Assembly: GCF_022662575.1 (NCBI RefSeq)
Contig: NZ_JALBFU010000003.1
Location: forward strand, 124,879-188,878
Length of the DNA: 64,000 bases
Direction: 5' to 3'
From: Luteimonas aquatica
GTDB lineage: Bacteria > Pseudomonadota > Gammaproteobacteria > Xanthomonadales > Xanthomonadaceae
The number at the start of each line of letters is the position of its first letter. The first letter of the stretch is position 1. The notes under the pieces are model-generated. The model was not told the DNA's origin. It made no database searches and saw only the letters and a program-made list of their open reading frames with translations. A program made the position numbers and the translations under genes. Positions 1-64,000 of the stretch are shown here, piece after piece.

Positions 1-1
1 G

Positions 2-172
2 ATTGCCGAGGCCGCGCGCGCCGGCGCATTGGCCTCGCCGATGCTCGATGCCAGCTACGCGCTGTTCGGCGAGGCGGTGGCGCTGGGCCATGGCGCGCTC
101 GACATGGCCGCGGTGGTGCGCGCCATCGAGGCGCGCACCGACGCCGCCCAGCGCGCCGGCGTCAATCCGTAG
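2..172 (+). CDS. beta-hydroxyacid (3-hydroxyisobutyrate-type) dehydrogenase, C-terminal fragment
   Basis: Only the last 56 codons are inside the window; the gene enters from the left edge and stops at TAG 170-172. The fragment runs from IAEAARAGALASPMLDA to RTDAAQRAGVNP. This is the all-helical C-terminal end typical of NAD(P)-dependent 3-hydroxyisobutyrate / 6-phosphogluconate dehydrogenase-like enzymes, with a Tyr-Ala-Leu-Phe stretch followed by Gly-His-Gly-Ala-Leu-Asp-Met-Ala-Ala-Val. The substrate cannot be inferred because the Rossmann domain and catalytic lysine lie outside. Its last 118 bases overlap the end of the convergent AraC-type gene. Confidence 0.6.
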   Translation: MAEAARAGALASPMLDASYALFGEAVALGHGALDMAAVVRAIEARTDAAQRAGVNP

Positions 173-933
173 GCCATCTTGAACTGCCGCGTCATGTGGC
201 TCTGGTCGGCGAAGCCGGCCTCGGTCGCGGCCTCCACCAGGCGCGCGCCGCGCTCGAGCAGCCGCCGCACCTGATCGAGCTGGCGCAGCGTGCGGAAGCG
301 GCTGGGGCTGGTGCCGAAGGCGGCGCGGAACTGGCGCGCCAGCGCCCAGCGGTCCAGGCCGCTGGCGCGTTCCAGCTCGTCCATCGAGCGGCGCACGGCG
401 GGCGCCGACGCGATCAGCTCGCGCACCTGCGACAGGCGGTCGAAGGCGATGCGGTCCGGCGCGCGCCGACGCGTGCCCGGTGCGGCGCCGGCGAGCAGGC
501 CCGCGACGGCGCTCACCAGGCCGATGCGCGCCACCGCGTCGAGCTCGCCGTCGATGTCCCAGATCTCGGCGATCGTGTCCGGCGGCAGACGCAGCGTCTC
601 CAGCACCGGCTCGGCGACGAACGGCAGCGCCGCCGTCTGCAGGGCCTCCTGGATCAGCGCCGGATCGAGATAGACCATCCGGTAGCCGAAACCCGCCTCG
701 TCGCCGGCGCCGCCGTCGTGCAGTTCGTCGGGATGGAGCACGTGGCACTGGCCCGGCAGGCAATGCCAGCGCCTGCCGCGGAAGCGGAAGGTCTGCACGC
801 CCGAGAGCGTGATGCCGATGGCGTAGGTGTCGTGGCGGTGCGGGGAAAACGCCTGCCCGTGCAGGTGCGCTTCCAGGCGCTCGATGCCCGGGGCGCCCGA
901 TGCGATGCGGATGCGGTCGTCGCCGGCGGCCAT
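55..933 (-). CDS. AraC family transcriptional regulator
   Basis: A 292-residue AraC/XylS-type activator. The N-terminal half is a cupin-like effector domain with the HRHDTYAIG motif that opens the AraC arm/ligand pocket. The last ~100 residues hold the paired helix-turn-helix domain (ASGLDRWALARQFRAAFG, then EAATEAGFADQSHMTRQFK and YGLTPARW). I chose the ATG at 933 because GGAG lies about 10 bases upstream; an in-frame ATG at 987 would add 18 arginine-rich residues without a clear ribosome site. The final ~37 residues after TPARW are low-complexity and are written on the strand opposite the end of the dehydrogenase gene, so the tail probably has no conserved function. Effector and targets are unknown. 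Confidence 0.85.
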   Translation of the reverse strand: MAAGDDRIRIASGAPGIERLEAHLHGQAFSPHRHDTYAIGITLSGVQTFRFRGRRWHCLPGQCHVLHPDELHDGGAGDEAGFGYRMVYLDPALIQEALQTAALPFVAEPVLETLRLPPDTIAEIWDIDGELDAVARIGLVSAVAGLLAGAAPGTRRRAPDRIAFDRLSQVRELIASAPAVRRSMDELERASGLDRWALARQFRAAFGTSPSRFRTLRQLDQVRRLLERGARLVEAATEAGFADQSHMTRQFKMAYGLTPARWAASVRASMARTTAAMSSAPWPSATASPNSA

Positions 934-1021
934 GGCTTGCGGTCTCCGCCGGCGGCGCGCCGGCTCGTCGTTGCACGGCGACAGCATACGCGGGCCCGCC
1001 GCGCCGGCCCAGGCGCGAGCG

Positions 1022-1675
1022 CTAGCGCACGCGCAGGCGCAGCGGCGGCGGTATCCGCTTGCCGTCCGGCAACGCCGGCTCCAGGAACTCGATGCGCACC
1101 CGGGTTTCGCCCTGTTCCCAGGCCACTCCGGCGAACGGGCTGATCGGCGCCAGCCCCAGCACCCGCGCGATGCCGGTCGCCGGCGCGAAGAGCATCAGTT
1201 CCATCCGTTCTCCGCGCACGCCGCCCGCATACAGCGCGAAGCTTCCCGAGGGCGAGATCGAATATTCGTAGGACGCGCAGGAGCACAGCTCCCGGTCCCG
1301 GTAGTAGAGATGCTGCGAGTGATAGATCCCCTCCCAGTGTCCGGGCGGATTCGGCGTCTGCCGCTTCACCTGCCGGAAGCCGAAACCGAGATCGCGGCTC
1401 GATTCCGAGCCGCCGCCCGGAATGTCCCGCCACGGCCCATCCTCGGGCAGGGACGGCACCTCCATGGACTGCAGCGGCACCGGATTCTCTTTCGCGACCG
1501 GCGCCGGGGACGAAACCGGCTGTCGCGCGGGAGCCGGCAACGCGAGCGCGGCGCGTTCGCCGGAAGCGGCCGGTGCGACGAGCTTCCACCACAGCGCCCA
1601 GCCCATGGCGAGCGCCGCGAGCAGCACGCAAGCCGCCGCCAGGGGCAGGATCGGAGGCCTCTTTGTTTCCGTCAC
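1022..1675 (-). CDS. membrane-anchored protein of unknown function
   Basis: Not recognised. The 217-residue product from a GTG at 1675 has a short charged N-terminus (VTETKRPP), one hydrophobic segment (about residues 8-28, PLAAACVLLAALAMGWALWW), an Ala/Pro-rich linker, and a ~150-residue domain probably in the periplasm with a CSC pair (ELCSCASYEYS) and aromatic-rich strands. The frame stays open to 1834, but the upstream part is proline/arginine-rich and unlike a real N-terminus, so the GTG is preferred; the ribosome site (GAGG) is distant. It lies 107 bases downstream of the cysB-like gene, which reads in the same direction, so co-transcription is possible. Confidence 0.55.
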   Translation of the reverse strand: MTETKRPPILPLAAACVLLAALAMGWALWWKLVAPAASGERAALALPAPARQPVSSPAPVAKENPVPLQSMEVPSLPEDGPWRDIPGGGSESSRDLGFGFRQVKRQTPNPPGHWEGIYHSQHLYYRDRELCSCASYEYSISPSGSFALYAGGVRGERMELMLFAPATGIARVLGLAPISPFAGVAWEQGETRVRIEFLEPALPDGKRIPPPLRLRVR

Positions 1676-1782
1676 GGCGTTCGCATCGATCCTCGCGCAT
1701 CCGGGCGCGCTGCGGCCATCATCCCGCGCGTGGCGCGACGGAGCAACATGCCTGGGCGGCGGATCGCCGGACGCAACCTCGC

Positions 1783-2769
1783 CTATACCGTGATCGGCTG
1801 GCTCAGTTCCACCCACGCGGGCGGCGTCGGCCAATGCGGCTCGAGATTGCCTTCGAGCACGCGGCGCAGGTCGCGCGGATCAAGTTGCGGCGCGAGATGG
1901 TGCAGCAGCGCCAGCGCGTAGTCGCGCAGCACGCGGCCGCGCGGGATCACCGCCCAGGTGACGCACTCGGGCAGCGCGGTGGGCGCCGGCAGGATGCGCA
2001 GGTCGCCGTCCTCGCGCGCGCCGATCGCCATTTCCGCCAGCAGGCCGGCGCCGAGCCCGGCGCGCACGTAGGTCTTGATCAGGTTGGCGTCGCGCGCGGT
2101 CATCGCCACCTGCGGCTCGACGCCCTCGGCGGCGAAGGCGCGCTGCAGCGAGGAGTCGGCGCGGATCGAGGATTCGTAGCTGATCAGCGGATGCTGCGCC
2201 AGCTCCGCCAGCGTCGGCGCGCGTCCCAGGTCGGCGAGCGGATGCGAGCGCGGCAGCAGCAGCACGCGGCGCCAGCGGTACAGCGGCACCGCCAGCCCGC
2301 CCTGCGGCACGCCGCCGGCGCTGCTGATCAGCGCCAGGTCGGCGCCGTCCTGCGCCAGCTTCTGCAGCACCTCGGCGTCGCCCGCGGCCTGCAGGTCCAC
2401 GCTCACCTGCGGGAAGCGGCGCTTGATCGACGCGATCGCCGGCGGCAGCACGTAGCGCGCCTGGGTGTGCGTGGTGGCCAGCAGCAGGCGGCCGGCATGC
2501 TCGCCGCGCTCGTTGGCGGCGTAGCTGCGGATGTTGGCGGCTTCTTCGAGGATGCGCCGGGCATGGTCGAGCACGCGCTCCCCGGCCGGGGCTATGCCTT
2601 CCAGGCTGCGGCCCTTGCGCACGAACAGCTGGAAGCCCAGCTCGTCCTCCAGCTGCTTGAGCTGCTTGGACAGGCCGGGCTGGGTGGCGTGCACGCGCTC
2701 GGCCGCCAGGGTGATGTTGAGCCCGGCGTCGACGATGGCGACGAGGTAGCGGAGTTGGGTGAGGGTCAT
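1783..2769 (-). CDS. cysB: CysB-like LysR family transcriptional regulator
   Basis: A 328-residue LysR-type regulator. The N-terminal winged helix-turn-helix (MTLTQLRYLVAIVDAGLN, then ATQPGLSKQLKQLEDELG) and the following TTHTQARYVLPPAI segment match the CysB/Cbl branch, where that segment starts the inducer-binding fold and senses O-acetylserine/N-acetylserine or sulfate. The product is cytoplasmic and would activate sulfur assimilation genes under sulfur limitation. Context fits: cysG starts divergently 217 bases away, followed by cysK and the sulfate-uptake operon. The shared upstream region contains an AT-rich stretch (2815-2855) and a perfect palindrome (2893-2915). The name is inferred from sequence and context; Cbl-like function cannot be excluded. 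Confidence 0.85.
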   Translation of the reverse strand: MTLTQLRYLVAIVDAGLNITLAAERVHATQPGLSKQLKQLEDELGFQLFVRKGRSLEGIAPAGERVLDHARRILEEAANIRSYAANERGEHAGRLLLATTHTQARYVLPPAIASIKRRFPQVSVDLQAAGDAEVLQKLAQDGADLALISSAGGVPQGGLAVPLYRWRRVLLLPRSHPLADLGRAPTLAELAQHPLISYESSIRADSSLQRAFAAEGVEPQVAMTARDANLIKTYVRAGLGAGLLAEMAIGAREDGDLRILPAPTALPECVTWAVIPRGRVLRDYALALLHHLAPQLDPRDLRRVLEGNLEPHWPTPPAWVELSQPITV

Positions 2770-2892
2770 CGCGGTGCCTGGCCTGCGGGCGCTCCGGAGG
2801 CGGGGCCGCCGGAAATATATCTTTTTATCATGATGAAAGGATTCATTAACATATCGTCAGCCCCGAATCCTGTCCAGCGCGAGCGGCGTCCA

Positions 2893-2915
2893 GCTTATGC
2901 CGAAATGGCATAAGC
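2893..2915. promoter_or_regulatory. perfect palindrome, probable LysR/CysB operator upstream of cysG
   Basis: Nine-base arms GCTTATGCC and GGCATAAGC flank a 5-base spacer GAAAT. It fits the LysR-family T-N11-A interrupted dyad. The centre (2904) lies about 64 bases before the start site predicted from the TAGCGT element at 2956, where LysR activators normally bind. CysB is the natural candidate because its gene is next door. Binding itself is inferred. Confidence 0.55.
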
Positions 2916-2955
2916 GCAGGAAGGGGCGCCATTTCCTCGCCGGGGCGGGCCTCGC

Positions 2956-2961
2956 TAGCGT
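2956..2961 (+). promoter_or_regulatory. candidate -10 element of cysG
   Basis: TAGCGT sits 26 bases before the preferred cysG start codon, and a GGGG ribosome site lies between them. No good -35 hexamer is visible, as expected for an activator-dependent promoter. The same decamer GCTAGCGTCG recurs at 19396-19405 upstream of the secreted 788-residue protein gene. Confidence 0.3.
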
Positions 2962-2986
2962 CGATTCCCCACCCTGGGGCTCCGCC

Positions 2987-4483
2987 ATGCCGACACCTGC
3001 CACCGGCGATATCCGCCCATATCGCCTATACCCCCTCTTCGCCGACCTGCGCGGACGCACCGTGCTGGTGGTGGGCGGCGGCGCCGTGGCCCGGCGCAAG
3101 GTCGAGGCCCTGCTCGAGGCCGGCGCCCGGGTCGTGGTCGGCGCCCCGCGGCTGGACCCGGCCCTGGCCGAGTGGGCGGCGCAGCGCCGCATCGAGCACT
3201 GCGCCGGCGAGTTCGTGCCCGAGTGGCTGGACGAGGCCTGGCTGGCGATCGCCGCCACCGACGATGCCGCCGCCAATCACGCCATCGCCGACGCCGCCGA
3301 ACGGCGCTACGTCTGGGTGAACGTCGTCGACGACGTCGAGCTCTCGCGCTTCCAGGTGCCGGCGCGCGTGGAGCGCGGCCCGCTGCAGATCGCCATCTCC
3401 AGCGGCGGCGGCGCGCCGATGCTGGCGCGGCTGATCCGCGAGCGGCTGGAAGCGCAGTTCGACGAGTCCTACGGCGCGCTGGCGCAACTGCTCACCCGGC
3501 ATCGCGAACGCATCCGCGCGCGCTGGCCGGCGCAGGACGGACACGACCTGGCGGAGCGCCGCCGCGGCTTCGCGCGGCTGCTGGCCGGGCCGCTGCAGTC
3601 GCTGCTGCGCAAGCGCCAGCACATCGCCGCCGAACATGCCTTCGACAAGCTGCTCGGCGCCGATGCCGCGCAGGAAACCGCCGCAGCGACGCTCGGTTCG
3701 GTGGCGCTGGTCGGCGCCGGCCCGGGCGATCCCGGGCTGCTGACCTTGCGCGCGCTGCGCCTGCTCAACGAGGCCGACGTGATTCTCCACGACCGCCTGG
3801 TCGATCCCGGGATCCTCCAGCTCGCGCGCCGCGACGCCGAGCGCATCGAAGTCGGCAAGCGCGCCGGCGACGGCACGCAGCACCACCATGCCACGCAGGA
3901 ACGCATCCACGCGCTGCTGATCGAGCACGCGCGCGCCGGACGCCGCGTGGTGCGCCTGAAGGGCGGCGACCCGTTCGTGTTCGGGCGCGGCGGCGAGGAA
4001 CTCGAAGCGCTGCGGGACGCGGGCGTTCCCTTCGAGGTGGTGCCGGGCATCACCGCCGCCACCGCCTGCGCCGCCTATGCCGGTATTCCCCTCACCCATC
4101 GCGGCGTGGCGCAGTCGCTGCGCTTGGTGACCGCGCAATGCCAGTCCTCGCTCGACGCATTGGATTGGGCGGCGCTGGCGCAGGCGCGCGAAACCCTGGC
4201 CGTGTACATGGGCGTGGCGATGCTCGATACGCTGCAGGCGCGCCTGCTCGCGCACGGCCGCGCCGCGGACACGCCGTTCGCGCTGATCGAGAACGGCTCG
4301 CGCCCCGACCAGCGCGTGGTGACCGGTCCCTTGTCGCAATTGGCCGAACGCGCGCAGGCGCACGGCGCGCGCGCGCCCGCGCTGCTGGTGGTCGGCGAAG
4401 TCGCGGCCTTCGCCGACCGCCTGCACTGGTACGGCGCCCCGCCGCTGGACATGCCGCGTCCCGCGCTGGAGGCGGCCGCGTGA
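2987..4483 (+). CDS. cysG: siroheme synthase CysG (precorrin-2 dehydrogenase/ferrochelatase and uroporphyrinogen-III methyltransferase)
   Basis: A 498-residue bifunctional enzyme converting uroporphyrinogen III to siroheme, the cofactor of sulfite reductase. The N-terminal NAD-binding Met8p-like domain has the Rossmann loop [11 protein letters not shown] near residue 30 and a dimerisation/chelatase part to about residue 215. The C-terminal SUMT domain starts with [19 protein letters not shown] near residue 240 and contains the S-adenosylmethionine loop [14 protein letters not shown] near 325. The ATG at 2987 is chosen over 2897 because it has a GGGG ribosome site and matches the family's N-terminus; the upstream ATG lies inside the palindromic operator. 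cysK follows on the same strand after 221 bases of repeat DNA. Confidence 0.95.
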
Positions 4484-4514
4484 CCGCCTTCGCTTCCTCG
4501 CCACCGTCTCCACT

Positions 4515-4628
4515 CCCTTCCGCCATCCCCGCGCGGACCTTGGCCCATTGGGCGTTCGCTCCCGGCATCCCCTCGCCGGCGAAACGACGTCGCAGTGGAC
4601 CAAGGCCCGCGCGGGGGTGACGGAAGGG
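4515..4628. repeat. large imperfect inverted repeat between cysG and cysK
   Basis: Arms of 32 bases (4515-4546 and 4597-4628) pair with four mismatches around a 50-base loop. The core CCCCGCGCGG and CCTTGG is read in opposite orientation in each arm. A second possible stem overlaps it: GGGGGTGAC at 4613-4621 with GTCACCCCC at 4643-4651. This is the layout of REP/BIME-like elements, and it fills most of the 221-base gap between cysG and cysK. It could act as an mRNA stability or termination element. Confidence 0.6.
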
Positions 4629-4704
4629 TCATCCGCGCGCGGGTCACCCCCTGGCGCATTGTCGATACGCCGTTTCTTCCGACCTCCCATCACGGACCGC
4701 ATCC

Positions 4705-5682
4705 ATGGCCCTCCACGACAGCATCCTCGACACCATCGGCCACACGCCGATCGTCAAACTGCACCGACTGCCGCCCAGGCACGTGTCCCTCTACGCCAAG
4801 GTCGAGTCGTTCAATCCCGGCGGCTCGGTCAAGGACCGCCTGGCGCTGGCGATCGTGCTCGACGCCGAGGCCAAGGGTCTGCTCAAGCCCGGCGACACCA
4901 TCGTGGAGGCCACCTCCGGCAACACCGGCGTGGCGCTGGCGCTGGTGGCCGCCGCGCGCGGCTACAAGTTCGTGGCCACGATGACGGAAACCTTCTCCGT
5001 CGAGCGCCGCAAGCTGATGCGCGCCTACGGCGCCAAGGTGATCCTCACGCCCGCCGCCGAACGCGGCAGCGGCATGGTGCGCCGCGCCGAGGAACTGGCC
5101 AAGCGGCACGGCTGGTTCCTGGCGCGGCAGTTCGAAAATCCGGCCAACCCCGCCTACCACCGCCAGACCACCGCCGCGGAAATCCTGCGCGACTTCGCCG
5201 GCAGGCGCCTGGATTATTTCGTCAGCGGCTGGGGGACCGGCGGCACGCTCACCGGCGTCGGCCAGGTGCTCAAGGCCGCACGCCCGGAGGTGCGCATCAT
5301 CGCCGCCGAACCGGCCGGCGCCTCGCTGCTGGCCGGCAAGGAATGGCAGCCGCACAAGATCCAGGGCTGGACGCCGGATTTCGTGCCGGCCGTGCTCGAT
5401 CGCGAGGTCGCCGAGGACATCCTGCCGATCGACGACGTGCTCGCGCGCGACACCGCGCGCCGCCTGGCCGCCGAGGAAGGCCTGTTCGTCGGCATCTCCG
5501 CCGGCGCCACCGTCGCCGCCGCGCTGCAGGTGGCCGAGCGCGCGCCGGAAGGCTCGGTCGTGCTGGCGACGCTGCCGGATACCGGCGAGCGCTATCTGTC
5601 GACCTTCCTGTTCGAGGGCGTCAACGAAGGCTCCGACGAGGAGTGGCTGGCCTCGCTCGACGCGAACGCGGAAGCGGCCTGA
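4705..5682 (+). CDS. cysK: cysteine synthase (O-acetylserine sulfhydrylase)
   Basis: A 325-residue PLP-dependent beta-replacement enzyme that makes cysteine from O-acetylserine and sulfide in the cytoplasm. Visible motifs are the PLP lysine in GGSVKDRLA (K43), the substrate loop TSGNTG near residue 70, the phosphate-binding GTGGTLTG, and the C-terminal GISAGA that contacts the PLP pyridine. The segment GWTPDFVPAVLD matches CysK better than CysM, but the sequence alone does not fully exclude CysM. No strong ribosome site precedes the ATG. It lies between cysG and the sulfate-uptake operon. Confidence 0.93.
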   Translation: MALHDSILDTIGHTPIVKLHRLPPRHVSLYAKVESFNPGGSVKDRLALAIVLDAEAKGLLKPGDTIVEATSGNTGVALALVAAARGYKFVATMTETFSVERRKLMRAYGAKVILTPAAERGSGMVRRAEELAKRHGWFLARQFENPANPAYHRQTTAAEILRDFAGRRLDYFVSGWGTGGTLTGVGQVLKAARPEVRIIAAEPAGASLLAGKEWQPHKIQGWTPDFVPAVLDREVAEDILPIDDVLARDTARRLAAEEGLFVGISAGATVAAALQVAERAPEGSVVLATLPDTGERYLSTFLFEGVNEGSDEEWLASLDANAEAA

Positions 5683-5730
5683 TCGTCATGCACGCGCGCC
5701 AGTCTTCGTGCAGTCCGCGCAGTCGGAAAT

Positions 5731-5760
5731 GTCACCGCGACCGCTGTTGTCGCCGCGACC
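5731..5760. repeat. 12-base direct repeat upstream of the porin/sulfate operon
   Basis: GTCACCGCGACC (5731-5742) and GTCGCCGCGACC (5749-5760) are direct repeats with one mismatch, 18 bases apart. The second also contains the small palindrome GTCGCCGCGAC. Just before them, GGAAATGTC (5725-5733) resembles the centre of the cysG palindrome. They lie about 100 bases before the porin start and may bind a regulator of the operon. Confidence 0.35.
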
Positions 5761-5858
5761 ACTGAGCTTTTCGCATTCACCAAGCTAGTTCCGCTGCGCC
5801 GGCCGGCCGCTCTCCTGCGAGGCCCGGAGGCGCCTTTCAGCCCCCGAAGGAGACGCGC

Positions 5859-7307
5859 ATGCCCGCGCCGCTTGCACGCCACAGTTTTGCCCGCCTGACC
5901 CTCGCCATCGCGCTCGCCACGGCGGTGTTCCCTTTGTTCGCCGTCGAACCGCCGTCGCGGCAGCCCACCGTCGAGGAACTGGAGCGCCGCCTGCGCGCGC
6001 TCGAACAGCGCTACGGCGCCGCGCCGGCCAACGACGCCGAGGCCGGCACCGTCGCCGACCTCGATCAGCGCCTGCGCATCCTCGAACGCAAGCTGGAGCT
6101 GCAGGAAGAGGCGGCCGCGGCCAAGGCCGCGTCGCTGCCGACGGTGGCCGTGGCGCCGGACAAGGGGCTGTCGATCAAGTCCGCCGACGGCGCGAACGAA
6201 ATCCGCTTCCGCGGCCTGCTGCAGGCCGACGGCCGCTTCTTCGTCGGCGACGACGCGCAGCCGCAGAACGACACCTTCCTGCTGCGCCGCGTGCGCCCGA
6301 CCATCGAGGGCACCTGGGGCAAGTGGGTGGCCTTCCGCATCACTCCGGATTTCGCCGGCGACGCCGTCACCGTGCCCGACGCCTACCTCGACCTGAAGTT
6401 CGATCCGCGCGCGACGCTGCGCATCGGCAAGTTCACCCCGCCGGTGGGCCTGGAGCGCCTGCAGTCCTCCGGCGCCACCGCGCTGATCGAGAATGGTTTC
6501 CCCACCGAGCTGGTGCCCAATCGCGACATCGGCGTGCAACTGCAGGGCGAGGTCGCCAAGGGCAGGCTCAACTACGCCGTGGGCGTGTTCAACGGCACCG
6601 TCGACGGACGCGAGGCCCTGTCCTCCAATCCGGACAACGAGCTGGAACTGGCCGCCCGCCTGTTCGCCGAACCCTGGAAGAACAGCGACAGCGCGCTGTC
6701 CGGCCTGGGCTTCGGCATCGCCGCCACCAGCGGCGACAAGCGCGGCACCGGCAACAACTTCCTGCCGCGCTACCGCACGCCGGGGCAAGTCTCCTTCTTC
6801 AACTATCGCGGCGCGGTCGCCGCCGACGGCAACCACGTGCGCTGGTCGCCGCAGGCCTGGTTCTACCGCAATGCGCTCGGCCTGCTCGGCGAGTACGTGA
6901 GCTCGAAGCAGGAAGTCGTGCTGCCGGCCAGCGGCGCGCGCGCCGACCTCGACAATCGCGCATGGCAGGTGGTCGGCAGCTACGTGCTCACCGGCGAGGA
7001 TGCCGGCTACAGGGGCGTGACGCGGCCTAACCATCCTTTTACGCCCGGCGGTGCAGGCTGGGGCGCATTCGAACTCACCGCGCGCTACGGGAGACTGTCG
7101 ATCGACGATGACGCGTTCCCGCTGTTCGCCGATCCGGCGCTCGCCGCCCGCCGGGCGGCCTCGTGGGGACTGGGATTGAACTGGTACCTCACCGCCAATC
7201 TGAAGCTGGTCGCCAACTACACGCAGACCCGCTTCGACGGCGGCGCGGCCCAGGGCGACCGCGAAGACGAGAAGACGTTCTTCACCCGCGCACAGGTTTC
7301 CTTCTGA
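5859..7307 (+). CDS. OprO/OprP-type anion porin (outer membrane)
   Basis: A 482-residue outer-membrane beta-barrel of the phosphate-selective porin family. It has a signal peptide (about residues 1-30, RLTLAIALATAVFPLFA), then a coiled-coil trimerisation segment (EELERRLRALEQRYG, DLDQRLRILERKLELQEEAAA), then a barrel from about residue 105 (LSIKSADGANEIRFRGLLQADG) with LRRVRPTIEGTWGKW and ending in the outer-membrane signature phenylalanine (RAQVSF). It is the first gene of the run sbp-cysU-cysW-cysA, 49 bases before sbp. The family is named for phosphate, but this context suggests sulfate or another anion. The start has a GGAG ribosome site. Confidence 0.88.
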   Translation: MPAPLARHSFARLTLAIALATAVFPLFAVEPPSRQPTVEELERRLRALEQRYGAAPANDAEAGTVADLDQRLRILERKLELQEEAAAAKAASLPTVAVAPDKGLSIKSADGANEIRFRGLLQADGRFFVGDDAQPQNDTFLLRRVRPTIEGTWGKWVAFRITPDFAGDAVTVPDAYLDLKFDPRATLRIGKFTPPVGLERLQSSGATALIENGFPTELVPNRDIGVQLQGEVAKGRLNYAVGVFNGTVDGREALSSNPDNELELAARLFAEPWKNSDSALSGLGFGIAATSGDKRGTGNNFLPRYRTPGQVSFFNYRGAVAADGNHVRWSPQAWFYRNALGLLGEYVSSKQEVVLPASGARADLDNRAWQVVGSYVLTGEDAGYRGVTRPNHPFTPGGAGWGAFELTARYGRLSIDDDAFPLFADPALAARRAASWGLGLNWYLTANLKLVANYTQTRFDGGAAQGDREDEKTFFTRAQVSF

Positions 7308-7356
7308 CCTTCCTCCTGCTTAATTTCCTCCAGCCGCACTTCCTCCAGGACACGCC

Positions 7357-8364
7357 ATGAACACCCCACTGCGTTCCCTCGTCTTCGGCCTCGCGCTCGC
7401 CCTGTCGGCCGGCGCCGTGCAGGCCAAGGACCTGCTCAACGTCTCCTACGACCCGACCCGCGAGCTGTACGCGGACTACGACAAGGCCTTCGCCGCGCAC
7501 TGGAAGCAGCAGACCGGCGAGACGCTCGACATCCGCGCCTCGCACGGCGGCTCCGGCAAGCAGGCGCGCGCGGTCATCGACGGCCTCGAGGCCGACGTGG
7601 TCACGCTCGCGCTCGCCGCCGACATCGATGCGCTGGTCGACAACGGCAGGCTGCTGCCGGCGAACTGGCAGACGCGCCTGCCGCACAACAGCGCGCCCTA
7701 CACCTCCACCATCGTGTTCCTGGTGCGCAAGGGCAATCCCAAGCAGATCAAGGACTGGGCCGACCTGGCGAAGCCGGGCGTGGGCGTGATCACGCCCAAC
7801 CCGAAGACCTCCGGCGGCGCGCGCTGGAACTACCTGGCCGCCTGGGCCTGGGCCTCGAAGGAGTACCGCGAGGGCGACAAGGTGCTCGACTATCTCACCC
7901 GGCTGTTCAAGAACGTGCCGGTGCTGGACACCGGCGCGCGCGGCTCGACCACCACCTTCGTCGAGCGCGGCATCGGCGACGTGCTGATCGCCTGGGAGAA
8001 CGAGGCGCTGCTGACGCTGGCCGATCCCGACACGCGCGAGAAGTTCGAGATCGTCGTGCCCAGCCTGAGCATCAAGGCCGAGCCGCCGGTGGCCTGGGTG
8101 GACAAGAACGTCGAGCGCCACGGCACGCGCAAGCAGGCCGAGGCCTACCTGCAGTGGCTGTACTCGCCGGAGGGCCAGAAGCTGGTGGCCAGGCACGGCT
8201 ACCGTCCCGCCGAGCCGGACAAGGTCGACAAGGCGGAACTGGCGAAGTTTCCCGACGTCAAACAGGTCACCATCGACAATGCCTTCGGTGGCTGGAAGAA
8301 CGCGCAGAAGGCGCACTTCGCCGACGGCGGCTTCTTCGACCGCATCTACAAGCCCTCGAAGTAG
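7357..8364 (+). CDS. sbp: periplasmic sulfate-binding protein
   Basis: A 335-residue substrate-binding protein of the sulfate/thiosulfate ABC importer. A signal peptide ([21 protein letters not shown]) ends near residue 23. The mature protein has hallmark segments [25 protein letters not shown] and [18 protein letters not shown], which form the sulfate cage in this family, and ends with [28 protein letters not shown]-type sequence shared by Sbp/CysP. It would deliver sulfate to CysU-CysW-CysA. AGGA lies just upstream of the ATG. A 124-base gap with no clear structure separates it from cysU. Confidence 0.95.
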
Positions 8365-8488
8365 CCGCTCCCGAGGCAGGCATCGACGACCCTTCTTCCG
8401 TTCGGGGAGCAGGGTTCGTTCGCAATCGCGACACGGCAAGACTTCGCCGCCCACCGTTGCAAGGGTTCGATCCTTCTCCAGCTGATCC

Positions 8489-9487
8489 ATGAGCGCTTCC
8501 GCACTCTCCCTCTCCTCCCTCGCCCCCGCGCGCTGGCGCCGGCCGCTGCCGGGCTTCGGCCTGAGCCTGGGCCTGGGCCTGGCCTGGCTCGGCGTGATCG
8601 TGATGCTGCCGCTGGCGGCGCTCGCGTTCCGCGCCGCCGGCCTCGGCACCGAGGGCTGGCTGCGCGCGATCCACGACGAGCGCGTGCAGGCGGCGTTGAA
8701 GCTGAGCTTCGGTACTGCCCTGGTCGCGGCGCTGCTGGCTTCGCTGGCCGGCACGCTGATCGCCTGGGTGCTGGTGCGCTATCGCTTCCCGGGACGGCGG
8801 CTGTTCGACGCCATCGTCGACCTGCCCTTCGCCCTGCCCACGGCCGTGGCCGGCATCGCGCTGACCGCGCTGTACGCGCCCAACGGCTGGGTGGGACGCT
8901 GGCTGCAACCGCTGCAGGACGGTTTCAACCGGCACTTCGGCGCGGCCCTGCAGTGGCTGGAGAACGGGCTCAATGCGCTGGTGCATCTGCTGCCCTGGGG
9001 CCTGGGCGCCTGGATCGGCGACTTCGACCTGTTTCCGGCCGACTTCCGCGTCGCCTACACGTCCACCGGGATAGTCATTGCCCTGGTCTTCATCGGCCTG
9101 CCGTTCGCGGTGCGCACGGCGCAGCCGGTGCTGGAGACGCTGGGACACGAGCAGGAGGAGGCCGCCGCCTCGCTCGGCGCCTCGCGCTTCACCACGCTGC
9201 GCCGGGTGATCCTGCCCGAACTGCTGCCCGCGCTGCTCACCGGCTTCTCGCTCGCCTTCGCGCGCGGGCTGGGCGAGTACGGCTCGGTGATCTTCATCGC
9301 CGGCAACAAGCCCTACCAGACGGAAATCGCGCCGCTGCTGATCACCATCCGCCTGGAGGAATACGACTACAACGGCGCCATCGCCATCGCCGCGCTGCTG
9401 CTGGCGGCCTCGTTCGTCTGCCTGCTGGCGATCAACGCCATCCCCAGCCTGTTCGCGCACGAGCGCAAGGGACGCCGCGATGGCTGA
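8489..9487 (+). CDS. cysU: sulfate ABC transporter permease CysU (CysT)
   Basis: A 332-residue inner-membrane permease subunit of the sulfate importer. About six membrane segments are visible, and the EAA loop that docks the ATPase reads EEAAASLGASRFTTLRRVILPEL. The protein is about 50 residues longer than the usual ~280 because an extra block lies between NGWVGRWLQPL and the next transmembrane helix (roughly residues 138-185, with repeated Trp and Leu). The gene overlaps cysW by eight bases, implying translational coupling. Confidence 0.94.
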   Translation: MSASALSLSSLAPARWRRPLPGFGLSLGLGLAWLGVIVMLPLAALAFRAAGLGTEGWLRAIHDERVQAALKLSFGTALVAALLASLAGTLIAWVLVRYRFPGRRLFDAIVDLPFALPTAVAGIALTALYAPNGWVGRWLQPLQDGFNRHFGAALQWLENGLNALVHLLPWGLGAWIGDFDLFPADFRVAYTSTGIVIALVFIGLPFAVRTAQPVLETLGHEQEEAAASLGASRFTTLRRVILPELLPALLTGFSLAFARGLGEYGSVIFIAGNKPYQTEIAPLLITIRLEEYDYNGAIAIAALLLAASFVCLLAINAIPSLFAHERKGRRDG

Positions 9488-10331
9488 ACGCGACCACCTG
9501 CAGGGGCCGGCCTGGATGCGCTGGACGCTGATCGGCCTGGCGGTGCTGATCATGGCGCTGCTGCTGGTGCTGCCGCTGGTGATGGTGCTGGCGGCCGCCT
9601 TCGCCAAGGGCATGGACGTCTGGTTCGCGGCGCTGCGCGAGCCGGACGCGGTCGCCGCGCTGAAGCTGACCCTGTTCACCGCCGCGATCGTCATCCCGCT
9701 CAATGCGGTGTTCGGCGTGTTCACCGCCTGGGCGGTGACGCGCTTCGAGTTCGCCGGCAAGCGCGTGCTGATGGCGCTGATCGACCTGCCCTTCGCGGTC
9801 TCGCCGGTGGTGGCCGGCCTGTGCCTGGTGCTGCTGTTCAGCACCAGCCACGGCTGGTTCGGCGACTGGCTCAACGCGCACGGCTACAAGATCCTGTTCG
9901 CGCGCCCCGGCATCGTGCTGGCGACGCTGTTCATCACCTTCCCGTTCGTGGTGCGCGAGCTCATCCCGCTGATGCAGCAGCAGGGCGGCGACGAGGAAAT
10001 CGCCGCGCGCTCGCTGGGCGCCGGCGCCTGGACCATGTTCTTCCGCGTCACCCTGCCCAACATCAAGTGGGGCCTGCTGTACGGCGTGCTGCTGTGCGGC
10101 GCGCGCGCGATGGGCGAGTTCGGCGCGGTCTCGGTGGTGTCCGGGCACATCCGCGGCCTCACCAACACGCTGCCGCTGCACATCGAGATCCTCTACAACG
10201 AGTTCAACGGCACCGCCGCGTTCGCGGTGGCCTCGCTGCTGGCCGGCCTGGCGCTGGTCACGCTGGTGCTGAAGTTCTGGCTGGAGGCGCGCCACGGCGA
10301 CGCCCTGGCGCAATCCCATCGTCGACATTGA
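9480..10331 (+). CDS. cysW: sulfate ABC transporter permease CysW
   Basis: A 283-residue partner permease to CysU. It has around six membrane helices and the EAA loop [20 protein letters not shown] before the conserved [30 protein letters not shown]-type region, characteristic of CysW. Its start lies inside the end of cysU (8-base overlap), and cysA follows within about 100 bases. It probably forms the membrane channel as a CysU/CysW heterodimer. Confidence 0.95.
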
Positions 10332-10432
10332 TCGCAGGCGTCCGCATGGCTCTGGTCAACCTCATTCCGCTCGAACCGCGATCCGAACCGCAGCCGGATG
10401 CGTCGCATGGCGCGATCGTTCATGATGCCCCC

Positions 10433-11521
<1,089 letters not shown>

Positions 11522-11535
11522 CCTGACCGACGCGC

Positions 11536-13068
11536 CTACGACCGGCCGTAGACGTCCTCGTAGCGGACGATGTCGTCCTCGCCGAGATAGCCGCCCGACT
11601 GCACCTCGATCACCTCCAGTATCTCCGTGCCGGGATTCTCCAGCCGGTGGCGCGCGCCCAGCGGGATGTAGGTGGACTGGTTCGGGTGCAGGTCGAAGAC
11701 GTCGTTGTCGCGGGTGATGCGCGCGGTGCCGCGCACCACGATCCAGTGCTCGGCGCGATGCCTGTGCGACTGCAGCGACAGCCGCGCGCCCGGCTTGACC
11801 TTGATGCGCTTGACCTGGAACCCGTCGTCGGCGTCGATGGAGTCGTAGCTGCCCCACGGACGCTGCACTTCGCGATGCAGCACCGCGTGGCTGCGCTGGT
11901 CGGCCTTGAGCCGGGCCACCACGTCCTTGACCTGCTGCACGCGGTCCTTGCGCGCCACCAGCACGGCATCGTCGGTCTCCACCACCACCAGGTCGTCGAC
12001 GCCGACCAGGGCCACCAGGCGCCGCGCGTAGGCATAGCTGTTGCGCGTGTCCACCGCGATCACGTCGCCGTGGTGGGCGTTGCCCTCGCCGTCCTGCTCG
12101 CTGACGTCCCATAGCGCCGACCAGGAGCCGACGTCGTTCCAGCCGATGTCCACCGGCAGCACCATGGCGTGATCGGTTTTCTCCATCACCGCGTAGTCGA
12201 TGGAATCCGACGGGCTGGCGGCGAAGGCGTCCTTGTCGAGGCGGATGAAATCGCCGTCGCGCTTGGCCGCCGCGAAAGCCTGCCGCACCGCGGCGAGGAT
12301 GTCCGGGCGGAAACGCTCCAGTTCGGCCAGGTAGCGCGAGGCGCGGAACAGGAACATGCCGCTGTTCCAGTAGTAGCCGCCGGCGTCGAGGTAGCCCTGC
12401 GCGGTGGCCGCGTCGGGCTTCTCGACGAAGCGCAGCACGCGGAGAATACCTTTTGACTCTGATGCTGCCGTCCCTGGCGAAACGGTGTCGGCGCCGGATG
12501 CTCCGGTCCGGCCATCCATGGCCGGGCGTTCGGAGACGCTGCGAGCGATGCTCGCAGAGCGCGTCTCCTCACCCTGGATGTAGCCGAAGCCGGTCTCGGG
12601 CGCCTGCGGCACGATGCCGAAGGTGATCAGCGCATCCGACCCCGGCGCGCCGGCGACGGCGGCGGCGGTCTCGACCGCGCGCCGGAACGCCGCGGCATCG
12701 CGCACCACGTGATCGGACGGCAGCACCAGCAGCAGCGGGTCCTCGCCCCCGGCCATCGCCTGCAGCGCGGCGGCGGCGATCGCCGGCGCGGTGTTGCGTC
12801 CGGCCGGCTCGAGCACGATGGCCGCCTGCTCCACCCCGACCAGGCGCAGCTGCTCGGCGGCGAGGAAGCGGTGCTCCTCGTTGGCCACCACGATCGGCGC
12901 GGCGGCGGCCAGCGGCGCGACGCGCTCCCAGGTGTCCTGCAGCATCGTCCGCTCGCCGACGAGGGCGAGGAACTGCTTGGGATAGGCCTCGCGCGAGAGC
13001 GGCCACAGCCGCGTGCCGGAGCCTCCCGAGAGCAGGACCGGTTGCACGCGTGGAATGGCTGGAGTCAT
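11536..13068 (-). CDS. manC: mannose-1-phosphate guanylyltransferase / mannose-6-phosphate isomerase
   Basis: A 510-residue bifunctional enzyme supplying GDP-mannose for exopolysaccharide or O-antigen (XanB/AlgA/ManC family). The N-terminal nucleotidyltransferase has GGSGTRLWPLSREAYPKQF, and FVEKPD binds the sugar phosphate. The C-terminal type II phosphomannose isomerase cupin has VQRPWGSYDSID and metal-site residues around LSLQSHRHRAEHWIVV. The protein is longer than the usual ~470 residues because 41 extra residues (EETRSASIAR to ASESKG) lie between GYIQG and ILRVLRFVEKPD; the DNA there (12448-12570) is a palindromic repeat element. ATG 13068 is preferred to 13089 because PAIPRVQPVLLSGG is the family N-terminus. 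Confidence 0.93.
   Translation of the reverse strand: MTPAIPRVQPVLLSGGSGTRLWPLSREAYPKQFLALVGERTMLQDTWERVAPLAAAAPIVVANEEHRFLAAEQLRLVGVEQAAIVLEPAGRNTAPAIAAAALQAMAGGEDPLLLVLPSDHVVRDAAAFRRAVETAAAVAGAPGSDALITFGIVPQAPETGFGYIQGEETRSASIARSVSERPAMDGRTGASGADTVSPGTAASESKGILRVLRFVEKPDAATAQGYLDAGGYYWNSGMFLFRASRYLAELERFRPDILAAVRQAFAAAKRDGDFIRLDKDAFAASPSDSIDYAVMEKTDHAMVLPVDIGWNDVGSWSALWDVSEQDGEGNAHHGDVIAVDTRNSYAYARRLVALVGVDDLVVVETDDAVLVARKDRVQQVKDVVARLKADQRSHAVLHREVQRPWGSYDSIDADDGFQVKRIKVKPGARLSLQSHRHRAEHWIVVRGTARITRDNDVFDLHPNQSTYIPLGARHRLENPGTEILEVIEVQSGGYLGEDDIVRYEDVYGRS
12448..12570 (-). repeat. palindromic repeat element inserted in frame in manC
   Basis: These 123 bases encode the 41 extra residues of ManC and consist of hairpin modules. 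GGAGACGC (12532-12539) pairs with GCGTCTCC (12561-12568) and encloses TGCGAGC-GAT-GCTCGCA (12540-12556). CCGGCCA-TCCA-TGGCCGG spans 12508-12525, CCGGA-TGC-TCCGG spans 12494-12506, and GCC-GTCCCT-GGC lies at 12467-12478. The length is a multiple of three with no stop codon, so the reading frame is kept. Read on the minus strand, the module order matches the intergenic copy at 48.7 kb. Confidence 0.8.
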
Positions 13069-13129
13069 TGCCGTCTCGCCCGATTGCATGGCGGGAGTTT
13101 ACCCTGTGCGCGCAAACCGGAGCCCGCCC

Positions 13130-14838
<1,709 letters not shown>

Positions 14839-14856
14839 GCGCGCGCGACACCCTGC

Positions 14857-15606
14857 CTATTCGGCCTTCGCCGCGTCCAGCGTCTGGCGCAGGAACGGCA
14901 CGGTGATGCGCCGCTGCGCGGCCAGCGAGGCGCGGTCGAGCGTATCGAGCAGCGCGGCCAGGCCGGCCAGGTCGCGCCCCACGCGCCTGAGCAGCCAGTC
15001 GATCGCCGCGTCCTCCAGCACCAGGCCGCGGCGCTGCGCGCGCAGGCGCAGCATCTCGCGGCGGCCCTCGTCGTCGAGCGCGGAGAGGTTGATGCGCGCG
15101 CATTGCGACAGCCGCGAGCGCAGGTCCGGCAGCACCAGGCCGAGCGCGTCCGGCGCCTGGCGCGCCGTGTACAGCACGGCCTTGCCGGCGTCGAAGGCGC
15201 GGTTGTGGAAATCGAACAGCGCGATCTCGTCGTCGCGCTCGCCCACGACCGCGTCCAGGCCGTCGAGGGCGATCAGGTCGTAGTCGTGCAGCGCCGCCAG
15301 CGCCTCGCGCAGGCGACCGGCGGCCGCGGCCAGCGGCACATAGGCGCTGCGTCGGTGCGCGGCGTCGGCCTCCGCGCAGGCGGCCAGCGCCAGATGGGTC
15401 TTGCCGGTCCCGGCGGCGCCGGCCAGGTAGAGCCAGTCGAGCACCGGCCGGTCGGGCGCACCGTCGCCGCCCTCGCCCGTGGCGATGGCCCGCAACTGCG
15501 CCAGCGCGCCCTGCGGCGCGGCCACGAAGGTGTCCAGGCGCTGGTCGGGCGGATAGCGCAGCGCCAGCGGCAACTGCCCGCCCTGTCCCGCGGCCGCTCC
15601 GGCCAT
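14857..15606 (-). CDS. hda: DnaA regulatory inactivator Hda
   Basis: A 249-residue AAA+ protein homologous to the central domain of DnaA. It has the short clamp-contacting N-terminus (GQLPLALRYPPD), Walker A LAGAAGTGKTHL, Walker B LIALDGLDAV and sensor-type LRSRLSQCARI. Hda with the beta clamp stimulates DnaA-ATP hydrolysis after initiation. The N-terminal QLPL motif is the clamp-binding segment known for this family. It lies 26 bases downstream of the AI-2E family permease, and this permease-hda arrangement is common in gammaproteobacteria. Confidence 0.92.
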   Translation of the reverse strand: MAGAAAGQGGQLPLALRYPPDQRLDTFVAAPQGALAQLRAIATGEGGDGAPDRPVLDWLYLAGAAGTGKTHLALAACAEADAAHRRSAYVPLAAAAGRLREALAALHDYDLIALDGLDAVVGERDDEIALFDFHNRAFDAGKAVLYTARQAPDALGLVLPDLRSRLSQCARINLSALDDEGRREMLRLRAQRRGLVLEDAAIDWLLRRVGRDLAGLAALLDTLDRASLAAQRRITVPFLRQTLDAAKAE

Positions 15607-15632
15607 GCCGCCCGCGCCTGCCCCCGGGCGGC

Positions 15633-16805
15633 TCACGCCTGGTCGCCGTCCTTGTCGTCGCGCGGCAGGATGATGCCGCTCTCGGCGGTGCCGCCGGCCT
15701 CCGGCATCACGATCGCCGGCGCGTCGCCGGCGTACAGGCGGCTGTGCGTGTAGCGCTCGTGCGCGTAGCGCAGCAGCACGTTGGCCACCGCCGCCACCGG
15801 CAGGGCCAGCAGCATGCCGAGGAAGCCGAACAGCTGGCCGCCGGCGAGCACGGCGAAGATCACCGCCACCGGATGCAGGCCGATGCGATCGCCCACCAGC
15901 TTCGGCGTCAGCCAATAGCTCTCGATCACCTGGCCGATGCCGAACACCGCCAGCACGCCGGCGACGTGCTTCCAGTCGCCGTACTGCACCAGCGCGGCGA
16001 TCACGCCGAACACCACGCCGCTGACCGGGCCCAGATAGGGCACGAAGGTCAGCAGCCCGGCGACGATGCCGATCAGCAGGCCGAGGTCCAGGCCCACGGC
16101 CCACAGGCCGAAGCCGTACATCGCGCCCAGGATCAGCATCACCGTGAACTGCCCGCGCAGGAAGCCGCCGAGCATGCTGCTGGACTCGGCCGCCAGCCGC
16201 GAGACGGTGGGCAGGTGCGCGCGCGGGATCAGCGACGCCACGCGTTCGATGAACACGTCCCAGTCGCGCAGGAAGAAGAACGTCAGCACCGGCACCAGCA
16301 CGATGTTGGCCATCCACGCGAACAGCGCGAACCCCGAGCGCGACAGGTAGCCGAGCGCGGTGGTGGCGATGCCGCCGGCGCGCTCCCAGTGGGTGCGCAG
16401 CTGTTCGATCAGGTATTCCGGATCGAGCCAGGTGGCGATCTCCAGCCCGGTGCGGTGCTCGACCCACGGCACCGCGGTGAAGATGAACCAGTCGCGATAG
16501 GTGGGCAGCGACTCCACCAGAGTGAGGATCTGCGCCTGGATGGTCGGCACCAGGATCACCAGGAGCAGCGCCAGGAGCAGCGCCATCAGCGTGAACACCA
16601 GGATCACGGCAGTGTTGCGCGAGCGGCCGCGGCGCTCGAGCCAGTCGACCAGCGGATCGCCGAGCCAGCCCAGCAGCGCGGCCACCACGAACGGCGTGAG
16701 CACCGGCCCCAGCAGCCAGACCAGCCAGCCGGCGGCCAGCGCCACCAGCGCCCGCTGCAGCCGCTTCAGGAACAGCGCGATATCGTCCAGCGCGTCGGGA
16801 GTCAT
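15633..16805 (-). CDS. AI-2E family transporter / PerM-like permease
   Basis: A 390-residue polytopic inner-membrane protein of the AI-2E exporter (UPF0118, PerM) family, with about eight hydrophobic segments. The N-terminus includes LVWLLGPVLTPFVVAALLGWLGDPLVD, and the conserved core has PYLGPVSGVVFGVIAAL. Family members export autoinducer-2 or ions, but the substrate cannot be told here. The C-terminus is hydrophilic (PRDDKDGDQA). It is placed between the DUF2066 gene (13 bases upstream) and hda (26 bases downstream), suggesting one transcript. Confidence 0.9.
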   Translation of the reverse strand: MTPDALDDIALFLKRLQRALVALAAGWLVWLLGPVLTPFVVAALLGWLGDPLVDWLERRGRSRNTAVILVFTLMALLLALLLVILVPTIQAQILTLVESLPTYRDWFIFTAVPWVEHRTGLEIATWLDPEYLIEQLRTHWERAGGIATTALGYLSRSGFALFAWMANIVLVPVLTFFFLRDWDVFIERVASLIPRAHLPTVSRLAAESSSMLGGFLRGQFTVMLILGAMYGFGLWAVGLDLGLLIGIVAGLLTFVPYLGPVSGVVFGVIAALVQYGDWKHVAGVLAVFGIGQVIESYWLTPKLVGDRIGLHPVAVIFAVLAGGQLFGFLGMLLALPVAAVANVLLRYAHERYTHSRLYAGDAPAIVMPEAGGTAESGIILPRDDKDGDQA

Positions 16806-16818
16806 GCGATCGGCCGCC

Positions 16819-17985
16819 TCAGCGCAGCGTGAAGACGACCGGCGCGACGACCGGACCGGTCGCCTCGTCCTGGCTGGTCACCTCGACCAGGGCGGTGCCG
16901 TCGGCCATGCGGCGGAAGCCGGCCAGTCCGGTGAGCAGGTCGAGGTCGACCTCCAGCTCCTCGGGCGTGGCGCGGATCGGCGTCATCCCGCGCACCACCG
17001 ACATGCCCTGCAATGTGCTGGACAGGCGGATGTAGTCGTCGGCGCTGCGCAGGCCGGTGAAGATCACCCGGTACTTGCCGGCCGGACCGGACGCGCCGCG
17101 CTTGGCGTACTTCTTCATCAGCGCGTCGGCGGCGCCGTCGGCGCCGGCCGCCATGGCCTGGCGCGCGTCGCCCTCGTTGTCGCTCCACTTCGACAGCACG
17201 CGGCCGTTGTCGACGAAGATCCAGTCCGAGGTCCAGCCGCCCTTGTCGCGGTAGAGCTTGCCGATCAGCTGCATCGGCGGGCTGTAGCGCGCCGACAGGC
17301 GCGCGATGGCGGCGCTGTCGCCGCGCCAGATCGCGCCCACGGCGGCCTGCTCGGCGGCGCTGCCCGACGGCAGGCCCAGGCGGTAGCCGCGCTCGATCGC
17401 GCGCTGCAGCACCGAGCGGGCGACGTTGTTCTGCGCCAGCGCCACCAAGCGCGGGCCGGTGCCGTCGTCGATGCCCAGCCACAGCACCGGCTTGGGCCGC
17501 GGCTCCGGCCAGATCGGCAGGCCCAGGGCCGAGGCGATGCCGTCGACATCGTCCTGCTTGAAGCGCACCACCAGCGTGGTGCGGTAGGTCGGGGTGCCGT
17601 TGGCGCTGGTGCCCTCGTCCTGGCGATAGTCGTAGGTGTCGACGAAATCCTTGGCGCGGCGCAGCTCCTTGCCCACGCCGGGGCGCGAGGGCGCGCCGCG
17701 GTCGCCGGACAGCTTGCTCAGCACCTGGGCCAGGGCGCGGGCGAAGGCGCCGTGGCGGGCGGCGTCGGTCTGGTCCTTCACCGGCACCTCGGCCTCGTAG
17801 ATGCCCTGGGCCGCGGCGCGGTCGCCTTCCACGCGCTGCGCCTGGGCGGTCCCGGCCAGGCACAGCAGGCCCAGCAGCAGGGAAAGTCCGCACAGGCAGG
17901 CGCGGGCTCTCGCGGAAGGAGCCGCACAGAACCGCCTGCCATGTCCCGCCCACCGCAATCCCAGACGCATCATTCGTCCTTCCAA
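16819..17985 (-). CDS. DUF2066 domain exported protein
   Basis: A 388-residue protein with an arginine-rich N-terminus and a signal sequence ending near residue 49 ([16 protein letters not shown] before QRVEGD). The rest matches the DUF2066 family usually found beside pur[28 protein letters not shown] near the start and [25 protein letters not shown]-type sequence later. Its function is unknown. A start at the sixth codon (17970) is equally possible. It is divergent from purM, with 116 bases between starts. Confidence 0.85.
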
Positions 17986-18058
17986 CCGAGAATTCGGACC
18001 GAATGGTAGCGCAGGCGCCTCGCCGGCCGCGATTTCGGCGCCTGCGATGGGGCGGCGC

Positions 18059-18067
18059 TGTTAAAAT
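18059..18067 (+). promoter_or_regulatory. purM: extended -10 promoter of purM
   Basis: TGTTAAAAT is a TG-extended -10 hexamer (TAAAAT at 18062-18067) in a very GC-rich context. It would start transcription near 18074, leaving a leader of about 28 bases before the GTG. The same TTAAAATGG string lies upstream of kdsD (33180). No -35 match is visible. Confidence 0.45.
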
Positions 18068-18101
18068 GGCCGCTGTTGACTCGCCCCCGGCCCGGCCACC
18101 C

Positions 18102-19190
18102 GTGACCACCCCTACCCCCCTCACCTACCGTGACGCGGGCGTCGACATCGACGCCGGCAACGAAGTCGTCGAACGCATCAAGCCGCTGGTCAGGCGCAGT
18201 TTCCGCCCGGAGGTGATGGGCGGCCTGGGCGGTTTCGGCGCCCTGTTCGACCTCTCCGGCAAGTACCGCGAGCCGGTGCTGGTCTCGGGCACCGACGGGG
18301 TGGGCACCAAGCTGAAGCTGGCCCAGCAGCTGAACCGCCACGACACCATCGGCATCGACCTGGTGGCCATGTGCGTCAACGACGTGCTGGTGCAGGGCGC
18401 CGAGCCGCTGTTCTTCCTGGACTACTTCGCCACCGGCAAGCTCGATGTCGACACCACCGTGGCGGTGGTCGGCGGCATCGCCCGCGGCTGCGAGGAGGCC
18501 GGCTGCGCGCTGATCGGCGGCGAGACCGCGGAGATGCCCGACATGTATCCGCCGGGCGAATACGACCTGGCCGGCTTCACGGTCGGCGCGGTGGAGAAGT
18601 CGCAACTGCTCGACGGCGGCCAGGTGCGCGCCGGCGACGTGCTGATCGGCATCGCCTCCAGCGGTCCGCATTCCAACGGCTATTCGCTGATCCGCCGCAT
18701 CTACGACCGCGCCGGGCGTCCGGCCGGGCTCGACCTCGGCGGCACGCCGCTGGTCGATGCGCTGATGGCGCCGACCGCGCTGTACGTGAAGCCGGTGCTC
18801 GCGCTGCTGCGCGGCGACAGCGGCGGCGATGCGAGTCCCTCGCAAAAGCCCGCACATCCCTGTGCGGATTCTCCGATACACGCCATGGCCCATATCACCG
18901 GCGGCGGCCTCACCGAGAACATCATCCGCGTGGTGCCGGAGGGACTCGGCCTGGACATCGCCGCCTCGGCCTGGACGCTGCCGCCGGTGTTCGACTGGCT
19001 GCAGCGCGAGGGCGCGGTGCCGTCCCAGGAGATGTGGCGCACCTTCAACTGCGGCATCGGTTTCGTGCTGATCGCCTCCGCCGACGGCGCCGCGGCGCTG
19101 GAAGGCGACCTCGACCGCCTGGGCCTGGCGCATTGGCGCATCGGCGAGGTGGTCGCGGCACGGGGCAAGGAGCGCGTGCGCATCGCCTGA
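18102..19190 (+). CDS. purM: phosphoribosylformylglycinamidine cyclo-ligase (AIR synthetase)
   Basis: A 362-residue purine biosynthesis enzyme making aminoimidazole ribonucleotide from FGAM and ATP. Family hallmarks are [19 protein letters not shown] at the N-terminus, [12 protein letters not shown], the nucleotide-binding [50 protein letters not shown] and [11 protein letters not shown]. The GTG at 18102 is preferred; an ATG at 18066 overlaps the predicted -10 box. About 18 residues more than normal ([20 protein letters not shown]) sit between LALL and [12 protein letters not shown], encoded by two palindromes (18830-18867). purN, usually adjacent, lies 3.5 kb downstream. Confidence 0.96.
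18830..18867. repeat. two palindromes in frame inside purM
   Basis: TGCGA-GTCCC-TCGCA (18830-18844) is followed after five bases by CCGCACA-TCCC-TGTGCGG (18850-18867). Both have a short loop reading TCCC, or GGGA on the other strand, like the modules in manC and at 48.7 kb. Together they encode the extra residues of PurM in a surface-type loop just before [10 protein letters not shown], and the frame remains open. Confidence 0.75.
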
Positions 19191-19457
19191 GGCGGCGGCA
19201 GGAGCACGCCCGACGCGGCATGCGTCCGACGGCCCGCCTCCCGGCCGGTGCATGCGCCGGCCGAAACGCCTCGTCCCCGAGCCAAGGCGACCCGGCCGAG
19301 CCGGCGCCCCCGTTCTCACCGGCTATCGCGACGCGAAATCTTCCCGCCGTGTCCCGGTTCCGTCCCCGCTCGCTCCTGTCCCCGACGGCGCGGTCTGGCT
19401 AGCGTCGCTATGCCCGGCGCGTCGCCGGAAGATTCCTCGGACAGGAAGGGGGTTCAC
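19191..19457. other. non-coding leader region after purM
   Basis: The 267 bases between purM and the secreted-protein gene hold one clear hairpin, CGGCCGG-TGCATGCG-CCGGCCG (19242-19263), which may end the purM transcript. A GCTAGCGTCG decamer at 19396-19405 could serve as a -10 region for the next gene. A strong GGAAGGGGG ribosome site begins near 19444. An open frame covers the region but has no coding character. Confidence 0.4.
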
Positions 19458-21824
19458 ATGCAAGGCAAGGGAGATGGCGTTTCGCGGCTGCGGCGGTCAC
19501 TCGCCCTGACCGCGGCCGGCGGCCTGCTGCTGGCGTCCTCGCTGGCGCAAGCGGCGAGCTTCGAGAGCTACTACGGCGAAAAGGAATGGCGCGACGGCGG
19601 CGAAGACGTCAAGACGGTGCGCTACTGCGAGGGTGGCGGTTCGGTGACCGCCGGCACGCGGCGGCTGCCCGACGGCAGCAGCGAGGTCCTTGTGGTGCGC
19701 GCCGACAACGGCGGCGCGGTGCTCACGCCCACGCAATGGACGTATCGCATCGCCGATTCGCACGCCTCCAGCGCCTACGGCATCATCGAACTGCGCGAGG
19801 GCCGCGGCTTCGCGCTGACCGGATCGGTGAACACCGGCGACGGCTCGCAGATTTTCGTCCTGCAGATCGGCTGCGACGGCAAGCCGGGCTGGACCACCCT
19901 GCTTGGCAACCGCAGCGGCAAGAACACCGCCACCGGCTACGACCTCCTGCAGGCCGGCGGCTTCGGCAAGCAGGCCGCGCCGGCCGGCGACATCGTGGTG
20001 GTCGGCGACGAGCTGGACAGCGGCGGCGGCCCGGGCCGCGGCCGCATCGCGCGCCTGGACCTGGGCGGCGGCGTGCTCTGGGACCAGGGCTACGACGGCC
20101 CCGAGGCCGGGCTTGGCCTGCGCTTCCGCGCGGTGGCCGAGAACATCGCCAGCAGCGGCGCGCCCACCGACCTCGTCGTCGCCGGCACGGCCGTCGACAA
20201 GACCGCCATCCGCCGCGCGCTGATGTTCCGCACCGACGGCGGCGGCGCGCCGGTGTGCAATTCCATGCTCGGCGACGGGCAGGACCAGCGCGACTTCCTC
20301 GGCCTCACGGCGCTGCGCACCGCCAACTACGCCGGCGAAACCGTGGCCGTGGGCATCATCGCCGGCAGGGACCAGGCGGCGCCGGCCAGCGCCTACCTGG
20401 CCCGCTACCCCCGCGGCAGCTGCACGCCGCGCGTGCAGAGCGTCGTCTCCGACGTCGGCAGCGTATTCGCCTACGACCTGGTGGAGACCCCGGATCTGGG
20501 CGAGAGCGGCAGCGCGCTGGCGGTGGTCGGCACCATGAACAACGCCTCTGCCGGCACCCGCGGCTACCTGTTCGTGGCCAACATCGCCGACCTGCTGCTG
20601 GCCGGCGCGCAACCGCGCCTGTACGGCAAGCTGCTCAAGCACGCCGAGACGCTGCTGGCCATCGACCGGCGCGACGAGGATGTGCTGATCGCCGGCAGCA
20701 CCTTCAGCGATCCGGAGAACGTCGGCGACGCGCAGGACTATTTCCTGGTGCAGACCGACTCGGGCATGTGGACGGGCTGCACCGACGCGTGGAAGCCGCA
20801 ATCCGCGCGCACCACGCCCAAGCCGAGAAGCTTCGCGCCACGCGTGGAGAGGATCCAGGAGCGCAAGGAAACCGGCACGCCGCAGGGCGAAGCCTTCGAT
20901 GCCGGCATCGCCTGCGACCCGACCAAGGACTGCTCGGTGATCGACAACGGCACGGTGAAGCTCGGCGTCGCGCCGACCGGCCACCTCAACGTCGACTGCC
21001 CCGAGGCGAAGACCTCGATCGGCCGCGCCGGCACCAAGCGCGTGGGCCTGCGCTACATGCTCGCGCCGCCGTCGGGAGCGGACGAGGCCGACGCCGCCTC
21101 GCCCGGCTGTCCCTGCGAAGGCTGGGGCGTGGCCGCGGCCGACCTGGGCGTGAGCGCGCAGACCTCGCTGTGGGAGGGCACCAGCAGCAACCTGCTGCTC
21201 GACTCGTTCACCTACTCCAGCAGCGACGCCACCTCGGTCGTGCGCATCCTCGACGCGGCCGGCGCACCGCTGCTGCGGGTCACCCACCGCTACGTGCCGA
21301 CGCCGGTCACGCCGTATCTCTACCGGGTGGAGGTGACGTTCCAGAACCTCGGCAAGAAGGCCATCAACGATCTGCGCTACACGCGCGGCATCGACTACGA
21401 CGTGGCGCCCAATGCCTTCTCCGAGTACATCACCATCAGCGGCGCGGGATCGCCGATGGTCATCGAGGCCAACGACAACGGCTTCAATTCGGTCAATCCG
21501 CTGTCCCCCAACAGCAACTTCGGCGGCGTGGGCAATCTGCTCGACTGGGGTCCCAGGGACCTCGGCGCGCATTTCGACTTCCGCCTCGCCGGCACGCTGA
21601 ACGCCGGGCAGTCGCGCACGCTGATCACCTACTACGGCGCGGCGCCCAAGGAAGAAGCGGCGCTCAACGCGCTCAGCCTGGTCGGCGCGAACATCTATTC
21701 GCTCGGCCAGAGCAACTGGAGCGGCGGCCCGTTCGGCCCGGGCGGCGGCCCGACCGGCACCTACGGCGCCGCCACCGGCGAGCCGGTGACCTTCATGTAC
21801 GGCGTCGACGGGCGCGAACGCTAG
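19458..21824 (+). CDS. large secreted protein of unknown function
   Basis: The 788-residue product has a signal peptide (LRRSLALTAAGGLLLASSLAQA, cleaved near residue 31). The first half is rich in short beta segments with repeated phrases such as GDIVVVGDELDSGGG, DLVVAGTAVDKT and DVLIAGSTFSD, suggesting a beta-propeller-like fold. A cysteine-containing linker (CDPTKDCSVI, CPCEGWG) leads to a second beta domain (LLLDSFTYSSSDATSVV, RVEVTFQNLGKKAINDL, ending LSLVGANIYSLGQSNWSGG). From memory, that last stretch resembles a domain of PEP-CTERM proteins, but no PEP-CTERM anchor follows (the end is MYGVDGRER). It sits between purM and purN. Function unknown. Confidence 0.85.
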   Translation: MQGKGDGVSRLRRSLALTAAGGLLLASSLAQAASFESYYGEKEWRDGGEDVKTVRYCEGGGSVTAGTRRLPDGSSEVLVVRADNGGAVLTPTQWTYRIADSHASSAYGIIELREGRGFALTGSVNTGDGSQIFVLQIGCDGKPGWTTLLGNRSGKNTATGYDLLQAGGFGKQAAPAGDIVVVGDELDSGGGPGRGRIARLDLGGGVLWDQGYDGPEAGLGLRFRAVAENIASSGAPTDLVVAGTAVDKTAIRRALMFRTDGGGAPVCNSMLGDGQDQRDFLGLTALRTANYAGETVAVGIIAGRDQAAPASAYLARYPRGSCTPRVQSVVSDVGSVFAYDLVETPDLGESGSALAVVGTMNNASAGTRGYLFVANIADLLLAGAQPRLYGKLLKHAETLLAIDRRDEDVLIAGSTFSDPENVGDAQDYFLVQTDSGMWTGCTDAWKPQSARTTPKPRSFAPRVERIQERKETGTPQGEAFDAGIACDPTKDCSVIDNGTVKLGVAPTGHLNVDCPEAKTSIGRAGTKRVGLRYMLAPPSGADEADAASPGCPCEGWGVAAADLGVSAQTSLWEGTSSNLLLDSFTYSSSDATSVVRILDAAGAPLLRVTHRYVPTPVTPYLYRVEVTFQNLGKKAINDLRYTRGIDYDVAPNAFSEYITISGAGSPMVIEANDNGFNSVNPLSPNSNFGGVGNLLDWGPRDLGAHFDFRLAGTLNAGQSRTLITYYGAAPKEEAALNALSLVGANIYSLGQSNWSGGPFGPGGGPTGTYGAATGEPVTFMYGVDGRER

Positions 21825-21833
21825 CCACCGCTC

Positions 21834-21861
21834 CGCGATCCGGCACGGAGGCCGGATCGCG
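21834..21861. terminator. stem-loop after the secreted-protein gene
   Basis: CGCGATCCGGC and GCCGGATCGCG form a perfect 11-base stem around ACGGAG, ten bases after the stop codon. No T-run follows, so its termination role is inferred. Confidence 0.5.
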
Positions 21862-21873
21862 GGCAATCGGCAT

Positions 21874-21904
21874 CGCACGCATCCGGCAGCGCCGGATGCG
21901 TGCG
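21874..21904. terminator. strong stem-loop between convergent genes
   Basis: CGCACGCATCCGGC and GCCGGATGCGTGCG form a perfect 14-base stem with a three-base loop (AGC). It lies between two convergent genes and is likely a bidirectional terminator or a repeat unit. No T-run is present. Confidence 0.5.
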
Positions 21905-21951
21905 GCGACGCAAGCCTGCGAGCGAGCCGCGATGGCGCCGCGGCGGCGCGC

Positions 21952-22452
21952 TCAGCTCCTGCCCAGCGCCTGTCGCCAGCGATGCGCCAGCACCGCGTCC
22001 ACGCGCGATTGCAGTTCGACGCGCACGCACGGCTCCAGCGCGCATTCGTTGAGCACGTAGTAGGCCGAACGCACCACCTCGCGCCAGCGCGGATGGCGCG
22101 GCAGCCGCGACAGGCTGAGGTAGCGCTCCATCGCGCGGGCGCGCAGGCGGCCATCGTCGACGGTGATGTGCCAGAGGCGGCTGCTTTCCGCCAGCTCCAG
22201 CCGCGGCCGGCCGGTGCTGCGCTCCCAGGCCTCGACCACCGTGAGCATCAGCTCGACCAGCGCGTAGCGGAAAGGCCCGCACGCGTCCATCGCGCCGTCC
22301 GGAAGCGGCGCCGTGGCGTTCCTCGCGTTCGGCACCGCATCGATCTCCAGCACGGTCACGCCGATCGGAAACGCCGTCGCCGCGCGCGGACGCCATCGCT
22401 CCTGCACGGACGCGACCGGCATGCCCGGCGCCCCCCATCGCCACGTTTTCAT
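21952..22452 (-). CDS. hypothetical cytosolic protein
   Basis: Not recognised. The 166-residue product starts at MKTWRWGAPGMPVASVQERW and has no signal peptide or membrane helix. The N-terminal third contains beta-like segments (AFPIGVTVLEIDAVPN), and the C-terminal part is helical and basic (RARAMERYLSLSRLPRHPRWREVVRSAYYVLNE). ATG 22452 is preferred to 22497 for its GGGACGGG upstream. It opposes the secreted 788-residue protein, and both interrupt the usual purM-purN pair. Confidence 0.55.
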   Translation of the reverse strand: MKTWRWGAPGMPVASVQERWRPRAATAFPIGVTVLEIDAVPNARNATAPLPDGAMDACGPFRYALVELMLTVVEAWERSTGRPRLELAESSRLWHITVDDGRLRARAMERYLSLSRLPRHPRWREVVRSAYYVLNECALEPCVRVELQSRVDAVLAHRWRQALGRS

Positions 22453-22754
22453 CCAACCCGTCCCTTGGTTCGTCACGGCATGGCCTGCACCGGCCATCGC
22501 TCCGGAGTTCCACTACAGACCTCGCCAAAGAGAGGGGCGAACCGACACGGCCAGGCAGGCGGGCCCCTCTCTTTTCGGGAACGGGGACGCGCTCCACGCG
22601 CGTCCTCGCCATTCGGTCACCCGCATTCCGTGACCAGGAGCCCGTACGCGATCGGGGCCCAGATTGCTGAATGCGCACGGTCGCGGCGGCGACACCCTCC
22701 CGATCCGCGGCGCGTCCTGGCCTATGATGCCTCCCCCTTTCCGCCGCTGGCCCC
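22453..22754. other. intergenic region with inverted repeat and purN promoter
   Basis: This 302-base gap contains the perfect inverted repeat AAAGAGAGGGGC (22527-22538) / GCCCCTCTCTTT (22563-22574) with a 24-base loop, followed by one more T. A smaller dyad GGACGCG-CTCCA-CGCGTCC follows near 22586. A TATGAT -10-like hexamer (22723-22728) lies 27 bases before purN. No plausible gene was seen. Confidence 0.5.
22723..22728 (+). promoter_or_regulatory. purN: candidate -10 element of purN
   Basis: TATGAT, close to the TATAAT consensus, sits 26 bases before the purN ATG in GC-rich DNA. It would give purN its own promoter, which is needed because it is separated from purM. No -35 match is clear. 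Confidence 0.4.
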
Positions 22755-23429
22755 ATGTCCGACCGTCCGCGCCTCGTCGTCCTGGCCTCCGGCCGCGGCA
22801 GCAACCTGCAAGCGCTGATCGACGCGATCGCCGCAGGCACGCTGGCCGCGCGCATCGTCGCGGTGTACTCCGACAGGCGGGACGCCGGCGCCCTGCAGCG
22901 GGCGCGCGAGGCCGGCATTCCGGCGCATGCGCTGGCGCCCAGGCAATACCCTTCGCGCGCCGAGTACGATGCCGCCCTGTTCGCGCGCATCGACGCCGAG
23001 ACGCCGGACCTGATCGTCTGCGCCGGCTACATGCGCCTGATCGATCCGCGCGAGGTGGAGTTCCGGCGCGGGCGCATCATCAACATCCATCCTTCGCTGC
23101 TGCCGGCCTTCAAGGGCCTGCGCACGCACGCGCAGGCGCTCGCCGCCGGCGCGTGCGAGCACGGCGCCAGCGTCCACTACGTCACGGCCGACCTGGACGG
23201 CGGCCCGGTGATCGCCCAGGCACGCGTGCCGGTGCTGCCCGGCGACGACGCCGAGACCCTGGCCGGGCGCGTGCTGGAGCACGAGCACCCGCTGCTGGTG
23301 GAAACCGTGCGCTGGCTGGCCGCCGGCCGTATCGCCCTGCCCGCCGACGCCGCGCCTGAAGCGCCCATTCATGTCGACGGCGTGCCGCATGCGCCGCTTC
23401 AGCTGGCATCCAACCAGCGCTTTGCATGA
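22755..23429 (+). CDS. purN: phosphoribosylglycinamide formyltransferase
   Basis: A 224-residue GAR transformylase (10-formyl-THF dependent). It has the N-terminal LVVLASGRGSNLQALIDAI (phosphate-binding), the folate-site LIVCAGYMRLI and the catalytic INIHPSLLPAFKGL segment (Asn, His), followed by the aspartate in YVTADLDGGPVIAQ. It catalyses the third purine step in the cytoplasm. Its stop overlaps an ATG of the next DUF3108 gene (ATGA at 23426), so the three downstream genes may be co-translated. Confidence 0.96.
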   Translation: MSDRPRLVVLASGRGSNLQALIDAIAAGTLAARIVAVYSDRRDAGALQRAREAGIPAHALAPRQYPSRAEYDAALFARIDAETPDLIVCAGYMRLIDPREVEFRRGRIINIHPSLLPAFKGLRTHAQALAAGACEHGASVHYVTADLDGGPVIAQARVPVLPGDDAETLAGRVLEHEHPLLVETVRWLAAGRIALPADAAPEAPIHVDGVPHAPLQLASNQRFA

Positions 23430-24193
23430 TGGCCGGCATCATGAAACGCCTTCTGCTGACCGCGGCTTTCGCGCTCGCGGCGTGGCTGCCCAGCGGCCAC
23501 GCCCAGGATGCCGCGCCCGCGCCCGACGCGGCCGCCCCTCCCGCCCTGCAGCCGTTCGTGGCCAGCTACCAGGCCTACAACGAAGGCAAGCTGGCCGGCC
23601 ACGCCACCATGCGCGTGGTGCACAACGGCGGCGCGCAGTGGCGCGCCGACCTGGGCATCGAGGGCAGCCGCGGCTTCGCCGGCATCCTCGGCCTCAACAT
23701 CCAGCAGAGCACGGTGTTCGACGATGTCGGCGAGCAATACCGGCCGCTGAGCCAGAGCACCGTGCGCAAGGGCCTGTTCCTGGGCAAGAAGGTGCTCGGC
23801 GTGTACGACTGGAACGCGCGCAGCGCGCAGTGGAAGGGCGACCTGAAGAAGGAGCGCCTGAAACCCATCGCGCTGCAGGACGGCGACATGAACGGCCTGC
23901 TGATCGACCTGGCCATCATCCGCGACGCGGTGCCCGGCAAGCGCCTGCAGTACCGCTTCGTCGAGCTCGGCCGCGCCCGCGACCACATCTACGAGGTGGC
24001 GAACGAGTCCGAGAACGTGCAGGTCGGCGAGCTGAGCTATGCCGCCCTGCGCGTTTCACGCGTGAACGGCGGCAACGATGAGACCATCTTCTGGGTCGCC
24101 GACGGCGTGCCCACGCCGGTACGCATCCTGCAGCGCGAGAACGGCCAGGACGGCATCGATCTGCGCCTGACCGAATACCAAGGAGTGAACTGA
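23426..24193 (+). CDS. DUF3108 family exported protein (first of tandem pair)
   Basis: A 255-residue protein with a signal peptide (MKRLLLTAAFALAAWLPSGHAQ) and a periplasmic DUF3108 domain: FVASYQAYNEGKLAGHATMRV, QQSTVFDDVGEQYRPLSQST, YDWNARSAQWKGD and a C-terminal TPVRILQREN. Family members sit beside purMN in many gammaproteobacteria; their function is not known to me. The start is uncertain: ATG 23426 overlaps the purN stop, while ATG 23441 gives the cleaner signal peptide. Its paralogue follows with a one-base overlap. Confidence 0.88.
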   Translation: MMAGIMKRLLLTAAFALAAWLPSGHAQDAAPAPDAAAPPALQPFVASYQAYNEGKLAGHATMRVVHNGGAQWRADLGIEGSRGFAGILGLNIQQSTVFDDVGEQYRPLSQSTVRKGLFLGKKVLGVYDWNARSAQWKGDLKKERLKPIALQDGDMNGLLIDLAIIRDAVPGKRLQYRFVELGRARDHIYEVANESENVQVGELSYAALRVSRVNGGNDETIFWVADGVPTPVRILQRENGQDGIDLRLTEYQGVN

Positions 24194-24888
24194 TGTCCCC
24201 CACCCGCATCTCCCCCGCGAAAGCCTCCCTCGCCGCCGCCTTGGCGCTCGCCTTCGTCAGCGCCCCCGCGCTGGCGATCAAGCCCTTCTCCGCCGACTAC
24301 CAGGCCAACTACATGGGCATCGCCGGCGCCGGCAAGATGACGCTGGAATCGCAGGGCGGCGACAAGTGGAAATACACGCTCTCCATCGGCAGCGGCGGCA
24401 TCCAGCTCAACCAGAGCACCGTGTTCGAGGACAAGAACGGACAGTGGCGGCCGCTGTCGGGCAAGGACTCGGCCCTGCTGCTGATCAAGAAGACCGACAA
24501 GACCGCCAACTACGACTGGAACAAGGGCGTGGCCACCTGGGGCGGCGACGTCAAGCCGGACCGCTCCGGCCCGGTGAAGCTGGAGACGGGCGACGTCGAC
24601 AGCCTGCTGCTCAACCTCGCCCTGGCCCGCGACGTCGCCGCCGGCAAGCCGCTCAACTACCGCCTGGTCGACGAGGGCCGCGTCAAGCAAATCAGCTACA
24701 AGGTCGCCGGCAAGGAGTCGATCACCATCGACGGCCAGTCCAAGCAGGCCACCAAGGTGGTGCAGGCCAATACCGAGGGCAAGCAGATCACCGCCTGGAT
24801 CGTCGACGGCATGCCGGTCCCGGCGCGCATCCTGCAGCGCAAGAACGGCAAGGACGACATCGACCTGCAGGTGAAGACGGTGCACTGA
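24193..24888 (+). CDS. DUF3108 family exported protein (second of tandem pair)
   Basis: A 231-residue paralogue of the preceding gene, with a signal peptide ending near residue 29 (ALALAFVSAPALA before IKPFSADYQANYMGI). The same landmarks occur: NQSTVFEDKNGQWRPLSGKD, YDWNKGVATWGGD, PVPARILQRKNGKDDID. An AGGAG ribosome site lies in the end of the first gene, and the codons overlap as TGATG. A strong terminator begins 28 bases after the stop, closing the purN-DUF3108-DUF3108 unit. Confidence 0.88.
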   Translation: MSPTRISPAKASLAAALALAFVSAPALAIKPFSADYQANYMGIAGAGKMTLESQGGDKWKYTLSIGSGGIQLNQSTVFEDKNGQWRPLSGKDSALLLIKKTDKTANYDWNKGVATWGGDVKPDRSGPVKLETGDVDSLLLNLALARDVAAGKPLNYRLVDEGRVKQISYKVAGKESITIDGQSKQATKVVQANTEGKQITAWIVDGMPVPARILQRKNGKDDIDLQVKTVH

Positions 24889-24915
24889 GGCGCGGCCGCC
24901 GCGCACGCTCCCCGC

Positions 24916-24948
24916 ACGGGGCCCGGGATGCCCGGGCCCCGTTTTTTT
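24916..24948 (+). terminator. rho-independent terminator of the purN operon
   Basis: ACGGGGCCCGGG (24916-24927) and CCCGGGCCCCGT (24931-24942) form a perfect 12-base stem with loop ATG, followed directly by seven T residues (24942-24948). It is the clearest intrinsic terminator in the window. Confidence 0.93.
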
Positions 24949-24956
24949 GCGCCCTC

Positions 24957-24997
24957 CCCTGGGGAAAACCCCAGGGTGTGATTTAGGGTCAGCCCTA
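24957..24997. promoter_or_regulatory. two palindromes, probable operator of the giant repeat protein gene
   Basis: CCCTGGGG-AAAA-CCCCAGGG (24957-24976) is followed seven bases later by TAGGG-TCAG-CCCTA (24984-24997). Both share the AGGG/CCCT core. The second overlaps a possible -10 hexamer TAGCTT (24996-25001), about 70 bases before the start codon. With the terminator just upstream, these belong to the downstream gene. A dimeric regulator binding both sites is inferred. Confidence 0.5.
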
Positions 24998-25071
24998 GCT
25001 TGGATGGGCGTCCCGGTTTGGCGAGCATGGCGGCATCCGATGATCGGCGCCACCTTGCCAGGGAGACCGCG

Positions 25072-28000
25072 ATGATTCCGCGCGAAGACGTCTACGTACC
25101 GCCACCGCCGCCGCCTCCGCCGCCGCCTCCCCCGCCGCCGCCCCCGCCGCCGGAGCTGGCCAAGAAGCCGCCGGAGGAAAAGAAGCAGATCGTCGACGGC
25201 ATGACCGATCAGCAGGTCAAGGACTACAAGACCGAAGTCGACAAGCTTCCCAAGAGCGAGCAGCAGGACGTCGCCAACAGCCTGGCCAAGGATCTCGACG
25301 CCAAGCAGCTGGCGAAGCTGCGGCCGGCCTTCAGCGAGGCCGACAGCGGCAAGAACGCCGTCGACCAGGCGGTCGACAATTTCGGCAACGCGCAGGTCAA
25401 GGCCGACTACCCCAAGGAAGTCATCGCCAACGATCCCGCCATCAAGGGCACGCTGACCAAGCTCGGCTTCGACCAGCAGGAGATCGACAACGCCTCGGCC
25501 AAGACGCTCACCGCGCTGACCAAGGCCGCCGAATACGTCGACCAGAAGGAATACGGCAAGGCCTTCGGCGAGCTGAAGCAGCTCGCCAGCGACGGCCAGC
25601 AGGCGCTGGCGGAAAAAGCCTTCGCCGGCGTGGCCAAGCAGATCGAGAACCTGCCCGAGCCGGTGCGCGACATCCTCAGCGACGGCGCCGCGGTCAAGGA
25701 GCTGATCAACGCCGCGCCCGGCGTGGTCGACAAGCTGCTGCAGGGCGACATCCCGGGCGCGATCGGCGCGGTCGGCGACAACAAGCCGCTGCGCGACGCG
25801 GTGATCGACGCCGCGCTGAAGAATCCCGATTCCGACTTCAGCAAGGCGGTGAAGAACCTCGGCCTGGACGCGGCCAAGCTGAAGGAGGCCGGCGACGCCG
25901 CGCCCTCGCTGGTGCAGGCCGCGCAGCACGCCGCCAAGGGCGAGTGGCCCGAGGCCGGCGCGGCGCTGGCCAGCGCCGCCGAGAAGGCGCCCGAACTCGC
26001 CGCCGAAGGCATCAAGCGCATCGCCGAGAAACTGCCCGAGCCGGCCAAGTCGATCCTCGGCGACGACAAGGTCTCCGAGCAGCTGGCCAAGGCCAGCCCC
26101 GACGTGCTCAAGGCGCTGGTCGAGGGCAAGCCGGTCGAGGCGCTCAAGGGCCTGGGCGGGAACAAGGAACTGCGCGATGCGGTGATCGACGCCGCACTGA
26201 AGGACAAGGACTCCGATTTCAGCAAGCAGGTCGACAAGCTCGGCCTGTCCGCCGACGATCTGAAGAAGATCGGCGACGGCGTGCCGGACGCGATGAAGGC
26301 GATCGAGCACGCCGCCAAGGGCGAATGGAAGGAAGCGGCGCTGTCGCTGATCGACGCCACCAGCCATGCGCCGGAAGTCGCGGCCAAGGGCATCGAGAAG
26401 ATCGCCTCGCACCTGCCCGAGCCGGCCAAGTCGATCATCGGCGACGCCAAGGTCTCCGAGCAGCTGGCCAAGGCCAGCCCCGAGGCGCTCAAGGCGCTGG
26501 TCAACGGCGATCCCAGCGGCGCGCTGCAGCACTTGGCGCAGGACAAGGAGTTGCGCGACGCGGTGATCGACGCCGCGCTCAAGGACAAGAACTCCGATTT
26601 CAGCAAGAAGGTCGACAAGCTCGGCCTCACCGCCGACGACCTCAAGCAGGCCGGCGACGGCCTGCCGGACGTGATGAAGGCGGTCGACCTCGCCGCCAAG
26701 GCGCAGACGCCGGAAGACTGGAAGAACGTCGGCCTGGCGCTGGCCGATGCGGCCGGCAAGGCGCCGGACGTGGTCGCCAAGGGCATCGAGGCGCTGGCCG
26801 GCAAGCTGCCCGAGGGCCTGGCCAAGACCGTCCTCACCGACCCCGCCGTCGCCAAGGAACTGGCCAAGGCCAGCCCCGAGGCGATCAAGGCCATGCTCAA
26901 CGGCGATGCCGCCGCCGCGCTCAGCGCGGTGGGCGGCAACAAGCCGCTGCGCGACGCGGTGATCGACGCCGCCGTCACCGACCCCAAGGTCAAGCCGCTG
27001 CTCGAGAAGTACGGCCTGACCGCCAACGACCTTAAGCAGGCCGGCGACGCCGCCGGTCCGCTGTTCAACGCCGTCAAGTACGCCGCCGAGGGCAAGGTCA
27101 GCGAGGCGCTGGCCGAGTTCCAGAAGGTCGGCGACGCCGCGCCCGACCTGCTGCCCAAGGTCGCCAAGGCGATCTACGAGAAGCTCCCCGAAGGCACCCA
27201 GCAGAAGCTCAAGGAACTGGGCTACGGCATGGAGAACATCGGCGAGGTCGCCAAGGCCCTGCCCTCGCTGGTCAAGGCCGGCGAGGCGATGGTCAAGGGC
27301 GACTGGAAGACCGCGATCAGCGAGATCCTCAACGCCGGCGAGGCCGCGCCCACCGTCGGCAAGGAAGCGCTGCAGAAACTCGGCCAGCAGATCCCGGAAG
27401 GCAAATTCGACCTGGTCAAGAAGCTGCTCGCCGACGACAAGGTCGCCTCGGGCCTGGCCAGCGACACCGCCCTGCACGATGCCATCGACAAACTGCTCGA
27501 CGGCAAGACGCTGGAGGGCGCCAGCGAGCTGCTGCACAACGACGGCATCCGCGACGCCGTGCTCGAGGTCGTCGGCAAGGATCCCGCCGTTGCCGGCGCG
27601 CTGGAAAAGGTCGGCCTGACGGCGGAGGACCTCAAGCAGGCCGGCGCCGCGGCGCCGCACCTGCTCGACGCCGGCGTGGCGCTCTCCCAGGGCAAATGGC
27701 CCGAGGCGCTCGACGCGCTGGGCAAGGTGCAGGACGCCGCGCCCGACCTGCTCGGCAAGGTCGCCGGCAAGATCTACGACGCGCTGCCGCAGCCGATCAA
27801 GGACAAGTTCGGCGAGCTGAACATCACCCGCGAGGACCTGCTCGAGGCCGGCGCCGCGCTGCCGCATTTCGTCGACGCGGTGAAGGCGCTCGGCAACCCG
27901 GACGGTCCCGACTGGCAGGGTGCGCTGCAGGCGATCGGCCAGGCGGTCGACGCCGCGCCGGGCCTGGTCACCAAGGCGATCAACGCGCTCGGCGCCAAGA

Positions 28001-29244
28001 TTCCGGACAAGCCGGAAACCCAGCTGCTGCGCTCGATCCTCACCGACGAGAACCTGATCAAGACCCTGGTCAGCGACAAGTCGCTGCACGGCTCGCTCAA
28101 GCAGATGCTCGACGGCGACATCGCCGGCGGCCTGAAGGGCGTGGGCGACAACGAGCAGGTGATGGGCGCCCTGGCCGACGTGCTGTCCAAGGACAAGGCG
28201 CTGATGGCGCGGCTCGAGCCGCTGGGCATCAAGACCGTCGACGACCTCAAGCAGCTCGGCCCGTCGGTCGCCAACATCATCGAGATGGCCGACGCCATCA
28301 AGAGCGGAAACGTCGGCGACACGATCAAGGCCTTCGCCACCTTCGCCAAGGAACTGCCCGACGGCATCAAGCAGCAGCTGATCGACACCGTCGTCGACAA
28401 GTTCAAGCTCAAGCCGGAGATGAAGCAGCTGCTCTCGGGCGTGCTCGAGGCGGCGACCACGCCGGAAGTGGCGCAGGCGATCGGCGATGCGGTCAAGGCC
28501 TTCGCCAGCGGCAATCCGGGCGAGTTCATCAAGGCGCTCGGCAACGCCGGCAAGATCATCGCCGAGAAGACGCCGGACCTGGCGGTCACCTTCCTCAACG
28601 CGCTCAGCAAGCTGCCCGGCCCGGTCGGCGAGTTCTTCTCCGATCCCAAGCTCAACGAGGGCATCGTCAAGTCCGGTGCGCTGTCGAGCTTCTTCGACGC
28701 GGTGACCAAGGTCGCCGACGGCGACATCGGCGGCGCCATCGGCTCGCTCGGCGACGCCATCGGCAAGCTGATCAGCTACGGCGATCCGGCGCAGATCGGT
28801 CCCTTCAGCGTCGGCATCGGCCCGCTGAGCAAGGACTTCGGCCCCTACGACCTGCCCTTCGGCAAGGACTCGATCGACCTGATCGGCCGCCTGGTCACGC
28901 AGTTCGTCGAGGCGATGCCGGACAAGGTCAAGAACTTCCTCAAGGAGAAGGCGGGCGAAGCCGTCGCCAGCACCGGCCTGAAGTCGATCCCGGTGGTCGG
29001 TCCGGTGATCGGCGTGGTCGACGCCGGCAGCGACCTGATCAGCAGCATCTCCAACGGCGAGAGCGGCCTGACCATCGCCTTGAACGCCGCGGACCTGGCC
29101 ATCAACGCCGCCAGCTTCTTCCCGCCGGCGCAGGCGGTGCTGACGCCGCTGAAGACCCTGCTCGGCGTGGCCAAGGGCGTCAACGCCACCGTCGAGTTCG
29201 TCAACGGCATGCAGGACTTCGGTCAGCAATTCACCGGAATGTGA
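25072..29244 (+). CDS. giant poly-proline, tandem helical repeat protein of unknown function
   Basis: Not recognised. The 1390-residue product starts MIPREDVYV, then 18 consecutive prolines (residues 10-27), then a charged helical segment (ELAKKPPEEKKQIVDGMTD). No signal peptide is visible. From about residue 195 to 1200 it consists of helical repeats of roughly 127 residues marked by LPEPAKSILGD, VSEQLAKASPE.LKAL, LRDAVIDAALKD.DSDFSK, KLGLTADDLKQAGD and a closing AP....GI..IA. Two adjacent copies are nearly identical at DNA level (26041 and 26422, 381 bases apart); later copies diverge and some are shortened. The C-terminal ~130 residues are hydrophobic and glycine-rich (SIPVVGPVIGVVDAGSDLIS, AADLAINAASFFPPAQAVL). 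ATG 25072 has a GGGAGA ribosome site; an in-frame 25000 start lacks one. Confidence 0.85.
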   Translation: MIPREDVYVPPPPPPPPPPPPPPPPPPELAKKPPEEKKQIVDGMTDQQVKDYKTEVDKLPKSEQQDVANSLAKDLDAKQLAKLRPAFSEADSGKNAVDQAVDNFGNAQVKADYPKEVIANDPAIKGTLTKLGFDQQEIDNASAKTLTALTKAAEYVDQKEYGKAFGELKQLASDGQQALAEKAFAGVAKQIENLPEPVRDILSDGAAVKELINAAPGVVDKLLQGDIPGAIGAVGDNKPLRDAVIDAALKNPDSDFSKAVKNLGLDAAKLKEAGDAAPSLVQAAQHAAKGEWPEAGAALASAAEKAPELAAEGIKRIAEKLPEPAKSILGDDKVSEQLAKASPDVLKALVEGKPVEALKGLGGNKELRDAVIDAALKDKDSDFSKQVDKLGLSADDLKKIGDGVPDAMKAIEHAAKGEWKEAALSLIDATSHAPEVAAKGIEKIASHLPEPAKSIIGDAKVSEQLAKASPEALKALVNGDPSGALQHLAQDKELRDAVIDAALKDKNSDFSKKVDKLGLTADDLKQAGDGLPDVMKAVDLAAKAQTPEDWKNVGLALADAAGKAPDVVAKGIEALAGKLPEGLAKTVLTDPAVAKELAKASPEAIKAMLNGDAAAALSAVGGNKPLRDAVIDAAVTDPKVKPLLEKYGLTANDLKQAGDAAGPLFNAVKYAAEGKVSEALAEFQKVGDAAPDLLPKVAKAIYEKLPEGTQQKLKELGYGMENIGEVAKALPSLVKAGEAMVKGDWKTAISEILNAGEAAPTVGKEALQKLGQQIPEGKFDLVKKLLADDKVASGLASDTALHDAIDKLLDGKTLEGASELLHNDGIRDAVLEVVGKDPAVAGALEKVGLTAEDLKQAGAAAPHLLDAGVALSQGKWPEALDALGKVQDAAPDLLGKVAGKIYDALPQPIKDKFGELNITREDLLEAGAALPHFVDAVKALGNPDGPDWQGALQAIGQAVDAAPGLVTKAINALGAKIPDKPETQLLRSILTDENLIKTLVSDKSLHGSLKQMLDGDIAGGLKGVGDNEQVMGALADVLSKDKALMARLEPLGIKTVDDLKQLGPSVANIIEMADAIKSGNVGDTIKAFATFAKELPDGIKQQLIDTVVDKFKLKPEMKQLLSGVLEAATTPEVAQAIGDAVKAFASGNPGEFIKALGNAGKIIAEKTPDLAVTFLNALSKLPGPVGEFFSDPKLNEGIVKSGALSSFFDAVTKVADGDIGGAIGSLGDAIGKLISYGDPAQIGPFSVGIGPLSKDFGPYDLPFGKDSIDLIGRLVTQFVEAMPDKVKNFLKEKAGEAVASTGLKSIPVVGPVIGVVDAGSDLISSISNGESGLTIALNAADLAINAASFFPPAQAVLTPLKTLLGVAKGVNATVEFVNGMQDFGQQFTGM

Positions 29245-29262
29245 CCCTGCCCGCCCTGTCCT

Positions 29263-29286
29263 CCCTCTCCCGCCCGCGGGAGAGGG
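29263..29286. terminator. stem-loop after the giant repeat gene
   Basis: CCCTCTCCCGC and GCGGGAGAGGG form a perfect 11-base stem with a two-base loop, 19 bases after the stop. No T-run follows. A smaller dyad GCATGC-ACG-GCATGC (29292-29306) is next to it. It probably ends the giant gene's transcript. Confidence 0.55.
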
Positions 29287-29408
29287 TGTTCGCATGCACG
29301 GCATGCATCGACGCGCCGCTCGCCATGCCGCCCCCGGGCGCCATGGCGATCAATGCGTCTGGAGCGTTTGCCCGGACCACCCTGCCCGGGCCGATCCGCC
29401 GGGATCGA

Positions 29409-29924
29409 TCAGGCCAGGCCCAGGCCGCGCAGGAACGCCAGCGTGTCGGCGACGCGCTCGCCCAGCGGCGCTCCCGCCTCGAGTTCGAGCAGGCGTCCGG
29501 GCGCGAGGTATTGTCGGGTGCGTTCGTGGATGAAGCGCTTGGCTTCGGTGCGGAACATGTGGCCGTCGGCCTCGGACACGCGCGGCGCGGTGGCGCGCTT
29601 CTCCACTTCCGACCAGTCCACCACGCAGGCGTCGACGTGGTCGGCGTAGCTGAGCCAGGCCGTGCCGTACAGGCCCAGGCGCGGCTTGTCGCCGTGCAGC
29701 CGCTGCAGCGTCAGGCGGTAGTAGCCGGCGAGTTCGTCCACCGGACCGAGGACGTGGCCGGCGTTGCGCAGCAGGGCATCGAGCGTGTCCTTGTCCCGCG
29801 CCATCGCCTTGGAGATTTCCTCGTTGCTCACCGGGTGGTATCCGGCCTGGGCGAAGACGTCGTCGGCCCAGGCATCCGCGTCCAGCGGCGGGTTGTCGAG
29901 GATGATCACGATCTGATCGCTCAT
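29409..29924 (-). CDS. hypothetical cytosolic protein opposing the giant repeat gene
   Basis: Not recognised. A 171-residue acidic protein without a signal peptide or membrane segment. It begins MSDQIVIILDNPPLDADAW, has a middle part with AGYYRLTLQRLHGDKPRLGLYGTAWLSYADHVDACVVDW, and ends in a helix (RLLELEAGAPLGERVADTLAFLRGLGLA). A GGGGG ribosome site and a TATACT -10 hexamer (29951-29956) precede it. It converges on the giant repeat gene and is divergent from the lipoprotein pair. No functional link is demonstrated. Confidence 0.65.
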   Translation of the reverse strand: MSDQIVIILDNPPLDADAWADDVFAQAGYHPVSNEEISKAMARDKDTLDALLRNAGHVLGPVDELAGYYRLTLQRLHGDKPRLGLYGTAWLSYADHVDACVVDWSEVEKRATAPRVSEADGHMFRTEAKRFIHERTRQYLAPGRLLELEAGAPLGERVADTLAFLRGLGLA

Positions 29925-29950
29925 AACGCCCCCATTACTTTTGGATTCTC

Positions 29951-29956
29951 AGTATA
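29951..29956 (-). promoter_or_regulatory. candidate -10 of the 171-residue protein gene
   Basis: Read on the minus strand, the hexamer is TATACT, 26 bases before the start codon, in one of the most AT-rich spots of the window (29935-29980). The divergent lipoprotein gene starts 71 bases away, so the region likely serves both directions. Confidence 0.45.
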
Positions 29957-29994
29957 GCCTTCAATAACGCAGCCATCTGACCCCGGAGAACAGG

Positions 29995-30561
29995 ATGAAA
30001 CTCCAATCGCTGACCCTGCTTGCCGCCGCCGTGCTCGCCTGCACGGCATGCAAGAACGATATCGAGGCCGAAGCCGCCGACGCCTCGCCGATGGCGGCGG
30101 ACGCCGCGATGCCGGCCGACACGGCCGCCGGCGCGCCCGCGGCGGCAGCCGCGCCCGTGCCCCCGCCGCCGGGCGAGGCTGCGGGCACCTGGACCTACGC
30201 GGAAGAAGGCGGCAAGCGCACCGCCAGCATCGCCGGACGCGCCGGCGGCGCGCAGTTGGTTTTCAGCGACGACCCGGTCTGGGGCCGCGGCGCCTACGTC
30301 GAATTCGCCCAGGACGACATCAACTGCCCGACCGGCTGCAAGGCGCAGCTGAGCATCGACGGCGGCGCGGCCAAAACCGTGTCGGCCTCGCGCCCGGAAA
30401 CGCCGCAGCCGCGCCTGGCGCTGCGCGAGCCGCTCGAGCTCTGGCAATCGATCGCGGGCGCCGGGACGCTGTCGATCGAGTATCCGTCCAAGTCCGGCAC
30501 GGGCAAGGTCGAATTCGACGTCGCCGGCGCCGATGCCGGCAAGCTGCCGGGCTGGAAGTGA
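29995..30561 (+). CDS. lipoprotein with CPTGC motif (first of tandem pair)
   Basis: A 188-residue predicted lipoprotein: signal MKLQSLTLLAAAVLACTAC with two possible lipobox cysteines (16 and 19), then an Ala/Pro-rich linker to about residue 62, then a compact domain. That domain contains LVFSDDPVWGRGAYVEFAQDD, CPTGCKAQLSIDGG, SASRPETPQP and LALREPLELW. The next gene encodes a second copy of this domain without an export signal. The family is not recognised; the conserved Cys-Pro-Thr-Gly-Cys pair suggests a disulfide or metal site. A GGAGAA ribosome site lies before the ATG. Confidence 0.8.
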   Translation: MKLQSLTLLAAAVLACTACKNDIEAEAADASPMAADAAMPADTAAGAPAAAAAPVPPPPGEAAGTWTYAEEGGKRTASIAGRAGGAQLVFSDDPVWGRGAYVEFAQDDINCPTGCKAQLSIDGGAAKTVSASRPETPQPRLALREPLELWQSIAGAGTLSIEYPSKSGTGKVEFDVAGADAGKLPGWK

Positions 30562-30563
30562 CC

Positions 30564-31019
30564 ATGGGCGCCTGGAGCTACGAGAGCACGCCGGTGGACG
30601 GCGGCACGCGCGTCAGCGCCGCGGTCACCAGCATGCTGCGCGTCTACCTGGACGAGAGCGGCGCGAAATTCGTGCGCCTGGTGTTCCGCGACGATCCGGT
30701 CTGGGGCTACGACGCGCATCTGGCGCTGGAAAGCGGCGATTTCGACTGCCCGACCGGCTGCAGCGTCGAGATCGCCGTCGACGGCGGGCCGCAGCGCACC
30801 GTGCTGGCCTCGCGTCCGGAAGCCTCGGCGCCGGTGCTCTCGCTGCGCGAGCCGCGCCAGCTCTGGTACGCCTTGCGCGACGCGCAATTGCTGACGGTGG
30901 ATTTCCCGGCGCGCGGCAAGGGCACGCAGCGCGCCACCTTCGACGTCAGCGGCCTGGACCGCTCGCGCCTGGACTGGGACCAGCAGCCCTATGCGAAGGA
31001 TTTCGGCGTGACGGCGTGA
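30564..31019 (+). CDS. CPTGC-motif protein lacking a signal peptide (second of tandem pair)
   Basis: A 151-residue paralogue of the preceding lipoprotein domain. It shares LVFRDDPVWGYDAHLALESGD, CPTGCSVEIAVDGG, LASRPEASAPVLSLREPRQLW and the aromatic C-terminus, but begins MGAWSYESTPVDGGTRV with no signal sequence or lipobox. The ATG lies two bases after the first gene's stop, so coupling is likely. The frame stays open upstream into the first gene (to 30048), but only the part after the ATG shows conservation. If cytosolic, the cysteines would probably be reduced. A secretion partner or fusion history is possible. Confidence 0.72.
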   Translation: MGAWSYESTPVDGGTRVSAAVTSMLRVYLDESGAKFVRLVFRDDPVWGYDAHLALESGDFDCPTGCSVEIAVDGGPQRTVLASRPEASAPVLSLREPRQLWYALRDAQLLTVDFPARGKGTQRATFDVSGLDRSRLDWDQQPYAKDFGVTA

Positions 31020-31041
31020 TGCCGCCGCGCCGCCCGCCCGC

Positions 31042-31368
31042 TCAATCCTTGGGCTTTTTCCCGTCGCCGACCTCGGTGCGGCAGGAGACGCGGAAGGGCT
31101 GCTTCTCGCCCTTGCCGATCCAGTAGAAGCTGCGGCAGGTGCGCGCGCCCTGCTGCATGGTGCGCACGCCCACGGCGTAGGCCGACTGCAGCATTTCCTC
31201 GGTGCTCACGGCGCCGTCGCCGTTCCAGTCCATCTCCTCCACGCGCGTCCCCGCGCTGAAGGCCAGGCCGGCGTACCAGGCCCAGGCGGCGTAGGCGAGC
31301 AGCACTCCGCACGCGGCGAACCAGAACTTGCGGCGCCTGCCCAGTCTCGAGCGTGGATCGATCGGCAT
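31042..31368 (-). CDS. membrane-anchored EF-hand protein
   Basis: A 108-residue protein with a basic N-terminus (MPIDPRSRLGRRRK), one membrane helix (about residues 15-38, FWFAACGVLLAYAAWAWYAGLAF) and an EF-hand-type loop DWNGDGAVSTEE. Asp, Asn and Asp occupy positions 1, 3 and 5, with Glu at 12, so Ca2+ binding is expected outside the membrane. The C-terminus has two cysteines (ARTCRSFYW, RVSCRTE). GAGGA precedes the ATG. It lies 44 bases downstream of murA on the same strand. Its role is unknown. Confidence 0.75.
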   Translation of the reverse strand: MPIDPRSRLGRRRKFWFAACGVLLAYAAWAWYAGLAFSAGTRVEEMDWNGDGAVSTEEMLQSAYAVGVRTMQQGARTCRSFYWIGKGEKQPFRVSCRTEVGDGKKPKD

Positions 31369-31412
31369 GGGATGTCCTCGGTCTGCGTGGCGAAAGGTCG
31401 GATCGGCCCGAA

Positions 31413-33048
<1,636 letters not shown>

Positions 33049-33179
33049 ACTCGGAAAATCCAGTGCTGGCGGCCGTTTGCCGAGGCCGGCCGGGGGTTCT
33101 CGGGGTTTTCAGGCCCGGGGTTGTTGAATCGGGACCCTACCGCGGATCCGGCAACCTCGGGTTTGCGGGAGCGAATCCC

Positions 33180-33186
33180 TTAAAAT
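33180..33186 (+). promoter_or_regulatory. kdsD: candidate -10 promoter element of kdsD
   Basis: TTAAAAT in GC-rich DNA, 36 bases before the kdsD start codon. The flanking string TTAAAATGG is identical to the one upstream of purM. It probably drives the long kdsD-to-ptsI gene run. No -35 match at standard spacing was found. Confidence 0.45.
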
Positions 33187-33222
33187 GGGGGATTAGCCTA
33201 ACGGAAAGGGCCGCACTCCGGT

Positions 33223-34221
33223 ATGCCCGCCAACGGAACACAGCCCATCGAGGATGCCGCGCTTGCCGCCAGCGGCCGCCGCGTCTTCGAGATCGAGCAG
33301 CAAGGCCTCGCCGCCGTCGGCGCACGCATCGACGGCGCGTTCTCGGCCGCCTGCCGCCGGATGCTGGCCTGCAGCGGGCGCGTGGTCTGCCTGGGCATGG
33401 GCAAGTCGGGCCATGTCGCGCGCAAGATCGCCGCCACGCTGGCCTCCACCGGCACGCCGGCCTTCTACGTGCATCCGGGCGAGGCCGGCCATGGCGATCT
33501 GGGCATGATCACCGACGCCGACGTGGTGCTGGCGCTGTCCTATTCCGGCGAGTCCGACGAGATCCTGACGCTGCTGCCCGTGCTCAAGCGCCAGGGCAAC
33601 GTGCTGATCGCGATGACCGGCCGCCCCGCCTCGTCGCTGGCGCGCGAGGCCGACGTGCATCTGGACGTCAGCGTCCCCGCGGAGGCTTGCCCGCTCGATC
33701 TGGCGCCCACCGCCAGCACCACCGCCTCGATGGCGCTGGGCGACGCGCTGGCCGTGGCGCTGCTCGACGCGCGCGCCTTCACCGCCGACGATTTCGCGCG
33801 CTCGCATCCGGCCGGCGCGCTCGGGCGGCGCCTGCTGCTGCACATCCGCGACGTGATGCACACCGGCGACGAGGTTCCGCGCGTGCGCGGCGAAGCCACC
33901 CTGGCCGAAGCGCTGATGGAGATGAGCCGCAAGCGCCTGGGCATGACCGCGGTGGTCGACGGCGAGGACCGCCTGCTCGGCCTGTACACCGACGGCGACC
34001 TGCGCCGCACGCTGGCCGATCCCGGCATCGACGTGCGCGGCGCGCGCATCGCCGACGTGATGACGCGCGCGCCAGTCACCATCGGCGCCGACGCGCTGGC
34101 CAGCGAGGCCGCGCGGCTGATGGAAACCCGTAAGATCACCATGCTGCTCGTCCTCGACGACGCCCGGCGCGTGGTCGGCGCCCTCAACATTCACGACCTG
34201 TTGCGGGCGCGCGTGGTGTAA
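33223..34221 (+). CDS. kdsD: arabinose-5-phosphate isomerase
   Basis: A 332-residue enzyme converting ribulose 5-phosphate to arabinose 5-phosphate, the precursor of Kdo for LPS. The N-terminal SIS domain has LGMGKSGHVARKIAATLASTGTPA and a conserved HPGEAGHGDLGMI; the C-terminal half has two CBS domains (DVMHTGDEVPRV and VMTRAPVTIG regions). The protein is cytoplasmic. It heads kdsD-kdsC-lptC-lptA-lptB, which links Kdo synthesis to LPS transport. Confidence 0.95.
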   Translation: MPANGTQPIEDAALAASGRRVFEIEQQGLAAVGARIDGAFSAACRRMLACSGRVVCLGMGKSGHVARKIAATLASTGTPAFYVHPGEAGHGDLGMITDADVVLALSYSGESDEILTLLPVLKRQGNVLIAMTGRPASSLAREADVHLDVSVPAEACPLDLAPTASTTASMALGDALAVALLDARAFTADDFARSHPAGALGRRLLLHIRDVMHTGDEVPRVRGEATLAEALMEMSRKRLGMTAVVDGEDRLLGLYTDGDLRRTLADPGIDVRGARIADVMTRAPVTIGADALASEAARLMETRKITMLLVLDDARRVVGALNIHDLLRARVV

Positions 34222-34279
34222 GAGCCGCTGCGACCGCCCACCGACCGCCCTCACCGACGACTCCGCCATCGACCCCTTC

Positions 34280-34810
34280 GTGCCCAGCCATCCGCCCTAC
34301 TCCGACGACCTGCTCGCGCGCGCCGCGAGGATTCGCCTGGCCTGTTTCGACGTCGACGGCACCCTGACCGACGGGCGCCTCTACTACGACGGCGAGGGCC
34401 GCGAACTGAAGGCCTTCCACGTGCAGGACGGCCAGGGGCTGGTGCTGCTGCGCAAGGCCGGCGTCGCCGTGGCCTTCGTCACCGCGCGGCGCGGCGCGGC
34501 TGCGGAACGGCGCGCCGCCGAACTCGGCGCCGAGGCCCATGTCGGCGTGCAGGACAAACAGGCCTGCGTGGAGGAGATCCGCGCCCGCCTCGGCCTGTCC
34601 TCCGATCAGGTCTGCTTCATGGGCGACGACCTGCCCGACCGCGTTCCCATGCAGGCCGCCGGCCTGGCGGTGGCGCCGGCCAACGCGCACGCCAGCGCGC
34701 TGGCGGTTGCGCACTGGTGCACGGCCGCGCGCGGCGGCGAAGGCGCGGCGCGCGAGCTGTGCGATCTGCTGCTGGCCGCGCGGCGCCGGGACGCCGGGGT
34801 GCCGGCATGA
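34280..34810 (+). CDS. kdsC: 3-deoxy-D-manno-octulosonate 8-phosphate phosphatase
   Basis: A 176-residue HAD-superfamily phosphatase that releases Kdo from Kdo 8-phosphate. It has motif I CFDVDGTLTDG, the segment KAFHVQDGQGLVLL typical of KdsC tetramers, and the late acidic motif FMGDDLPD. It begins with GTG; no earlier ATG is suitable. The stop overlaps the lptC start by ATGA. A 58-base gap follows kdsD. Confidence 0.94.
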   Translation: MPSHPPYSDDLLARAARIRLACFDVDGTLTDGRLYYDGEGRELKAFHVQDGQGLVLLRKAGVAVAFVTARRGAAAERRAAELGAEAHVGVQDKQACVEEIRARLGLSSDQVCFMGDDLPDRVPMQAAGLAVAPANAHASALAVAHWCTAARGGEGAARELCDLLLAARRRDAGVPA

Positions 34811-35367
34811 CCTGGCGCGGCACGCTCACCCTGGTGCTGCTGGTGGCGGCCGTGATCACCGGCTGGTCGGTCTGGCAGCAGCGCGCCGAACCGACCGCGA
34901 CCGTGACCGCGAGCACGCGGCCAAGCTACCTGCTGCACGATTTCGAGGTGGTCGCGCTCGACGGCGAGGGCAAGGAGTCCATGACCCTGCGCGCGCCGAA
35001 ACTGGCGCAGAACGCCGACGACAGGACCATGTCGATCCAGACGCCGCTGTTCCTGCTGCCCGACAAGGACGGCCAGCGCTGGGAAGTGCGCTCGAAAACC
35101 GCCTGGGTGGCCGCCGACAACAGCGAGGTGCGCCTGCGCGGCGACGTCGTGGCCAACAGCCCGCCCGGCGCGCAGAAGCCCTCGACGCTGAAAACCGAGC
35201 AACTGAACGTTTTCCCGGACAAGAACGAGGCCACCTCCCAGGTCCTGGTCTCGGTCACCGCCCCGGGCTCTACAATGCAGGGCGTGGGGATGTGGGCCGA
35301 CCTGGCCGACAAGCGCATCCGCCTCCTTTCCAAGGTACAGATGACCGATGACCCGAAGCGCCGCTAG
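34807..35367 (+). CDS. lptC: LPS export protein LptC
   Basis: A 186-residue bitopic inner-membrane protein with an N-terminal helix (LTLVLLVAAVITGWSVW, about residues 6-22) and a periplasmic beta-jellyroll (SYLLHDFEVVALDGEGKESMTLRAP). It receives LPS from LptBFG and passes it to LptA. It overlaps kdsC by four bases and lptA by twenty. A TACAAT hexamer inside its 3' part (35271-35276) may be an internal promoter for lptAB. Confidence 0.9.
   Translation: MTWRGTLTLVLLVAAVITGWSVWQQRAEPTATVTASTRPSYLLHDFEVVALDGEGKESMTLRAPKLAQNADDRTMSIQTPLFLLPDKDGQRWEVRSKTAWVAADNSEVRLRGDVVANSPPGAQKPSTLKTEQLNVFPDKNEATSQVLVSVTAPGSTMQGVGMWADLADKRIRLLSKVQMTDDPKRR
35271..35276 (+). promoter_or_regulatory. possible internal promoter for lptA-lptB
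   Basis: TACAAT, one mismatch from the TATAAT consensus, lies inside lptC 72 bases before the lptA start. It is unusual in such GC-rich coding DNA. No confident -35 element is visible. Whether it is used is inferred only. Confidence 0.25.
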
Positions 35368-35907
35368 TCTCCTTCCCGCGATCGTGGTTGCCCTGCTGCT
35401 GGCCGGTCCGGCCTGGGCGAAAAGCTCCGATCGCGAGCAGAAAATGAACGTGACCGCGAGCAGCAGCGACTGCTCGACCGGCGACGGCCCCTGCATCCTG
35501 AGCGGCAACGTTCACATCGTGCAGGGCACGCTGGACATCCAGTCGGCCAAGGCCGACCTGCGCCGTGCCGACGGCGACATCAAGAGCGTGAAGCTCAACG
35601 GCTCGCCGGTGAAGCTGAAGCAGCAGAACGATGACGGCAGCTGGATGAACGCTACCGCCGCCCAGGTCGACTACGACCTGCCCAACGACACCGTGGTCTT
35701 CAGCGGCGATGCCCATGTTGACCAGCCGGGCCGGGGCACGATGACCGGTGGCCGCATCGTCTACAACACCAAGACCGGCCAGGTGCAGAGCGGCTCGGCC
35801 GCCGGCGACAACAAGCCGGTCAGCATGACCTTCGAGCCGAAGAAGAAGTCCGCGCCCGCGGCGAGCGGCAAGACCCCCTCTCCCGCGCCGAAGCAGGACG
35901 GCAAGTA

Positions 35908-35908
<1 letters not shown>
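35348..35908 (+). CDS. lptA: LPS periplasmic bridge protein LptA
   Basis: A 186-residue periplasmic protein with a signal peptide ([21 protein letters not shown], cleaved near residue 25) and the OstA/LptA beta-jellyroll: [51 protein letters not shown]. LptA oligomers carry LPS across the periplasm. The C-terminus is Lys/Pro/Ala-rich ([18 protein letters not shown]), which is probably disordered. It overlaps lptC by 20 bases and lptB by one. Confidence 0.92.
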
Positions 35909-36627
<719 letters not shown>

Positions 36628-36674
36628 ACGGGGAGCGCGATCGGCGGATGCCGTCCCGGCAACTGCCGCGCCCT

Positions 36675-36743
36675 CCGAACGCCCGGTCACGGAAGGACCG
36701 GCCGTGGCTCCGAACGCAGGTCGGCTCGCGCCAGGGATGGGCA
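36675..36743 (+). repeat. degenerate palindromic repeat copy upstream of rpoN
   Basis: The order CGAACGCCCGG, a GTCACGGAAGGAC dyad, CCGG and CGCCAGGGATGGGCA follows the same module order as the elements in manC and at 48.7 kb (minus-strand orientation there). The central dyad reads CCGGTC-ACGGAA-GGACCGG here instead of CCGGCCA-TGGA-TGGCCGG. It lies in the lptB-rpoN gap and may include the rpoN leader. Confidence 0.55.
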
Positions 36744-36795
36744 TGCGCGCAACGGCCGGACGGCGGGACCACGGGCAACGCAACGTGGGACCCCG

Positions 36796-38247
36796 ATGAA
36801 GCCTCGCCTCCAGACATCGCTCAGCCAACAGCTCGTCCTGACGCCGCAACTGCGCCAGGCCCTGCATCTGCTGCAACTGTCCGCCCTCGAGCTGGAGGCC
36901 GAGATCAATTCGGCGGTGGAAAGCAATCCGCTGCTGGACTGGGAGGAGCCCGAGCCGCTGCAGGTGGCCGCCGCCCCGGACGCCGCCGCCCGGCCCGCGG
37001 GCAACGACGAGGGCGCGGCCGGCGCCGACGCGCAGCGCTGGGAACAGGAGCACGAGGACTGGCAGGAGCACGGCTGGCAGAACCACAACTGGCAGGAACA
37101 GCCTGACGGGCAATGGGCGGGGCGCGAGGACGACAATCCCGCCGAACGCATCGTGCAGACCGACGACCTGCGCGACCACCTGGCCTGGCAGCTGCGCCTG
37201 ACCCAGCTCTCGGCCCGCGACGTCGGCATCGGCCTGGCCCTGATCGACGCCATCGACGACGACGGCTATCTGCGCGAACCGCTCTCGGCCATCGCCGAGA
37301 CGCTGCGCCCGGACATGGTCTGCAGCGAGGACGAGATCCTCGTGGTGCTGCACCAGATCCAGCGCTTCGACCCCTCCGGCGTGGGCGCGCGCGACCTGGG
37401 CGAGTGCCTGTCGCTGCAGCTCGCCCTGCTGCCCGACGACACCCCGGGCAAGGCCCTGGCGCGGCGCCTGGCCGTCGGCCCGATCGACCGCCTGCCCCGC
37501 ATCGGCCTGGCCGGCGTCGCCGCCGAGCTCGACTGCGACCCGGAGCAGGCCGCCCTGGCCCTGCAGCTGCTGCGCACCCTCGATCCGCGGCCCGGCGCCC
37601 AGGTCGGCGCCCTGCCCAACGACACCTACGTCACCCCGGACTGCGTCATCCACCGCCACCAGGGCATCTGGCGGGTCGGTCTGGCCGACGAGCGCCAGCC
37701 GCGGCTGACCATCCACCAGGGCTACGAGCAGATGATCCGCCACGCCGGCGCCAGCGATGCCGGCTACCTGCGCGGCCGCCTGCAGGAGGCGCGCTGGCTG
37801 CTGAAGAACCTGCACCAGCGCGGCGAGACCCTGCTCAAGGTCGTGCAGTGCCTGGTGCGCCAGCAGTCGGGCTTCCTGGAATTCGGGCCGCAGGCCCTGC
37901 GCCCGCTGACCCTGCGCGAGGTGGCGGCCGAGATCGGCCTGCACGAATCCACCGTGTCGCGCGCGGTGGCGCGCAAGTACGTGCGCACGCCGCGCGGCAC
38001 CCTGCCGCTGCGCGCCTTCTTCGCCTCGGGCATCGACACCGGCGGCGGCGGCGAGACCTCCAGCATCGCCATCCAGGACATGATCAAGCGCCTGATCGAG
38101 GCCGAGAATCCGGGCAAACCGCATTCCGACGCCCGCCTGGCCGAGATGCTCAAGGCGGCCGGCGTGCCGGTGGCGCGGCGCACGGTGGCCAAGTACCGGG
38201 AGGCGCTGCACATCCCCTCCTCCCACGAACGGGTGCGCCTGGACTAG
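36796..38247 (+). CDS. rpoN: RNA polymerase sigma-54 factor
   Basis: A 483-residue sigma-54. Region I (MKPRLQTSLSQQLVLTPQLRQALHLLQLSALELEAEI) binds enhancer-activator proteins; an acidic, Trp/Gln/His-rich region II spans about residues 50-120; region III carries the helix-turn-helix LREVAAEIGLHESTVSRAVARKY and the invariant RpoN box ARRTVAKYRE near the C-terminus. It directs transcription of nitrogen, flagellar and pilus genes in relatives. Its position before hpf and ptsN is the conserved arrangement. Confidence 0.97.
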   Translation: MKPRLQTSLSQQLVLTPQLRQALHLLQLSALELEAEINSAVESNPLLDWEEPEPLQVAAAPDAAARPAGNDEGAAGADAQRWEQEHEDWQEHGWQNHNWQEQPDGQWAGREDDNPAERIVQTDDLRDHLAWQLRLTQLSARDVGIGLALIDAIDDDGYLREPLSAIAETLRPDMVCSEDEILVVLHQIQRFDPSGVGARDLGECLSLQLALLPDDTPGKALARRLAVGPIDRLPRIGLAGVAAELDCDPEQAALALQLLRTLDPRPGAQVGALPNDTYVTPDCVIHRHQGIWRVGLADERQPRLTIHQGYEQMIRHAGASDAGYLRGRLQEARWLLKNLHQRGETLLKVVQCLVRQQSGFLEFGPQALRPLTLREVAAEIGLHESTVSRAVARKYVRTPRGTLPLRAFFASGIDTGGGGETSSIAIQDMIKRLIEAENPGKPHSDARLAEMLKAAGVPVARRTVAKYREALHIPSSHERVRLD

Positions 38248-38425
38248 CGTCCGGATCGGCGCGCCGGGCGCCTGCGAACATGACGGACACCTGTCCGGCC
38301 GCGCGCCGCGGAGCCGGCACGAGCGACCCTTCCCCCCTTTCGCGGGCTGCGTTAACCTGCTTTTAGCCACCGCCGCCGCAGATGGCGCGATGCTGGCAGC
38401 CGTCCCAGTCGAGAAGGAGAAGCGG

Positions 38426-38752
38426 ATGCGTATCGAGACCCACGGTCAGCAAATCGAAGTCACTCCCGCATTGCGCGATTACGTCGAGACCAAGCTGCAG
38501 CGCCTCTCCCGCCACTTCGACCAGCCCTTCGACGTCCGGACCCAGCTCAGCCTCGACAAGCCGAACCACTGCGCCGAAGCCACCGTCAACCTGGCCGGCA
38601 AGACCCTGCACGCCGACGCCAACGCCGTCGACATGTATGCGGCGATCGACCTGCTCGCCGACAAGCTCGACCGCCTGCTGATGAAGCACAAGAGCAAGAT
38701 CGTCGACCATCACCGCGGCGAGAACGCCGCGCGCAACGGCGACTTCGCCTGA
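38426..38752 (+). CDS. hpf: ribosome hibernation promoting factor
   Basis: A 108-residue short HPF/YhbH protein (MRIETHGQQIEVTPALRDYVETKLQRLSRHFD) with the basic-acidic beta-alpha fold and an LLMKHKSKIVDHH tail. It dimerises or inactivates ribosomes in stationary phase. I chose ATG 38426, which follows GGAGAAGCGG, rather than 38390, because family members start MRI/MQI. The upstream sequence has TTAACC and TTTTAGCC, a possible promoter. Confidence 0.93.
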   Translation: MRIETHGQQIEVTPALRDYVETKLQRLSRHFDQPFDVRTQLSLDKPNHCAEATVNLAGKTLHADANAVDMYAAIDLLADKLDRLLMKHKSKIVDHHRGENAARNGDFA

Positions 38753-38901
38753 CCGCAAGGGGCCGCGCCCAGCCGGCGCCCGCGGGCATCGGCCGCGGCC
38801 CCGGACGCCGGCTTCCGCGGGCGCAAGGCGGCCCGGAGCCGGGCACGCCGCGCAGGCACGGCCATCGCGCCTCACCGCCCCACTCCGCAGACCGCATCCC
38901 G

Positions 38902-39357
38902 ATGCCGCTCACCGCCCTGCTCGCGCCCGAGCGCATTGCCCTGCTCGCCGATCCGTGCGACCGCGACAGCGTCCTCGACGCCGCCGCGCGCCTGCTGTCC
39001 GACGCCTCGCCGGCGCTCGCCCCGGGCATCGCCCGCGCGCTGCGCGAGCGCGAACGGCAGTGCTGCACCGCGATCGGCTGCGGCGTCGCCATCCCGCATG
39101 CGCGCGGCGACGCCTTCGACGCGCCGCGCGGCGCCTTCCTGCGGCTCGGCCACGCCGTGGATTTCGGCAACGGCGCGTCGCCGGTCGACCTGGTGTTCGC
39201 GCTCGGCGTGCCCGAGCATTCGCCGGAGCTGCACTTGCAGGCGCTGTCGGAACTGGCCGATCATTTTTCCGATGCGCGCTTCCGGCAGGCCCTGCGCGAG
39301 GCGCGCGACCGCCCCGCCCTGTGCGGGCTCCTGCTCGGAGACGCGCAGTCCCCATGA
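38902..39357 (+). CDS. ptsN: PTS IIA-like nitrogen regulatory protein PtsN
   Basis: A 151-residue EIIA-fructose-type domain. The phosphorylated histidine is expected in [12 protein letters not shown] (H66). It receives phosphate through the PTS chain and in relatives regulates K+ transport and nitrogen/carbon balance. It lies between hpf and hprK with 149 bases of GC-rich spacer upstream, which includes a GGGGCCGCG/CGCGGCCCC dyad (38759-38802). Confidence 0.93.
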
Positions 39358-39376
39358 CCTCCTTCCCGGCACAGCG

Positions 39377-40342
39377 ATGAACGCCAGCCTCAGTGCACGC
39401 GACCTGTTCGACCAGCTCCGCGATCGCCTCGGCCTGCGCCAGCTGGCCGGGCAGCGCGGCGACTCGCGCGTGCTCGAAGCGGTGGAGACGGTGGCCCGGC
39501 GCCCGTCGCTGGCCGGCTATCTCAACATCATCTATCCCAACAAGGTGCAGATCCTGGGCACCGAGGAGCTGGCCTGGCTCGACGGCCTGGACTCGCGCCT
39601 GCGCTGGGAGACGATCGAAAAGCTCATGCAGTACCGGCCGCTGGCGCTGGTGATCAGCAAGGACCAGATCTGTCCGGAGGACCTGCGCCGCGCCGCCGAG
39701 GAGTCCGACACGCCGCTGTGGACCTCGCCCAAGCGCGGCCACGAGCTGCTCAACCACATCCAGTACTACCTGGCCCGCGAACTGGCGCCGCGCGTGACCC
39801 TGCACGGCGTGTTCATGGAGATCTATTCCATCGGCGTGCTGATCACCGGCGAGTCGGGCTCGGGCAAGAGCGAGCTGGCGCTGGAACTGGTCACGCGCGG
39901 GCATCGCCTGGTCGCCGACGACGCGCCCGAATTCACCCAGATCGCGCCCGACGTGCTCGACGGCACCTGCCCGGAGCTGCTGCAGGACCTGCTGGAGCTG
40001 CGCGGGCTGGGCGTGCTCAACATCCGCCAGATGTTCGGCGACACCGCCGTGAAGCGGAACAAGTACCTGCGCCTGATCGTGCACCTGAGCCGGCCCAACA
40101 CCGAGCCCGGCACCGAGAGCGACGGCATGCACCGGCTCACCGGCGATCTCGGCGTGCGCCAGGTGCTCGACCTCGACGTGCCCATGATCACCCTGCCGGT
40201 GATGCCCGGCCGCAACCTCGCCGTGCTGACCGAGGCGGCCACGCGCACCCACATCCTGCGCGCCAAGGGCGTGGATCCGGCCGCGGCGTTCATGGCGCGG
40301 CATTCGCACTTCCTCGAGCGCGGCGACCGCGACGGCTCGTGA
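39377..40342 (+). CDS. hprK: HPr kinase/phosphorylase
   Basis: A 321-residue bifunctional enzyme that phosphorylates and dephosphorylates HPr on Ser46. Walker [15 protein letters not shown] is at about residue 158, followed by LVADDAPEF, and the HprK signature [19 protein letters not shown] lies near 210. Best known in Firmicutes, it also occurs in several proteobacteria beside rpoN-ptsN-rapZ, as here. The HPr in this cluster keeps Ser46. The next gene starts GTGA, overlapping the stop codon by four bases. Confidence 0.96.
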
Positions 40343-41097
40343 CGCCGCGGGACGCCGATCGCCCCGGATTCGGCATCGCGCCGCCGCACGCGTTCGGCGC
40401 GCTGGCGGCGGCGATTGCCGCCGCGCTGCTGCTGTCGGCCTGCCCGCAATCCCTGGACGCCGCGCGAACGCCGGCCGCGGGCCCGCCCGTCGCGCGCGCG
40501 CCCGCGGACCAGGACGGACGGCCGCATACCCCGACCCCGGACGGCTACCCGGAACTCGCGCCGGCGGAAATGGGCCGGCGCTTCCTGCAATTGATCGACG
40601 GCCTGGAATGGTTCAACGACCTGTCGTCATCGCGAGTGGCCGCCGCGATGCGCCTGCCGCCCTTCGCCTCCTCCTCGTCCGGCATCGGCAGCTTCGTCAT
40701 GCTGCTGCCGGACTCGGGCTGGTACTACTCGATCCAGTTCTCCGACGATCCCGGCAGTCCCAATCCGCTGGCCGCCGACCGCTCGGTCGCCTACGAATTC
40801 GACAACCGCGACGCCCATGCCGACATGGGGCCGGTCTGCGAGCCGGATTTCGACGCCTATGTCGACGGCTTGCGGCGCGGCGGCTTCGCGCGGATGCCGG
40901 CGTCCTATGCCGTCGAGAACGGCTATCCGCCGCAATACGCCTATTACGCGCGCAAGGACGTGCTGGTGAAGCTCCTGCCGCGGCCGCAGGCGCATGCTCC
41001 CGGCAGCGGCGGCCGCGCCTGCGTCGAACGCATCGAGGTCCGCCGCGAGCCGGGGTTCTGCGCCATCGCGCCATGCGGGCCCGGGTCATCTGGCTGA
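40339..41097 (+). CDS. predicted lipoprotein of unknown function
   Basis: Not recognised. A 252-residue protein starting at a GTG that overlaps the hprK stop (GTGA). It has a long hydrophobic signal ([17 protein letters not shown]) with a lipobox LLSAC, a Pro/Ala-rich linker, then a domain containing [42 protein letters not shown] and a cysteine-containing tail ([22 protein letters not shown]). It interrupts the hprK-rapZ neighbourhood and would probably be co-translated with hprK. Codon use looks like its neighbours. Confidence 0.72.
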
Positions 41098-41193
41098 CTT
41101 GAACTCGGCGGAAGCATTGCGGCATCCTTGCACGCACGGCCCGCCAGGCCATCCCCGGAAAACGGGCGCGCAACCGGCGCCTCCAGCCGCTTC

Positions 41194-42069
41194 ATGGACA
41201 TCTCGCCCCCTCCCGTGCTCCTCATCGTCAGCGGCATGTCCGGCAGCGGCAAGTCGGTGGCGCTGCACACCCTCGAGGACCTGGATTTCTACTGCGCCGA
41301 CAACCTGCCGCCGGAGCTGCTGCCGGATTTCATCGAGCGCGTCGCGCGCGACCACGGCGCTCCGCAGCGCATGGCGGTCGGCATCGACGTGCGCAACCGC
41401 CAGAGCAACCTGGACAACATTCCACAGTGGCTGTCCGCGGTGGGCGCGCTCGGCCTCGACCCGAAGCTGGTGTTCTTCGACACCCGCGACGAGGTGCTGC
41501 TCAAGCGCTACGCCGACACCCGTCGCCGCCATCCGCTGAGCCAGCGCGGCCTGGCGCTGGGCGATGCGATCGCGCTGGAGCGGCAGATCCTCAAGCCGCT
41601 GCGCGCCCTGGCCGACGTCATCATCGACACCAGCGACCTCAACGTGCACCAGCTGCGCCGGCGCATGCGCTACGAGCTCGACCTGGAGCGCGATCTGCCG
41701 CTGTCGCTGCTGTTCGAGTCCTTCGCCTACCGCCGCGGCGTGCCGCCGGACGCGGACTTCCTGTTCGACGCGCGCATGCTGCCCAACCCGCACTGGGACG
41801 CGCGGCTGCGGCCGCTGTCCGGGCGCGACGCCGGCGTGCGCGAGTACCTGGAGACGCAGCCGGAGGTCAACGAGTACATCGCCCAGATCACCGGCCTGCT
41901 CGACACCTGGCTGCCGCGCATGCACTCCAGCACCCGCAGCTACGTCACCGTCGCCTTCGGCTGCACCGGCGGTCGCCACCGCTCGGTCTACCTGGCCGAG
42001 AAGCTGGCCGAGCACGCGCGCGCGGCCGGCTGGGCCGACGTGTCCACCTACCACCGCGAACTCGAGTGA
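41194..42069 (+). CDS. rapZ: RNase adapter protein RapZ
   Basis: A 291-residue nucleotide-binding protein. Walker [17 protein letters not shown] is near residue 14, and the C-terminal domain carries the conserved [19 protein letters not shown]. In E. coli RapZ delivers the sRNA GlmZ to RNase E to control glucosamine-6-phosphate synthase. I chose ATG 41194 ([14 protein letters not shown]) because it aligns with the family start; 41128 would add an unconserved stretch. The VOC pseudogene follows. Confidence 0.94.
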
Positions 42070-42097
42070 GCGCGCGGTTCCGCCCGGGACCGACATC

Positions 42098-42465
42098 ATG
42101 CAGAACCTGCGCGCCCTGGCGCTCAAGGCCTTCGTTCCGGCCAGGGACTTCGCCGCGTCGGAGGCCTTCTATGCCGACCTCGGCTTCGTCCCCGGAGTCG
42201 ATGCCGGCGATCTCGTCCATTTCCGGCTCGGCGAAGTCGGCTTCCTGCTGCAGGACTTCTACGGCGAAGCCTTCGCCGCAACCTGGTCATGCATCTGCTG
42301 GTCGAAAACGCCGACGCATGGCACGGCAGGATCCTGCACGCGGACATCCCGGCGAGGTACGGCGTGGCCGTCTCGGAGATCGAGCAACGGCCGTGGGGCA
42401 TGCGGGATTTCAGGCTGACCGACCCGTCCGGCGTTCTCTGGCGCATCGCCCGAAACGGCGCGTGA
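42098..42465 (+). pseudogene. frameshifted VOC/glyoxalase-like protein gene
   Basis: The first frame reads MQNLRALALKAFVPARDFAASEAFYADLGFVPG to DFYGEAFAA, then loses sense. From about 42278 the next frame continues the same fold (NLVMHLLVENADAWHGRILHAD, then WGMRDFRLTDPSGVLWRIARNGA) and stops at 42463-42465. A single missing base near 42277-42282 explains the break. The intact product would be about 122 residues of the vicinal-oxygen-chelate family, a fold used in glyoxalases and resistance proteins. It could be a real pseudogene or a sequencing error. Confidence 0.8.
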
Positions 42466-42520
42466 GCCGGATCGGCGCACCGGCTACCGGCCTGCCATGC
42501 ATGTCTGTTAAGTTGATCCC

Positions 42521-42913
42521 ATGGCCGTCGGCATCCTCCTCGTCACCCATCAGGGCATCGGCACCGCGCTGCTGGCGGTGGCGACGGCGCTGCTGCGCAA
42601 CCTGCCGCTGAAGGTCGAGGCGTTCGAGGTGCCCTTCGACGGGGATCCCGACGCGCTGCTGCCCCAGGCCAGCGCCGCGCTGCGGCGCGCCGACGGCGGC
42701 GACGGGGTGCTGGTGCTGACCGACCTGTACGGCGCCACGCCCAGCAACCTGGCCGCGAAGCTGGCGCGCCTGGGCACGCCGGTGCGGCGGGTCTCGGCGT
42801 TGAACCTGCCGATGCTGCTGCGCGTGCTGAACTACCCCGAGCTTCCGCTCGACGAACTGCCCGCGGTCGCCGCCGCCGGCGCCCGCAACGGCGTGGTCCA
42901 TGACGATGCCTAG
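42521..42913 (+). CDS. PTS mannose-type EIIA domain protein
   Basis: A 130-residue EIIA-mannose fold protein (MAVGILLVTHQGIGTALLAVATALL). The phosphorylatable histidine is H10 in VTHQGIG, and LTDLYGATPSNLAAKLAR matches the family core. No mannose EIIB, EIIC or EIID partner is present, so a regulatory role is likely, as for related single-domain EIIA proteins next to ptsH. TCTGTTAAGTTGATCC upstream may contain its promoter. ptsH follows 59 bases later. Confidence 0.9.
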   Translation: MAVGILLVTHQGIGTALLAVATALLRNLPLKVEAFEVPFDGDPDALLPQASAALRRADGGDGVLVLTDLYGATPSNLAAKLARLGTPVRRVSALNLPMLLRVLNYPELPLDELPAVAAAGARNGVVHDDA

Positions 42914-42972
42914 CACAAGGATGCGTACACGATGCCGCGCCACGCCACGCCACACGAGAGACAGGCACTGAG

Positions 42973-43242
42973 ATGATCGAACGCGAACTGATCGTGTCCA
43001 ACAAGCTCGGCCTGCACGCCCGCGCCACCGCCAAGCTGGTGCAGGTGCTGTCCGGCCACCGCTGCAGCGCCACGCTCACGGCCAAGGGCCGCGAGGTGAA
43101 CGCCAAGAGCATCATGGGCGTGATGCTGCTGGCGGCCGGCTTCGGCACGCCGGTGGTGCTGCGCGTGGAGGGCGAGGACGAGGCCGCCGCGGTGGACGCG
43201 GTGGCGGCGCTGTTCGACAGGCGTTTCGACGAGGAGGGTTAG
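42973..43242 (+). CDS. ptsH: phosphocarrier protein HPr
   Basis: An 89-residue HPr: MIERELIVSNKLGLHARATAKLV puts the EI-phosphorylated histidine at H15, and NAKSIMGVMLLAAG puts the HprK target at Ser46. Both regulatory sites are intact. It shuttles phosphate from EI to EIIA proteins. ptsI follows after a 266-base gap containing a perfect long inverted repeat, unusual for a ptsHI pair. Confidence 0.96.
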   Translation: MIERELIVSNKLGLHARATAKLVQVLSGHRCSATLTAKGREVNAKSIMGVMLLAAGFGTPVVLRVEGEDEAAAVDAVAALFDRRFDEEG

Positions 43243-43270
43243 AACCTGCCATGGCGCTCGCATCGCCCGC

Positions 43271-43371
43271 GTTGTCCCGGAATGGCCGCCAGATCGTGCC
43301 GCGCGGCGCAGTGTCCTGCTGCCCGCAAGGCCAGGCCCAGAGGCGCCGCACGGCGGCCATTCCGGGACAAC
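43271..43371. repeat. perfect inverted repeat between ptsH and ptsI
   Basis: GTTGTCCCGGAATGGCCGCC (43271-43290) and its exact reverse complement (43352-43371) flank a 61-base GC-rich loop that itself contains GTGCCGCGCGGCGCAGTG. The 20-base arms are identical, implying a recent or maintained element. In RNA it would form a long hairpin between the two PTS genes, so it may change ptsI levels. Confidence 0.75.
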
Positions 43372-43508
43372 CCGATGGGCCGCGGCCGTGCGCGCGCGGG
43401 GCTGCGTCATCACTCGCTCGTGGATCGGCATCCACTCCCTCACTCTTCCTTGTCCCGCACGCGCACGACCGCGGCGCAGGCCATGCGAGCGCCATGGGCA
43501 GGCTCTGA

Positions 43509-45251
43509 ATGCGGCAAGTCCTCCTCGGCCACGGCGCGTCGCGAGGCAATGCCCTGGGCCGGGCGCGCGTGCGGCTTCCGCACGCGCTGGAGGTGGCCGA
43601 GGAGCACATCGCCGCCGATGCCGTCGAGGCCGAGATCGAGCGGCTGCACGAAGCCATCGTGGTGGTGCAGGCGGAAATGCAGGCCACCCGGCAGCGCCTG
43701 CACGGCGCGCTCGCCCACGAGGTCGGCGAGTTCCTCGACATGCACGCCCTGCTGCTCGACGACCCCGAGCTGCTGCAGGGCCTGGACACCCTGATCCGCC
43801 AGGGGCGCTACAGCGCCGACTACGCCCTGCGCCTGCAGCGCGACCGCCTGGCCAGCGTGTTCGAGGCCATGGACGATGCCTACCTGCGCAGCCGCATCGA
43901 CGACATCGACCACGTCATCGGCCGGCTGCACGCCGCGCTGCATCGCCGCGACGCCGACTTGCAGGGCGTCGCCGGCGAGATCCTGGTCACCGACAACGTC
44001 GCGCCGTCGGAACTGGTGCAGTTGCAGGCCCAGGGCGTGCTGGCGATCGTTACCGCCGCCGGCAGCACGCTCTCGCACAGCGCGATCCTGGCGCGCAGCC
44101 TGCACCTGCCGCTGGTGGTGGGCGCGGCGCAGGCGCTGCAGACGGTCAACGACGGCGACGTGCTGGTGGTCGACGGCGGCAGCGGCCAGCTGGTGGTCGA
44201 ACCCGGCGCCGACGACCTGCGCGCGCACCGCCAGCGCCTGCGCGAGGAGAAGCGCGAGCGCAAGCAGCTGTACCGGCTGCGGCGCGAGCCCTCGCGCACG
44301 CTGGACGGCGCCGACATCAAGCTCTACGCCAACGCCGAATCGCGCGAGGACGTGGCCGAGGCGCATGCGCTCGGCGCCGCCGGCGTGGGCCTGTACCGCA
44401 CCGAGTTCCTGTTCCTGCAGCGCAGCGAGCTGCCGGACGAGGAGGAGCAGTTCCGCGCCTACCGCGACGTCGCGATCGGCATGACCGGGCGCGCCGTCAC
44501 CATCCGCACCCTCGATGTCGGCGCCGACAAGGCCGACCGGACCGGCCTGGCGCTGACCAACGAGCCCAACCCCGCGCTCGGCGTGCGCGGCGTGCGCCTG
44601 TCGCTGGCGCGGCGCGACGTGTTCGAGACCCAGCTGCGCGCGATCCTGCGCGCCTCCGGCTACGGCGCGGTGCGCATCCTGGTGCCGATGGTCACCACCC
44701 GCGAGGAGATGCTGGCGGTGAAGCGGCTGATCCAGCGCGCGGGCGAGCAGCTGCGCCGGGAAGGCCACGAGATCGCCGAACGCGTCCCGCTCGGCGCCAT
44801 GATCGAGGTGCCGGCGGCCGCGATCGCCCTGCCCTCGCTCATCGGCACCGTCGATTTCATCTCGATCGGCACCAACGACCTGGTGCAGTACCTGCTCGCC
44901 ACCGACCGCGGCAACGAGGCGCTGGCCGAACTGCACACGCCCATGCACCCGGCGGTGCTGCGCCTGCTCTCCGACGTGATCCGCATCGCCAGGCGGCGCG
45001 GCAAGCCCGTGGCCGTGTGCGGCGAAATGGCCGGCGATCCGCTGTTCACGCCGCTGCTGCTGGCGCTGGGGCTGGAGGAGTTCAGCCTGCACCCGGGCAC
45101 GCTGCTGGAAGTGCGCCGCGCGATCCGCGCCTACGACCTCGCCGGCCTGCGCGCGGGCGCGCGGGCGCTGCTGCGGGCGCGCGACCGGGACGCGATCGAG
45201 GACTGGCTGCGCGCGGCCAATACCGGCGGCGGCGGCGCGCCGCCGCGCTGA
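43509..45251 (+). CDS. ptsI: phosphoenolpyruvate-protein phosphotransferase (enzyme I)
   Basis: A 580-residue PTS enzyme I. The N-terminal domain contains the phosphohistidine motif GSTLSHSAILARSL (about H190). The C-terminal PEP-binding barrel has GAAGVGLYRTEFLFLQRSELPDEEEQF, the GAMIEVPAAA segment, DFISIGTNDLVQYLLATDR and the late VAVCGEMAGDP. It phosphorylates HPr H15. A weak ribosome site precedes ATG 43509. It is followed by mgtE, the usual neighbour in this cluster. Confidence 0.96.
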   Translation: MRQVLLGHGASRGNALGRARVRLPHALEVAEEHIAADAVEAEIERLHEAIVVVQAEMQATRQRLHGALAHEVGEFLDMHALLLDDPELLQGLDTLIRQGRYSADYALRLQRDRLASVFEAMDDAYLRSRIDDIDHVIGRLHAALHRRDADLQGVAGEILVTDNVAPSELVQLQAQGVLAIVTAAGSTLSHSAILARSLHLPLVVGAAQALQTVNDGDVLVVDGGSGQLVVEPGADDLRAHRQRLREEKRERKQLYRLRREPSRTLDGADIKLYANAESREDVAEAHALGAAGVGLYRTEFLFLQRSELPDEEEQFRAYRDVAIGMTGRAVTIRTLDVGADKADRTGLALTNEPNPALGVRGVRLSLARRDVFETQLRAILRASGYGAVRILVPMVTTREEMLAVKRLIQRAGEQLRREGHEIAERVPLGAMIEVPAAAIALPSLIGTVDFISIGTNDLVQYLLATDRGNEALAELHTPMHPAVLRLLSDVIRIARRRGKPVAVCGEMAGDPLFTPLLLALGLEEFSLHPGTLLEVRRAIRAYDLAGLRAGARALLRARDRDAIEDWLRAANTGGGGAPPR

Positions 45252-45287
45252 GCCGGCGCCCAGGGTAGGCATCGCGCGGCGCGCGGG

Positions 45288-45293
45288 CGATAA
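45288..45293 (+). promoter_or_regulatory. mgtE: candidate -10 element of mgtE
   Basis: GATAAT lies 63 bases before the mgtE start codon. Between them is a minimal reading frame ATG-AAC-GCC-TGA (45301-45312), which is too short to call a leader peptide. The region has no Mg2+-riboswitch-like structure that I can recognise. Confidence 0.35.
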
Positions 45294-45356
45294 TGCGGCC
45301 ATGAACGCCTGAACCTGTCGCGCCCGCGTGCCGCGACGCCGCCACGGAAGTATCGA

Positions 45357-46718
45357 ATGGCCGAAGCCGTCCGCCACGACAAAACCGCGCGCCAGCTGCG
45401 CCTGCTCTCGGATGCGCTCGACAGCGGCCGCCTCGGCCCGGTGCGGCGGCTGGTCAATACCCTGGCCCCGGCGGAAATCGGCAACCTCCTCGAATCCCTG
45501 CCCCCCGGCAAGCGCGAGATCGTCTGGGGCCTGGTCGATCCGGAGGACGACGGCGAGGTGCTGGTGCACGTCGGCGACGAGGTGCGCGAAAGCCTGATCG
45601 CGGACATGGACCCGGACGAGATCGTCGCCGCGGTCGAGGACCTGGACATCGACGACCTCGCCGACCTGGTCGAGGACCTGCCGGACACGGTCATCGACGA
45701 GGTGCTCAAGTCGATGGACCGCGAGAACCGCGAGCGCCTGGAACAGGTGCTGTCCTACGAGGAGGACACCGCCGGCCGCCTGATGAACCCGGACGTGGTG
45801 ACGGTGCGCGCCGACACCACCGTGGACGTCGTGCTGCGCTACCTGCGCCTGCGCGGCGAGCTGCCCGAGCATACCGACCACCTGTACGTGGTCAGCCGCC
45901 GCCACCAGTACCTGGGGCGCATCGCGCTGCAGTCGCTGCTCACCCACGAGAGCAACACGCCGATCAACACCCTGGTCGACGACGAGCAGCCGGCCATCGA
46001 CGTCGGCGAATCGGCCGAGGAAGTGGCCCGGCAGTTCTCCGACCACGACTGGATCAGCGCCCCGGTGGTGGACGAGAACAACATCCTGCTCGGCCGCATC
46101 ACCATCGACGACGTGGTCGACATCATCCGCGAACAGGCCGAGCACCAGGCGTTCTCCGCCGCCGGCCTGGACGAGGACGAGGACATGTTCAGCCCGGTGC
46201 GCCGGGCCTTTCGCCGCCGCCTGATCTGGCTCGGCGTGAATCTCGGCACCGCGTTCCTGGCCGCCAGCGTGGTCGGGCGCTTCGAGCACACCATCGAGAA
46301 GATCGTGGCGCTGGCCGTGCTGATGCCGATCGTCGCCGGCATGGGCGGCAACGCCGGCACCCAGGTGCTGGCGCTGATGGTGCGCGGCCTCGCGCTCGGG
46401 CAGATCGGCCGCTCCAACGCCACCACCCTGCTCTGGAAGGAGATCCGCGTCGCCCTGATCAACGGCATCACCCTCGGCGTGCTGCTGGGGAGCATCGTCT
46501 TCCTCTGGTACCGCGACTTCTCGCTGTCGCTGGTGATCGCCAGCGCGCTGACCATCAACCTGTGCTCGGCCGCGCTGGGCGGCGTGCTGGTGCCGATCAC
46601 GCTCAAGCGCATGGGCTTCGACCCGGCGCTGGCCGGCGGCGTGATCCTCACCACCATCACCGACGTGATGGGCTTCCTGAGCTTCCTGGGCCTGGCGACG
46701 CTGATCCTGCTGCGCTGA
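45357..46718 (+). CDS. mgtE: magnesium transporter MgtE
   Basis: A 453-residue Mg2+ channel/transporter. The N domain has acidic repeats (DPDEIVAAVEDLDIDDLADLVEDLP), followed by two CBS domains (from MNPDVVTVRADTTVD and SEEVARQFSDHDWISAPVV), a plug helix and five transmembrane helices starting LIWLGVNLGTAFLAASVV. The pore motif region reads VAGMGGNAGTQVLALMVRG. The acidic N and CBS domains sense intracellular Mg2+. It follows ptsI, as in other Xanthomonadales. Confidence 0.95.
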   Translation: MAEAVRHDKTARQLRLLSDALDSGRLGPVRRLVNTLAPAEIGNLLESLPPGKREIVWGLVDPEDDGEVLVHVGDEVRESLIADMDPDEIVAAVEDLDIDDLADLVEDLPDTVIDEVLKSMDRENRERLEQVLSYEEDTAGRLMNPDVVTVRADTTVDVVLRYLRLRGELPEHTDHLYVVSRRHQYLGRIALQSLLTHESNTPINTLVDDEQPAIDVGESAEEVARQFSDHDWISAPVVDENNILLGRITIDDVVDIIREQAEHQAFSAAGLDEDEDMFSPVRRAFRRRLIWLGVNLGTAFLAASVVGRFEHTIEKIVALAVLMPIVAGMGGNAGTQVLALMVRGLALGQIGRSNATTLLWKEIRVALINGITLGVLLGSIVFLWYRDFSLSLVIASALTINLCSAALGGVLVPITLKRMGFDPALAGGVILTTITDVMGFLSFLGLATLILLR

Positions 46719-46772
46719 ATCTCGCGGATCACCCCCTGATGGACCTCCCCCGCCGCACCGATGAGGCATGCC

Positions 46773-47603
46773 ATGCAATTCCCAAGCGCCCGTGCGCGCG
46801 CCATCGCGTCCCTGCTGTCACTCGTCCTGCTCGCCCTTCTGCTCGGCGCTTGCCGTCACGGCACCATGCGGACTGACCGGGACCAGGCCGCGGAAGGCCG
46901 ATTCCTTGTGCGCGAGGTCACCGTGAACGGCGCGACCCGCCGCTACCAGGTGTTCGTGCCGTCGCGGCGCGCCGGCGGCGCGCAGCCGCCGGTCATCCTG
47001 TTCCTGCACGGCTCGGGCGAACGCGGCGACGACGGGCTCAGGCAGACGCAGTCGGGCCTCGGCCCCTACGTGCGCGCGCATGCCGACGCCTTCCCCGCGA
47101 TCGTGGTGTTCCCGCAGGTGCCCGAGGACGAGGAGTGGTACGGCGGCAGCGCGGCCGTCGCCCTGGCCGCGCTCGACGCGGCGAGCGTTGAATTCGGCGG
47201 CGACCGCGACCGCACCTACCTCACCGGCCTGTCGATGGGCGGCTACGGCACCTGGGAACTCGCGCTGCGCGCGCCGGGACGCTTCGCCGCGCTGGTCCCG
47301 ATCTGCGGCGGCATCACGCGCGTGCACGACGCCCGCGCCCTGTTCGTCACCCAGGTGGCCGACGACCCGGATCCGTTCGCCACCGTCGCCGGACGCCTGC
47401 GCCAGATCCCGGTCTGGATCTTCCACGGCGGCGCCGACGACGTCGTGCCGCCCGAGGACGACCGCAAGCTGATCGCCGCCTTTCGCGCCGCCCGGGCCCG
47501 CGACGCGCGGCATACCGAACTGCCCGGCGTGGGCCACAACGCCTGGGACCCGGCCTACGCGACCCCGGCGCTCTGGGACTGGCTGTTCGCGCAGCGCCGC
47601 TAA
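46773..47603 (+). CDS. lipoprotein alpha/beta hydrolase (esterase-like)
   Basis: A 276-residue predicted lipoprotein with signal and lipobox SLVLLALLLGAC (near residue 26), followed by an alpha/beta hydrolase of the poly(3-hydroxybutyrate) depolymerase/esterase type. Landmarks are LFLHGSGERGDDG (oxyanion region), the nucleophile in GLSMGGYGTWELAL, the acid in FHGGADDVVPPED and the histidine in GVGHNAWDPAY. The catalytic triad therefore looks intact. ATG 46773 is preferred since GAGG lies six bases upstream; 46761 is possible. The substrate is unknown, perhaps cell-surface esters or peptides. Confidence 0.85.
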   Translation: MQFPSARARAIASLLSLVLLALLLGACRHGTMRTDRDQAAEGRFLVREVTVNGATRRYQVFVPSRRAGGAQPPVILFLHGSGERGDDGLRQTQSGLGPYVRAHADAFPAIVVFPQVPEDEEWYGGSAAVALAALDAASVEFGGDRDRTYLTGLSMGGYGTWELALRAPGRFAALVPICGGITRVHDARALFVTQVADDPDPFATVAGRLRQIPVWIFHGGADDVVPPEDDRKLIAAFRAARARDARHTELPGVGHNAWDPAYATPALWDWLFAQRR

Positions 47604-47605
47604 CT

Positions 47606-47623
47606 CCATACCTATCCGTATGG
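47606..47623. promoter_or_regulatory. palindrome upstream of the thioesterase gene
   Basis: CCATAC-CTATCC-GTATGG, overlapping a nested TACC...GGTA dyad up to 47625 and a possible -10 hexamer TATGGT. It lies 43 bases before the thioesterase start. The shape suits a TetR-type repressor, but no regulator gene is adjacent. Confidence 0.4.
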
Positions 47624-47665
47624 TAAGCTCCGCGCAGGCCACCCCCGGCCGCAGGAGACCCGGCG

Positions 47666-48520
47666 ATGCGCTTTTCCGAACTGATGCGCGGCATGCGCCG
47701 CCAGGGCGAACTCTGGCGCGCGGAGGTCTCCGAGGACTGGCAGCAGGGCCGCAGCCTGTTCGGCGGCCTGCAGGCCGCGCTCGCGGCGCGCGCGATGCGC
47801 GACCTGCTCCCGCCCGGCTTGCCGCTGCGCAGCCTGCAGACCGCCTTCCTGGCCCCGGTGCCGGCCGGCCCGGTCGAGCTGCGCGCCCAGGTGCTGCGCA
47901 CCGGCAAGAACGTGCAGCAGCTGGAGGCGCGCATCGTCTCCGGCGAACAGACGCTGTGCCTGGCGATCGGCGTGTACGGCGCCGCCCGCGCCTCGCAGGT
48001 CGAGGTGATGCCGCGGCAACCGCCGGTCGCCGAAGGCGCGCAGATCGCGCTGCCGCACCTGCCCGGCATCACGCCCCCGGACATGCCGCGCAGCATGCCC
48101 GCCCCGTTCGGCCTGCCCTACGTGCCCGGGCTGATGCCCAGCTTCACCCAGCACTTCGCCGCGCGCTGGCTGCAGGGCAGCCTGCCGCTGTCGGGCAGCG
48201 CCGAGACCCGCCAGGTGCTGGAGCTCGACCTGCTGGACGAGGACGGCGCCATGCTCGACGAGACGCATGTGCTGGCACTGGCCGACTACATCCCGCCGAT
48301 CGCGCTGAACATGCTGGCCGCGCCCGTAGCCGGCAGCTCGCTGACCTGGATGATCGAACTGCTGCGCGACCGCTACGACGATCTCGGCGCGAGCGGCTGG
48401 CGCGTGGACGCCGAACTGATCGCCGCGCGCGAGGGCTACACCAACCAGGGCCTGACGCTCTGGGGTCCGGGCGGCGTGCCGGTGGCCCTGAGCCGCCAAA
48501 CGATGGTGGTGTTTGGGTGA
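47666..48520 (+). CDS. acyl-CoA thioesterase family protein (TesB-like double hotdog)
   Basis: A 284-residue thioesterase-superfamily protein. The first hotdog contains WQQGRSLFGGLQAALAARAM, LPLRSLQTAFLAPVPAGPVELRAQVLR and GKNVQQLEARIV, typical of TesB/acyl-CoA thioesterase II relatives. The second includes LLDETHVLALADYIPPIALNML and SSLTWMIELL. It hydrolyses acyl-CoA in the cytoplasm, with unknown chain preference. A CAGGAGAC ribosome site precedes the ATG. The downstream 299 bases are palindromic repeats before the convergent pyrB. Confidence 0.88.
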   Translation: MRFSELMRGMRRQGELWRAEVSEDWQQGRSLFGGLQAALAARAMRDLLPPGLPLRSLQTAFLAPVPAGPVELRAQVLRTGKNVQQLEARIVSGEQTLCLAIGVYGAARASQVEVMPRQPPVAEGAQIALPHLPGITPPDMPRSMPAPFGLPYVPGLMPSFTQHFAARWLQGSLPLSGSAETRQVLELDLLDEDGAMLDETHVLALADYIPPIALNMLAAPVAGSSLTWMIELLRDRYDDLGASGWRVDAELIAAREGYTNQGLTLWGPGGVPVALSRQTMVVFG

Positions 48521-48532
48521 GGAGCCACGCTT

Positions 48533-48801
48533 AGTCGATGCCCTATCGGCATCGACTGTGGCGACATCGAGCTGCGCGGGCAGCGCAGCGATGGCCCGGC
48601 CATGGATTTAGAGCCGCGCCGTCAGCGCGGCGATAGGCCGGACGATCCGAAGTCGGCAATGTCGCGCCATGAATGGCGACAACGTTTCAGACGAATCACG
48701 ATCGATGCCATCCCTGGCTCAACACCTTTAACTTCCGGACGCCCCTGCCCGGCCATCCATGGCCGGGCGTTCGGGCACGCAGCAGACGCCTTGAGGGCGT
48801 C
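48533..48801. repeat. cluster of eight hairpin modules between convergent genes
   Basis: Successive dyads are: 48533-48557 (ten-base stem, loop CTATC), 48571-48589 (GCTGCGC/GCGCAGC), 48591-48603 (ATGGCC-C-GGCCAT), 48613-48631 (GCCGCGC/GCGCGGC), 48660-48681 (CGCCA-TGAA-TGGCG with an outer TGT/ACA), 48707-48718 (GCCA-TCCC-TGGC), 48747-48768 (GCCCGGCCA-TCCA-TGGCCGGGC) and 48785-48801 (GACGCC/GGCGTC). They fill the gap from the thioesterase stop to the pyrB stop. The last three, read on the minus strand, match the repeat inside manC. Confidence 0.8.
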
Positions 48802-48819
48802 CGCCAGGCACGCGCGCCC

Positions 48820-49752
48820 TCACCCCAGCAACGCCTCCAATACCGCCATCCGCACCGCCACGCCATTGGCGACCTGGCGCAGGATCAGCGAGCGCGGCCC
48901 GTCGGCGACGTCGCTGTCGATCTCCACGCCGCGGTTCATCGGCCCCGGGTGCAACACCACGGCGTCGGCGTCGGCCCGCGCCAGGCGCGCGGCACTGAGC
49001 CCGTAGTCGCGGTGATAGTCCTCGAGCGAGGCGACCAGTCCTTCCTCCATGCGCTCGCGCTGCAGGCGCAGCATCATCACCGCATCGACGCCCTCCAGCG
49101 CCGCATCGAAGTCCTGCGTCACCGTGCATCCTTCGAGCGTACCGTCCTCGGGCAGCAGCGATCGCGGCGCGCAGACGCGGATGTCGCCGGCGCCGAGCGT
49201 GCGCAGGGCGTGCAGGTCCGAGCGCGCCACGCGCGAATGCTTGACGTCGCCGACGATCAGCACGCGCAGGCCGGCGAAATCCGCGCCCTTGGCCTGGCGC
49301 AGCGTCAGCATGTCGAGCAGGCCCTGGGTGGGATGCGCGCTGCGGCCGTCGCCGGCGTTGAGCAACGACGTGCCCGGGCCGGCGGCCCCGGCCAGCGCCG
49401 CCACCGCGCCGTCGCCGGAATGGCGCACCACGAAACCGCGCACGCCCATCGCCTCGATGTTCTTCAGCGTGTCCAGCGCGGTCTCGCCCTTGGTGGTGGA
49501 CGAGGTGGCGGCGTCGAAATTGAGCACGTCCGCGCCCAGCCGCTGCGCCGCGCGCTGGAAGCTCAGGCGCGTGCGCGTGGACGGCTCGAAGAACAGCGTG
49601 CACACGCCCACGCCCTCGAGCGCCTTGCGGTCGGCGCTGCCTTCGGCGATGGCCTGGGCGCGATCGAGCAGCGCCAGCAGCGCCGTGCGCGGCAGGCCTT
49701 CCAGGGTGAGCAGGTGGATCAGGCGGCCGCGTTCATCGAATTGTGGGGACAT
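48820..49752 (-). CDS. pyrB: aspartate carbamoyltransferase catalytic subunit
   Basis: A 310-residue enzyme for the first committed step of pyrimidine synthesis. The carbamoyl-phosphate loop FFEPSTRTRLSFQ is at about residues 54-66, with SSTTKGET, NAGDGRSAHPTQGLLDM and HPGPMNRGVEI later, all typical of class-B/C ATCases. The start at 49752 (MSPQFDERGRLIHLL) is chosen; the frame stays open to 49854 but is not conserved. It follows ruvX by 82 bases in the conserved algH-ruvX-pyrB order. No pyrC-like gene follows; the next gene is convergent. Confidence 0.95.
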   Translation of the reverse strand: MSPQFDERGRLIHLLTLEGLPRTALLALLDRAQAIAEGSADRKALEGVGVCTLFFEPSTRTRLSFQRAAQRLGADVLNFDAATSSTTKGETALDTLKNIEAMGVRGFVVRHSGDGAVAALAGAAGPGTSLLNAGDGRSAHPTQGLLDMLTLRQAKGADFAGLRVLIVGDVKHSRVARSDLHALRTLGAGDIRVCAPRSLLPEDGTLEGCTVTQDFDAALEGVDAVMMLRLQRERMEEGLVASLEDYHRDYGLSAARLARADADAVVLHPGPMNRGVEIDSDVADGPRSLILRQVANGVAVRMAVLEALLG

Positions 49753-49834
49753 GCGGAGGAATCCGGGACTGGGTGGCGCCGTCTCCGCGCGGGAGCGAGG
49801 CGGGGATCGAACTATGCGAATCGGAGGATCGAAG

Positions 49835-50308
49835 TCAGGGCAAGGCGATCGCATCCTGCGGCGCGGCCAGCCAGCGCTCGACGATCACCGCCGCCGCGAC
49901 CGCGTCCAGCGCCGCCGCGTCGCGGCGCCGCCTGCGGCCCTCGGCGCGATCGACGGCGAAGCGCTGCGCGGCCTCGATCGAGCTGGCGCGCTCGTCCATC
50001 AGCACCACCGGCTTGGCGTAGCGCGCCTGCAGCTCGCGGGCGAAATCGTGCGCGCGCCGGCGGATCGGCTGGTCGCCGCCGTCGAGCGTCATCGGATCGC
50101 CGACCACGAAGCCGTCCGGCCGCCACTCGCGCTGCAGGCGGTCGATGGCGTTCCAGTCCACGTGCTCGCCGTGCACGTCGATCACCGCCAGCGCGCGCGC
50201 CCCGTGGCCGAAGGCGCTGCCCACGGCGACGCCGATGCGGCGCGCGCCGACGTCGAAGCCGAGCACGGTGCCGTCGGGCTTGATCGCGTCGGCGGCCTGG
50301 GGATCCAC
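49835..50308 (-). CDS. ruvX: Holliday junction resolvase-like protein RuvX/YqgF
   Basis: A 157-residue YqgF-family RNase H-fold nuclease. The N-terminal motif VLGFDVGARRIGVAVG supplies an acidic residue, and VLMDERASSIEA and the C-terminal DAAALDAVAAAVIVERWL carry further acidic residues. In E. coli it is involved in 16S rRNA processing. It lies nine bases after algH, so the two are co-transcribed. pyrB is next. Confidence 0.92.
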   Translation of the reverse strand: MDPQAADAIKPDGTVLGFDVGARRIGVAVGSAFGHGARALAVIDVHGEHVDWNAIDRLQREWRPDGFVVGDPMTLDGGDQPIRRRAHDFARELQARYAKPVVLMDERASSIEAAQRFAVDRAEGRRRRRDAAALDAVAAAVIVERWLAAPQDAIALP

Positions 50309-50317
50309 GGGGCGGGG

Positions 50318-50884
50318 TCAGGCGTGGCCGGCGTAATCGGCCATGCGCGTCATGTCGACGCCGATGCGCCCGGCGGCGGCCTGCCAGCGCGCCTCCAGCG
50401 GCGTGGCGAACAGCAGCTCGGCATCGGCCGGCGCGGTCAGCCAGCTGTTCTCGGTGAGCTCGTATTCCAGCTGTCCGGCGCCCCAGCCGGCGCAGCCCAG
50501 CGCCACCGCGACGCGCTCGGGCCCCTCGCCGCGGGCGATGGCTTCCAGCACGTCGCGCGAGGTGGTCACGTACAGCCCCTCGGCGATCGCCAGGCTGGAA
50601 TCCCAGGCCCGCTCGCCGTCGTGGATCACGAAGCCGCGCTCGGGATGCACCGGCCCGCCGGCCAGCACGGCCTGGCCGCGCAGCGCGAGGTCGTCGCTGG
50701 CGATGCCCATCTGCTGCAGCACGTCGCCCAGGGTGTATTCGGAGGCGCGGTTGACCACCACGCCCATGGCGCCATCGCCGTCGTGCTGGCAGATCAGGGC
50801 GACCGAGCGCGAGAAATTCGGATCCTCGAGCGAGGGCAGCGCGATCAGCAGCTGATTGGCGAGCGGGAGCGACATGCTGGACAT
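50318..50884 (-). CDS. algH: AlgH/YqgE family protein (UPF0301)
   Basis: A 188-residue protein of the YqgE/AlgH family ([53 protein letters not shown]). First linked to alginate regulation in Pseudomonas, its molecular function is not settled. Starts at 50884 ([11 protein letters not shown]) and 50875 are both possible. AGAATG just upstream may be a -10 element giving a short leader. It heads the algH-ruvX-pyrB unit. Confidence 0.93.
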
Positions 50885-51029
50885 GCGCGCATTCTAAAAC
50901 GAAGCGCGCGTCCGCGCGCGGGCGGTAGCGGCCGATGGCGCGGCGGCGCGGCCGCCGTCACGCGAAAACAACGCCTACACCGCATCGGCGCCCGCTCCGG
51001 CGCTCCTGCGACGGCCGCGCTCCGCGGAT

Positions 51030-51488
51030 TCAGAGCCCCGTCTGGATTTCCTGCGGCGTGGCCAGGCGGACGTCGAGCACTTCCACATCCGCCTGGAAGG
51101 TGCGCCCGGCGAGCGGATTGTTGCCGTCCACGGTGATCTGGTCGCCCGCCACCGCGGTCACGACCACGTCCAGCGGCCCGCGACCGGTTTGCGCGCGCAG
51201 CTTGGCGCCGATCTTGGGCACCGCGGCGTTCTCGCCCAGCATGCTCAGCGGCAGCGTCTGCACCAGTTCCTCGTGGCGCGGCCCGAAGCCCTGCTCGGGC
51301 GTGACCGTGACCGTGAAGCGCTCGCCCGGCTGCTTGCCGTTCAGCGCCTCCTCCAGGGCGGGGACGATCCTGCCCGTGCCGTGCAGATACACCAGCGGAT
51401 CGTGTCCGCGCGTGGTGGTGATCTGCTGGCCCTGTTCGTCGGTGAGCGTGAAATGGACGGTGGCGACGCGATGATCGGCGATTTCCAT
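51030..51488 (-). CDS. FKBP-type peptidyl-prolyl isomerase (SlyD/FkpB-like)
   Basis: A 152-residue FKBP-fold isomerase (MEIADHRVATVHFTLTDEQGQQI; PLVYLHGTGRIVPALEEALNGKQPGERFTVTVTPEQGFGPRHEELVQTL). An IF (insert-in-flap) domain interrupts the FKBP core as in SlyD and FkpB. The histidine-rich metal-binding tail of E. coli SlyD is absent. It would help protein folding in the cytoplasm. GGAAAGCGCCCC upstream is a modest ribosome site. It is divergent from tag. Confidence 0.88.
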   Translation of the reverse strand: MEIADHRVATVHFTLTDEQGQQITTTRGHDPLVYLHGTGRIVPALEEALNGKQPGERFTVTVTPEQGFGPRHEELVQTLPLSMLGENAAVPKIGAKLRAQTGRGPLDVVVTAVAGDQITVDGNNPLAGRTFQADVEVLDVRLATPQEIQTGL

Positions 51489-51611
51489 GGGGCGCTTTCC
51501 GGTGGCGGTCCCCCCATGGTCGCCCGAGCGCGCATCCCCCGCAACCCTGGCGGTCCGGTCCGCGCGGCCGCGCGCGGCGCCGGCGCGGCCGGCATCCGCT
51601 ATCCTGCGCGC

Positions 51612-52172
51612 ATGTCCAGCTATTGCGATATCGCGCCCGGCCATCCGCTGCACGGCCCCTACCACGAGCGCGAGTACGGGTTCCCGCAGCGCGAGGAAGC
51701 CGCGCTGTTCGAGCGTCTGCTGCTGGAGATCAACCAGGCCGGCCTGAGCTGGGAAACCGTCCTGCGCAAGCGCGAGGCGTTCCGCCGCGCCTACGACGGC
51801 TTCGACGTCGACACGATCGCCGATTACGGGCAGCGCGACCGCGAACGGCTGCTGGCCGATCCGGGCATCATCCGCAATCGCCTCAAGGTCGATGCCGCCA
51901 TCCACAATGCCGGAATCGTGCGCGGCCTGCGCGCCTCCCACGGCGGCTTCGCCGCTTGGCTCGACGCCCATGCGCGGCCGCAGGGCCGGACGCGCGACAA
52001 GGCGGCATGGGTCAAGCTGTTCAAGCAGACGTTCAAGTTCACCGGCGGCGAGATCACCGGCGAGTTCCTGATGAGCCTGGGCTACCTGCCCGGGGCGCAC
52101 CGCGCGGATTGCCCGGTGCAGCGCAGGATCGAGAAGCTGCGGCCGCCGCCGAGCTGGATGCGGGCTTCCTGA
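51612..52172 (+). CDS. tag: DNA-3-methyladenine glycosylase I
   Basis: A 186-residue base-excision repair glycosylase. YHEREYGFPQREEAALFERLLLEINQAGLSWETVLRKREAFRRAY is the Tag signature, FTGGEITGEFLMSLGYLPGAH follows, and the cysteine/histidine residues near the end (HRADCPVQRR) correspond to the zinc-binding set. It removes 3-methyladenine from DNA. TATCCT at 51600-51605 may be the -10, leaving almost no leader before the ATG. Confidence 0.94.
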   Translation: MSSYCDIAPGHPLHGPYHEREYGFPQREEAALFERLLLEINQAGLSWETVLRKREAFRRAYDGFDVDTIADYGQRDRERLLADPGIIRNRLKVDAAIHNAGIVRGLRASHGGFAAWLDAHARPQGRTRDKAAWVKLFKQTFKFTGGEITGEFLMSLGYLPGAHRADCPVQRRIEKLRPPPSWMRAS

Positions 52173-52221
52173 CGGGAATCCGCTGCGGGGGGCCGGGAGC
52201 GAGGTGTCGCGCGTTGCCGCA

Positions 52222-52248
52222 GCGGGCCCTTCGTTGCGAAGGGCCCGC
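52222..52248. terminator. stem-loop between tag and the superoxide dismutase gene
   Basis: GCGGGCCCTTCG and CGAAGGGCCCGC form a perfect 12-base stem with loop TTG, between two convergent genes and 15 bases from the superoxide dismutase stop. No T-run is present on either strand. A bidirectional terminator is likely. Confidence 0.6.
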
Positions 52249-52263
52249 GAGACGCACCGGGTC

Positions 52264-52887
<624 letters not shown>

Positions 52888-53077
52888 GTGCGTTCTCCTG
52901 TTCGGGAAAGGCGGTATTGTCCGCCAGGTCAAGTAAAGGTCGCGATAAGGATAAGGGGATCGCGGGGGCTTTTCCCAAGCCCGGAGAGCCGACAACAGAC
53001 TGTTGCAGCCCCTACGCCGGCGTTTTCGCCGCGCATGACCGCCGCATGACCGGGGCGATCGCCGCGATCCGCGGCGC

Positions 53078-54418
53078 CTATCGCTCCGTGCGGCGCAGCC
53101 ATGCCCGCCAGGCGGCGTACACCGGCACGCCGAGCGCGATCACCACCAGGCTCATGCCGACGTCGTGCGGGTTGTCCAGCGCCGTGGCCAGCAGCACGCC
53201 CGGCACGGTGAGCACGAACAGCAGCGGCACCCACGGGTACCCCGGCACGCGATAGGGCGGCGGCTCGTCGGCCAGGACGCGGCGATACCAGAACAGCGTG
53301 GCGATGCCGAAGGCATGCGAGAGCCATTCGCCGACCGTGGTGTAGTTGAGCAGCTGGCCGAAGCTGCCGGACAGCGCCAGCGCGATCGCCCACGCGCCCA
53401 GCGCCAGCAGCGCGACCTGCGGCGCGCGCGTGCGCGGCTCCACGCGCCCCACCGCGCGGAAGAACATGCCGTCCGCGCCCATGGTCTGCAGCACGCGGGC
53501 ACCGCCGGCGATGGCGATGTTGCAGTAGCCGAACGTCGAGCAGGCGATGCCGACCGCCACCAGCGTCGCGCCGCCGGCGCCGAACAGCCGGCTCATCAGG
53601 TCGGCCGCGGGCGCCCGGCTGCCGGCCAGGCCGGCGTGGCCGAGCCCGGCGAGATAGGCGACGTTGACCAGCACGTAGCACAGCACCACGCCGACCATGC
53701 CCATCGCCAGCGCGCGCGGCAGGGTGCGGTGCGGGTCGCGCACCTCGCCGGCCAGGTCGTTGAGATAGTGGAAGCCGCCATAGGTGAACAGCACCGGCAC
53801 GATCGCGCTGACGAAGGTGCCCGCCGAGACCGGATGCATGGCATCGGTCTCCAGGATCCCGCCCAGATGGCCGCGCGCCAGCACCAGCCCGACCACCACC
53901 AGCATCACCACCACGCCCAGCTTGAGCAGGGTGAACAGGTTCTGCACCCAGGCGCCGGCGCGGATGCCGAACAGGTTGACGCCGACCAGGAAGGCGATCG
54001 CGCCCGCCGCCACCGGCTTGATCCAGTAGGGCGGCAGCGCCAGCGCCGTGCACAGGTAGTCGGCGAAGGTGGTGGCCACCGCCGCGATGCTGCCCGGATA
54101 GTTGATCAGCGCCATCGTCCAGCCGAACAGGAACGCCGGCAGCTGGCCGAAGGCCTCGCGCAGGTAGATGTAGGTGCCGCCGGCCTGCGGGCGGCGGGCG
54201 CCGAGCTCGGCGTAGCTGAGCGCGCCGGCCAGGGTAAGCAGGCCGCCGACCGTCCACAGCAGCAGGATCTGCCAGCCCGCGTCGGTGCGCTCGGCCACGG
54301 TCGCCGGCGTGCGGAAGATGCCGGCCCCGATCACGCCGCCGATGACGATCATCGCGGCGTCCCAGGGACCGAGGCGGCGCGCGTAGGCGCCGGAGGCGGG
54401 GGCGGTCATGCCGGCCAC
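53078..54418 (-). CDS. APC-family amino acid permease
   Basis: A 446-residue transporter with about 12 membrane helices. The N-terminal [23 protein letters not shown] carries the unwound substrate site GxGIF of the amino acid-polyamine-organocation family, and later parts include [31 protein letters not shown]. It probably imports or exchanges an amino acid; the substrate is unknown. A start at 54409 (MTAPASG) is also possible. It lies 40 bases downstream of pilU on the same strand, but the functions seem unrelated. Confidence 0.9.
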
Positions 54419-54458
54419 GATGCCAGCGGCCGCGCCGCCTGACCAGCCGGATGCGCCC

Positions 54459-55592
54459 TCAGCGCACTTCCGCCACTTCCACCCCGTCCAGGCCCTTGGC
54501 CAGCGTGTGCGCGTCGCCGCCCTGGGCGAGCTTGATCGACAGGCGTACCTCGTTGGCCGAGTCGGCGTAGCGCAGCGCGTCCTCGTAGCTGATGTCGCCG
54601 GACTGGTACAGCTCGAACAGGCTCTGGTCGAAGGTCTTCATGCCCAGGTTGGTGGATTCCTTCATCACTTCCTTGAGCTTGTGCACCTCGCCCTCGCGGA
54701 TGTAGTCCTGCACCAGCGGCGTGCCGAGCAGGATCTCCATCGCCACGCGCCGCCCCTTGCCGTCGGGCGTGGGGATCAGCTGCTGCGCGACCACGCCCTT
54801 GAGGTTGAGCGAGAGGTCCATCAGCAGCTGCTTGCGGCGGTCCTCGGGGAAGAAGTTGATGATGCGGTCCATCGCCTGGTTGGCGTTGTTGGCGTGCAGG
54901 GTGCACAGCACCAGGTGGCCTGTCTCGGCGAAGGCGATCGCGTGGTCCATGCCCTCGCGGGTGCGCACCTCGCCGATCATGATCACGTCCGGCGCCTGGC
55001 GCAGGGTGTTCTTCAGCGCCGCCTCCCAGCTGTCGGTGTCGATGCCGACCTCGCGCTGGGTGATGATGCAGCCCTCGTGCTTGTGCACGAACTCGATCGG
55101 ATCCTCGATGGTGATGATGTGGCCGGTCGAGTTCTGGTTGCGGTAGCCGATCATCGCCGCGAGCGAGGTCGACTTGCCGGTGCCGGTGGCGCCGACGAAG
55201 ACGATGATGCCGCGCTTGGTCATCGCCAGCGTCTTGACGATCGGCGGCAGGCTCAGCTCCTCCACCGTCGGGATGCGGGTCTCGATCCGGCGCAGCACCA
55301 TGCCCACCTGGTTGCGCTGGTAGAAGCAGCTGACGCGAAAGCGGCCCACGCCGGACACGCCGATGGCGAAGTTGCACTCGTGGGTGCGCTCGAACTCCTC
55401 GCGCTGCGGCGGCGACATCACGTTGAGCACCAGGTCGCGGCTCTGCTGCGGCGTCAGCGGCGTCTGCGAGATGGGCGCGATCTTGCCGTTGACCTTCATC
55501 GACGGCGGCATGCCGGCGGTGATGAACAGGTCCGAGGCCTTCTGGTGGGCCATCAGCTTGAGGAACGAGGTGAAGTCGATGCTGCTGCTCAT
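54459..55592 (-). CDS. pilU: type IV pilus retraction ATPase PilU
   Basis: A 377-residue PilT-like ATPase. MSSSIDFTSFLKLMAHQKASDLFITAGMPPSMKVNGKI starts the N domain, followed by Walker A GATGTGKSTSLAAMIGYRNQNS, the Asp box TIEDPIEFVHKHEGC and the His box HLVLCTLHANNANQAMDRI. PilU assists PilT in pilus retraction. An AGGAG ribosome site precedes ATG 55592. The gene follows pilT by 77 bases. The long open frame on this strand up to 58115 is not coding. Confidence 0.95.
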   Translation of the reverse strand: MSSSIDFTSFLKLMAHQKASDLFITAGMPPSMKVNGKIAPISQTPLTPQQSRDLVLNVMSPPQREEFERTHECNFAIGVSGVGRFRVSCFYQRNQVGMVLRRIETRIPTVEELSLPPIVKTLAMTKRGIIVFVGATGTGKSTSLAAMIGYRNQNSTGHIITIEDPIEFVHKHEGCIITQREVGIDTDSWEAALKNTLRQAPDVIMIGEVRTREGMDHAIAFAETGHLVLCTLHANNANQAMDRIINFFPEDRRKQLLMDLSLNLKGVVAQQLIPTPDGKGRRVAMEILLGTPLVQDYIREGEVHKLKEVMKESTNLGMKTFDQSLFELYQSGDISYEDALRYADSANEVRLSIKLAQGGDAHTLAKGLDGVEVAEVR

Positions 55593-55669
55593 GGGAAAAC
55601 TCCTGGAGACGGGGGACGGGAAGAGGCGGACGCGGCACCAGGCGGTGCCCCGCGCCTCCCCTCTCCGGC

Positions 55670-56707
55670 TTACTCGAACAAGCGCTTGTCCTTGGCGTAT
55701 TCCTTCGCCTGCGCGCGTGTCACCAGACCGCGCTTGACCAGGTCCTGCAGGTGCTGGTCGAGCGTCATCATGCCGTGCTGCTGGCCGGTCTGGATCGAGG
55801 AGTACATCTGCGCGACCTTGTCCTCGCGGATCAGGTTGCGGATGGCGGGGATGCCGACCATGATTTCCCAGGCCGCGGTGCGTCCGCCGCCGACCTTCTT
55901 CAGCAGCGCCTGCGAGATCACCGCGCGCAGCGACTCCGACAGCATCGAGCGCACCATCGGCTTCTCGCCGGCGGGGAACACGTCGATGATGCGGTCGATG
56001 GTCTTGGCGGCGCTGGAGGTGTGCAGGGTGCCGAACACCAGGTGGCCGGTCTCGGCCGCGGTCAGCGCCAGGCGGATGGTTTCCAGGTCGCGCAACTCGC
56101 CGACCAGGATGTAGTCCGGGTCCTCGCGCAGCGCCGAGCGCAGCGCCTCGTTGAAGCCGTGCGTGTCGCGGTGCACCTCGCGCTGGTTGACCAGGCACTT
56201 CTGCGCGGTGTGCACGAACTCGATCGGGTCCTCGATGGTGAGGATGTGCCCGTACTCGTTCTTGTTGATGTGGTCGACCATCGCCGCCAGCGTGGTCGAC
56301 TTGCCCGAGCCGGTCGGCCCGGTGACCAGGATCAGGCCCTGCGGCTGGTCGATCAGGTCGCGGAATATGGGCGGGCAGCCGAGGTCCTCGAGCGAGAGCA
56401 CCTCCGAGGGCACGGTGCGGAACACCGCGCCGGCACCGCGGTTCTGGTTGAAGGCGTTGACGCGGAAGCGCGCCAGGCCCGGGATCTCGAAGGAGAAGTC
56501 GACCTCGAGGAACTCCTCGTAGTCGCGGCGCTGCTTGTCCGACATGATGTCGTAGACCAGCGCGTGCACCTGCTTGTGGTCCAGCGCCGGAATATTGATC
56601 CGGCGCACGTCGCCGTCGACGCGGATCATCGGCGGCAGCCCGGCCGACAAATGCAGGTCGGACGCCTTGTTCTTGACGGAAAACGCCAACAGTTCGGCAA
56701 TATCCAC
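55670..56707 (-). CDS. pilT: type IV pilus retraction ATPase PilT
   Basis: A 345-residue hexameric ATPase: VDIAELLAFSVKNKASDLHLSAGLPPMIRVDGD, Walker A VTGPTGSGKSTTLAAMVDHIN, TIEDPIEFVHTAQKCLVNQREV, and the PilT-specific AIRNLIRE motif needed for retraction. It starts at GTG 56707, with GGGGAG seven bases upstream; TATACT about 50 bases upstream (minus strand, 56755-56760) may be its -10. pilT and pilU are divergent from yggS-proC, the order also seen in Pseudomonas and Xanthomonas. Confidence 0.96.
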   Translation of the reverse strand: MDIAELLAFSVKNKASDLHLSAGLPPMIRVDGDVRRINIPALDHKQVHALVYDIMSDKQRRDYEEFLEVDFSFEIPGLARFRVNAFNQNRGAGAVFRTVPSEVLSLEDLGCPPIFRDLIDQPQGLILVTGPTGSGKSTTLAAMVDHINKNEYGHILTIEDPIEFVHTAQKCLVNQREVHRDTHGFNEALRSALREDPDYILVGELRDLETIRLALTAAETGHLVFGTLHTSSAAKTIDRIIDVFPAGEKPMVRSMLSESLRAVISQALLKKVGGGRTAAWEIMVGIPAIRNLIREDKVAQMYSSIQTGQQHGMMTLDQHLQDLVKRGLVTRAQAKEYAKDKRLFE

Positions 56708-56816
56708 GCGTGCTCCCCTGGCACAGCCCACTGGAATGGATGGGTCCCCGGCGGCAGTATAGCCCCCGTCCCAGGGGCGGTATCCAGCCGCACAATCTTA
56801 TGGAGGATAGCCGGCT

Positions 56817-57503
56817 TTGCTTGCCCAAGCCCTGCACAGCGTCACGCAACGGCTCGCCGATGCCGCGCGCGCGGCCGGCCGGCCGGCGCCGCGCCTGCTC
56901 GCCGTCTCCAAGACGCAGCCGGCCGCCGCGGTGGCCGAGCTCGCGGCCGCGGGCCAGCGCGCGTTCGGCGAGAACTACGTGCAGGAGGCCCTGGCCAAGC
57001 AGGCCGAACTGCGCGCGCTGCCGCTGGAATGGCATCTGATCGGCCACCTGCAATCGAACAAGGCGCGCGAGGCCGCCGCCGCCTTCGACTGGGTGCAGAC
57101 CGTGGACCGCGCCAAGCTGGTCGATGCCCTCGCCCGCCACCGCCCCGCCGAGCGGCCGGCGCTCAACGTGCTGATCCAGGTCAACATCGACGGGGAGGCC
57201 AGCAAGCACGGCTGCGCGCCGCGGGACGTGCCGGCGCTGGCCGCCGCCGTCGCCGCCGCGCCGCGCCTGCGCCTGCGCGGACTGATGGCGATTCCGGCGC
57301 CCTCGCCCGACGCGGCCGCGCGCCGCCACGCCTTCGCGCGCATGCGCGGCCTGTTCGAGGCGCTGGCCGCCGCGCATCCCGGCATCGACACCCTGTCGAT
57401 GGGCATGAGCGACGACATCGAGCTCGCCGTGGCCGAGGGCGCCACCGTGGTGCGCGTGGGCACGGCGCTGTTCGGCGCCCGCGCGAAACCCGGCGCCGGA
57501 TGA
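56817..57503 (+). CDS. PLP homeostasis protein YggS/PROSC
   Basis: A 228-residue alanine-racemase-fold PLP-binding protein. The PLP lysine is K32 in LLAVSKTQP, with AFGENYVQEALAKQAEL, WHLIGHLQSNKAREAA and MGMSDDIELAVAEGATVVRVGTALFG as later family markers. It buffers pyridoxal phosphate and does not act as a racemase in relatives. It begins with TTG behind a GGAGG ribosome site; no ATG fits. It is divergent from pilT with 109 bases between and is followed by proC. Confidence 0.93.
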   Translation: MLAQALHSVTQRLADAARAAGRPAPRLLAVSKTQPAAAVAELAAAGQRAFGENYVQEALAKQAELRALPLEWHLIGHLQSNKAREAAAAFDWVQTVDRAKLVDALARHRPAERPALNVLIQVNIDGEASKHGCAPRDVPALAAAVAAAPRLRLRGLMAIPAPSPDAAARRHAFARMRGLFEALAAAHPGIDTLSMGMSDDIELAVAEGATVVRVGTALFGARAKPGAG

Positions 57504-57576
57504 GGCACGGCCCTGCGCCTCCGGCCGCGCGGCCGCCTTTGCTATCTTGCCTGTCCCCCTTTCGACGAATCCCGCC

Positions 57577-58434
57577 GTGTCTTCCGATTCCCGCTCTCCC
57601 GCTTCCGACACCGCCACCGTCGCCTTCGTCGGCGGCGGCAACATGGCGCGCAGCCTGATCGGCGGGCTGATCGCGCGCGGCACGCCCGCCGAGGCGATTC
57701 GCGTCGCCGAGCCCGTGGCCGCTGCCCGCGAGGCGCTGGCCGCGGATTTCGGCGTGTCGGTGTTCGCCGACAACGCGCAGGCCGTGGACGGCGCGCAGGT
57801 CTGGGTGCTGGCGGTGAAGCCGCAGGTGATGCGCCAGGTCTGCGAGGCGCTGGCGGCCGCCGCGCGCACCGCGCGCCCGCTGGTGGTGTCCATCGCCGCC
57901 GGCATCACCACCGCGCAGCTCTCGCGCTGGCTCGGCGGCGACGCCGCGGTGGTGCGCTGCATGCCCAACACCCCCGCCCTGCTCGGCGCCGGCGTGACCG
58001 GGCTGTACGCCAACGCCGGGGTCGACGCGGCCGGGCGCGCCGACGCCGAAGGCCTGCTCGCGGCCGCCGGCGCCACCGTCTGGATCGACGAGGAGACGCG
58101 CATGGACGCGGTCACCGCCGTGTCGGGCAGCGGCCCGGCCTACGTGTTCCTGCTGGCCGAGGCGATGGAGGCGGCGGCGCGCGAGGAAGGCCTGCCGGAC
58201 GAAGCGGCGCGCACGCTGGTGCTGCAGACCGTGCTCGGCGCCGCGCGCATGCTCACCGAATCCGGGGAAGCGCCTGCGGCGCTGCGCCGCCGCGTCACCT
58301 CGCCCGGCGGCACCACCCAGGCCGCGGTGGAGACCTTCGAGGCCGGCGGCCTGCGCGCCCTGGTGGCGCGCGCGATCCGCAACGCCGCCGAACGCGGCGG
58401 GCAACTGTCGGCCGCCAACGATGCCGACGCCTGA
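57577..58434 (+). CDS. proC: pyrroline-5-carboxylate reductase
   Basis: A 285-residue enzyme for the last step of proline synthesis. The NAD(P) loop VAFVGGGNMARSL is near residue 15-27, AVKPQVMRQV and SIAAGITTAQLSRWLG follow, and the C-terminal AVSGSGPAYVFLLAEAMEAAA and RVTSPGGTTQAAVETFEAGGL are family signatures. I take the GTG at 57577; a TTG at 57547 is in frame but overlaps a likely -10 (TATCTT 57543-57548). It overlaps the next lipoprotein gene by 14 bases. Confidence 0.95.
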   Translation: MSSDSRSPASDTATVAFVGGGNMARSLIGGLIARGTPAEAIRVAEPVAAAREALAADFGVSVFADNAQAVDGAQVWVLAVKPQVMRQVCEALAAAARTARPLVVSIAAGITTAQLSRWLGGDAAVVRCMPNTPALLGAGVTGLYANAGVDAAGRADAEGLLAAAGATVWIDEETRMDAVTAVSGSGPAYVFLLAEAMEAAAREEGLPDEAARTLVLQTVLGAARMLTESGEAPAALRRRVTSPGGTTQAAVETFEAGGLRALVARAIRNAAERGGQLSAANDADA

Positions 58435-58990
58435 TCCGGCCTGGCGCGGCGCGATCCCGCGGTTTGCCCGCGTCCTGCCGCTGTTCTGCGCGCTGCTCGG
58501 CGCCTGCGGCGGCGGCCAGCGGCCCGAGCAGGCACGCGAGCAGGCCGATGCGCAGGCGCGCGAGGAAGCCGTGGTCCGCGCCGGCGACGTCCTGGTGCGT
58601 GCCAACGCCATCCCCACGAGCCTGCTGGGCGAGGCGGTGGCCAGGGAGTACGGCATCGCCCGCGCGGACAATGCGGTGATGCTGCTGGTGGTCGTGCGCC
58701 GCGTCGCCGGCGACCAGGAGACCGCGCTGCCGGCGCGGGTGACGGCCAGCGCCAGCGACCTGCTCGGCAAGCGCCAGGAGATCGCCCTGCGCGAGGTGCG
58801 CAGCGGCCTGCGCGAGACGCGCACCGGCAGCGAGTCGCCCCGTCAGAGCGACGGGGGCTCCACCTATCTCGACTACGTCGGCGTCGCCACCGTCATCGCG
58901 CCCGACACCCTGCGCTTCGACATCGCCGTGGACGCGGGCGACGGGCGCCGCGCGCGGCTGCAGTTCAACCGCGACTTCTTTCCGCGCTGA
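58421..58990 (+). CDS. DUF4426 family lipoprotein
   Basis: A 189-residue protein with a signal sequence and lipobox (RVLPLFCALLGAC, cysteine near residue 29), a short charged linker, then a DUF4426-like domain: NAIPTSLLGEAVAREYGIARADNAVMLLVVVRR and DTLRFDIAVDAGDGRRARLQFNRDFFPR, the characteristic C-terminus. Genes of this family often follow proC or yggS. The molecular function is unknown. It overlaps proC by 14 bases. Confidence 0.85.
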   Translation: MPTPDPAWRGAIPRFARVLPLFCALLGACGGGQRPEQAREQADAQAREEAVVRAGDVLVRANAIPTSLLGEAVAREYGIARADNAVMLLVVVRRVAGDQETALPARVTASASDLLGKRQEIALREVRSGLRETRTGSESPRQSDGGSTYLDYVGVATVIAPDTLRFDIAVDAGDGRRARLQFNRDFFPR

Positions 58991-59011
58991 GCGCGCCCGG
59001 CGCCGATCGGC

Positions 59012-59407
59012 TCAGCGCTGGTTGAGCGCGTAGCCGCCCGGCCCGAGCAAGGCCACGGCGAGCGCCGTGAACAGGAACATGCCCTGCAGTTCCAGCGCCC
59101 AGCCGCCCTGCTCGTTGAGCTGGCCGAGCTGCCCGGTATGGGCCAGCGCCAGGGCGAACAGCATGTTGACCGCCACCAGCACGCCGCCGATGCGCGCGTA
59201 CCAGCCCAGCAACAGCAGCACCGGCGCCACCACCTCGCCGACCAGCGCGCCGTAGGCCAGGAAGTGCGGCAGGCCGTGCGCGCGCAGCATGCCCTCAATG
59301 GGGTCCAGGCCGTACCTGAGCTTGGCGATGCCGTGCAGCAGGATCAGCGCACCCAGGGCGACGCGCAGGAGGAATTTGCCGATGTCCTGTTGGGCTGAGG
59401 CGTTCAT
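59012..59407 (-). CDS. DoxX family membrane protein
   Basis: A 131-residue inner-membrane protein with four hydrophobic segments (DIGKFLLRVALGALILLHG, GALVGEVVAPVLLLLGWYARIGGVLVAVNMLFALALAH, LQGMFLFTALAVALLG). It matches the DoxX/DoxD-like family, associated with quinone-linked or detoxification oxidoreductases. The exact role is unknown. ATG 59407 is preferred to the open frame starting 59542. It converges on the DUF4426 gene after 21 bases. Confidence 0.85.
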   Translation of the reverse strand: MNASAQQDIGKFLLRVALGALILLHGIAKLRYGLDPIEGMLRAHGLPHFLAYGALVGEVVAPVLLLLGWYARIGGVLVAVNMLFALALAHTGQLGQLNEQGGWALELQGMFLFTALAVALLGPGGYALNQR

Positions 59408-59576
59408 GCGCGGGCTCGGGAAAAGGTAGGAGGCATGATCGCAGATATGCGCGACCGGGGGCAGCGCCGGCCCTCCGGCAGCCCCGCGGGCGCCGTGAGC
59501 CGGTCCGGACACGGATTGCGTGTTCCAGGTCCGTATCGGCACTCATCCCGAGTCCGGCGCACCGGAGACGATTCCC

Positions 59577-60023
59577 ATGACCCCCTGGATTCCACGCACC
59601 GCCCTGCTCTGCGCGGCCCTGTGCGCGGCGACGGCGCAGGCCGGCCTGCGCACCTCGCGCACCGTCGTCGTCGACAACAAGTCGATGACGGCATCCGGCT
59701 CGCTCGGCACCGCGCACAACAGCAGCAGCCGCTACGAAAGCATCGGCTGCAACGCCGAGATCCTGGGCGACGGCGACGAGAACAAGCTGGTGCTCTGCAC
59801 CGCCTACGACGCCAGCGGCAACTTCGCGTTCTGCAACGGCTGGGGCGACCCGCAGATCTTCGACCTGGCCATGCACATCGACGCCGGGTCCTTCGTCCAG
59901 TTCGAGTGGGACGCCAACCGCAACTGCTCGCGGCTGCTGGTGCGCAAGTCCTCCAATACCGAACCCAAGCGCACGCTGCCGCCGCAGGAAACCCTGCCGG
60001 CCAGCGAGCTGCCGGACAGCTGA
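59577..60023 (+). CDS. small exported protein (first of GSLGTA tandem pair)
   Basis: Not recognised. A 148-residue product with a signal peptide (TALLCAALCAATAQA before GLRTSRTVVVD, cleaved near residue 22). The mature part has MTASGSLGTAHNSSSRYESIGC, later cysteines in LCTAYDASGNFAFCNGW and NRNCSRLL, and a beta-rich pattern that suggests disulfides. ATG 59577 has GGAGA ten bases upstream. The next gene is a paralogue with the same GSLGTA and IGC motifs. Confidence 0.72.
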   Translation: MTPWIPRTALLCAALCAATAQAGLRTSRTVVVDNKSMTASGSLGTAHNSSSRYESIGCNAEILGDGDENKLVLCTAYDASGNFAFCNGWGDPQIFDLAMHIDAGSFVQFEWDANRNCSRLLVRKSSNTEPKRTLPPQETLPASELPDS

Positions 60024-60050
60024 CCCACCGCCCCCATCCAGGAGAACGAC

Positions 60051-60506
60051 ATGACATCACCCATCGGACAATTCGTCGCCGTCTGCGCCCTGACCGTGGC
60101 CGCATCGCCGGCATCGGCGGGCCTGCGCAGCCCCGTCCCGGTCAGCGTCTACATCGGCGGCGCGCAGCAAATCGCCAACGCCTCCGGCTCGCTCGGCACC
60201 GCCAGCAACAGCGCCGACCGAAAGCCGTACATCGGCTGCACGATCATCGCCAGGCCGGGCTCGGCCACCTCGGCGATCTGCGAGGCGTCGGACGCCAACG
60301 GGCAGACCCTGAGCTGCACCACCACAAAACCGGACTACGTGGCGCTCGCCAAATCGTTGCGCGAGGATTCCTACCTGACCTTCGAGCGGCTGTGGGGGGC
60401 GTCGGACGAGTGCCTGGCGATGGGCGTGCAGAACAAGTCCTGGCTCGACAACAAGACGCCCTGGCCCGCGTTCTCGGAAGGACGGACCTCCGGCGCCGGC
60501 AGGTAG
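60051..60506 (+). CDS. small exported protein (second of GSLGTA tandem pair)
   Basis: Not recognised. A 151-residue paralogue of the previous gene with a signal peptide (VAVCALTVAASPASA, cleaved near residue 23), IANASGSLGTASNSADRKPYIGC, ICEASDANGQTLSCTTTKPDY and ASDECLAMGVQNKSW. The cysteine positions match the first copy. The AGGAGAA ribosome site is strong and the gap to the first gene is 27 bases. Both probably act in the periplasm or outside the cell. Confidence 0.72.
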   Translation: MTSPIGQFVAVCALTVAASPASAGLRSPVPVSVYIGGAQQIANASGSLGTASNSADRKPYIGCTIIARPGSATSAICEASDANGQTLSCTTTKPDYVALAKSLREDSYLTFERLWGASDECLAMGVQNKSWLDNKTPWPAFSEGRTSGAGR

Positions 60507-60600
60507 CCCCGGCGGCGGCCTCCGGGCGCCATGCGTGCGCCCCGTCGTTCCGCCAGCGCCGGGACAGCGGGGCCGGACCGCGGCTTGGCGCAGCGCTTCC

Positions 60601-61398
60601 CTATCCGCCGCGTCGGCCGGCCCACGCCCGGATGACGGCGGCGATCTCCCGCACCCCGTCCGTCAGCGCGGCCGGGCCGGGCTGCAGGATCACGGGCGAC
60701 TTGATCTCGTGCAGCTCGCCCTCGCGCACGGCCGGGATCGCTTCCCAGCCTTCGCGGGCGGCGACTTTTTCCGGGCGGAACTTCTTGCCGCACCAGGAGC
60801 CGAGGATGATGTCCGGCGCGCGCGCGATCACCTCGCCCGCGTCGGCGAGGATGCGCTGCCTGGCCAGCGGCTCGGCGGCGCGCTCGGGGAAGACGTCGTC
60901 GCCGCCGGCGATGCGCACCAGCTCGGCCACCCATTCGATGCCGGTGATGAGCGGGTCGTCCCATTCCTCGAAGTACACGCGCGGACGGCGCGCGAGCGTC
61001 GCCGCCTCGGCGGCGATCGCGTCGAGCCCGCGGCGCAACTCGTCGGCATAGGCGCCGGCACGCTCCGACGCGCCGACCAGGGCGCCGAGGCGGCGGATGT
61101 AGTCGAGGATGCCCTCGACGCTGCGATGGTTGCTGATCCACACCTCGACGCCGCGCCGAACCAGCTCGGCGGCGATGTCGGCCTGGATGTCGGAGAAGCC
61201 GATCGCGAAATCCGGGCGCAGCTTGAGGATCTCCTCGATCTTGGCGCTGGTGAAGGCGCTGACCTTGGGCTTGTCCTTGCGCGCCACCGCCGGCCGCACG
61301 GTGAAGCCGCTGATGCCGACGATGCGGTCCTGCTCGCCGAGCGCGTAGAGCGTCTCGGTCGGTTCCTCGGTCAGGCAGACGATGCGGCGCGGCCCCAT
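60601..61398 (-). CDS. cobalamin-binding-like (BtuF-fold) protein without a signal peptide
   Basis: A 265-residue class III substrate-binding fold: RRIVCLTEEPTETLYALGEQDRIVGISGFTVRP, then VSAFTSAKIEEILKLRPDFAIGFSDIQADIAAELVRRG, and the C-terminal FRPEKVAAREGWEAIPAVREGELHEI. Relatives bind vitamin B12 or iron-siderophores for ABC import. Unlike those it starts directly at MGPRRIVCL, with no export signal and no permease nearby. A longer start is not available in frame with a signal. It follows pdxH by 42 bases. Confidence 0.75.
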   Translation of the reverse strand: MGPRRIVCLTEEPTETLYALGEQDRIVGISGFTVRPAVARKDKPKVSAFTSAKIEEILKLRPDFAIGFSDIQADIAAELVRRGVEVWISNHRSVEGILDYIRRLGALVGASERAGAYADELRRGLDAIAAEAATLARRPRVYFEEWDDPLITGIEWVAELVRIAGGDDVFPERAAEPLARQRILADAGEVIARAPDIILGSWCGKKFRPEKVAAREGWEAIPAVREGELHEIKSPVILQPGPAALTDGVREIAAVIRAWAGRRGG

Positions 61399-61440
61399 CG
61401 CCTCACGCCGCCGCGCGGCGGCCGCGCGCCCTCGCGCGGC

Positions 61441-62043
61441 TCACGGATACAGCATCCGCTTGCGCCAGGCGCCGGCCTGGTCGCGCTCGTACAGCCAGCG
61501 CTCGTGCAGGCGGTGGGCCGCCGCGTACCAGAACTCGATCCGGCGCGGGCGCACGCGGAAGCCGGTCCAGCCCACCGGGCGCGGCACGTCGCGCCCCTCG
61601 AATTCGCGCCGCGCCTGCTCGATGCGCTGCTCGAACAGCCCGCGGCTCTCCAGCGTCTCGGACTGCCGCGACGCCCATGCGCCGAGCTGGCTCTCGCGGG
61701 CGCGCGTGGCGAAGTAGGCGTCGGCTTCCTCGTCGGGCACGGTATGCACGCGGCCCTCGATGCGCACCTGCACGCCGCCGCGCACGCGCGGCCAGTGGAA
61801 CAGCAGCGCGGCGAAGGGATTGGCCTGCAGCTCGCAGCCCTTGCGGCCGTCCAGGTGCGTGTAGAACACGAAGCCGCGCTCGTCGTGCGCCTTGAGCAGC
61901 ACCGTGCGCAGCGACGGCACGCCGCCCAGGGTGGCGGTGGCCAGCGACATGGCGGTGCGGTCGGGTTCGCCGGCGGCCTGCGCCTCGTCGAACAGACGGT
62001 CGAACGTGGCCAGGGCTTCGGCGTGGAGATCGGGGTCTGTCAT
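61441..62043 (-). CDS. pdxH: pyridoxamine 5'-phosphate oxidase
   Basis: A 200-residue FMN enzyme making pyridoxal 5'-phosphate. Landmarks are [38 protein letters not shown] (FMN contact), [34 protein letters not shown], and the C-terminal [32 protein letters not shown] with the substrate-site Arg/His. It starts at ATG 62043, only 17 bases from the divergent kinase gene's ATG. PLP supply links it to yggS and cysK in the window, though not genetically. Confidence 0.94.
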
Positions 62044-62060
62044 TGCGCTATTGTGGCCCG

Positions 62061-62867
62061 ATGCAGGCCCCCGTGCATCCCGACGGCTATCCGGAACACG
62101 TCGTTTCCGGCGTTCTTGACGACATCTTGACGCTTCCGCCCGGCGCCGTTTACGGCATCGTCGGCCTGCAGGGCAGCGGCAAGTCGACGCTGGCCGCGCA
62201 GGTCGCGGCCCTGGCCCGCGCCCGCGGCCGGCGCGCGGCCGTGCTGTCGGTGGACGATGTCTACCTCGACCGCGACGCGCGCGAGCGGCTGGGGCGCGAG
62301 GTCCACCCGTTGCTGGCCACGCGCGGCCCGCCTGGCACGCACGATCTCGCCCTGGCCCTGGACACCCTGGACGCCCTGCGCGCGGGCCGGCCCGCGCCGC
62401 TGCCGCAGTTCGACAAGCTCGCCGACCGCCGCCTGCCGGCTTCGCAATGGCCGCGCGCCGAAGGCGCGGACCTGGTCCTCTTCGAAGGCTGGTTCCTGAA
62501 GACGCCGCCGCAGGCCGAGGCCGAACTGGCGGCTCCGCTCAACGCCCTCGAACGCGAGGAGGACCGCGACGGACGCTGGCGGCGGTACTGCAACCGGGTC
62601 CTCGGCCGCGACTATCCGCCGCTGTGGGCGCGCATCGACCGCCTGCTGTTCCTGCAGGGGCCGGGGTTCGAGGTGGTGCCGGAGTGGCGCTGGCAGCAGG
62701 AACAGGCACTGCAGGCCGCGCGGCCCGAGCGCGCGGCGATGTCGCGCGCGCAGGTGGAACGGTTCGTGCAGTTCTTCGAGCGCACCAGCCGCCAGGCGCT
62801 GCGCGCGCTGCCGGAGATCGCGGACCGGGTGCTGCGCCTCGACGGCGGGCGCCGGATCGTGCCGTGA
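62061..62867 (+). CDS. D-glycerate 3-kinase-like P-loop kinase
   Basis: A 268-residue kinase with Walker [20 protein letters not shown] near residues 36-54, [32 protein letters not shown], and [31 protein letters not shown]. It belongs to the plant-type glycerate kinase / YggC-like P-loop family (phosphoribulokinase-related). The substrate is probably glycerate but not certain. ATG 62061 is chosen; TATTGT at 62048-62053 may be the -10, giving a near-leaderless mRNA. Confidence 0.82.
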
Positions 62868-62912
62868 GCGCGCAGGCGCCCACGGCACGCGGTTCGCTCA
62901 CCGCACGGTCGA

Positions 62913-63116
62913 TCACTGCACGATGAAGGTGATGCGCAGGTTGACGCGCCATTCGGTGATGTTGCCGACATCGTCGGTGACCGCCTTGATCTCGTTCACC
63001 CACACGCCCTTGATGCCCTTGACGGTTTCCGATGCCTTCTTCAGGCCGTGCCTGACCGCGTCTTCGATGCTGGTGGCGGAGGATGCGTTGAGTTCGATGA
63101 CCTTGGCGACGGACAT
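62913..63116 (-). CDS. dodecin flavin-binding protein
   Basis: A 67-residue dodecin (MSVAKVIELNASSATSIEDAVRHGLKKASETVKGIKGVWVNEIKAVTDDVG). The tryptophan in GVWVNE is the residue that stacks on the flavin in bacterial dodecins, and the C-terminus WRVNLRITFIVQ completes the sheet. Twelve subunits store riboflavin/FMN. It converges on the glycerate-kinase-like gene. GGAGACTCCCC near the start provides the ribosome site. Confidence 0.94.
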   Translation of the reverse strand: MSVAKVIELNASSATSIEDAVRHGLKKASETVKGIKGVWVNEIKAVTDDVGNITEWRVNLRITFIVQ

Positions 63117-63223
63117 GGGGAGTCTCCTGTCTGGACGGCACGATGCCGGGGACGCCTACCCTAAGCCGGCATGCGTTAAAAGAACGCTCGCCGCCGCTGT
63201 GGGCTGCTAGTAGCATGCGGGGC

Positions 63224-63859
63224 ATGTGCCCCGAGACCGATCCCGACCTCGACTTCGAGCGCGAGGCCGCCCACCCGGCAGCCGCCGGGCGCGCGACCTC
63301 GCCCAATCTGGTGCTGGTCGGTCCGATGGGATCGGGCAAGACCTCGATCGGCCGACGCCTGGCCGACCGCTTCGGCCTGGCCTTCGTCGACGTCGACCGC
63401 GAGATCGAGGCGCGCACCGGCGCCAGCATCAACACCATCTTCGAGTGCGAGGGCGAGGCCGGCTTTCGCGCGCGCGAGCGCGCCACCCTGGCCGAGCTGT
63501 TCGACGGCGGCCGCACCACCGTGATCGCCACCGGCGGCGGCGCCGTGCTCGATGCCGCCACGCGCGCGCTGCTGCACGCGCGCGGGTTCGTCGTGCACCT
63601 GCACGTGAGCGTCGAGCAGCAGCTGGCGCGGCTGGCGCGCGACCGCACCCGACCGCTGCTGGCCGGCCCGGACCGCGAGGCCGTGCTGCGGCGCCTGGCG
63701 GTCGCGCGCGAACCGCTGTACGTGGAGGCCTCGCACCTGCGCTTCGACACCGACGCGCTGACCACCGCCGAGGCCGCCGCCAGGCTCGGATCCCTTCTGG
63801 ACATCCGCTGGCGCCAGGCTCCCGGCCAGGGCCCGGCGCCGCACGAGACACCGGCATGA
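63224..63859 (+). CDS. aroK: shikimate kinase
   Basis: A 211-residue shikimate kinase. Walker A VGPMGSGKTSIGRRLADRF is near residue 32, the shikimate-binding DVDREIEARTGASINTIFE follows, ATGGGAVLDAATR is the conserved glycine-rich loop, and DRTRPLLAGPDR contains the lid arginine. It has an N-terminal extension of about 25 residues. The start at 63224 (MCPETDPDLD) is chosen; ATG 63215 is an alternative. TTAAAA at 63176 could be part of its promoter. It overlaps aroB by ATGA. Confidence 0.94.
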   Translation: MCPETDPDLDFEREAAHPAAAGRATSPNLVLVGPMGSGKTSIGRRLADRFGLAFVDVDREIEARTGASINTIFECEGEAGFRARERATLAELFDGGRTTVIATGGGAVLDAATRALLHARGFVVHLHVSVEQQLARLARDRTRPLLAGPDREAVLRRLAVAREPLYVEASHLRFDTDALTTAEAAARLGSLLDIRWRQAPGQGPAPHETPA

Positions 63860-64000
63860 CCAACGCTTCCTCCACCGACGCTTCCTCCACCGATCTGCGC
63901 ACCGTGGCAGTCGGCGGCGCGCAGCCCTATGCGATCTCGATCGCGCCGGACCTGTTGTCCAGCGACGCCGTCGCCGCGCCGCTGCGCGGACGGCACGCGC
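63856..64000 (+). CDS. aroB: 3-dehydroquinate synthase, N-terminal fragment
   Basis: The first 48 codons lie in the window before its right edge: MTNASSTDASSTDLRTVAVGG, then PYAISIAPDLLSSDAVAAPL. The pattern VAVGG.....YAISIAPDLL is the usual AroB start. The ATG overlaps the aroK stop by four bases, the standard aroK-aroB order, so the assignment rests largely on context. The N-terminus contains a short direct repeat ACGCTTCCTCCACCG that duplicates the residues ASSTD. Confidence 0.82.
   Translation, partial: MTNASSTDASSTDLRTVAVGGAQPYAISIAPDLLSSDAVAAPLRGRHA

What the first reader, a model, noticed from the sequence alone, without database searches (positions are those of the whole stretch)
25072..29244. 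Giant poly-proline helical-repeat protein with no recognised family
1390 residues, no signal peptide, 18 consecutive prolines at the N-terminus, helical repeats of ~127 residues with near-identical DNA in adjacent copies, and a hydrophobic glycine-rich C-terminus of the kind seen in pre-toxin or membrane-inserting regions. This is the best candidate in the window for an undescribed system, for example a scaffold, contact-dependent effector or cytoskeleton-like filament. All three roles are inference.
Basis: partly seen in the sequence, partly recalled or inferred. Interest (0 to 1): 0.75.

Follow-up and report, generated by a model that had tools for sequence, protein, structure and literature searches.

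The report
Giant type III secretion effector candidate
A giant, previously unclassified helical-repeat protein of a Luteimonas bacterium carries the same front domain and the same putative DNA switch as a family of toxin-like proteins that goes with a type III secretion injector, which suggests that it is cargo of an injector whose cargo in these non-pathogenic bacteria is largely unknown.

Summary
The gene is real (window 25072-29244, 1390 aa, under purifying selection) and its protein reaches no family cut-off. It has 18 prolines, a ~95-aa N-terminal domain, six full and two half copies of a ~127-aa helical unit, and a conserved 290-aa C-terminus. The N-terminal domain, not the proline run, is the key: it also fronts nuclease (one in the same genome), Ntox44, RTX-M91 peptidase and two unclassified protein types. 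Of 26 domain-positive genomes among 297, 25 have a non-flagellar type III secretion system (T3SS; 59 of 297 overall). A palindrome, CT[AG]GGG-N4-CCC[CT]AG, lies upstream of this gene, of 33 of 46 domain genes (one mismatch allowed) and in T3SS regions of 21 of 26 genomes (64 strict sites per Mb, against 0.6 in 1.6 Mb of the own genome). The repeat body and a convergent 171-aa partner gene recur in seven genomes; in two Myxococcota MAGs the N-terminus differs and no palindrome was found. Best reading: a modular effector of the T3SS regulon whose N-domain directs export. Export, toxic mechanism and target were not shown.

The parts
24959..24974 (.). strict palindrome CTGGGGAAAACCCCAG, putative operator shared with T3SS regions
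24983..24998 (.). second palindrome copy TTAGGGTCAGCCCTAG, one mismatch
   Evidence: also present in L. panaciterrae
25072..29244 (+). 1390-aa helical-repeat protein, candidate T3SS effector
   Evidence: dN/dS 0.13
25099..25152 (+). 18 consecutive proline codons (residues 10-27), not conserved in distant relatives
25147..25431 (+). shared N-terminal domain (about residues 26-120), seven helices predicted; defines the family
   Evidence: dN/dS 0.039
25642..28368 (+). helical repeat region, residues 191-1099: six full units of about 127 aa and two half units
28369..29241 (+). non-repeat C-terminal region (residues 1100-1390), tail FG[QE]QFTG in all seven relatives, two moderately hydrophobic stretches (28963-29019, 29065-29121)
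29409..29924 (-). 171-aa convergent partner gene, next to the large gene in all seven genomes found to hold it; immunity protein, chaperone or other partner

Best explanation
P0001 is a member of the T3SS regulon of this Luteimonas and most likely a T3SS-exported effector of modular build. Shown by sequence: its N-terminal domain is shared by proteins with unrelated C-termini (nuclease, Ntox44, M91 peptidase, two unclassified types); genomes with the domain nearly always have a non-flagellar T3SS; P0001, most domain genes and T3SS regions share one palindrome that is rare in the sampled part of the genome. Inferred: the palindrome is the operator of a T3SS regulator (the cluster seems to encode a kinase and response regulator, read by eye); the N-terminal domain with its disordered, often proline-rich leader is the export or chaperone-binding module; the helical repeats and conserved C-terminus are the payload, perhaps acting at a membrane or as a binding scaffold inside the target cell; the convergent 171-aa gene protects the producer or chaperones the protein.
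For: N-domain in 26 of 297 family genomes (only the 16 best candidates per genome were scored, so a lower bound); 25 of these have SctJ at E<=1e-30 (59 of 297; Fisher 4.6e-19, not corrected for relatedness). Five of the 59 lie a little below the curated cut-off (151-159 bits against 161.95), four of them domain-positive; flagellar cross-matches stay at or below 71 bits. TssK of the T6SS is absent from this genome and in 13 of the 26. In the genus all 21 domain-positive genomes are T3SS-positive, 46 of 52 overall (p 0.036). Outside the family the four hits with E<1e-15 (397 genomes) are all T3SS-positive, 12 of 80 tested. Own T3SS cluster: SctU, T, R, V and J over curated cut-off, SctN and SctD by best hits. 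Palindrome: 35 strict sites in 545,424 bases of T3SS windows, 21 of 26 genomes, against 1 in 1,599,538 own-genome bases; 33 of 46 domain genes with at most one mismatch within 450 bp, 14 of 20 outside the genus used to find it (split counted by hand). Three domain-negative, T3SS-positive Luteimonas (G018, G022, G034) also have it in the T3SS window. Co-members carry toxin or effector domains over Pfam cut-off: Endonuclea_NS_2 9.8e-19, Ntox44 8.8e-16, M91 4.8e-50.
Against: Secretion was not shown. P0001 has no recognisable toxic domain. The T6SS marker is also enriched among domain carriers (13 of 26 against 61 of 271, p 0.003). Of the 35 strict sites in T3SS windows, 10 lie within 500 bp before a recognised T3SS gene; the rest precede other ORFs of the windows (counted by hand), and 5 of 26 genomes have none. 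The genomes are related, so sites are not independent. In two Myxococcota MAGs the same body has another N-terminus and no palindrome. No domain gene lies in the 12 T3SS loci scanned, six of them only ~3.5 kb; one (G537) lies beside a cluster. 25 of the 31 domain-negative Luteimonas have a T3SS, so the domain is accessory. Lysobacter T3SS clusters are reported to lack a secretin (PMC4657364, passages), so it is not certain that this type secretes. 13 of 46 domain genes lack a near-match to the palindrome (one with only 71 bases upstream), among them the M91 gene L105 and the Ntox44 genes L045, L046 and L065.
Confidence: 0.65

Rival explanations
1. P0001 is in the T3SS regulon but is a part or helper of the injector (translocon-like, extracellular scaffold or large chaperone), not an injected payload.
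For: The palindrome also precedes structural T3SS genes; the C-terminus is moderately hydrophobic; none of the ten cluster proteins scanned was recognised as a translocator.
Against: Only 3 of 52 Luteimonas have it although 46 of 52 have a T3SS, so it is not an essential part; its N-domain is shared with nucleases and toxin domains.
Confidence: 0.16
2. The domain marks polymorphic toxins exported by another system (T6SS, X-T4SS, eCIS or an unknown one); the T3SS link is phylogenetic.
For: Nuclease and Ntox44 payloads are typical of interbacterial toxins (typical use recalled); the nuclease class has a conserved downstream partner in 10 of 10 other loci, with a weak YezG-like match for one (0.017, below cut-off) and none for another; the T6SS marker is mildly enriched.
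Against: T6SS marker absent here and in half of the carriers; the shared palindrome ties these genes to T3SS regions. X-T4SS and eCIS were not tested.
Confidence: 0.11
3. A cytoplasmic scaffold or filament protein, as the first reader also proposed.
For: Long all-helical repeat; no signal peptide by eye.
Against: Shared N-domain and shared upstream site with toxin-domain genes; sporadic distribution; body swapped between N-termini across phyla.
Confidence: 0.05

Closest known systems
T3SS effectors of the M91 (NleD/HopH-like) kind
   Same: An N-domain protein of genus g35 ends in Peptidase_M91 (4.8e-50; Pfam describes it as 'Effector protein'), a family whose known members are T3SS effectors (recalled)
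   Different: P0001 itself has no M91 or other known catalytic domain; it has a defined helical N-domain rather than only a disordered signal
Polymorphic toxin systems (e.g. LXG/YeeF with YezG immunity, recalled; PMC3482391 seen only in a search listing)
   Same: Constant N-terminal module with exchangeable C-termini (nuclease, Ntox44), small conserved neighbour gene
   Different: Linked to a T3SS and a shared upstream site; the partner of P0001 is convergent and matches no immunity family
Needleless T3SS* of Myxococcus xanthus (PMC12075869, passages seen)
   Same: Predatory bacterium, T3SS-like export apparatus said to lack secretin, needle and translocon; Myxococcota MAGs hold the P0001 body with its partner gene
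   Different: Their copies lack the N-domain and palindrome; whether those MAGs have a T3SS* was not tested
Hrp/PIP-box regulon of Xanthomonas (recalled)
   Same: One DNA box controls T3SS operons and scattered effector genes
   Different: Different sequence: CT[AG]GGG-N4-CCC[CT]AG palindrome, in Luteimonas, other genera of the family, Frateuria and Dyella; control by it is inferred

Membership tests
T3SS effector | Exported through the T3SS | not testable with these tools
   needs a secretion assay
T3SS effector | Genome encodes a non-flagellar T3SS | tested here: met
   SctJ, SctU, SctT, SctR, SctV over cut-off in own genome
T3SS effector | Co-regulated with the T3SS | tested here: inconclusive
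   shared palindrome before P0001, sctU and other cluster genes; sequence evidence only, expression not measured
T3SS effector | Dedicated chaperone next to the gene | tested here: inconclusive
   171-aa acidic partner (pI 5.2) in 7 of 7, no family or PDB match
Polymorphic toxin | Shared N-terminal module with varied C-terminal payloads | tested here: met
Polymorphic toxin | Recognised toxic C-terminal domain in P0001 | tested here: not met
   no family over cut-off
Polymorphic toxin | Adjacent immunity gene | tested here: inconclusive
   conserved convergent partner, function unknown
T6SS effector | T6SS in the genome | tested here: not met
   no TssK match
X-T4SS effector | C-terminal XVIPCD and X-T4SS | not tested
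   X-T4SS markers were not searched; no Pfam match over cut-off at the C-terminus
Known anti-phage defence protein | Match to a PADLOC model | tested here: not met
   0 families up to E 1

The most novel reading that the evidence does not exclude
Luteimonas, Lysobacter-like, Frateuria- and Dyella-type bacteria run a T3SS that attacks bacteria (or other microbial prey): its regulon, marked by CT[AG]GGG-N4-CCC[CT]AG, arms it with polymorphic toxins with cognate immunity-like genes (nuclease, Ntox44, the giant repeat protein with its 171-aa partner, a LysM-lysozyme-CHAP wall hydrolase beside one cluster), and the giant payload is shared with predatory Myxococcota through exchange of its N-terminal export module.
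Probability: 0.2. Interest if true: 0.93.

Novelty: new variant of a known kind. Interest (0 to 1): 0.78.

Why it matters
T3SSs of non-pathogenic Lysobacter are on record almost without effectors: PMC4657364 (passages) states that no effector genes related to those of known pathogens were identified, and PMC13163355 (passages) names four predicted ones near its cluster. The N-domain and the palindrome together give a sequence rule that lists candidate cargo genome-wide and makes the question of what these injectors deliver, and to whom, directly testable. If the targets are bacteria, it would be an antibacterial injectisome with polymorphic toxins, a class I do not know to be established (recalled). 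I saw no paper on this domain family or this box in the listings; these listings were partly capped (15 of 83, 15 of 21, 10 of 407), most papers were not opened, and the library holds open-licence papers only.

Tried and rejected
Poly-proline run as the key feature: rejected, because it is variable or absent in relatives. T6SS delivery: rejected for this genome. Homology between the hydrophobic C-termini of P0001 and the ~850-aa class: looked likely by eye, not supported (hhalign E 0.17). N-domain genes inside T3SS clusters: none in 12 loci; one beside a cluster (G537), which by itself could be chance. Fold searches: no PDB match at E<=0.001 for the N-domain or for residues 191-1390; VIA-align best Z 4.7 for the N-domain, with unspecific helical repeats and MgtE-like folds; residues 1234-1390 were modelled at pLDDT under 50, so their fold is untested. 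PDB sequence profiles: nothing useful. Plasmid searches of P0001 and the partner: no match. Palindrome as a terminator: not favoured, since it precedes genes and I saw no T-run after it at P0001; not tested further. Palindrome as chance: composition-matched palindromes give 0 or 1, and other spacers 0 or 1, in the T3SS windows; in 1.32 Mb of the own genome such control palindromes give 0-2 against 4 for the true one, so the weight there is in where the sites lie, not in their number. A single site in one 20-kb T3SS locus is not significant alone (37 of 200 shuffles reach it at one mismatch). A third one-mismatch site in the window, at 59840-59855, lies inside open reading frames and was taken as chance. 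Weak domain hits were set aside: those with E of about 1e-8 to 1e-3 in the order, of which G559 was read (a signal-peptide-like protein), and G207 in the family (likewise), which is nevertheless counted among the 26. The match of G035 was dropped as a proline-run artefact; one search found no domain there.
Full report
Observation. The ORF at 25072-29244 encodes 1390 residues with 18 prolines at 10-27. No match reaches a curated cut-off in Pfam or NCBIfam; PADLOC gives none and PHROGs only weak ones. The protein period is 127 aa. A profile of four copies finds six full and two half units between 191 and 1099 and none in 20 shuffles. DNA copies of 150-300 bases are about 62-83% alike, one 64-base block 97%. 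dN/dS against the L. panaciterrae copy is 0.13 overall and 0.04 in the N-terminal domain. AlphaFold, with only three sequences, gives an all-helical chain for 191-1390 (mean pLDDT 72.7) but fails in the last ~157 residues.

The N-terminal domain. The same genome holds a second protein, 307 aa, with the same N-terminus (41% identity) and a nuclease C-terminus (Endonuclea_NS_2 9.8e-19). A search of 61 genomes with P0001 matched 14, full-length in the own genome and two others, elsewhere over the N-terminus only (the G035 match is a proline-run artefact and was dropped). Open reading frames behind the domain fall into classes: nuclease; Ntox44; a ~850-aa and a ~470-aa unclassified class; RTX plus M91 peptidase (620 aa, 4.8e-50); and the P0001 type. 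hhalign links P0001, the ~850-aa and the ~470-aa class over this domain (in one search the alignment runs on weakly beyond it). In 42 members the best E-values against Pfam and NCBIfam are 0.0008 and 0.004, with scattered names (cut-offs are not shown there). The domain is predicted as seven helices, mean pLDDT 81. Many members lack the proline run.

T3SS link by occurrence. In 297 genomes of the family, 26 have the domain (16 candidates per genome scored, a lower bound) and 59 a non-flagellar SctJ at E<=1e-30 (54 over the curated cut-off, five at 151-159 bits, four of these domain-positive); 25 of the 26 are in both, the exception (G207) being a weak hit on a signal-peptide-like protein. Fisher p is 4.6e-19, not corrected for relatedness. 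TssK of the T6SS is in 74 of 297 and in 13 of the 26 (p 0.003) and is absent here. In the genus, 21 of 52 have the domain (all candidates scored) and 46 of 52 a SctJ of 145 bits or more (many a little below the curated cut-off of 161.95); no domain-positive genome lacks it (p 0.036). In the order sample 28 of 397 match (11 candidates per genome scored); outside the family 20 match, four of them at E<1e-15, all four T3SS-positive; of the other 16, one is T3SS-positive (12 of 80 tested). The T3SS cluster of the own genome was read and several parts named by curated models; needle and two-component labels are mine, by eye and by position.

T3SS link by a shared DNA site. A dyad search in 250 bp upstream of 21 Luteimonas domain genes gave CTAG-N6-CCCC in 15 of 21, against 9 of 1500 random stretches, that is CT[AG]GGG-N4-CCC[CT]AG. 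P0001 has a strict copy at 24959-24974 and a one-mismatch copy at 24983-24998. In the own genome strict copies were found before P0001, before the nuclease gene, 123 bp before sctU and before a 374-aa gene beside the T3SS cluster. In 80 further stretches of the own genome (1.6 Mb) there is one more, 190 bp before an unclassified 929-aa ORF (no Pfam match). T3SS windows of 26 genomes hold 35 strict sites in 545 kb, in 21 of 26 genomes. Ten of the 35 lie within 500 bp before a recognised T3SS gene (sctU, sctV, putative needle-like genes); the others precede further ORFs of the windows (counted by hand). Three of the 21 are Luteimonas without the domain (G018, G022, G034). Control palindromes and other spacers give 0 or 1 in the same windows. 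Of 46 distinct domain genes, 23 have a strict and 33 a near site within 450 bp, 14-113 bp before the domain start; among the 20 outside the genus used for discovery, 6 strict and 14 near (split counted by hand). The expectation from the own-genome background (5 near sites in 1.6 Mb) is well under one gene. In 11 loci around domain genes (188 kb) the 8 strict sites all sit at the domain genes. The genomes are related, so sites are not independent events; but the genes carrying the site differ in kind, and the site is found in two bacterial families.

The body and its partner. Full-length relatives of P0001 are in 3 of 52 Luteimonas, the own one included, in Frateuria sp. Soil773 and Dyella acidisoli (46% and 37%), and in two Myxococcota MAGs (45-46% in the best segment). 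In the latter the N-terminus is a different Ala/Lys-rich stretch and no palindrome with up to two mismatches lies within 450 bp. In all seven genomes a homologue of the 171-aa gene at 29409-29924 sits convergently right after it. Among the 134 loci then held, and the 100 fetched later, it occurs nowhere else; no whole genome was searched for it. It has no family or PDB match. So the cassette is body plus partner, and the N-terminus is exchangeable. The MAG assignments rest on their record titles and on neighbouring genes read by eye.

Interpretation. Shared domain, co-occurrence and shared upstream site together make P0001 a likely member of a T3SS regulon and probably an exported effector; export, toxicity, regulator and target are inferred. 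Literature: PMC4657364 reports no effectors and no secretin for Lysobacter T3SS (passages); PMC13163355 reports a secretin outside the cluster, a two-component pair in it and four predicted effectors (passages); PMC12075869 describes the needleless T3SS* of Myxococcus (passages). On checking, one membership row (co-regulation) was lowered from met to inconclusive and the confidences moved by one hundredth because the T6SS enrichment and the place of the sites are now told in full.

Noticed in passing
L210:13744-16533 (own genome, C2): 929-aa ORF with no Pfam match, preceded by the only strict palindrome in 1.6 Mb of background: possibly another member of the T3SS regulon
   Followed up: partly
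L019:9740-10663 and 10696-11067 (own genome, C2): N-domain nuclease protein with a 123-aa neighbour conserved in 10 of 10 other loci of this class, weakly like the YezG immunity family (below cut-off)
   Followed up: partly
L105:3924-5786: N-domain fused to RTX repeats and an M91 (NleD-like) peptidase in a genome of another genus; no palindrome found upstream
   Followed up: partly
L128:1516-3069 (G537): LysM, phage-tail-lysozyme and weak CHAP domain protein beside a T3SS cluster, with the palindrome upstream: a wall hydrolase possibly in the regulon
   Followed up: no
L093:1390-2514 and the similar start at L094:6484-7620: Proline-rich 374-aa protein with a hydrophobic C-terminus beside the T3SS cluster and a strict palindrome upstream: candidate translocon part
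   Followed up: no
29995-31019: Two tandem proteins sharing the motif DDPVWG beyond the partner gene, the first lipoprotein-like by eye and conserved next to the locus in two other Luteimonas
   Followed up: no
23426-24888: Two adjacent proteins of similar sequence by eye, directly upstream of the locus, followed by a terminator-like hairpin before the palindromes
   Followed up: no
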